Positions 1 through 30,499 of a stretch of 30,499 nucleotides of DNA are shown here, one piece after another (the stretch's first letter is position 1; each line of letters opens with the position of its first letter). The DNA comes from a virus. The notes below the pieces were generated by a model that saw only the letters and a program-made list of their open reading frames with translations, searched no databases and had not been told where the DNA came from. The DNA is taken from positions 1-30,499 of the IMG/VR virus record IMGVR_UViG_3300051212_000126; one strand, 5' to 3'. A program made the translations under genes and the position numbers.

Positions 1-706
1 CTTCTTTACCTGCTGATTTGAGGTCAGCCCCATTAAGCTGTCCAGATCCTCCAGGTCCAGCAATAGCCCCGAACTTACTACGTGCTTCGCCTAGCATTAA
101 CTTACAAGTGGCTAAAGTATAGTCTTTAATCCATTGCTTGGCTAGATAATCATCTATTATAGTATAATCTGGACGATAGTTTTGACAGCGCATCATTATT
201 ACTTCGCCTTCTGTAAATGGACGCTGAAGTATACGTAAAACTTTACTGGTAGGAATCCATTGAAATTCAATATAGCTACCAAATATCTTACCTACCATTT
301 CTTGATAGCCGGCAAACAAGTAGTAGGTACTTATACCTCCTAACATGGTACTGTTTAACAAATACGTATTAGTGTAGGCTAGATTAAACGGCTCGAAGTT
401 TGTACCTGTTCCGCCGCCAGTCCTTGAACCTAATGTTCGTCTAAAAACACTTTGAACATTAACTATTTCTTGCGGCAACACGTAGTCATTTTTGTCCTTT
501 TCTAAGGTTAAAAAAACATAGCTTTCTTCTACGCTATTAGGACTACGTTGTCTAAATTTTGTAAGAGCTTTGTCAAGGGCTGTTTCGTAATGAATTGGAT
601 CTAATTCTACATCAACCATTCCATCGCCTAGCATAACGCGGCAATAAGTGTAAACTTGTTGTTTAACTTGCTGAGGATTTGTACTTTCTATCTCGTTAGT
701 TGGCAT
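1..706 (-). CDS. 13: gp13-like neck (head completion) protein, 3' end missing
   Basis: Reading leftwards from the ATG at 706-704, the frame stays open for 235 codons to the window edge, so the C-terminus is cut off. The start has a good ribosome site (GGGAG) about 6 bases upstream. The N-terminal part holds a YCRVMLGDGMVDVELDPIHY segment, then a helix with ALDKALTKFRQ, then EESYVFLTLEKDKNDYVLPQ and a VNVQSVFRR strand. This is the layout I know from neck proteins annotated gp13 in marine T4-like phages (YC-x-LG, DALQYF, ITLP blocks). Near the visible end is LGEARSKFGAIAGPGGSGQL, also typical of this family. In T4, gp13 joins gp14 to close the filled head and take the tail. The odd point is its strand: in T4, genes 13, 14 and 15 run together, but here 13 is divergent from 14 and 15. 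The family call is from memory of sequence patterns, not from a search. Confidence 0.72.
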   Translation of the reverse strand, partial: MPTNEIESTNPQQVKQQVYTYCRVMLGDGMVDVELDPIHYETALDKALTKFRQRSPNSVEESYVFLTLEKDKNDYVLPQEIVNVQSVFRRTLGSRTGGGTGTNFEPFNLAYTNTYLLNSTMLGGISTYYLFAGYQEMVGKIFGSYIEFQWIPTSKVLRILQRPFTEGEVIMMRCQNYRPDYTIIDDYLAKQWIKDYTLATCKLMLGEARSKFGAIAGPGGSGQLNGADLKSAGKE

Positions 707-721
707 TCGATTCTCCCATAC

Positions 722-729
722 TATTTATT
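722..729 (-). promoter_or_regulatory. Late-promoter-like box (AATAAATA) for the gp13-like gene
   Basis: On the minus strand this reads AATAAATA and lies 16-23 bases upstream of the gp13-like ATG, followed by the GGGAG ribosome site. It fits NATAAATA, the relaxed form of the T4 late promoter TATAAATA. No -35 element is expected for this class. Confidence 0.5.
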
Positions 730-730
730 C

Positions 731-738
731 GCTAAATA
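731..738 (+). promoter_or_regulatory. Late-promoter-like box (GCTAAATA) for the gp14-like operon
   Basis: On the plus strand this reads GCTAAATA, one mismatch from NATAAATA. It ends 7 bases before the gp14-like ATG at 746. Its TAAATA (733-738) forms a perfect inverted repeat with the minus-strand TAAATA (727-722) across a 5-bp spacer, so the two boxes point away from each other. A start about 6-7 bases downstream would give a leaderless or nearly leaderless mRNA. Confidence 0.35.
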
Positions 739-745
739 TTGTACT

Positions 746-2041
746 ATGCCACGTATATCACTTTATCGCCCTGAAAGAGGGCAAGATTACAAATTTATAG
801 ACCGTCAAATTCGTGAAATGTTCACTGTTGGCGGTACGGATGTGTATCTACACAAGTACCTAGGTCCGCAGAATACACCAGCAGATCAAGCAACGGCTGA
901 TCAACCGCACTATAATGTAGTTCAAGAAACTAATATTCAAGATCTATTATTTTTAGAAAATCGTGATAGAAAATACAGCGAAGATGTTTATAGAATACGT
1001 GGACACTATCAAGTACAAGATTTAGATTTTAATCTTAGTCAATTTGGTTTGTTCTTAGATAACGACATGGTGTATATGACTGTACACATCAATGATTTTA
1101 TTACTATTGTTGGGCGTAAACCGCTAGCAGGCGATGTGTTAGAGCTGCCGCATTTAGCAGACCAATTTGCTTTAAATGGCTATGACAAGGCCATGCCAAG
1201 ATTTTTTGTTATTGAGGATGTAAATCGTGCTGCTGAAGGCTTTAGCATGACATGGTGGCCACATCTGTATAGATTAAAATTAAAAAAGATATCAGACACT
1301 CAGCAGTATGCAGATATACTTAAACGCCCAACTGACGAACATGCTAATTTTGCTGGCGACTATGATGCTGATAGAACCTATCAGCCTGGTGAAATAGTTA
1401 GATATCAAGGAATATTATATTCTGTAACAGCAACTACTACAGATCATACTCCTCCAAATGCCAGCTATTACAGTGTGTATAGTGGCAATACCATACAAGA
1501 ACTACTAAGCACATATGATAAGAATTTAGAAATTAATGATGCTTTAATATCACAAGCCGAAGCTGATGCTCCTAAGAGCGGTTACGATACTAGATCTTTC
1601 TACACTCTAGCTGTAGACGAAGATGGAAAACCTGCTCTAACTACAGCTGACATAACTGATGAAGATGCTAGTACCACAATATTAGATGCTAGCAGAATAC
1701 ATGAAAGACCAATACGTTCTGGATACAATGGTTATCTGTTAGGAGATGGAATTCCTGAAAACGGTGTAGACTTTGGTCATGGATTACAATTTCCTATCAA
1801 TGCCAGAGAAGGAGATTATTTTTTAAGAACAGATTTTATGCCTAATAGATTATTTAGATTCAACGGAGCCAGCTGGGTCAAGAGGGAAGACAATGTAAGA
1901 ATGACTATGACCAATACCGATACAAGAAAATCAGCTAAGACAGAATTCGTTAATAATACAAATACTATAGTAGTAGACGGAGAAACAGTATCAGAACGTC
2001 AGAGTCTAAGTAAGGCACTAAGACCTAAGGCAGATTTATAA
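746..2041 (+). CDS. 14: gp14-like neck protein with a carbohydrate-binding-like insert
   Basis: This is a 431-aa protein from the ATG at 746. A longer frame exists from a TTG at 656, but it would overlap the gp13-like gene head to head and add a hydrophobic leader with no family counterpart. Residues about 60-190 align in layout with T4 gp14: LSQFGLFLDNDMVYMTVHIN matches T4's SNFGMQVQDEVTLSI block, and RKPLAGDVLELPHLAD matches its GKEPKEGDLIYFP block. T4 gp14 is 256 aa, so this form is clearly longer. The extra C-terminal part includes residues 206-243 with TYQPGEIVRYQGILYSVTAT, like the repeats in the two giant fibre proteins of this window. No ribosome site is visible before the ATG. The stop overlaps the next start (TAATG), which suggests coupled translation. 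Its role would be head closure and tail joining. Confidence 0.78.
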   Translation: MPRISLYRPERGQDYKFIDRQIREMFTVGGTDVYLHKYLGPQNTPADQATADQPHYNVVQETNIQDLLFLENRDRKYSEDVYRIRGHYQVQDLDFNLSQFGLFLDNDMVYMTVHINDFITIVGRKPLAGDVLELPHLADQFALNGYDKAMPRFFVIEDVNRAAEGFSMTWWPHLYRLKLKKISDTQQYADILKRPTDEHANFAGDYDADRTYQPGEIVRYQGILYSVTATTTDHTPPNASYYSVYSGNTIQELLSTYDKNLEINDALISQAEADAPKSGYDTRSFYTLAVDEDGKPALTTADITDEDASTTILDASRIHERPIRSGYNGYLLGDGIPENGVDFGHGLQFPINAREGDYFLRTDFMPNRLFRFNGASWVKREDNVRMTMTNTDTRKSAKTEFVNNTNTIVVDGETVSERQSLSKALRPKADL

Positions 2042-3633
2042 TGCTTCATTTTTACGATGGTCAGGTAAGACGATACCTGCTTCAAATTATTAGATTGTTA
2101 AGCAATTTTACCGTCAAATATAGTGATGGTACAATCGTACGTGTACCTGTTATGTATGGGGATCCTGATAGACAGGCAGCACATATTGTAAATCAAAATA
2201 GTGAAAATACACTATCCAGTGCTCCAAGAATAGCTGTCTATGTTTCAGATTTAGATTTAGATAGAAGTAGACTAGCAGATGCTAGTTTTGTAGGAAAAAT
2301 TAATATTAGAGAACGCGACATTGATCCAGAATCAAATGTCTATAATAGCAGTCCTGGACAAAGTTTTACAGTAGAACGTCCAATGCCTACACCGTTTACC
2401 CTAACAGTTAAAGTAGATATTTGGAGCACTAGCACAGATCAAAAATTACAAATATTGGAACAAATTTTAACATTTTTTAATCCTAGTCTTGAAATACAAA
2501 CAACAGACAATTATATTGATTGGGCTAGTTTAACTGTGGTTGAATTAGAAGATGTAACATTTACCAGTAGATCTGTTCCTCAAGGGACTAATATTTCTAT
2601 TGATATTGCTACATTAATGTTAAAGACTCCTATCTATCTAAGTCCTCCAGTAAAAGTAAAAAAACTGGGTGTGATTACGCAGATTGTTTCTAATATTTTT
2701 GGAAATTTTAATGGTGATCTGTCTTATGTAGAAGGTCTAGGCATGGATTTAGGTACTGGATCTGTTACATTCTCTGATGTGATTGGAAGAGAAAAAACTA
2801 CCATAGGAGATTTTGATATTCTTGTTGAACAGACAAATATTAAAGTAACTAACAGAGGCACTACTGGTCCATGGCTAAATTGGCTTGTTATATTAGACCA
2901 AAATCCTGGAAAATATCAAGCAGGTCTAAGTAAAATATTTTTATTACAGTCTGATGGTAGTGAAGTAGTCGGTTATCTAAGTTTAAATCCACTTGACGAA
3001 ACCGTTATGGTAGCTAATTGGGACGAAGATACTTTTCCTACTAATGACATGATAGAAGGACCAAGTAGAGCATCTACTAGTTGGGGATCATTTGATGCTA
3101 TAGTTGATCCAACTAAAAATGGCCCTAATGGCTCAGGATTAGAACCTATAGTAGGCACTAGGTATCTTATACTTGAAAGCATAGGTGGCGGTGTGATTGA
3201 TACATTTGTTACCAGCAATAGTTCTAAAAGAATAAACACAGGAATAGAATTTGATCTAGTAGACAGTCATGAGCTGTATATTGACGGAGTTTTTACTTCT
3301 GCTACTGCTAGTGACAACAACGGCATTTATTATCTTACCACTGCTACAGCTATTCCTATTGGTAGCACAGTAACATATAAACTAAATGTAAATCAAGACG
3401 GACCAGATGCCTGGAAAAATGCTGACGATAGTGATTTTATTGCCGATGCTAATGATATAATAGAATGGGATGGTAGTAAATGGCACATAGTTTTTTCAGC
3501 CAAAGAAAGTGCCGATCAGTTGCTTTATCAAACAAATATGTTTACACTTACACAATATAAGTGGAACGGTATAAGTTGGGTAAAATCTTTCGAAGGCGAG
3601 TATAAAAAGGGATCATGGAGAATAGAACTATAG
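2041..3633 (+). CDS. 15: gp15-like tail sheath stabiliser / tail terminator, long form
   Basis: This is a 530-aa protein whose first ~215 residues follow T4 gp15 block by block. RRYLLQIIRLLSNFTVKY and IRVPVMY-like blocks are followed by PRIAVYVSDLDLDR, then PTPFTLTVKVDIWSTSTDQK, then QILEQILTFFNPSLEI, and the last block ends in YLSPP, which matches the MYPPV of T4 gp15. In T4, gp15 forms the hexamer that caps the tail after sheath assembly and binds the neck. T4 gp15 is 272 aa; here residues ~215-530 are an extension containing GKYQAGLSKIFLLQSDGSEV and NDIIEWDGSKWHIVFSA, which I associate with gp15 of marine T4-like phages. The ATG overlaps the stop of the gp14-like gene by one base, and its own end overlaps the Nudix start by 19 bases. 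The identity is strong; the role of the extension is unknown. Confidence 0.82.
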   Translation: MLHFYDGQVRRYLLQIIRLLSNFTVKYSDGTIVRVPVMYGDPDRQAAHIVNQNSENTLSSAPRIAVYVSDLDLDRSRLADASFVGKINIRERDIDPESNVYNSSPGQSFTVERPMPTPFTLTVKVDIWSTSTDQKLQILEQILTFFNPSLEIQTTDNYIDWASLTVVELEDVTFTSRSVPQGTNISIDIATLMLKTPIYLSPPVKVKKLGVITQIVSNIFGNFNGDLSYVEGLGMDLGTGSVTFSDVIGREKTTIGDFDILVEQTNIKVTNRGTTGPWLNWLVILDQNPGKYQAGLSKIFLLQSDGSEVVGYLSLNPLDETVMVANWDEDTFPTNDMIEGPSRASTSWGSFDAIVDPTKNGPNGSGLEPIVGTRYLILESIGGGVIDTFVTSNSSKRINTGIEFDLVDSHELYIDGVFTSATASDNNGIYYLTTATAIPIGSTVTYKLNVNQDGPDAWKNADDSDFIADANDIIEWDGSKWHIVFSAKESADQLLYQTNMFTLTQYKWNGISWVKSFEGEYKKGSWRIEL

Positions 3634-4061
3634 AACTAGTTGATTGCTCTGGTGCGTTGATTTGTGCTAAAAATACTCGCAGGTTTTTATTACTTCAAAA
3701 AAATACTGGGAAACATGCTGGGCACTGGGGACTAGTAGGTGGAACCAATCAAAACGGTGAAACTGCTTGGCAGGGTTTACAACGAGAAATCGAAGAAGAA
3801 CTTGGTTATCTACCAGAAATAAAAAAGACTATACCTTTAGAACGTTTTGTTAGTAATGATAGTATGTTTAACTTTCATACTTTCTTTTGTGTAGTCCCAG
3901 AAGAATTTGTTCCTACCCTAAGTAAAGAACATCAAGCATGGGGCTGGTTTACTGCTGCCGCAGCTCCTAAACCTTTACACAGAGCTTTGGATCTTAGTCT
4001 ACGTAATAAAATTATACAAACTAAGATCCAATCTATCATTGATATTATTGATAGTCTTTAA
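3615..4061 (+). CDS. Nudix hydrolase
   Basis: This 148-aa protein has a complete Nudix box at residues 43-65 (G-x5-E-x7-REU-x-EE-x-GU): G43, E49, R57-E58, E61-E62 and G64 are all present. These residues bind the Mg2+ ions that cleave nucleoside diphosphates linked to another group. The size is normal for a single-domain Nudix enzyme, and the substrate cannot be read from the sequence (dNTP clean-up, ADP-ribose/NAD-type or RNA-cap-type substrates are all possible). The ATG at 3615 follows AAAAGGG, a good ribosome site lying inside the end of the gp15-like gene, so it belongs to the same operon. It ends at the TAA shared with the opposite-strand gene. A hydrolase placed in a structural operon is unusual; see findings. 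Confidence 0.9.
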   Translation: MENRTIELVDCSGALICAKNTRRFLLLQKNTGKHAGHWGLVGGTNQNGETAWQGLQREIEEELGYLPEIKKTIPLERFVSNDSMFNFHTFFCVVPEEFVPTLSKEHQAWGWFTAAAAPKPLHRALDLSLRNKIIQTKIQSIIDIIDSL

Positions 4062-7000
4062 GCTTGCGCTTCACCCCAACGTAAAACAATATTAGCATTA
4101 ATCGCTGCTCCTGCTACCTTATACACATTGATAGCCAACACGTCAGGACCGTTAGGATACGTTCCTCTACCACCTAAAGTAGTATTTGTTAGTTCTTTCA
4201 ATTCACTTAGATCTAGCACACTGGTAGTTCCAGGACCTGCGATAAACGAAAATACTGTTTCTCCTGGTTGAGCGTATGGAGGAATACCAAATTTGAACTG
4301 TACTGTGGTTGTGCCTGGTGTAAATGCTGCGCCAATACTACTTTGGTTAAATGTAACACGATAGTAGCTTGTTCCAAAGTAATTTTGCGAAGTAGCATTG
4401 CTCACAAATGTACCGCCTGGGAACTTAGTAGTATCATCTACTTCAGTGCCTGTTGTAGCGCCTGATGCTATCCAACTAGCATTTTGGAAGAACAGCACAG
4501 AAGTATTATTAGTATTATAGGCCTTTGTTACTGTTAGTGTGCTATTACCGTTTACGTTTCCATTAGCGTTCTGGCTCATTTGTACATAGTATACATTACC
4601 TAAAGTAGCATCGTTGTACCAAAAACTAATCTGTGTAATTGTAGTATTGGCAGGAATGCCGCCACCGCTTACTCTATCACCTACAGCCCATCCTTGAGAC
4701 ACATAAGTATTTCTATCTGATTCTGTTACAACAAAGAAGTTTGAATTATTTTCAATACTTCTATTACTACGCCAACTTAATGCCCTTGCTGTAATACTGC
4801 CTGTTGGAAACGCCTGTGTTGTAGCTGTTGAATTTGTACTGGCGGCTGAACTCCATACTACGGAACCGCCTGGAGCAATCTGACTAAAACTTGGTTGGCC
4901 GCCTTGTGCGGATCCTTGTAGTCCTGACCAAGCAATATCTGAAGGGCTTAAAGGATAATTTTGCGGATTTAAAACACCTTCGACAACAATACCGCCTGTG
5001 CCTGTGTCGGAAGTAATTTCAATGCCTTTTAACAATAATTGCGCACGATTAAGTAATTCTCTTTCGCCTAAATCTCCAACAATAGCGTTACTTACACTAG
5101 GAGCTAATCTAATTAAAAATGCTGTTCTCTTAGTAGTGCTAATACTTACGTTAGTAGCAGCATAGTTAAACAAATATCCACGGTCTTCGTCAAAACGTCC
5201 ATCAGTTAAAAACGCACTACCCCAGTGACTAATAATTGGACTTACTGTATTAGAAACTAATACGGCTCCTGTGTTGTATTCGTGAGTAGCAGCAGCTCCA
5301 GCAGTAAAGGTTCTTGAAGCTCCTGCTACAAAATTAGTCATAGGTGCTGCTCTAGTACAGCCAGTTAATGTATTTCCACTCTTACCCGTAAATGATATTA
5401 GTTCATTATCCACTAACACAGTTCCTGATTCGTTAGGAAAATTACTAGCGTCCACTAATGGTAAAGTAGTTTGAGACGCAGTAATTGAGCTGGCCAACTT
5501 ACTTCTTGCTCCTTCGTTTATGACTTCATATCTAACTGGTAAGTTACCTGTTCTCATATACGCTTCTGTATTAGTATTGCTATTCCTAATACGATGAACC
5601 ATGATATAATTACCATCGGATCCTCTTAACATGTAATCAATAAAGCCAGCACCGTACCATGTATATTGAATACCAATCATCTGCATGGTAGAAGTGTCAA
5701 CGTTATATCCGCTTGGACCAGTTCCGTCCAATTTATCAAGATTAAAATTAGCCTGTGGCACGATAATATCATCTACTTTACATAATTTACTAGCAACCGC
5801 ATCTACAGCACCCCTATAATCTGGAGTAACTGTCATGCTAGTCTGACTTTCAATACTAGACACACAGTGTGTCATACCTTTAATTACAATTTTATCTCCA
5901 GCTTGTAATTGATCTCTAAATCTAGTGTTGGAACCTGTAATTAAATTTGTGTCTCGGACAATACTCACTGTACCTGCTAGTTGGAAAGTACTGGTTCGTC
6001 TGCCTACGCTAAGAGTTTGACCATCATACTGCCAAAACATACCGTTTTGTTCGTCAAACGCACCAGCACGTACCGTAGCACCATGCCATTGAACTAGACT
6101 CATTTGACTTTGTCCGCTAAGTGTAGCATAGACATTGCCTAACACAGTCTGTGCCTGTACTCTAAATGATCTTTCATTAATTACATCAGTAACAGTATAG
6201 TCACCATTGTATCCTGATGTAATCACCCCTTTTATTCGAATCATTCCGCCAATTTGACAACCATGATCTACATCATCTGTAACTACGGTAATATAAGATC
6301 CTATACTTGTGCCTGTAGCGGTTAGACTTTGTAAATCATAACTTGGCGCAAACAAAGCACCAGTAGTATACATTACGCCTTTACCTGACTGATAACGTAT
6401 ATACTTTTTACTCATACGTATTGCCTGAGCACCATGTTGTGGACCACCTGTACCTAGTTGTACACCGCCATCGTATGGTCTATGAATAAAGTAAGCATCA
6501 GATCTTGTATACACAACACCCGCTAGAGTAACTGATGATACATCAATAGTTCCACTGGTTCGAGCGGTATATCGTACTCGTGTTGGAGTGGGCACACTTT
6601 CTACAAAAAATGGTCCAGCAGCAAAAGCATGGTTAGGACCATTACTTAAAATTGCTACAGTAATACTTGCTCCTGGCACTAATCCGTGCGCAGTAGGAAA
6701 TTCTACTTGTACTCCGGCAATAGCAGCATAGGCAATTGAGGTAGCATCTGCTAGCTGTGCGATTGTAACTTCACTTAAACTTAAAGCTGAAATAAAATCA
6801 ATTACACTACCTGCTACAGCATTGCCTGATTCTAAAACTAGTTGTATGGCGCCTGTTCCATCTATTTGTGTTACAGTCATAGTAAGATTATTAGTAGGAA
6901 TTGTTCCGCCTAAGTTACTACCTGCGATAGTTAAAATATTACCAATTTGATAATCATTGCCGCCTACTGTAGGAGTTGCTGTATACGATCCGCCAAATCG

Positions 7001-10000
7001 TGTGACTGTAAACACAGCACCAGCACCTAAGTGTGGTAAATTGCTGCTTACTATATTAGTAAATACTGTATCGGTGCCTAGAGCACTGCCTAATGAACTA
7101 AATGTAAGTATTTCTCCAAGACCACCTACTGTTAATACATTGATAAACAAATCATTTTCTGGACTAGCACCTCCAAGTAGATTCCCAGATATAACTACTT
7201 GATCGCCTGGATTGAAATTGCTACCAGGATTTATACTGGTTACACTATACAAGCCTGCTGAGGAGTCGCCTGTATCACTACGTACAATATTCCATGTGCT
7301 ATTAATACCAGAACCAGTTGTGCTTGATTGACTAATTGGACTGTATGTTACAGATCCATTTACACTGGTACCTGTAAATGAAATAGGCATGGTGCTATCA
7401 ATGTTAGCAATTGATCCGCCGCTGTCTACACTAAGGACAACAATAGTTATATCGTTGGTCACGTCGCTACCACCAAGCGCACTTCCTAATATTTTTACTC
7501 TATCGCCTACAGTGTAATTAGAACCTCCGTTAGCAACACCAACATATTGATATGACCCGTTGACTCTAGCAAAGTTAAATGTTGCTCCAGATCCAATAGG
7601 ACTGGTCAATGTAGCAGATAAACCAATATAAGTGTCTGCTGATCCTGTTTTATTTGCTGTTAACGGAGCACTTAAACTTACAGTAGTGCCTGTGATACCT
7701 GTAACAAAAACAGCAGTACCTGTACCATTATCAATGGCCATACCTTCAAGAATCCCTGTGGCACTTTCTACCTCTATTGTAGTATCGTTAATGGCAGCAT
7801 TAGCAGCGGCAGCAGTTTGAACAGCCACACCTCCTGAACCAACGATACCAGTAACCTGTGTACCAGGATTAATTCCAGCAGCAGTAAGTGGTGCGCCAAT
7901 ACTAGGAGGACTTCCAATAAACGCTATTTGATCTGATCCAGCAGGAGTTATAAATTCAGAAGTAATTGTACCTGAGCTACCTGGACTAAAGATACTGAAT
8001 ACAGGAGTGCCTAGGCTAGCACCTGTATAAAAAGCAGCTTTTCTTAATTGTGTATAAGCAGTGGCTAGGACTTGTCCATTAGTAGTACCAACCTTACTAG
8101 CACTGTAATAGGTAAACGTTACTGTACTAGGGACACTGTTAACTAAAAATGTGCCTTCTGCTCTACTAAATCCTGTTATAGTATTTGCTAGAGCTTTAAT
8201 TGTAATTGGAGTGCCCACAACAAATCCGTGAGGCCCTTGTGTAGTAACTGTGATTAGACTAGCACCTATATTAGCTGTTCCAGCACTAGCATCAGTTACC
8301 ACAGTGGCTACAGCAGTATCTGTACCTGGAATTTCGTATACACTAGGATACTGTCTTAAAAGTCCAATTGCTTGCCACTTTGTTGGCTGTAATCCATATT
8401 CAAAGTCAGCATCTAACATACTCTGAGGATTGGACACACGCATACGTTCAATAGCATCTGTACCAAAATCCCATGGTCTTACTTTCAGTTCGTTAGACTC
8501 TACAAAAATTTGAATATCATCGTTAGCACTTTGTGCCGATGTATCCGCATCTAATGTTATAGTAGTTACATAATCTGCTGTTTGTAAATAGGCTGGAAAA
8601 TCGTCGTCTCGATAAATCCCATTACTATTATATGTGGCAAAATAATCTACTGTAGCACCATAATCTTGACTGCTGAAATTATATAAAATTTGGTTGTTTG
8701 TTGTATCAGTAATTAATAAAATTTCATCAAGACCAATTTTACCTTGAATCTTAATTTGCGTTACACCGTTACTACGTGCTGGAACACTAGACAGTCCGTT
8801 TTCTATTACATCGCTTAAAATACTTTCTAATGTATAAATCCTAGCACTAGCAGCAGTCTCGTATGTGATGCTGCCATTTGTATATCTTGAAACTATTACT
8901 TGTAATGGAGTATAAGCAGCCTGTGTAAAAATATATGAATTAATCAAATCCCTTATAAATTCATGTGTTTTTATTTCTGGACGACGATCACCGTCCACCT
9001 GGGGCACTCCTGACTCCCAATATCTACTAGATACAAATCGTATTTCAATGTTGCCACCATAGCGTAAGTCGTTAGCATAAGCATCTAATACATAACCAAT
9101 GTCTCTTTCACATTTGCTAGTATCATAAACATATCCAGCAAAATTTCTAAGACTTTGAGTAATTGGCACTAAAGGCAAATTATTCAATCCACTAGTAATT
9201 ACGCTGGTTACAGTACTAGCTAGAGTGGTAATTGTAGCACTAACTCCTGATTCAGCTACTGATCCTGTTAAATTCTGTGTAGTTACTACTGGACTTTGTA
9301 GACTTGAGTATGCTACTTTAGGTAAAATATTAGTGTTAATAATATCTCGAAGCTTGACATGAGCAGCAGCTTCTGGTGCTCTAGTGCCTGTTATTACTGC
9401 TGTTGTTCCAATCCAATATTGACTAACAGTATTTCTAGTGCCTTCTCGTCCGCCGTAGCGTACATCGTAAATGTATCCTTCTATAATTTTATCTAATTCT
9501 GCTTTAAAATTTACAGTATTAAAAGTAAAGCCAACAAAAGGGGCAATAGAACCAGCTACCTGTGTGTTAATCCAAGCAACTACTTCGTCTTTTAAAAATT
9601 CTTTGTTTAAACTTATTAAACTAACTGCGTTTGGATATAGATTTAAGTTAGTTAAAGTAGACAAACCAACGTCAATGGTGTTAATAAGAATACTTGCTAG
9701 TGTGGCAATAATTGTAGTGGTACCACTTTCGCTAACCGATCCTGTAGTATCTTGAGTAGTTACTACAGGATTTTGATCGCTGCTATATGGCAATTTTGCC
9801 AGAATAAAATTATTGATTATATCGCGTAGTTTAGTATGCGCTGCTACTTCTGGTGCTCTGTTGCCGTCTACCTGAGCGACTCCGCCTAACCAATATTGTT
9901 GTGCTGCTTCTCTAGTTTTTTCTGTACCACCATTTTTTAAATCTGAAATGTATGCTTCAATTACATATCCGACATCTCGTCTACATTTAGAAGCATTATA

Positions 10001-10756
10001 TGTAAATCCAACAAACGGAGCAATATTGCCTGCTACTTGTGTGCCTATCCAGGCAGTGATTTCGTCTTTCAAAAATTCAGTGTTTCTAGTTAATAGACTG
10101 GCAGCATTTGGATATAAATTTGTAAGCTGAAGTACGCTTAATCCATTGGTTATAACATCTAATAATATTTCAGATAAAGTGCTTAATCGCTGAATCATAT
10201 GCGTTTCAGCATTAGTGCCTGTTGTATTTTGAACTACACCTGCTACCTGCTCAGTTGCGTAAAGCACTCTTGGAAAAACATTTTGTATAATAATGTCTCT
10301 TAATTTACTATGAGCCCAAATTTCTGCTTGTCTATTTCCATCCACTTGCGGTGTGCCACCTAGCCAGTACTGTTCTGCTACATATCTTATTTGTTCATTA
10401 CCACCGTAACGTAAATCATAGATATAAGCATCAATTACATAACCAACATCACGTTCGCACTTATCAGCATCATAAGTATAACCAGCAAAAGGACCGGTAC
10501 TTGCTGCTACTCTAGCAGCAATGTAAGCTCTAATTTCCTTTTTTAAGAATTCTTTATTGTTTGTAAGTAAAGTAACAGCATGTACATTCAAATTTATGGC
10601 AGTGTCTGTTGCTATACTTGCGTTAATATAAGCATTTGCTTCTTTTTGAATAAAAGATTTATTATTAACTAACAATGTATGAGCATTAGGATAAGCATTA
10701 CTACTGCTAGCTACTCCTGGAAAAAACACATAATTTTGAATTCTTTTTTTAGACAT
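4058..10756 (-). CDS. Giant repeat-built virion structural (fibre-like) protein, 2232 aa
   Basis: This is a 2232-aa protein with an ATG at 10756 preceded by GGAGAAC. Residues ~58-660 hold four copies of a ~158-residue mainly helical module; each copy has a helix around EFLKDEITAWI, a C-RDVGYVI-AY-DLRYGG block, a QYWLGG block and a THEKLRDII-like helix. The fourth copy lacks the first helix. Residues ~757-812 (PWDFGTDAIERMRV, GLQPTKWQAIGLLRQYPSVY) form a block I associate with marine T4-like structural proteins. Three copies of a beta module with GDRV-ILGS-LGG and a ND-TI-V strand follow at ~1055-1305. The rest is Gly/Thr/Ser-rich beta-type sequence. There is no signal peptide, membrane segment or enzyme motif. 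It is probably a long fibre, whisker or baseplate component. Its start is 11 bases from the end of the 379-aa gene, so the two may share a transcript. Virion role inferred; exact position unknown. Confidence 0.7.
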   Translation of the reverse strand: MSKKRIQNYVFFPGVASSSNAYPNAHTLLVNNKSFIQKEANAYINASIATDTAINLNVHAVTLLTNNKEFLKKEIRAYIAARVAASTGPFAGYTYDADKCERDVGYVIDAYIYDLRYGGNEQIRYVAEQYWLGGTPQVDGNRQAEIWAHSKLRDIIIQNVFPRVLYATEQVAGVVQNTTGTNAETHMIQRLSTLSEILLDVITNGLSVLQLTNLYPNAASLLTRNTEFLKDEITAWIGTQVAGNIAPFVGFTYNASKCRRDVGYVIEAYISDLKNGGTEKTREAAQQYWLGGVAQVDGNRAPEVAAHTKLRDIINNFILAKLPYSSDQNPVVTTQDTTGSVSESGTTTIIATLASILINTIDVGLSTLTNLNLYPNAVSLISLNKEFLKDEVVAWINTQVAGSIAPFVGFTFNTVNFKAELDKIIEGYIYDVRYGGREGTRNTVSQYWIGTTAVITGTRAPEAAAHVKLRDIINTNILPKVAYSSLQSPVVTTQNLTGSVAESGVSATITTLASTVTSVITSGLNNLPLVPITQSLRNFAGYVYDTSKCERDIGYVLDAYANDLRYGGNIEIRFVSSRYWESGVPQVDGDRRPEIKTHEFIRDLINSYIFTQAAYTPLQVIVSRYTNGSITYETAASARIYTLESILSDVIENGLSSVPARSNGVTQIKIQGKIGLDEILLITDTTNNQILYNFSSQDYGATVDYFATYNSNGIYRDDDFPAYLQTADYVTTITLDADTSAQSANDDIQIFVESNELKVRPWDFGTDAIERMRVSNPQSMLDADFEYGLQPTKWQAIGLLRQYPSVYEIPGTDTAVATVVTDASAGTANIGASLITVTTQGPHGFVVGTPITIKALANTITGFSRAEGTFLVNSVPSTVTFTYYSASKVGTTNGQVLATAYTQLRKAAFYTGASLGTPVFSIFSPGSSGTITSEFITPAGSDQIAFIGSPPSIGAPLTAAGINPGTQVTGIVGSGGVAVQTAAAANAAINDTTIEVESATGILEGMAIDNGTGTAVFVTGITGTTVSLSAPLTANKTGSADTYIGLSATLTSPIGSGATFNFARVNGSYQYVGVANGGSNYTVGDRVKILGSALGGSDVTNDITIVVLSVDSGGSIANIDSTMPISFTGTSVNGSVTYSPISQSSTTGSGINSTWNIVRSDTGDSSAGLYSVTSINPGSNFNPGDQVVISGNLLGGASPENDLFINVLTVGGLGEILTFSSLGSALGTDTVFTNIVSSNLPHLGAGAVFTVTRFGGSYTATPTVGGNDYQIGNILTIAGSNLGGTIPTNNLTMTVTQIDGTGAIQLVLESGNAVAGSVIDFISALSLSEVTIAQLADATSIAYAAIAGVQVEFPTAHGLVPGASITVAILSNGPNHAFAAGPFFVESVPTPTRVRYTARTSGTIDVSSVTLAGVVYTRSDAYFIHRPYDGGVQLGTGGPQHGAQAIRMSKKYIRYQSGKGVMYTTGALFAPSYDLQSLTATGTSIGSYITVVTDDVDHGCQIGGMIRIKGVITSGYNGDYTVTDVINERSFRVQAQTVLGNVYATLSGQSQMSLVQWHGATVRAGAFDEQNGMFWQYDGQTLSVGRRTSTFQLAGTVSIVRDTNLITGSNTRFRDQLQAGDKIVIKGMTHCVSSIESQTSMTVTPDYRGAVDAVASKLCKVDDIIVPQANFNLDKLDGTGPSGYNVDTSTMQMIGIQYTWYGAGFIDYMLRGSDGNYIMVHRIRNSNTNTEAYMRTGNLPVRYEVINEGARSKLASSITASQTTLPLVDASNFPNESGTVLVDNELISFTGKSGNTLTGCTRAAPMTNFVAGASRTFTAGAAATHEYNTGAVLVSNTVSPIISHWGSAFLTDGRFDEDRGYLFNYAATNVSISTTKRTAFLIRLAPSVSNAIVGDLGERELLNRAQLLLKGIEITSDTGTGGIVVEGVLNPQNYPLSPSDIAWSGLQGSAQGGQPSFSQIAPGGSVVWSSAASTNSTATTQAFPTGSITARALSWRSNRSIENNSNFFVVTESDRNTYVSQGWAVGDRVSGGGIPANTTITQISFWYNDATLGNVYYVQMSQNANGNVNGNSTLTVTKAYNTNNTSVLFFQNASWIASGATTGTEVDDTTKFPGGTFVSNATSQNYFGTSYYRVTFNQSSIGAAFTPGTTTVQFKFGIPPYAQPGETVFSFIAGPGTTSVLDLSELKELTNTTLGGRGTYPNGPDVLAINVYKVAGAAINANIVLRWGEAQA
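6842..7594 (-). repeat. Three copies of a GD-V-ILG-LGG beta module within the 2232-aa protein
   Basis: Codons ~1055-1305 repeat a ~90-residue unit three times. Each has a Gly-rich turn (GGSNY, PGSNF, GGNDY), then a GDxVxI-G or GNILTI-G strand, an LGG turn, an ND/NN pair and a hydrophobic strand. A single related copy is found at residues ~1215-1280 of the 1891-aa protein. Confidence 0.55.
8777..10585 (-). repeat. Four tandem ~158-aa helical modules within the 2232-aa protein
   Basis: Codons ~58-660 hold four diverged copies of one module, recognisable by KCERDVGYVIDA, DLRYGG and YW-GG. Copies 1-3 are complete and copy 4 is shorter at its start. Related modules lie in the 1891-aa protein. Confidence 0.75.
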
Positions 10757-10767
10757 TTAGTTCTCCG

Positions 10768-11907
10768 TTATCCGCCAAGTGCGATTGCCAGTGCCGCTGC
10801 TGTGGCGTCAACATAATCTTTTCTTGTTGCTTTATTTGGACTAGAAGGAGCATTATTTAAAGTCACTTCGTCCGCTGTTATTGTATCTACTGTTAGGTTA
10901 TTGTTTATCGTTACATTAGTTGCAGTTATAGTTGTAGCATTTATTGTGGTAATATTTCCTGTGGTAATATTTCCTGTAGTACTATTTAATGTAGTAATTG
11001 TGCCTGTGGTACTATTTAAAGTTACCACTGTGCCTGTAGTACTAGATAACGAGGTAGAGTTTATAGTGGTAAACACTGCTGATCTAGGCACAGTACTGCC
11101 AATGGTCATGTTATTGATTGACCCTACTGTGCTAGGATTTATTGTTACAGATCCTGTACCTGTAGGTGAAAAATTTATTACACTGTCATTAGCATTTGCT
11201 GTTATATCTCCAACTACGTCTACATCATTTAAAGATGATAAAATACTAGAATTTAAATTGGTAAATGATCCATTACGAGGAGTAATATTACCAATAACAA
11301 CATTATTAATACTACCTGTGCTACCACTACTGGTAATCGATACAATATTATTTAGAACAGATAAACTAGATCCTACTTGAAGTTCATCTGCATTTACTCT
11401 ATCAACATTTATTATACCGTTGGCCGCTGTAAAACCTGTGGTTTCAAAACCGTACTCTGAATAAAATTTACTTTCCTGTATGGTTTTTGGTATAGCGGCT
11501 GCGTAAGGATTACTGATTGACTCAGCGTAGTTGGCGGAAAATATTACTCTCGTGCCGTCATAAATTACACTGCTTGGATTAGCACGTAGACTAACATAAC
11601 TGTCTGTAACATCTACAGAAAATTCAGCTAGACGAGAGACTGTGCCTATTCTACCATAGTCAACAATATTAACACTATTAGGTGTAGCTACAACTAATAA
11701 GTTTATTGTCTCTTTGGTGTAACTGTCGTATTCTACTGAGATCTGATAGGATACGCTGGAGAAATCGCCTACATACCAACGATCTATTTCTACATCTAAA
11801 CCTAGATAGATTTGTATCCATTGCCCTTTATAGGACCAATTTTTACCCGGTTTTACACGCAGGGTTGAGTGCAGTCCTTGATCAAAAAAGCTGGAAAAGT
11901 TTAACAT
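10768..11907 (-). CDS. Fibre-like virion protein with threonine-rich repeats, 379 aa
   Basis: This 379-aa protein has three visible parts. Residues 1-~135 look like a compact beta domain (NWSYKGQWIQIYLGL, ending VIFSANYAES). Residues ~195-280 contain fibre-type motifs (INNVVIGNITPRNGSFTNLN, then INNMTIGSTVPRSAVFTTIN). Residues 284-335 are short Thr/Asn-rich repeats (TTGTVVTLNS, TTGTITTLNS, TTGNITTGNI). The C-terminus has NKATRKDYVDAT, like the short 'NK-YVD' ends of many phage fibres. The first part plausibly attaches to the virion and the rest forms an elongated trimeric beta shaft; this is inferred from composition. The ATG at 11907 has only a weak ribosome site (GGCAG) that lies inside the 3' arm of a 17-bp hairpin. 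The next gene starts 11 bases after its stop. I do not recognise a named family for the N-terminal domain. Confidence 0.68.
   Translation of the reverse strand: MLNFSSFFDQGLHSTLRVKPGKNWSYKGQWIQIYLGLDVEIDRWYVGDFSSVSYQISVEYDSYTKETINLLVVATPNSVNIVDYGRIGTVSRLAEFSVDVTDSYVSLRANPSSVIYDGTRVIFSANYAESISNPYAAAIPKTIQESKFYSEYGFETTGFTAANGIINVDRVNADELQVGSSLSVLNNIVSITSSGSTGSINNVVIGNITPRNGSFTNLNSSILSSLNDVDVVGDITANANDSVINFSPTGTGSVTINPSTVGSINNMTIGSTVPRSAVFTTINSTSLSSTTGTVVTLNSTTGTITTLNSTTGNITTGNITTINATTITATNVTINNNLTVDTITADEVTLNNAPSSPNKATRKDYVDATAAALAIALGG
10903..11058 (-). repeat. Short coding direct repeats, Thr/Asn-rich
   Basis: Codons 284-335 of the 379-aa gene repeat an ~10-codon unit. At DNA level, blocks such as GTGGTAATATTTCCT (plus strand) occur back to back around 10949-10981. 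The repeat length fits one coil of a beta shaft. Confidence 0.65.
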
Positions 11908-11909
11908 AT

Positions 11910-11958
11910 AATTCTGCCAATATAACTATATTTATCATATCGTTATACTGACAGAATT
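11910..11958 (-). promoter_or_regulatory. 17-bp hairpin with late promoter in the loop and ribosome site in the arm
   Basis: On the minus strand the arms 11958-11942 (AATTCTGTCAGTATAAC) and 11926-11910 (GTTATATTGGCAGAATT) pair over 17 bp; two of the pairs are G-U, so the pairing is perfect only as minus-strand RNA. The 15-base loop (11941-11927) contains most of GATAAATA. The GGCAG ribosome site of the 379-aa gene is in the 3' arm, and its ATG is 2 bases past the stem. There is no U-run after the stem, so a simple terminator is less likely than an RNA switch. Confidence 0.6.
11929..11936 (-). promoter_or_regulatory. Late-promoter-like box (GATAAATA) for the 379-aa gene
   Basis: On the minus strand this reads GATAAATA and lies 22-29 bases upstream of the ATG at 11907, in the loop of the hairpin. 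A transcript starting 6-7 bases downstream would lack the 5' arm and leave the ribosome site free. Confidence 0.55.
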
Positions 11959-11965
11959 TGTGGGG

Positions 11966-13780
11966 TTAATTTAGTATTTTTACTAGTTTTCCGTATTCTG
12001 GTAGAAATAGATACTCAATATCACTGCGTACTAATGTATTAATAGCATCATCTAGAGTTTCTACTAACGGATCTCCACCTAAATTAAAGCTGGTATTAAA
12101 CAAAATAGGAATATTTGTTTTTTCATAAAATGTTTTAATTAGATTGTAGAAATGATAATTTTGCTCTTCTGTAACAGTTTGTATTCTACAGGTGCCATCT
12201 ACATGAATAATGCTGGGTATTTTTTCAGCTATGCCTGGCTGGCAATTTACAGCGTACATCATATGCGGGCTTTCGTCCTTACCTCTAAGATCAAACCACT
12301 CATGCGCATGTTCTTTTAAAATTGTTCCAGCAAAAGGTCTAAAATATTCTCTACGTTTTACTGTATTCACATAGTCTTTGCCATCAGCATAGGTAGGATC
12401 AAATAAGATACTACGATTTCCAAGTGCTCTAGGACCGTTTTCACTGCGGCCTTGAAAAATAGTTACAATATTTTTCTTTGTTAGCAGTTCTACTACATCT
12501 TTATATGTAGCATCAACAACTTCTCCACCGGCATACCCAACTTTTTCTAAAATTTCTTTGTCGGTATACGTTTGCTTAGGGCCAAGATATAGCGTGTCTA
12601 GTTTTTGTATTTCTGAATTTTTAGTTACATCATGCCAAAATAGCAGTGCTGCTCCCATTGCTGTACCAGCATCATTACTTATAGGCTCAACATAAATTTC
12701 TATACCTTCGTTTTTAAGCTGATCCAAGTACCAATAATTAGCTACACAATTCAAACCATAGCCGCCGCTTATTACCACACGTTTTTTACCACTCATCTCT
12801 ACAGCTTTACGAATCAAACGTAACACTTGTTCCTGAGTTTGTGTTTGTACTGCGTAGGCTAAATCTCTACGGCTTTGTAGATAGGTAACATCTGGATTGT
12901 CATCCGACGATCTTTCATCTAAAAAGTCAAACAGTTCAGCATTAACTTTTGCTCCGTTTGGATAGTTAGGCACAATAAGATTTCTATTGCTTAATGGAAT
13001 CTTAGAACTATGATCAAACAGTCTAGGAATACTAGTATTTTCTTTACCGTAAGGAAATAGACCCATGGTCTTACCTGCTTCAATGCTACTGAAGCCGCAG
13101 TATTCTGTTACGCCTTCATATACCTTAACAATACCAGCACGATCTGTTAAGTGTGCTTCGTGAAATTGTCCAGGTTCACCAAAATTATCAGACTCTAAAT
13201 GACTCCAATAAATGCCTGGCACTGGTTCTAGTGTGCCGTAGTGCTTGTATAGTGTTTTAAAATTAGCTGGATATTCACAATCTACAATACTTTCAACTTC
13301 CCAGATAGTCATGGGATCGTTGCCATATTGTATTTGAATAAATGTGCCTGCTCCGTCTACAATTAAACTTACAGCATCAGTCCATCCGCTGCGATAAAAT
13401 GCGCAGGCACTATGAAGTTTATGATGCATATAACTAAAATCTACGACTTGAGGATGATTATGTAAGTTAGCTCTGCGATCAATTAAATTTAATTTACGTG
13501 CCAAACCAGTATAAACATCGTCGCCGGTATAATCTACTCGGCCAGCTGTAGATTGTAGGGCTTGAGTGTGCGCGACTACAAGATAATCAATTTTATCCGT
13601 GTATTCTAAAATTTTCATCATACTAGCATAAGGACCGCCATCGTATTTCTGTCTAGTAAGTCTTTCTTCTTCTATGCTAAAAATAATTTCACCATCTTTG
13701 AGCAAGCATACTCCTGCATTGTGACCTCTAGCTATAGCAGCAATCCAACCAGTTTTTAAATTTACTGTCTCTGTTGTCAT
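11966..13780 (-). CDS. NodU/CmcH-family O-carbamoyltransferase
   Basis: This 604-aa protein has the full two-domain layout of the NodU/CmcH/TobZ carbamoyltransferases. The N-terminal Kae1-like half has RGHNAGVCLLKDGEI (H20) and SIEEERLTRQK at ~35-45, the conserved HHKLH at 119-123 (the metal-binding-type histidines of this fold), and VDGAGTF at 141-147. The C-terminal half has GRSENGPRALGNRSILFDP at ~444-462, FRPFAGTIL at ~479-487, and ILFNTSFNLGGDPLV at 559-573, all family hallmarks. These enzymes move a carbamoyl group from carbamoyl phosphate, using ATP, onto a hydroxyl, usually of a sugar. The ATG overlaps the stop of the glycosyltransferase gene (ATGA), so the two are translationally coupled and probably act on the same glycan. 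Relatives occur in marine T4-like phages. The acceptor is unknown. Confidence 0.92.
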   Translation of the reverse strand: MTTETVNLKTGWIAAIARGHNAGVCLLKDGEIIFSIEEERLTRQKYDGGPYASMMKILEYTDKIDYLVVAHTQALQSTAGRVDYTGDDVYTGLARKLNLIDRRANLHNHPQVVDFSYMHHKLHSACAFYRSGWTDAVSLIVDGAGTFIQIQYGNDPMTIWEVESIVDCEYPANFKTLYKHYGTLEPVPGIYWSHLESDNFGEPGQFHEAHLTDRAGIVKVYEGVTEYCGFSSIEAGKTMGLFPYGKENTSIPRLFDHSSKIPLSNRNLIVPNYPNGAKVNAELFDFLDERSSDDNPDVTYLQSRRDLAYAVQTQTQEQVLRLIRKAVEMSGKKRVVISGGYGLNCVANYWYLDQLKNEGIEIYVEPISNDAGTAMGAALLFWHDVTKNSEIQKLDTLYLGPKQTYTDKEILEKVGYAGGEVVDATYKDVVELLTKKNIVTIFQGRSENGPRALGNRSILFDPTYADGKDYVNTVKRREYFRPFAGTILKEHAHEWFDLRGKDESPHMMYAVNCQPGIAEKIPSIIHVDGTCRIQTVTEEQNYHFYNLIKTFYEKTNIPILFNTSFNLGGDPLVETLDDAINTLVRSDIEYLFLPEYGKLVKILN

Positions 13781-14715
13781 TTTTCTATTTTTCCTAAAAT
13801 TGTATTGATTACGTAGTCGTGAATCTCAGGACTCATACTCATTATATGTTCGTGCTTGCGATCAACTCGCTCGTCTGGCGCTATTCTAATAGGGCTATAT
13901 TCTCTGGTTTCTTCACCCATATCTAGAATATTAAATGTACTTACATTAGGATATGAAACATTAATAGGATAAGTTGCCCCAAAGACTACTGTGGCAGGTT
14001 TATTCATAGCATAGGCTAAATGCTGTCCTACGCTATCGCAGCCAAAGAAATGATCAGCATATTTTATAATTGCTGCCCACTGTCTTAACCCTACATTTTC
14101 TGGCGCTGCTACATCATCTTTATATTTTTCTTCTCGCAGATCCAATTTAATTTCGCTCATCATTATCACAGCGTAGCCATGTTCTTGTAGTTTTCTAATT
14201 AATACCTTTATATCTTTATACTCTATACTTCTGCTAGTAGGATCTACGAAACTTTCATCAATATACTGTATACCTCTACCAAAGGGTTGGAATACAATAG
14301 CTTTGTCTTTTTTTAAAGTTTTTTTAATTTCTGTAACTACTTGTCTGCCATGTAGTAGTTCTTCTTTTGACAGCATTAAATTTGGTTTAGCTAATTCTCT
14401 AATGCCTTTTTGATTTATTTCGATATCAAATGCTTGTGCTAGACTACACTTTTGATTGTAATATTCCCACACTCTATAAGGCTCTGGACTGACTACATCC
14501 CTATCACGAATCTTTTCTTTGAATAAATTTTTGTGCCAAACATCGTAAGTTCTGTCGTCTAGTGTAGGATGTCCTTTGAATAAATCAGTTCCGCCTTCGC
14601 ATACTATGATAAAATCTTTATCGCCCGATTCTTGTTCGTAGTGTTCCAGCGCAGGAATTGCGCAAATGACACGGCCTGCGCCACCGTTAATAAAAAAAGC
14701 TTTGGATCTAGCCAT
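13777..14715 (-). CDS. Glycosyltransferase, GT9 (heptosyltransferase-like)
   Basis: This 312-aa protein resembles the GT9 (ADP-heptose:LPS heptosyltransferase) fold, a two-domain GT-B enzyme. The N-terminus has FINGGAGRVICAIPALEHY at 8-26, corresponding to the Gly-rich acceptor-side loop followed by the I-P-AL helix. In the C-terminal half, AIVFQPFGRG (139-148) starts the second domain. ADHFFGCDSVGQHLAYAMNK (220-239, D227 and H232) followed by PATVVFGATYP is the nucleotide-sugar-site signature (D-x-G/V-x-x-HLA-A-x-x-KP...FG-T). The size fits. The ATG at 14715 follows GAGGAAC. The gene sits just after a hairpin/terminator and overlaps the carbamoyltransferase by 4 bases. The likely role is adding a sugar that is then carbamoylated, on a virion or host-surface glycan; that is inference. 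The sugar donor need not be ADP-heptose. Confidence 0.75.
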   Translation of the reverse strand: MARSKAFFINGGAGRVICAIPALEHYEQESGDKDFIIVCEGGTDLFKGHPTLDDRTYDVWHKNLFKEKIRDRDVVSPEPYRVWEYYNQKCSLAQAFDIEINQKGIRELAKPNLMLSKEELLHGRQVVTEIKKTLKKDKAIVFQPFGRGIQYIDESFVDPTSRSIEYKDIKVLIRKLQEHGYAVIMMSEIKLDLREEKYKDDVAAPENVGLRQWAAIIKYADHFFGCDSVGQHLAYAMNKPATVVFGATYPINVSYPNVSTFNILDMGEETREYSPIRIAPDERVDRKHEHIMSMSPEIHDYVINTILGKIEK

Positions 14716-14727
14716 TTGTTCCTCGTT

Positions 14728-14774
14728 AAAAAGTCTAGCGTATTATATATCTTTTAACATAATAACGCTAGACT
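14728..14774 (-). terminator. Intrinsic terminator between the 209-aa gene and the glycosyltransferase gene
   Basis: On the minus strand the perfect 10-bp arms AGTCTAGCGT (14774-14765) and ACGCTAGACT (14741-14732) are followed by a TTTTT run. TATTAT and ATAATA next to the arms can extend the stem with one bulge. This should stop transcripts from the fibre genes to the right. A TATAAT sequence (14747-14742) lies inside it. Confidence 0.65.
14742..14747 (-). promoter_or_regulatory. Possible -10 box (TATAAT) for the glycosyltransferase/carbamoyltransferase pair
   Basis: The minus strand reads GATATATAATACG here, a perfect TATAAT 27-32 bases upstream of the ATG at 14715. No good -35 hexamer is seen at the usual spacing, so it may instead be only part of the hairpin. 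Confidence 0.3.
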
Positions 14775-14791
14775 GATTAAGAGTCAAGTGA

Positions 14792-15421
14792 TTAATATAC
14801 TTTTGGAGGATTACTTGGGAATGGAATTTTCCAATGATCTACATTGGCATAAGTTGTTTCTAAATTAGCCAGCCAATCTCTGTGTTGTTCTAACTCTTGT
14901 CTTTCTTGATCTGTATAATCATTATCTGCTAAAGATCGATTTATCATTGTAACGCTGTTGGCTACACCTGAAAATAAGCTTTCTCTTAATATAGCATGTT
15001 CTCTAAATCTTGGAGTTGTAAATGCTCCGTCGCGATAGAATAAATCTTGTCCAAAATAGTTTTGTGAGATTCCTCCACCAGAATATACATAAGTCCAAGT
15101 TTCGCCTGTTGGCAGTGTTTCTGTGTAATCTGGTATTGGATCGTGAGTGTAGTACCCTGTTAGATATGCTGCTTCAAAGGTATTAACACTGGCATCTAAT
15201 ACTACAAATTCTGTGTCAGGATCATCGTCAACTAAATTAGCAAGTTGTAAATCTGCCTCTGTTTCTCCTGCTCTTGCTACATAACGAATTTCGCCCGTTG
15301 GTGTAAACACACACAGAACTAATAATTTTGGTCCTTCGTAAATAGCATCCACTGTCTTATTCAAAGCAGTGGTTGTTTTATAAGGCTCATCTGAAAGCTT
15401 GAACGTAAAAAATTTACGCAT
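14792..15421 (-). CDS. Possible tail-fibre assembly chaperone, 209 aa
   Basis: This 209-aa protein starts at 15421 behind a strong ribosome site (TAGGAG). The N-terminal half is beta-type with no clear motif (LLVLCVFTPTGEIRYVARAG). The C-terminal ~45 residues contain DYTDQERQELEQHRDWLANL and then a hydrophobic-Pro ending, IPFPSNP. That matches the general pattern of fibre-assembly proteins (Tfa/gp38-type and related chaperones): acidic-E-R/L, a short helix with W/Y and L, then a 'W/FP-x-P' ending. Its position directly after three fibre-like genes fits, since such chaperones usually follow the fibre gene they serve. It is the last gene before a terminator. The assignment rests on a short motif and position. 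It could instead be a small structural protein. Confidence 0.4.
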   Translation of the reverse strand: MRKFFTFKLSDEPYKTTTALNKTVDAIYEGPKLLVLCVFTPTGEIRYVARAGETEADLQLANLVDDDPDTEFVVLDASVNTFEAAYLTGYYTHDPIPDYTETLPTGETWTYVYSGGGISQNYFGQDLFYRDGAFTTPRFREHAILRESLFSGVANSVTMINRSLADNDYTDQERQELEQHRDWLANLETTYANVDHWKIPFPSNPPKVY

Positions 15422-15432
15422 TTATACTCCTA

Positions 15433-16425
15433 TCAACTAAAGAATCTAATTTTAACAGCACCCTGACCGCCGCGATATCCATTATCTCTAACATCACCGC
15501 ACAATGCTATACCTGGGCCACCCCAACCGTATGGAACATATGGTATACATCCGGTTGATTCATAACAAGCGCAGATACGATCTGAACGCCATGAATAACC
15601 GTGAGGAGCACCTTTTGTTCCATTACGACTAGTACTTAGTCCTGATATAAATCCATGTAGTCCCTGTCCTGGAATAGGAGCTTCTGTAGCATCGTCAGTA
15701 AAATTATAACTGATATAAGGAGTATTACCGCAGCTCCATACGCCTGCTGGTCCTGGAACATGTACAACATAGCAGCAACGACCGCTACTAGTAGGACATT
15801 GACAGCTAAATGTAACACAGCTAACACCACCACAGCAGTTTTGATCACCGCCTACTGCAGTAGCAATTAATGTTTGAGTAGTGCCAATATTACAAATGGT
15901 TCCAGCGCCTTGTCCTAATCCATTATTTGTACCACAATAGCCTAGTGCTCTATAGCAACAATATCCACCACAGTTACCATCAGTAGCACAAATACTACAA
16001 CCGCCACGGCCACCCTGTGCGCAGATACACCCGTTAGTGCCATTACCAAACCAGCAAATACAAGTGGCTTCTGAACAACCTCTAAAATTTAACACGTCGG
16101 CATTGCCGCAGCTAAAACCAATAACTCCAGTAACATAACAACCAGCAGTTACACAAATACATTTACGAGAAAAAGCACCAGCATTTCCTGGTAAACCCCA
16201 GCCGCAGCAGCACATACGAGCACTGCTTCCACCTGCGCCCCATACTTCAATAACAGCACAGCCTGTGCCTGGCGCACGCCAACAAAACCCACCACAAAAG
16301 TTAGTTCTTACATTACCTGGTGAAAATACAAAAATTTGACCTTTTTCTAAGTTGGTTTCAGAAATATCTCCTGTCCAATTACTATTAGATCTTTGTTTTA
16401 CTAAATTTGTTAAATTAGTTGGCAT
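15433..16425 (-). CDS. Cysteine- and glycine-rich fibre-like protein, copy 3 of 3 (330 aa)
   Basis: This 330-aa protein has 34 cysteines by my count (~10 %), far above any neighbour. It begins MPTNLTNLVKQ and has LEKGQIFVFSPGNVR at ~27, then IEVWGAGGSSARMCCCGWG at ~59, the 'W-GAGG' start typical of glycine-rich domains in phage adhesins. After that come CWFGNGTNGCICAQGGRGG, GGDQNCCGGVSCV, ICACYESTGCIPY-P and a GGQGAVKIRF end. Its two upstream neighbours are clear paralogues with the same cysteine frame. The ATG shares a base with the previous stop (TAATG) and has only a weak ribosome site, so it is probably translated by coupling. A host-contact tip or adhesin is a reasonable guess. Whether the cysteines form disulfides or bind metal is not known. 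I know of no characterised homologue. Confidence 0.72.
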   Translation of the reverse strand: MPTNLTNLVKQRSNSNWTGDISETNLEKGQIFVFSPGNVRTNFCGGFCWRAPGTGCAVIEVWGAGGSSARMCCCGWGLPGNAGAFSRKCICVTAGCYVTGVIGFSCGNADVLNFRGCSEATCICWFGNGTNGCICAQGGRGGCSICATDGNCGGYCCYRALGYCGTNNGLGQGAGTICNIGTTQTLIATAVGGDQNCCGGVSCVTFSCQCPTSSGRCCYVVHVPGPAGVWSCGNTPYISYNFTDDATEAPIPGQGLHGFISGLSTSRNGTKGAPHGYSWRSDRICACYESTGCIPYVPYGWGGPGIALCGDVRDNGYRGGQGAVKIRFFS

Positions 16426-17420
16426 TATGCTGTACTCGCAATAAATTTAATTCTTATAGCGCCTGGGCCGCCACGTGTGCCATGATCTCTTACATTCACA
16501 CATGGACTTGGTGCCATGCCTGGGAATCCTGGTGGATGCCACGCAATACATCCTTGTGCTTCATAACATCCACAGCTACGACCGCCTGTCCAGCACTTGC
16601 TTTCTGTTGGAATACCCTGACCTGGATTTCTACCAGCTACATTTAGCGCATGAGTATATTGCATTAGACCCTGACCTGACCAGTTACTATATTCATTATC
16701 ATTTTCAGTGCCAAACTGTAACATGGCGCCGCAATCACTAAAATAGCCTGCTGGACCTTGTACAAAGTATACCTGACTGCACACGCAGTTTGGTAGACAC
16801 CCATAAAAGCCTGCGCAACTGAATCTTCCAAAACAGTTTACATCACCGCCATAGGCCTGCGCACAACAACTAGCAATGGTTACGCCGTTAGCACCTGCGC
16901 CAAAATTACAAATTACACCACAATTACTATTAATTAGTGTACCGCAATAACCGTAATAAAAATAACAACAGAATAAACTAGTACCAGTAGAGCACATACT
17001 TGCGCCTCCACGGCCGCCTTGAGAGCAGATACAGCCCGTAGTACCGTTACCAAACCAACACACTCCTGTTGGTTCGCTACATCCTCTAAAGCACAGAGCA
17101 TCAGCATTGCCGCAAGCCAATCCTACACAGCCTGTAATAGTACATCCTTGTCTAACACAAAAACACTTACGAGCATAGGCACCAGCATTACCTGGAATAC
17201 CGCCACCGCAGCAGCACATACGAGCACCGCTGCCACCAGCTCCCCATACTTCTAAAACCACACAACCGCAGCAAGGTGCTTGCCAGCAAACACAGCAATA
17301 CTGTTTGGTTCTAACATTCGGCTCAGAAAACATCCAGATTTTACCCTGTTCAAGATTTTCTTCGTCGAAAAAAGATTGAACTAATCTGTCTCTTACTAAT
17401 GATGTAAATGATGTAGGCAT
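16425..17420 (-). CDS. Cysteine- and glycine-rich fibre-like protein, copy 2 of 3 (331 aa)
   Basis: This 331-aa protein has 38 cysteines by my count (~11.5 %). It starts MPTSFTSLVRD, has an acidic helix-like segment FFDEENLEQGKIWMFSEPNV, then CVCWQAPCCGC and LEVWGAGGSGARMCCCGGG. The shared frame continues with CFRGCSEPTGVCWFGNGTTG, ICSQGGRGGASMCSTG, GGDVNCFGRFSCAG, VQGPAGYFSDCG, CGCYEAQGCIAWHPPG and GGPGAIRIKF. It is closer to copy 3 in length than to copy 1. Three bases separate it from the stop of copy 1, and its own stop overlaps the start of copy 3. The conserved VRD-G-xGG-GA-xIKF end probably packs the last beta strand. The function is inferred as part of a host-binding fibre tip. Confidence 0.72.
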   Translation of the reverse strand: MPTSFTSLVRDRLVQSFFDEENLEQGKIWMFSEPNVRTKQYCCVCWQAPCCGCVVLEVWGAGGSGARMCCCGGGIPGNAGAYARKCFCVRQGCTITGCVGLACGNADALCFRGCSEPTGVCWFGNGTTGCICSQGGRGGASMCSTGTSLFCCYFYYGYCGTLINSNCGVICNFGAGANGVTIASCCAQAYGGDVNCFGRFSCAGFYGCLPNCVCSQVYFVQGPAGYFSDCGAMLQFGTENDNEYSNWSGQGLMQYTHALNVAGRNPGQGIPTESKCWTGGRSCGCYEAQGCIAWHPPGFPGMAPSPCVNVRDHGTRGGPGAIRIKFIASTA

Positions 17421-17423
17421 TAA

Positions 17424-18650
17424 TTAACTCGCAATAAACTTAATTCTAACTGCGGCATTACCGCCTTTACCGCCTTGATCGCGCACACCTGCTTCAAATA
17501 CAGCGTTGTGACCACCATGCCCTGGAGGCACATAAGCATAACATCCTGAATCTTCATAGCAGCCGCAGCCACCACCAAAGCCCCAACAGTATGCCCAAGG
17601 TATACCTTGACTTGGATTACGACTAACAGCACTGACCATAAAGTTATGTTGATGGCGACCTTGACCGCTGTAGTTACTAAATTCGTTATTATATTCGTGT
17701 GCTACGGCTAAGACCACACCGTCTCTGCTATACATACCAGCAGGTCCTGGAATATAAGAAGTTGTACAGCAAGCAGAGTTAGCATTACAAGCCATAAACG
17801 CTACACAGCTAAAATGTCCGCAACAGTTTACATCGCCGCCAAAGCTTCTAGCAATATGTGGTTGTGGACCTGTACGATAGTTTCCTCCGCACATTTCAGC
17901 TACGCAACATGCTGATCCCCAACAGTTAGCATAGCAACATTGTGGTTGTATATAACTTGGTGTACATCCACACATGTATACACAGTGCGAGTTTTGTACG
18001 TTACAGATTAATCCACAGTTTTCATTATTAAACTTTGTTCCGCAGAACCATTGGCAGGTAAAGCAGCACCAAGCACTTTCACCTGTGCTACACATACTTA
18101 CACCGCCACGCCCGCCTTGAGCGCACAAGCAGCCATCAAACTGTGTATGACATTGATATTTAAAGCAGCAACCGCTACAAGCAATACCTTGTCCGCCTGC
18201 GCCATAACTATTAAGAACGGCTTCAGGTAATAAGTTTAATGGATTAGGATTTTGTGCGCCGCATAGTCCAACAGAATAACACACCTGAGAAGGACCAGAG
18301 CAACCTCTAAAGCATAAATTACTGTCTCTACAAGCGTTATGTGCTACACCGCATACAAACGTACAGCAGGTTTGTTTAGCACTGATACAAAATATTTTTC
18401 TATTATAAGCGCCGGCATTGCCTGGTAATCCAAATCCGCAGCAGCACATACGAGCGCCGCTACCGCCTGCGCCCCACATGTCAATAATTACTATACCTGC
18501 TGTTCCGGTAGGTGGGCACCAGCAAAAACAATTTGGTGTAAGATTGGTATTAGGCTGATAAGCCCAGATACGTCCTTTTTCCAAATGGAATTCACCAGGA
18601 TTCAGATTTTCTGATTTAGTTCCTACCAGTGATTTAAATGATGTTGGCAT
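17424..18650 (-). CDS. Cysteine- and glycine-rich fibre-like protein, copy 1 of 3 (408 aa)
   Basis: This 408-aa protein has 47 cysteines by my count (~11.5 %). It starts MPTSFKSLVGT with an AGGATA-type ribosome site. It shares LEKGRIWAYQPN, IDMWGAGGSGARMCCCGFG, LCAQGGRGGVSMCSTG, GGDVNCCGHFSCV, IPGPAGMYSRDG, GCGCYEDSGCYAYVPPG and a GNAAVRIKFIAS end with the two genes after it. It is ~77 residues longer because of two extra cysteine-rich stretches, around CGAQNPNPLNLLPEAVLNSY and around CVYMCGCTPSYIQPQCCYAN. It is the first gene of the trio, preceded by two small beta proteins. Tandem duplication with later loop growth or loss explains the set. No signal peptide is present, so folding would start in the reducing cytoplasm. 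Confidence 0.72.
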   Translation of the reverse strand: MPTSFKSLVGTKSENLNPGEFHLEKGRIWAYQPNTNLTPNCFCWCPPTGTAGIVIIDMWGAGGSGARMCCCGFGLPGNAGAYNRKIFCISAKQTCCTFVCGVAHNACRDSNLCFRGCSGPSQVCYSVGLCGAQNPNPLNLLPEAVLNSYGAGGQGIACSGCCFKYQCHTQFDGCLCAQGGRGGVSMCSTGESAWCCFTCQWFCGTKFNNENCGLICNVQNSHCVYMCGCTPSYIQPQCCYANCWGSACCVAEMCGGNYRTGPQPHIARSFGGDVNCCGHFSCVAFMACNANSACCTTSYIPGPAGMYSRDGVVLAVAHEYNNEFSNYSGQGRHQHNFMVSAVSRNPSQGIPWAYCWGFGGGCGCYEDSGCYAYVPPGHGGHNAVFEAGVRDQGGKGGNAAVRIKFIAS

Positions 18651-18668
18651 TCTAAAATATCCTAGCTA

Positions 18669-19001
18669 TTACGCAGACGCAACTACCCAGCCGTATGTAG
18701 CACCGCTGTAAATTAATGTTACTATTGCACCGTTGGTGTCTATGGTTAGATCGTCAGTGATATTCTGAATTTTCGCTCCATTTCTAGCTACAGTAATATT
18801 ATTTGTTGCCGCTGTAGCTCCAATATCAATAATTTGAATAGTATCGTTAACAAGAAGTCCGCCACTAGCCGGCAAAGTAATTGTGATTGCTCCGCCAGAA
18901 GTAGTTGCTAAAATTCTGTCATTGACTGCTGCGTTATAGTTAGTAGAGACCTCACGGAATGTTGCTCCTGCTGTGCCGGTTGTTGTGATATATCTTCCCA
19001 T
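18669..19001 (-). CDS. Small beta-rich virion protein, 110 aa
   Basis: This 110-aa protein has a GGGG-type ribosome site before the ATG at 19001. The sequence is all short beta strands: NYNAAVNDRILATTSGGAIT, then ITLPASGGLLVNDTIQIIDI, then NNITVARNGAKIQN, then IVTLIYSGATYGWVVAS. This pattern (DRI-A-TSGG-TITLP, V-D-IQI-D, NNITV-RNG-I, Y-GW-V) is common as a C-terminal or stand-alone domain in phage fibre and decoration proteins. It sits between the 106-aa protein and the cysteine-rich trio, so a fibre or baseplate accessory role is likely. No catalytic residues are seen. A CATAAATA sequence overlaps the end of the preceding gene but is probably too close to the start to act as its promoter. 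Confidence 0.62.
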   Translation of the reverse strand: MGRYITTTGTAGATFREVSTNYNAAVNDRILATTSGGAITITLPASGGLLVNDTIQIIDIGATAATNNITVARNGAKIQNITDDLTIDTNGAIVTLIYSGATYGWVVASA

Positions 19002-19022
19002 TTATTTCCCCTGACTTCCTAT

Positions 19023-19343
19023 TTATGTTGTTGATGTTTCAATTCCGTATACCACTGCGCTGACATTAGGTATAGACGACCAAATTACTACATTTCTTGT
19101 TGCTTCTAAAACAATACCTGTACGCTCTAATACACCTTTTGACAATAATTCAGTGTCATATTCTATATATTCAGCACTAGTAGGAGTTCCGGTAGCAGAC
19201 AATCCAATTCTGATATTAGCTGCTTGATTAGATCTATTACACACACTGATAGTCACTACCGAAAAAGTACTGGCAGGCACTGTGTACACTGTGGTTAGTG
19301 TGGCTACTGTAAGGTCATTTGCGCCTAATCTTCCTGATGCCAT
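19023..19343 (-). CDS. Small beta-sandwich-like virion protein, 106 aa
   Basis: This 106-aa protein has its ATG at 19343 after AAGGAAAT. It contains TTVYTVPASTFSVVTISVCN, then IRIGLSATGTPTSAEYIEYD, then RTGIVLEATRNVVIWSS and a last strand AVVYGIE. The strand pattern looks like that of the 109-aa protein at 29198-29527 (RFTVIGCNIANV, AYYIRGIVV, LILAEQCGLRIVSD, VVVSYAEI), so the two may be distant relatives. I associate such small proteins with the structural clusters of marine T4-like phages, but I cannot assign a specific position in the virion. It lies 16 bases after the 1891-aa fibre gene and 21 bases before the 110-aa gene, in one run of minus-strand genes. Confidence 0.6.
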   Translation of the reverse strand: MASGRLGANDLTVATLTTVYTVPASTFSVVTISVCNRSNQAANIRIGLSATGTPTSAEYIEYDTELLSKGVLERTGIVLEATRNVVIWSSIPNVSAVVYGIETSTT

Positions 19344-19359
19344 TTATATTTCCTTTGTA

Positions 19360-22300
19360 TTAACGGAACAAATTGTACGCCAGTGCGTAACCATCTATGC
19401 CGTCGTTGAAATTCATCGTAGTATTTATGTTAATTTGTGCGCCTGTGGTTGTTGTAATTGTGTCTCCAGCAATATAAACAATACCAGCTGTGAGACTATT
19501 TACATTCAAACTGCTAGATCCGCTACCAATTTGAGCACTAATATAGGCCTTGATTGCTCTCTGCGTTGGCACAATACTATCGGAATCCGCCGTAAAATAC
19601 GGATCTGTACTAAATTCAGAAATTGTAGCTCCGCTGCCTCCTAGTGCCACACTACCCAACTGTAATTCTTGTAGACCTGCGATACTGAATGCCTCAGCGT
19701 TCAAACTAGCAATACCTGTGCTTTGTTCTACACTAAAAATGTCGCCCACTCTGAAATTACCATCTTGGTCTGTTGATGTATAGAATACACGACCACCGCC
19801 AAATTCGTTTGTTTCTTTGGTAGGATCTGGATCAATTAAAGGATTTCCTGGATAATTTGTGTTGGCAAAATTACCTGTACCAATATCTAGGAAATCATGA
19901 CCTGTCAATCGTACTTGACTGTAACGGATTCTGATAGTAATATTGGTTTCATGATCAGCACTTTCTGCCATGCCCCAACCTGGACTAATCTGTAGAATAG
20001 CCGTATATCTGTCGCCTTGAGCTAATAAATTTGTTACATTTACTAATTTGTAATATACATCATTAATACCACTAAATTGTACATTAGATCCAGCTCTAGG
20101 AATAGCAGTTAGATTTTTAACAGCTATAAATGTACCAGTCTGGTAAGTGTCAATAGTACCATTACCAACCACCGAAGCTTGGGCTGTTTCATAGCCTGTG
20201 CCTCTATTACTAAAATTAGGTTGTGCTAGTACACCGTCACCTTTACGTACTTCGGTAACCGCCTCTGCTGTGTTATTAGGATCTACAATAGTCATCGCAG
20301 GCGCACTGGTATATCCTGATCCTGGCTCAATTACTCTTATACTGTTAATTTTTTCATCTGCTACTAATGCTCTGGCATAGGTAGTACAACCTGTAACCGT
20401 ACTGCTAGCTACAGTGCCAGCAGCGCCACTTTGTACAGCAGACCAAATTCCTGATTTATTACTATTACCAAAAGCTATAGCACTGTAGCCGTTAGCACTG
20501 GCGCTCATTGTTCTGCTAGTCCAATTGAATCCATCTTCTGATGTAGCGGCTGCGGTTGATTGACTTACCGCGAAGAACAGACCTTGCCCATAACTTACTT
20601 CTGTATATGTAGCACTTGGTACTGTCATTGTACTCCATGTAGTCCCGTTTAGGCTGTACACTCCTGTGGTTAATGTACCACCTGCTGGCACTGCTACAAA
20701 TTTATTTTTACCAAATACTACGTTTGACCAGTTTCCGCTGGTAATAGTTCTTGTAGTCCAGCTGGTGCCGTTACTAGAACTAGCTGCTGTAGTGCCGCTG
20801 CTGGCTACTGCTACCCATAATCCGTTACCGTAGGCTACACCGGTCCAACTAGCACTTGGTAAACCAGACATAGCTATCCAACTCACACCATTGTTTGTGC
20901 TGTAAGCTGCTGTGGTAGTAGTACCTACCATTACCCAACGATTATTACCATAGGCAATATTAGTATAAGTTCCTGCTGGAGCACTGCCCCCCGCACTCCA
21001 TGTTGTTCCGCCATCTGTGCTGATTGAAGTAGTTCCTGTGCTGCTCATAGCAATCCAGGTGCCGTTACCATAGGCAACTTTTATAGCACTGACATTTACT
21101 GTGCCGCCAGCAGTCCAAGTAATACCATCACTACTATAGCTACTAGTTGTACCTGCCACTGCTACAAATCTACCGCCTGCTGCTGTGCCAGTGATCTCAA
21201 ATGTGTTTACTCCACCAGCAACTACTTTAGTTACTTTAACAGTAATATTGTTAGCAGGCGCAAGTCCGCCTACGTTTGTTCCTAGAATTGTAATTGTATC
21301 GTCTATTAAGTAGCCAGTTCCAGGTGTGGTACAGGTTACAGTTGTATAGTAACTACCTGCTTTTACCACAGTAAACACCGCGCCAGCGCCTGATCCTCCG
21401 GTGCTAGCTACACCGGTATAAGTAGAATTTAAATCACCAAATTCTGAATCAACCCAAGCTGCGTTTTGTATTGTTCTTGCTGTAGAAGTAAATCCTGGAC
21501 TGGTAAATGTTAATCTTGGTTCAATTATATAAGCTGTAGTAACATCTAAAGTGCTAGCTATAGTTGTACCCGCATTAATATGATCCCATCCACTGGCACC
21601 TGTAGATTCTTGATAAATTGTAGCGACTTTGCTGCCGCTGTTATAACTTTGAATGTAACCGTATTGTCCAATACCAGTACCAGCAGTAATTAATATTCTC
21701 ATGCCGACGTAGGCACTGCTAATTGCTGTATCTGTGGCTGCTAGAGTAATGCTTGTAGTATTTCCTGATTGTGCTGTATTAGATATAGTTTTATATCCAG
21801 CACCACCTGTGCCGCTAGAATCTCCAAAGTCTTTTAATCTAATATAGTATACGCCGTCGTCTCTAAATTCAGCTGTTGCTGCAGCATTAGCACCAGGGCC
21901 GTTAAATGTATAAGTGGCTGTGCTATAATTTATACCGGCATTAGCAAATTCTAATCTATAAATTTGATTTACTGTGTCAGTAAACACTGCTTCTATACTA
22001 GCTTCAACACTTCTATTGTCTACTTTACCTAACACAGGCGTTTCAGTTACATCAATTCCTTCACTTACACAACCAAATGAGCCGTAAGAGCTATTTCCAT
22101 TTGTAGCACGAATTTTTCCGCCATTTTCAGCAAGATAGCCAATATGGCCATAATATGAGAACACACTAACAAGCTCAGCACGACCCAGATTAGTAACCCA
22201 TGCGCCAATACCGTCGCTTAATACTTGAGTGAAATCGTTCGCTACAATACTATCATTGCCGCCATTGTGTAGATTACCATCTACTTTCATACCAATACAA

Positions 22301-25035
22301 GCCGTACCAAATGTAGTAACGTTTTGAACATAAGGACTGCGCTGTGTGATCCATACACGCTCGTCATCTGGGCCCCAACCTGGATCTAGGCTAGCATAAG
22401 CTCCAGCACTTGGGCGTCTTGTACCATATACATTTAATGATCCTAATGTGCCGGTTAATCCTGCTACTGTACAATTTCGTAAACCTGTTCCATTTCTTAG
22501 ATAGAACATATCTTTATCAATAGATCCATTAACAGCATGAACGTATAATCTAGCTGCTACAATTGTTTTGTAATTGCTATTATAGATAATGTCCCATTTA
22601 ATAGCATCTACATATTCTCTAATATCTCTCTTACAAGCATCTTCATCGTAAGTTCCTGCGTATGCTGGATAAGTTACATTAATATATGCGACTGCTTCCT
22701 CTGCTAAAAATTCTTTATTTTCTTCAAGCACATTTACAGCATTATAATAATTTTGATCTGTACTGATATAATTTGTGCCAGTCATTGTAGGAGCAGTACC
22801 TACTGAATTTACATAATAATCGATATAATTTTTAGCTGTGGTAAATCTGTTTGCCACTACACTGCCTGCTCCGGCACTACCTGCTGGTCTGGTTGTAACT
22901 GGATCAAGCGGATTACCAGCACTTTTTGTAATTGCAATATTTTGAACAATATTACTTACAATGGCTGCTATTCTTGTAAGAGCAGCTAAACTATAGGTAA
23001 CATCGCCAGGAGAAACCAAACTTCCGGCTGGTTCAATCCTTGTACTGCGTAATTCATCGCCTACAATAGCAGTTAGTGATGGAACAGATATTGGAAGCAC
23101 TTCATAGAAAGTACCCGTTTTAACACTTATAGTATAATTTACTTGCTGTAATTCAAAAACAGTAGTACTATCTTCAACAGCATTAATTGCCGCTGTCAAT
23201 GTATTAATTAGAGATGTAACTAAGGTATTTGTCTCAGTTTCTGGATCTTTAGTTGCGTCAGTTACTCTAGTTACTACACCTTGAAATGGTGTAATTGAAT
23301 CTTCTGCTATAATGTCTTGCATTAATGACAGCGCAAAATTTACAGCAGCTATAGTTTGTAATTTTTCTCCCGCACCAAAGACTGCTATTTCTTCGCCATT
23401 ATAGATAGCAAAATCTCTTACCTTTTTATTACCACCATGACTTAAATCATATACTATAGCATCAATTAATACACCAATGTCTCTTTCAGCTTTAGCAGCA
23501 TTATAAGTAAAGCCGCCAGTAAAAGGAGCTATTGGACCTGCTACTTGCGCATTAATCCATGCTATTACTTCTTTTTGTATAAACTGTCTATTTCTAGAAA
23601 TTAAATTTGTAGCATTGGGATATAAAAGTCCTTTTTCAATCTGCTGGGTTGCAAACTGAATAGTTTTAAAAGGTCTATCAATACTTGGACCATAATTAGG
23701 CCACGCTGAATCTACTCCACTAGGAGCTACATACACTATACAATTAATAATACCCCAATATGCCCATTCAGGAGCAGCAGAAGCACTAACTTTTAAGACT
23801 TGTCCTTCGGCTCCAATAGGTAATCTAGTCGGCCCTGCTCCGCCGTAATAAACTAAATCACCTTGTGTGGTAAGTACACTTAATTCAGAGCCTGCTGTAA
23901 ATACATTCCAATATGTACCAACTGTATCGTTATCAGGTCTTGTAGGTGTTGATGAAGTATGATCTAATATACAAATATAACTGTTTGGACCATATTTTAC
24001 TAGATCACCTAAAACATAAAGTTTATTTCCATCCCACAGTCCTCTCCAAGCCGTTCCAGAGTTAAGTTGTGCCCAATATGTAGTGTTAGGAGGAATATTC
24101 GCTCCGCTGGCTTCTGCGTCTGCAACAGCTACATAGGTAAAACCACCGTGTCTTACAACATTACCTACTCTATAAAAATTAGGTGTTCCCCAAGATCCTT
24201 GATATTTGAAACCAGTTATGTATAGGTCCCAATCGTCGCTATTACTTGTGGGAACTTGATTAGTATTATTTGTTTTGCTGATGTAGACGTAACCGCCATA
24301 GGCAATGGTGTCGCCTGGTTGATACACAGCACTAGCGTTCCATGTATCATTAAATTCTAAGCCTTCTACAAACTGGCTCCAATTAGACTCTGCGAAAGTA
24401 CCGCTACTAGTATGATATGTAGTACAAATCCAAAGTCCTGCTCCGTATTTTACCACATCGTTAATTTTATATCTTACACTAGATCCACTCCACGAGCCTA
24501 AATATTCAATACCTTTATGTAAGAAATCCCATTTAGCTTGATCAGCTTCTAGGCCTAACGCGGCAGTAGCAGCACTGGTGTGATGTAAATTACAAATATA
24601 TGTAATACCACCGTATTTTACGATATCGTTTACTTTGTATCTTGTGCTTACAGTCCAGTCAGTTTTCCAGTCAAAAGTTTCAGCAAATAAATCCCATTTG
24701 CTTTGATCGGCTTCTAATCCCGAAGACGCGGTGGCAGCACTGGTATGACTATCATTACAAATATAGATATACCCACCGTATTTTACAATATCATTTAATT
24801 TATAAAATGTGGTTGTTGACCAATTGCCCTTCCATTCTTGGCCGTCAGACATCTGGTTCCATCTTGTAGGAATATTTTCTAAATCAGTATTAAAATCAGC
24901 AGAAGCAGTGTGCCCAATTACGCAGATATACGTTTTTCCGCCATAGCGAATTACATCGTCTTTGATATAAGTTGTGCTGGTTGCCCACGCACCCTTCCAT
25001 ACAAATCTAATTCTACCTAGGTTAAACTCAGCCAT
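19360..25035 (-). CDS. Giant modular tail-fibre protein, 1891 aa, with beta-propeller insert
   Basis: This 1891-aa protein is a paralogue of the 1232-aa protein before it. In order: seven ~50-residue carbohydrate-binding-like repeats at ~12-380 (W-G-W, Y-xxxDIVKYGG-Y-C, HTS, then W); a QGDLVYYGG-RLPIG linker at ~391-412; a split beta-helix-like core at ~430-1000 (VGDELRST, GMKVDGNLHNGGNDSIVAND, HIGYLAENGGKIRATNGNSS), interrupted at ~468-628 and ~672-840 by helical modules like those of the 2232-aa protein; one GD/LGG-type beta module at ~1215-1280; six Asp-box-like repeats at ~1288-1545 (S-DGITW, STDGGTTW, NNGVSW and so on); and a C-terminal part with LTGHDFLDIGTGNF, FYTSTDQDGNFRVGD and VPTQRAIKAYIS. 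The ATG at 25035 follows CGGAGC, and a CATAAATA box lies upstream. It is probably a host-contacting long fibre; no enzyme site is seen. Confidence 0.75.
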   Translation of the reverse strand: MAEFNLGRIRFVWKGAWATSTTYIKDDVIRYGGKTYICVIGHTASADFNTDLENIPTRWNQMSDGQEWKGNWSTTTFYKLNDIVKYGGYIYICNDSHTSAATASSGLEADQSKWDLFAETFDWKTDWTVSTRYKVNDIVKYGGITYICNLHHTSAATAALGLEADQAKWDFLHKGIEYLGSWSGSSVRYKINDVVKYGAGLWICTTYHTSSGTFAESNWSQFVEGLEFNDTWNASAVYQPGDTIAYGGYVYISKTNNTNQVPTSNSDDWDLYITGFKYQGSWGTPNFYRVGNVVRHGGFTYVAVADAEASGANIPPNTTYWAQLNSGTAWRGLWDGNKLYVLGDLVKYGPNSYICILDHTSSTPTRPDNDTVGTYWNVFTAGSELSVLTTQGDLVYYGGAGPTRLPIGAEGQVLKVSASAAPEWAYWGIINCIVYVAPSGVDSAWPNYGPSIDRPFKTIQFATQQIEKGLLYPNATNLISRNRQFIQKEVIAWINAQVAGPIAPFTGGFTYNAAKAERDIGVLIDAIVYDLSHGGNKKVRDFAIYNGEEIAVFGAGEKLQTIAAVNFALSLMQDIIAEDSITPFQGVVTRVTDATKDPETETNTLVTSLINTLTAAINAVEDSTTVFELQQVNYTISVKTGTFYEVLPISVPSLTAIVGDELRSTRIEPAGSLVSPGDVTYSLAALTRIAAIVSNIVQNIAITKSAGNPLDPVTTRPAGSAGAGSVVANRFTTAKNYIDYYVNSVGTAPTMTGTNYISTDQNYYNAVNVLEENKEFLAEEAVAYINVTYPAYAGTYDEDACKRDIREYVDAIKWDIIYNSNYKTIVAARLYVHAVNGSIDKDMFYLRNGTGLRNCTVAGLTGTLGSLNVYGTRRPSAGAYASLDPGWGPDDERVWITQRSPYVQNVTTFGTACIGMKVDGNLHNGGNDSIVANDFTQVLSDGIGAWVTNLGRAELVSVFSYYGHIGYLAENGGKIRATNGNSSYGSFGCVSEGIDVTETPVLGKVDNRSVEASIEAVFTDTVNQIYRLEFANAGINYSTATYTFNGPGANAAATAEFRDDGVYYIRLKDFGDSSGTGGAGYKTISNTAQSGNTTSITLAATDTAISSAYVGMRILITAGTGIGQYGYIQSYNSGSKVATIYQESTGASGWDHINAGTTIASTLDVTTAYIIEPRLTFTSPGFTSTARTIQNAAWVDSEFGDLNSTYTGVASTGGSGAGAVFTVVKAGSYYTTVTCTTPGTGYLIDDTITILGTNVGGLAPANNITVKVTKVVAGGVNTFEITGTAAGGRFVAVAGTTSSYSSDGITWTAGGTVNVSAIKVAYGNGTWIAMSSTGTTSISTDGGTTWSAGGSAPAGTYTNIAYGNNRWVMVGTTTTAAYSTNNGVSWIAMSGLPSASWTGVAYGNGLWVAVASSGTTAASSSNGTSWTTRTITSGNWSNVVFGKNKFVAVPAGGTLTTGVYSLNGTTWSTMTVPSATYTEVSYGQGLFFAVSQSTAAATSEDGFNWTSRTMSASANGYSAIAFGNSNKSGIWSAVQSGAAGTVASSTVTGCTTYARALVADEKINSIRVIEPGSGYTSAPAMTIVDPNNTAEAVTEVRKGDGVLAQPNFSNRGTGYETAQASVVGNGTIDTYQTGTFIAVKNLTAIPRAGSNVQFSGINDVYYKLVNVTNLLAQGDRYTAILQISPGWGMAESADHETNITIRIRYSQVRLTGHDFLDIGTGNFANTNYPGNPLIDPDPTKETNEFGGGRVFYTSTDQDGNFRVGDIFSVEQSTGIASLNAEAFSIAGLQELQLGSVALGGSGATISEFSTDPYFTADSDSIVPTQRAIKAYISAQIGSGSSSLNVNSLTAGIVYIAGDTITTTTGAQININTTMNFNDGIDGYALAYNLFR
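20356..21480 (-). repeat. Asp-box (BNR-like) beta-propeller insert with beta module
   Basis: Codons ~1186-1560 of the 1891-aa gene have no counterpart in the 1232-aa paralogue. They hold one GD/LGG beta module and six ~42-residue repeats, each with an AYGNG-W-AV strand pair and an S-x-DG-x-x-W turn. Confidence 0.7.
22516..23634 (-). repeat. Two helical modules inserted in the beta-helix core of the 1891-aa protein
   Basis: Codons ~468-628 (RNRQFIQKEVIAWI, KAERDIGVLIDAIVYDL) and ~672-840 (EENKEFLAEEAVAYI, ACKRDIREYVDAI) resemble the module repeated in the 2232-aa protein. Both are absent from the 1232-aa paralogue, where the flanking sequence is continuous. Confidence 0.65.
23896..25002 (-). 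repeat. Seven carbohydrate-binding-like repeats, 1891-aa protein
   Basis: Codons ~12-380 encode seven units of the type W-G-W-(x)-Y-xx-DIVKYGG-xYIC-HTS. Aromatic residues at fixed places resemble small chitin/cellulose-binding (CBM5/12-like) modules. The fold is inferred. Confidence 0.7.
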
Positions 25036-25062
25036 TTACTGCTCCGTAATTATAAGATATTG

Positions 25063-25070
25063 TATTTATG
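25063..25070 (-). promoter_or_regulatory. Late-promoter-like box (CATAAATA) for the 1891-aa gene
   Basis: The minus strand reads CATAAATA 28-35 bases upstream of the ATG at 25035, in the 64-bp gap after the 1232-aa gene. A CGGAGC ribosome site follows at a normal distance. Confidence 0.5.
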
Positions 25071-25099
25071 TTTTTTTGAATAGGCATAAATTTGAGTGT

Positions 25100-28000
25100 T
25101 TATTCTTGTAAATCTAAATTTGAATCCCAAGAAGTAGCAAAATAGCTCATTGCTAGCATGGATCCTGCTGGTGGGCTATTAAATCTCACAGGAGCATCCA
25201 TATCAATTCTGTCTCCGGTCGTAGTGCTTATTAAGTTTGGCCCAACAACTACAACACCTGCGGTTAGCACGGTGGTAAATGCATCTGAACTACCGCCACT
25301 AATTCTAGAAGTAATATATGCTTTAATTGCTCTTTGCGTAGACACAATATTATTACTGTCAGCCGTAAACAGCGCATCTGTGCTGAATTCTCTTACAACT
25401 GTACCAGTTCCACCAACAGTAACTCCACCTAGACGTAATTCTTCAAGTCCTCCTAGATTAAACAAACTGGCACTAATTGTTACAGTTCCAGTGCTTTGTT
25501 CAACTTTAAATAATTCACCAACTCTAAAATTACCGTCTTGGTCGGTACTAGTATAAAACACACGGCCACCACCAACTTCGTATACTTCATTTTCTGGCGC
25601 AGGTGTAAATCCATACTCACGATATAAATCAGGATAATCTGTTCCTACAAAATTACCTGTGCCGATGTCTAAGAAATCATGGCCGGTTAATCTAACTTGA
25701 CTGTAGTTTTGTCTAATAATAATAGGCACGCCGTGTGCTGGGCTTTCTTCTACGCCAAGATTTGGAGAAACTGTCAATCTCATGGCAAAGGACGGAGATA
25801 CACCTGTTACGTTATCAATTCCAATTATCTTGTAAATAACATCGTTAATACCAGCAATAGTTAAATTATCGCCTGGACCTGGCACTCTACTTACGTTTTC
25901 TAAAACCAGTGTATCACCTACTTGAAATTTATCGGCATAACCAGGTCCGCTGATTGTCACTCGTGTTGATGTAGTTTGATAATTGTTACCTCTACTTACC
26001 CAACTCACTGGGCCAAGAACACCATTGTTTACTCTTGCTTGTAGTACTGCTTCGGTGGTGTTATTAGGATCAGTTAAAGTGACTGTTGGAGATGACGAAT
26101 ATCCGCTACCGCAATCCCATATTTTAATTAATCTTATTCTACCAGCACTAATTTCTACTCTTCCTTGAGCTGTGATACCTGAAGGAGGTGCGCTGAATGT
26201 TACTCTTGGTTCTATACTATATTGTGTAGTAGTATCTAGTACAGGCTCTACACTATATCCAACCACATGATCCCAGCCTGGGGTGTTATCAGATTCTTTG
26301 TAGACAGTAAGTATTTTTGTAATGTCATCATAGGCTTGAACGTAACCGTATTGTCCTGTTCCTGTACCGCTAATTATGATAATTCTCATTCCAGCATAAT
26401 TTGTAAATGTGTTATCATCACTAGCTGATAGAGTAATGGTCAAATTATCTCCAGCTTGAGCGTTATTCACTATGTTTATATAACCGCCGCCACCTGCTGC
26501 ACTACTGTCTCCAGGTGTATACACACGCACTTGCGAAACTCCTCCGTTTCGAGTTACGGCTGTGGCACTAGCACCTGTTCCTGCTCCTACAAATGCGTAT
26601 GTAGTACCAGCAGAAGAATAATCTTGGCCGCAATGCTCATATTCTAATAATAAAATTTCATCTCCGGCTTGATCGCTGAATGCGCTGGCTACAGTTGCTT
26701 CTGTGGATCTATTGTTCACTACTCCTGTTATAGGAATTTCCGCAAGACTTACACCTTCACTTACACACCCATAAGTTCCGTATGAACTATTTCCATTGGT
26801 AGCACGAATTTTGCCTCCATTCTCAGCTAGATATCCAATGTGAGCATAGTAGCTAAACACACTAACAAGTTCACTTCTGCCTAAATTTGTTACCCATGCT
26901 CCAATACCGTCACTGATTACCTGTGTGAAATCATTAGCTACAATAGATTTGTTACCGCCATCGTGTAGATTTCCATCTACTTTCATACCAATACAGGCTG
27001 TACCAAAAGTTGAAACATTTTGAATGTAAGGACTTCTGCTGGTGATCCACACACTAGTATCATTAGTACCAGTACCTGGATCTAAACTTACAAAAGCACC
27101 TGCTGTTGGTCGTCTTGTAAGATATTGATTTAATGCGCCTAAACTGCCAGATAATCCGGTAAGTGATAGATTACGTATACCCGAGGCATTACGAACATAA
27201 AACATATTGCTTGTTTCATAACCAGCAGCAGGGCCTATACTTACACTACGTAGTTCATCGCCTACTAAAGCCACACCAGCTGGTATGCTTATAGGCAAAA
27301 TTTCTTCATAGTGACCAGTTTTAATAAAAATTGTTGCTGGGCCGGTAATATTTTGACAAGCATATCTTATTGTACGCCACGGAGAATTTAGTGTAGTGCC
27401 TCTACCAGCAGCGTCAACTCCATCTAAACTAACATAATATACTTTAACTACTTCATTTAAATTATACCAATCAGGTAGATTATTGATTATTTTTAATACT
27501 TCTCCTGTTGATCCAATAGGTAATCTTGTACTACCAATAGTACTGCCGTCTTCAGTAATACCATAAACTTTTAAGTCGCCTTGCTCACGTAATCTATTAT
27601 TGACATCGCCCTGACTGGCCAGTGACCAATAACTAGCTGCTCCATACAAATCTGGTCTCAACAATGCTGTGGCAGTATGTCTTTGAATACACTCGTAGGC
27701 AAACAAGTCAAAGGTAACTATATCACCAAGTTCGTAAGCAGTAGCTAATGTCCAGCGATTACGCCATCTTTTACTGGTAGTTACTACTTCCCAGTAGGCA
27801 GTGTTGGTTGGATCATTGCCGGTAGAATTTACAATACAAGCATATAGATTTCCGCCACGACGTATTACATCTCCTATGAGATAGCTTGTGCTTAGATTAT
27901 AATCGCCTCTAAGATTATAACCAATGCTTAATAATTCCCAGTCAGACGGCGATGTGCTTGGCACAGAAGCCTGATTAAAGGTAAGAGCAAAATATGAATA

Positions 28001-28798
28001 GCCTCCATATTTTACTACATCACCTATTTGATATCTTATAATAGATGTCCACTGATTGTCATATTCTAGACCAGGAGCGTATACTGTGAACTTAGCTGCG
28101 TCGAACTGTCCGCTAGCATCGTGTGGTACTGTACAGATATATACTCGTGCTCCAAATTTAACCACATCATTTAATCTATACCTTACCGGTGTAGTCCAAT
28201 CAAATCTATATTCAATACCGCTATGTACTACTTCCCACTTAGCTTGATCTGCTTCTAAACCTAATGAAACAGTGGCAGCAGAAATGTGCGCAGTAATACA
28301 GCGATAAACTATGCCACCGTATTTTACAATATCACTTATTCTATATGGCTGATTTACAATCCAATCTAATTTCCAATCTTCAGTTTTAGCGATGATAGTC
28401 CACTTAGCGATATCATTTTCTAAACCGTATTCCGATACAAGAGTACTGTCCACACCAAATAGTGAATCAGAAGTATGTTGTAAATTACAACGATATACAA
28501 TGCCGCCGTACTTGACTAAATCGTTGAGACTATATGGAATTTCTGCTTGCCAATCTCCCTGCCAAGCATAACCGTCCATCATTTGTTCCCAACGTGGAGC
28601 TGGTTCAAGTGGAACAGTTCCAGGCACTACGGCAGTAAGATCATTATAAAATCCACCGCCTGATTCTGAATTATGCTCTACAAGACACACATATACTTTA
28701 CCGCCGTAACTAACTATGTCGTCAGGGAAGTATACGTTTCCTGAACTCCAGTCACCTTTCCAGGTGTATTTTAATCTACCAATTCTAAATTCAGCCAT
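25100..28798 (-). CDS. Giant modular tail-fibre protein, 1232 aa
   Basis: This 1232-aa protein is the simpler member of the giant fibre pair. Seven carbohydrate-binding-like repeats fill ~12-390 (WKGDW, DDIVSYGGKVYVC and so on). A QGDLKVYG-RLPIGSTGEVL linker follows at ~407-435. A beta-helix-like core occupies ~455-690 (PWRTIRYACQNITGPATIF, VGDELRSVSIGPAAG, GMKVDGNLHDGGNKSIVAND, HIGYLAENGGKIRATNGNSS). Then come beta-rich connectors (GTGQYGYVQAYDD, GSGYSSSPTVTLTDPNNTTE). The C-terminal third has SQVRLTGHDFLDIGTGNF, VFYTSTDQDGNFRVGELFKV and STQRAIKAYITSRI, a conserved end shared with the 1891-aa protein. There is no signal peptide or enzyme motif. TATAAATA, the exact T4 late consensus, lies upstream, and the ATG at 28798 follows a GGGG stretch. 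Similar proteins in marine T4-like phages are called tail fibre or baseplate-associated; the exact place is not settled. Confidence 0.75.
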   Translation of the reverse strand: MAEFRIGRLKYTWKGDWSSGNVYFPDDIVSYGGKVYVCLVEHNSESGGGFYNDLTAVVPGTVPLEPAPRWEQMMDGYAWQGDWQAEIPYSLNDLVKYGGIVYRCNLQHTSDSLFGVDSTLVSEYGLENDIAKWTIIAKTEDWKLDWIVNQPYRISDIVKYGGIVYRCITAHISAATVSLGLEADQAKWEVVHSGIEYRFDWTTPVRYRLNDVVKFGARVYICTVPHDASGQFDAAKFTVYAPGLEYDNQWTSIIRYQIGDVVKYGGYSYFALTFNQASVPSTSPSDWELLSIGYNLRGDYNLSTSYLIGDVIRRGGNLYACIVNSTGNDPTNTAYWEVVTTSKRWRNRWTLATAYELGDIVTFDLFAYECIQRHTATALLRPDLYGAASYWSLASQGDVNNRLREQGDLKVYGITEDGSTIGSTRLPIGSTGEVLKIINNLPDWYNLNEVVKVYYVSLDGVDAAGRGTTLNSPWRTIRYACQNITGPATIFIKTGHYEEILPISIPAGVALVGDELRSVSIGPAAGYETSNMFYVRNASGIRNLSLTGLSGSLGALNQYLTRRPTAGAFVSLDPGTGTNDTSVWITSRSPYIQNVSTFGTACIGMKVDGNLHDGGNKSIVANDFTQVISDGIGAWVTNLGRSELVSVFSYYAHIGYLAENGGKIRATNGNSSYGTYGCVSEGVSLAEIPITGVVNNRSTEATVASAFSDQAGDEILLLEYEHCGQDYSSAGTTYAFVGAGTGASATAVTRNGGVSQVRVYTPGDSSAAGGGGYINIVNNAQAGDNLTITLSASDDNTFTNYAGMRIIIISGTGTGQYGYVQAYDDITKILTVYKESDNTPGWDHVVGYSVEPVLDTTTQYSIEPRVTFSAPPSGITAQGRVEISAGRIRLIKIWDCGSGYSSSPTVTLTDPNNTTEAVLQARVNNGVLGPVSWVSRGNNYQTTSTRVTISGPGYADKFQVGDTLVLENVSRVPGPGDNLTIAGINDVIYKIIGIDNVTGVSPSFAMRLTVSPNLGVEESPAHGVPIIIRQNYSQVRLTGHDFLDIGTGNFVGTDYPDLYREYGFTPAPENEVYEVGGGRVFYTSTDQDGNFRVGELFKVEQSTGTVTISASLFNLGGLEELRLGGVTVGGTGTVVREFSTDALFTADSNNIVSTQRAIKAYITSRISGGSSDAFTTVLTAGVVVVGPNLISTTTGDRIDMDAPVRFNSPPAGSMLAMSYFATSWDSNLDLQE
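27623..28765 (-). repeat. Seven carbohydrate-binding-like repeats, 1232-aa protein
   Basis: Codons ~12-392 encode seven units of the same W-x-W / Y-xx-DIVKYGG-Y-C / H-S type as in the 1891-aa protein. The matching order suggests that the gene pair duplicated after the array had formed. Confidence 0.7.
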
Positions 28799-28826
28799 TT
28801 TAGCCCCAAAAAACTATTATTTTAAA

Positions 28827-28834
28827 TATTTATA
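28827..28834 (-). promoter_or_regulatory. Late promoter (TATAAATA) for the 1232-aa gene
   Basis: The minus strand reads TATAAATA exactly, 29-36 bases upstream of the ATG at 28798. It overlaps the last codons and stop of the 118-aa gene. It is the best late-promoter match in the window. Confidence 0.65.
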
Positions 28835-29186
28835 TACCGGTTGGATAATCGTATTTCTGATTAATTCTTACTATCAATTCGCCGTTATCATTTACATAAT
28901 ATAGTAAACTTCGATTATCCCAACGATACTGCTCGTACTTTAGATTTTCATACACAATTTGATGTTTAATATTACGACCTTCATAAAAATCAATACCTGC
29001 TTCATAGCCGTTAAAATTATCTTCTTCAGGACCAGGTACATTTATTTCTAAAGTATCATTTGCTTTAAGTTGATTTACTTTGCCTAGATAAAGTTGACCC
29101 TGCGCAGTTCTGCGTAATCCGTAAAAAAACTGTGGAACATCTCCTAAAATATCTGCTGGGTTAGTTCCAAAAAAATAGTTACTCAT
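28830..29186 (-). CDS. Small conserved virion-type protein, 118 aa
   Basis: This 118-aa protein has its ATG at 29186 after AAGGATAA. It starts MSNYFFGTNPADILGDVPQF and continues FYGLRRTAQGQLYLGKVNQL, LEINVPGPEEDNFNGYEAGI, FYEGRNIKHQIVYENLKYEQ, YRWDNRSLLYYVNDNGEL and ends IRINQKYDYPTGI-like. It is rich in aromatic residues and has a mixed beta/short-helix look. I associate this kind of protein with conserved unnamed structural genes next to fibre clusters in marine T4-like phages, but no function can be read. Its end contains the late promoter of the 1232-aa gene. It is preceded by the 109-aa gene with an 11-base gap. A baseplate or fibre-attachment role is a guess. Confidence 0.6.
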   Translation of the reverse strand: MSNYFFGTNPADILGDVPQFFYGLRRTAQGQLYLGKVNQLKANDTLEINVPGPEEDNFNGYEAGIDFYEGRNIKHQIVYENLKYEQYRWDNRSLLYYVNDNGELIVRINQKYDYPTGI

Positions 29187-29197
29187 AATTATTATCC

Positions 29198-29527
29198 TTA
29201 TACAATTTCAGCATAACTTACTACTACATCTAAACTGTCTGCTGTATCGCTTACAATTCTTAATCCGCATTGTTCTGCTAAAATTAATTTTTCTCCGTTG
29301 GTAATCATCTTCATACTTGTATTCGCAGGTACAACTATGCCTCTAATATAATAAGCAGCAGTACTACTTGAATCTACTACATAGATATCTACAGTTACGG
29401 GATCGTCAATTACGTTGGCAATGTTACAACCTATAACAGTAAATCTATTATTGGAAACAGTTTGTATTACATCTGCTGGGGTTGTCCCTATACCCTTAAC
29501 TACTCTTGTTCTAAAAAAGGTTGCCAT
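29198..29527 (-). CDS. Small beta-rich virion-type protein, 109 aa
   Basis: This 109-aa protein has its ATG at 29527 after GGATAA. It is made of alternating beta strands: RVVKGIGTTPADVIQTVSNN, RFTVIGCNIANVIDDPVTVD, IYVVDSSSTAAYYIRGIVVP, LILAEQCGLRIVSDTADSLD, then VVVSYAEIV. The likely fold is a small beta-sandwich. It is perhaps a distant relative of the 106-aa protein at 19023-19343, with the same order of strand types and a tyrosine-isoleucine centre. Small proteins of this kind accompany fibre genes in T4-like marine phages. I cannot say whether it decorates the head, fibre or baseplate. It lies 6 bases after the stop of the upstream fibre gene. Confidence 0.58.
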   Translation of the reverse strand: MATFFRTRVVKGIGTTPADVIQTVSNNRFTVIGCNIANVIDDPVTVDIYVVDSSSTAAYYIRGIVVPANTSMKMITNGEKLILAEQCGLRIVSDTADSLDVVVSYAEIV

Positions 29528-29533
29528 ATTGTT

Positions 29534-30499
29534 TTATCCAAAAATTAATACACGTTCGATAGCAATTTCAGCTGCTTGATCTGCGTTAATACCTGCTCCA
29601 GTACCTGCCACACTAATCCATGCTGTGCCATCGTAAATTTCTACGAATCCTAAACTAGTGCTGTATCTCATCATACCTAGTTGTGGTGATCCAGGTCGTT
29701 GAAAATCATTGCCAGCAGGAATAACTACAGCATTAGTTCCTACAATGTTAAAATAACCGGTGCCAGTTGATTGAAATGTAGTAACAGCATTTAGATTGGT
29801 ATTGGTTATGGTATTTGTTGTGATTCTAAAACCATCAATAACCACAGCACCGGTGCCGTTAGGACGTAATTCTAAATCTGTATTTGAGCTAGTAGTTCTA
29901 ACAGTGTTGCCATCTATTTCAATTTGATCAACTAACAACTTGTTTACATTAAACTGATTACTGTCAAGTGTAGCAGCTAGATTTCCGTCGGCTACGAAAT
30001 ATAGAGTATTTTCATTAGACCCTGGACTTAATTCTGGAATTACATAGGTATTTCTATCTGCGTCAATTACACTGCCAAATTGTATCCATGCTGCGCCTGT
30101 ATATCCTTCAAATTGGTTAACTGTACTGTTAAAACGAATCATACCTGCCTGTGGACTTGCTGGACGTTGAGCATCTGATCCTATTGGCAGTGTAAGAGCT
30201 TGATTACTGTTAATTCTGAAAACACCGGACCCACTTGGAGTAAATTCTATGTCCTGTCCTGGTACTAAACCTGATATTGTACTACCTTGTACACTGAGAT
30301 TTTCAAAAAGCACTGCTCCTGTACCGTTGGCACGTAGATCTAAATCACTGTTTGACAAACTAGTGCGAATCACATTACCTTGTATGATAATATCGTCTGT
30401 GGTAAATGTGCCGCTTTGAACACTTGAACTTACATTTAAATTGCCAACATTTAAAACACCAGATACTGTGGCATTAGTAAGTGAGGTAGAACCTAATAC
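29534..30499 (-). CDS. Fibre-like protein with two repeats, 5' end outside the window
   Basis: The frame is open to the right edge, giving at least 321 visible residues; the GTG at 30373 is internal, not a start, because repeat sequence continues upstream of it. Two copies of a ~156-residue unit are seen, each with an IxGNxVRT-S-SN-DLxLR-NGTGAV strand set, a G-G-F-I-GTNA-like strand, P-G-DxQRPxSPQxGM-R and a YTGAAWI or YDGTAWI strand. The second copy ends in INADQAAEIAIERVLIFG. Similar motifs (SPTGTGSV, GSV-INP) occur in the 379-aa protein. It is probably an elongated beta-type fibre. How far it extends, and whether it has a virion-binding domain, lies outside the window. Confidence 0.68.
   Translation of the reverse strand, partial: VLGSTSLTNATVSGVLNVGNLNVSSSVQSGTFTTDDIIIQGNVIRTSLSNSDLDLRANGTGAVLFENLSVQGSTISGLVPGQDIEFTPSGSGVFRINSNQALTLPIGSDAQRPASPQAGMIRFNSTVNQFEGYTGAAWIQFGSVIDADRNTYVIPELSPGSNENTLYFVADGNLAATLDSNQFNVNKLLVDQIEIDGNTVRTTSSNTDLELRPNGTGAVVIDGFRITTNTITNTNLNAVTTFQSTGTGYFNIVGTNAVVIPAGNDFQRPGSPQLGMMRYSTSLGFVEIYDGTAWISVAGTGAGINADQAAEIAIERVLIFG

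Follow-up and report, generated by a model that had tools for sequence, protein, structure and literature searches.

The window, by which we mean the whole 30.5-kb IMG/VR record analysed here (30,499 nucleotides), consists almost entirely of tail-fibre genes of a T4-like myovirus. Three adjacent genes within it encode proteins exceptionally rich in cysteine (Table 1). The initial annotation, made from the sequence alone, had singled out these genes, and their adjacency, lengths and cysteine counts were recovered exactly, on the minus strand. The motifs it had described as shared were also found again in all three proteins: WGAGGS..ARMCCCG, C.CxQGGRGG, GGD.NC.G, C.CYE..GC and an RIKF end. Pairwise identity among the three is 43–49%, indicating that they are paralogues, and cysteine makes up 0–2% of every other window protein, in line with the earlier remark that the neighbours are almost free of it. 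The gene order of large fibre, 106-aa protein, 110-aa protein, three cysteine-rich proteins, chaperone, glycosyltransferase (GT) and carbamoyltransferase is kept in more than 100 loci. The GT9/carbamoyltransferase pair beside the three genes had gone unmentioned in the initial annotation. For the chaperone family, phrog_9740, the S-SSM7 member scored above the cut-off of Phage_tail_APC (PF16778) and matched several tail-fibre-assembly PHROGs.

Table 1. Predicted genes of the cysteine-rich fibre module, with positions in the window
Feature	Position	Strand	Length and cysteine content	Evidence
Fibre-like protein, downstream of carbamoyltransferase	10768..11907	minus	379 aa	Relatives have partial homologues in this position
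NodU/TobZ-type carbamoyltransferase	11966..13780	minus	604 aa	PF16861, E 9.9e-58; PF02543, E 7.9e-27
GT9-fold glycosyltransferase, putative ADP-heptose-dependent heptosyltransferase	13777..14715	minus	312 aa	PF01075; AlphaFold2 model
Tail-fibre assembly chaperone	14792..15421	minus	209 aa	phrog_9740, E 2.2e-8
Cys-rich fibre-tip paralogue, copy 3	15433..16425	minus	330 aa; 34 Cys, 10.3%	Paralogy to copies 1 and 2
Cys-rich fibre-tip paralogue, copy 2	16425..17420	minus	331 aa; 38 Cys, 11.5%	Protein modelled with AlphaFold2; match to Pam3 fibre 7ypx
Cys-rich fibre-tip paralogue, copy 1	17424..18650	minus	408 aa; 47 Cys, 11.5%	phrog_4205, E 3.8e-15; copy-1 clades orthologous by position
Tail/fibre accessory protein, conserved in module	18669..19001	minus	110 aa	Tail PHROGs; module order
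Tail-fibre accessory protein, conserved in module	19023..19343	minus	106 aa	phrog_11338 (tail fibre), E 4e-11
Large tail-fibre protein, upstream of tips	19360..25035	minus	1891 aa	phrog_9851 (tail fibre), E 3.7e-193

Sequence profiles and a structural model make it very probable that the three proteins are tail-fibre tips with a TNF-like plus glycine-rich fold. The window tips themselves matched no Pfam family at E ≤ 1, so that the gathering cut-off of Gly_rich_2 (PF21722; 24.3 bits) was not reached. This cut-off was passed by relatives from S-CAM3 (33.9 bits), Sf-FS3 (27.1 bits) and S-SSM7 (26.4 and 24.9 bits), where the alignment spans almost the whole Pfam model, and profile–profile comparison joined the window family to these Gly_rich_2-positive relatives at 99.4% probability. 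The monomer structure prediction proposed as a check in the initial annotation was obtained for copy 2 (AlphaFold2; pLDDT 83.5, pTM 0.83; input alignment of 95 sequences) and gave a TNF-like plus glycine-rich fibre fold. Its best solved match was the fibre of cyanophage Pam3 (7ypx; Z 15.2, rmsd 3.2 over 195 residues), followed by the Bxb1 tail tip (Z 11.7) and the ALK/LTK glycine-rich domain (Z ~9). Searches of PDB sequences with the tips gave chance matches to eIF4E or none. The earlier reading of the proteins as glycine-rich adhesins or receptor-binding tips is thus supported by the Pam3 fold match, the Gly_rich_2 relatives and the neighbouring fibre and chaperone genes, and the closest solved relative is the Pam3 fibre rather than T-even gp38. 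S16 gp38, a T-even gp38 adhesin with a beta-helix attachment domain and a three-layer glycine-rich lattice, did not appear among the fold matches listed, an absence that is no evidence against a gp38-type fold. We infer that the tips are present in virions and act in receptor binding.

When the phage collection was searched with the window tips by tblastn, no match was obtained at 1e-5, and at E ≤ 10 the weak S-CAM1 matches stood alone. The search of viral metagenomes suggested in the initial annotation did recover close relatives from viral contigs, and cultured phages were reached from the window tips stepwise, via S-CAM1, S-CAM3 and the single-cell virus AG-345-F15. Further relatives are PSSM2_304 and PSSM2_306 of Prochlorococcus phage P-SSM2, with 36 cysteines each, and proteins of the Synechococcus phages S-SSM7 and Sf-FS3. 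Over 100 viral loci contain the module as a whole, as do the cultured phages S-CAM1, S-CAM3, S-SSM7, Sf-FS3 and P-SSM2, in all five of which the tips are annotated as hypothetical proteins. Bacterial genomes searched for the GT gave matches on MAG contigs alone, and the three that were examined all bear the same phage-like module. A cyanobacterium as host of the window phage would be a tentative assignment, psbA having turned up in one of 12 related records. The 483 homologous tip ORFs from the first 174 loci contain about 5–12% cysteine, with none below 3%, and 11 cysteine columns are invariant among 95 non-redundant sequences, with several more conserved in at least 99%; the cysteine-richness of the tips is therefore not a matter of chance. 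A literature search among open-licence papers found no published description of such tips, which agrees with the earlier statement that no characterised system of this kind was known.

The number of tips per genome was nearly constant. Three tips were found in 145 of the 174 loci, and most exceptions end at a contig edge. Loci with a single tip beside the fibre were considered as counter-examples and ruled out, because in all three cases examined another part of the contig bears the other two copies together with the chaperone, GT and carbamoyltransferase. Three tips are carried by nearly every long record, and two by P-SSM2. When 138 tips were placed in a tree, window-type trios make up one starred clade and S-SSM7-type trios another, and both clades hold copies 1, 2 and 3 with position-specific subclades within. 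Some tip lineages appear to have been tripled or homogenised independently, so that tripling apparently occurred more than once. That the number three was reached repeatedly supports, without proving, a heterotrimer, and on balance we lean towards assembly of the three paralogues in this form.

The window GT matches PF01075 (28.4 bits; cut-off 22) as well as sequence models of LPS heptosyltransferases. Its AlphaFold2 model (pLDDT 95.9) aligned best with the GT9 structure 3tov (Z 23.5), WaaF (Z 21.0), TibC (Z 19.9) and WaaC (Z 19.6), and unrelated enzymes scored Z ~11, with the exception of a chloroplast NDH subunit at Z 18–19. The GT is thus an enzyme of the GT9 heptosyltransferase fold, and its most likely donor would be ADP-heptose. 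TibC, a protein heptosyltransferase of the BAHT family, hyperglycosylates an adhesin at serines (PMC4358343). The phage GT shares its GT9-like fold but differs from it in lacking, with 312 aa and 4 scattered cysteines, the N-terminal extension and the four-cysteine iron finger pattern of that family, and the structural alignment begins only at TibC residue 92. The window carbamoyltransferase has both the Carbam_trans_N and the Carbam_trans_C domain and matches the NodU model at E 5.8e-41, below the equivalog cut-off. Eleven of 13 genomes of this kind matched ADP-heptose-type rfaE (rfaE_dom_II), which bears on the donor only indirectly; one match exceeded the curated cut-off and most fell below it. 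The rfaE genes adjoin the module in P-SSM2, S-CAM1 and one further locus (L415). Carbamoyl-heptose occurs in the LPS of Pseudomonas.

Two scans of viral contigs with GT profiles yielded 163 GT loci, in 113 of which an ORF with at least 5% cysteine lies within 4.5 kb of the GT. The cysteine-richest ORF was outside the trio family in 58 of these 113 loci. Such non-trio ORFs contain 5–13% cysteine and fall into 35 sequence clusters, a few of which still look glycine-rich and one small one of which resembles an unrelated zinc-type protein. Named domains among them are RCC1 propellers (L241) and Peptidase_S74 fibres (L230 and L250); others consist of helical or simple repeats with cysteine in almost every repeat (L318 and L271), and some of these fibre proteins reach 1,400 aa. 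The GT and carbamoyltransferase also adjoin cysteine-rich proteins unlike the tip family in phages AG-345-P14 and AG-345-O18. Among loci with both enzymes and room upstream, after removal of near-copies, 63 of 73 had a cysteine-rich neighbour. In the reverse direction, 143 trio loci had room downstream; 136 of them contained the GT, and the remainder were split loci. In contrast, Syn9-type tips, which have the same fold and served as a control, were accompanied by neither a GT nor a carbamoyltransferase in 64 loci. The median cysteine content of the 104 control tips was 0.38%, and a single ORF of 870, in 1 of the 64 loci, exceeded 5%. The difference between enzyme-linked and control loci was highly significant (Fisher p = 1.7e-23), although this value is optimistic because not all loci are independent. 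These genomic counts show that cysteine-richness follows the enzyme pair rather than the fold, and a functional link between the trait and the two enzymes is likely.

Such an association might also arise if the GT and carbamoyltransferase acted on host LPS or on non-cysteine fibre residues, for example to block superinfection, and if cysteine-richness were a separate trait, for example for thiol chemistry with the receptor; both enzymes would then owe their place in the fibre module to being host-range genes. The matches of the GT to LPS heptosyltransferase models are consistent with this explanation, as are the GT loci that sit among sugar genes without cysteine-rich fibres and the phage carbamoyltransferases that also occur away from fibre genes. 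However, this explanation fits poorly with a link that is both specific and independent of fold (63/73 non-redundant loci against 1/64 controls), and we regard it as unlikely.

The distribution of the cysteines themselves bears on a further explanation, related to the disulfide-locked or metal-loaded tip proposed in the initial annotation, in which they are structural: dense disulfides within or between chains, or thiolate–metal sites, would lock the tip once it is outside the reducing cytoplasm, and the enzymes would decorate other residues. Cysteine is the most conserved residue of the globular tips, 81% being retained at a mean identity of 48%, and the invariant and nearly invariant columns described above point the same way. 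Clusters of the CC and CCC type are enriched, and 15 of the 38 cysteines of copy 2 fall in predicted strands. However, odd cysteine counts were as frequent as even ones (49/46 and 74/60), in other families too, although inter-chain bonds could allow odd counts, and CxxC is depleted. Variable cysteine positions are gained and lost without clear pairing in a tree-based test that had few informative pairs; covariation of cysteine columns on the tree likewise rested on too small a number of independent pairs for disulfides to be assigned. No match to DsbA was found in 14 genomes, and the Evr1/Alr (Evr1_Alr) search was run without a working positive control. Disulfides or metal sites also leave unexplained why unrelated folds, such as helical repeats and propeller loops, are cysteine-rich only beside this GT. 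A structural role seems to us less likely than not, but it is a serious rival to modification.

Modification of the cysteines by the adjacent enzymes is the reading that we tentatively prefer, while holding it to be far from certain. It is suggested by the missing bias towards even counts, by the enrichment of CC and CCC, by the depletion of CxxC and above all by the fold-independent link to the GT9 enzyme and carbamoyltransferase: where one enzyme pair is tied to a trait in unrelated folds, cysteine is expected to be the substrate of that pair. The rise in cysteine from 0.4% to 9.8% is accompanied by a fall in serine from 13.9% to 7.7% and in glycine from 25% to 16%, and in repeat-type fibres cysteine is freely replaced, Ser, Thr, Gly and Asn being the usual alternatives. 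On the other side, some GT loci with sufficient room had no cysteine-rich neighbour, and no sequon was found around the cysteines. The literature search returned no experimental, proteomic or mass-spectrometric record of cysteine modification in these proteins; the published virion proteomes that were located cover S-SM1, S-PM2 and Syn9 (PMC3037559) rather than phages with cysteine-rich tips.

We propose that the three proteins form the tips of a myovirus tail fibre and bind the receptor. Each combines a TNF-like beta-sandwich with a distal glycine-rich part and a short helix at the N-terminus, and the chaperone encoded alongside probably helps them to fold. The paralogues would form a heterotrimer where Pam3 has a homotrimer. 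Their numerous cysteines would serve mainly as acceptors for covalent modification. The GT9 enzyme may attach a sugar, for which heptose donated by ADP-heptose is the likeliest choice; in addition or instead, the carbamoyltransferase may add a carbamoyl group, either to the sugar or straight to the thiol. The product would be a decorated fibre tip. Structural and modification roles of cysteine may coexist.

Among known systems, the closest in architecture is the Pam3 tail fibre gp24 with its chaperone gp25 (PDB 7YPX), in which gp24 forms a homotrimer from a single gene (PMC9608196). Both the TNF-like plus glycine-rich fold and the adjacent dedicated chaperone are also present at the window, but gp24 has a conventional glycine-rich domain encoded by one gene, whereas the window has three paralogues with ~10% cysteine, a GT and a carbamoyltransferase. 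The Syn9 gp38/gp39-type tip genes of Kyanoviridae likewise lie beside fibre genes and share the fold, as found by structure search, but contain 0.4% cysteine and lack both enzymes, as described above. For the chemistry, precedents exist outside phages. In the glycocins sublancin and glycocin F, which are S-linked glycopeptides, a sugar is carried on a cysteine thiol; they differ from the phage tips in being small bacteriocins whose transferase is not of the GT9 family. The HypF/HypE system, whose carbamoylating enzyme is a relative of the NodU/TobZ carbamoyltransferases, carbamoylates a cysteine thiol, but there a single C-terminal cysteine is modified, in hydrogenase maturation.

A broader and more speculative possibility, which we consider less than probable, is a general phage 'cysteine-coat', in which almost any fibre fold is seeded with cysteine and the GT9 enzyme and carbamoyltransferase build an S-linked, probably carbamoylated heptose, giving a phage-made glycan array on the tips. 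We know of no S-glycosylated structural virus protein and no cysteine-directed GT9 enzyme described before; if this proposal is true, the tips and their GT would be the first of each. Although marine T4-like phages rank with the most abundant viruses, little is known about how their fibres recognise hosts, and the tips are annotated as hypothetical even in model phages such as P-SSM2. The retention of exactly three paralogues predicts a heterotrimeric fibre tip. If the cysteines instead form disulfides or metal sites, these fibres would contain an unusually dense thiol network for a virus. If they are modified, phage heptose and carbamoyltransferase genes would gain a function, a new thiol-glycosylating enzyme would be implied, and the tips would represent a new strategy for a receptor-binding surface, in which the phage decorates rather than mutates.

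In each of three genomes, the trio of cysteine-rich tips is divided 1 + 2 over two fibre regions (L068/L174, on the same contig; L051/L175; L088/L176), and the frame of the third copy is lost in L176. The 286-aa protein of these split-layout phages (L174, L175 and L176) matched no Pfam or NCBIfam family and is possibly one more, putative, modifying enzyme.

Cysteine sites in the long AIG-repeat fibres (L230, L228, L250) interchange with Ser, Gly, Thr and Asn; two of the three fibres (L230, L250) end in Peptidase_S74. Cysteine content reaches 8.6-8.8% in the RCC1-repeat proteins (L241, L243). RCC1-type propellers are unusual in their own right as apparent phage fibre proteins. The NUDIX hydrolase gene of the window overlaps the 2232-aa fibre gene by a few bases, at the end of the latter. 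S-SSM7 carries a gene of similar size to the annotated Sf-FS3 oxygenase gene at the matching place, between chaperone and GT.

Coordinates of fibre and neighbouring enzyme genes (GT, putative heptosyltransferase)
Feature	Location	Context
286-aa protein, LGCSFSNYAWPTWADMLG, no assigned family	L174:6057-6917	between GT and carbamoyltransferase
286-aa protein, LGCSFSNYAWPTWADMLG	L175:7158-8018	flanked by GT and carbamoyltransferase
286-aa protein, LGCSFSNYAWPTWADMLG	L176:4946-5806	flanked by GT and carbamoyltransferase
Long AIG-repeat fibre, C-terminal Peptidase_S74	L230:3-6290	
Long AIG-repeat fibre	L228:2-3118	
Long AIG-repeat fibre, C-terminal Peptidase_S74	L250:641-4609	
RCC1-repeat protein, Cys-dense loops	L241:4857-6152	adjoins GT9 homologue
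RCC1-repeat protein, Cys-dense loops	L243:5850-6635	adjoins GT9 homologue
NUDIX hydrolase	window:3615-4061 (+)	where two plus-strand structural genes reach their convergent end
Annotated prolyl-4-hydroxylase-type 2OG oxygenase	L016:8588-9220	Sf-FS3; between chaperone and GT
Tips, GT, carbamoyltransferase, then heptose-pathway genes	L014:9001-17538	P-SSM2_304 to 313

In cyanophage P-SSM2 (L014), heptose-pathway genes lie immediately downstream of the tips, GT and carbamoyltransferase. Because of this position, cyanophage heptose-pathway genes may serve to decorate the fibre rather than host LPS.
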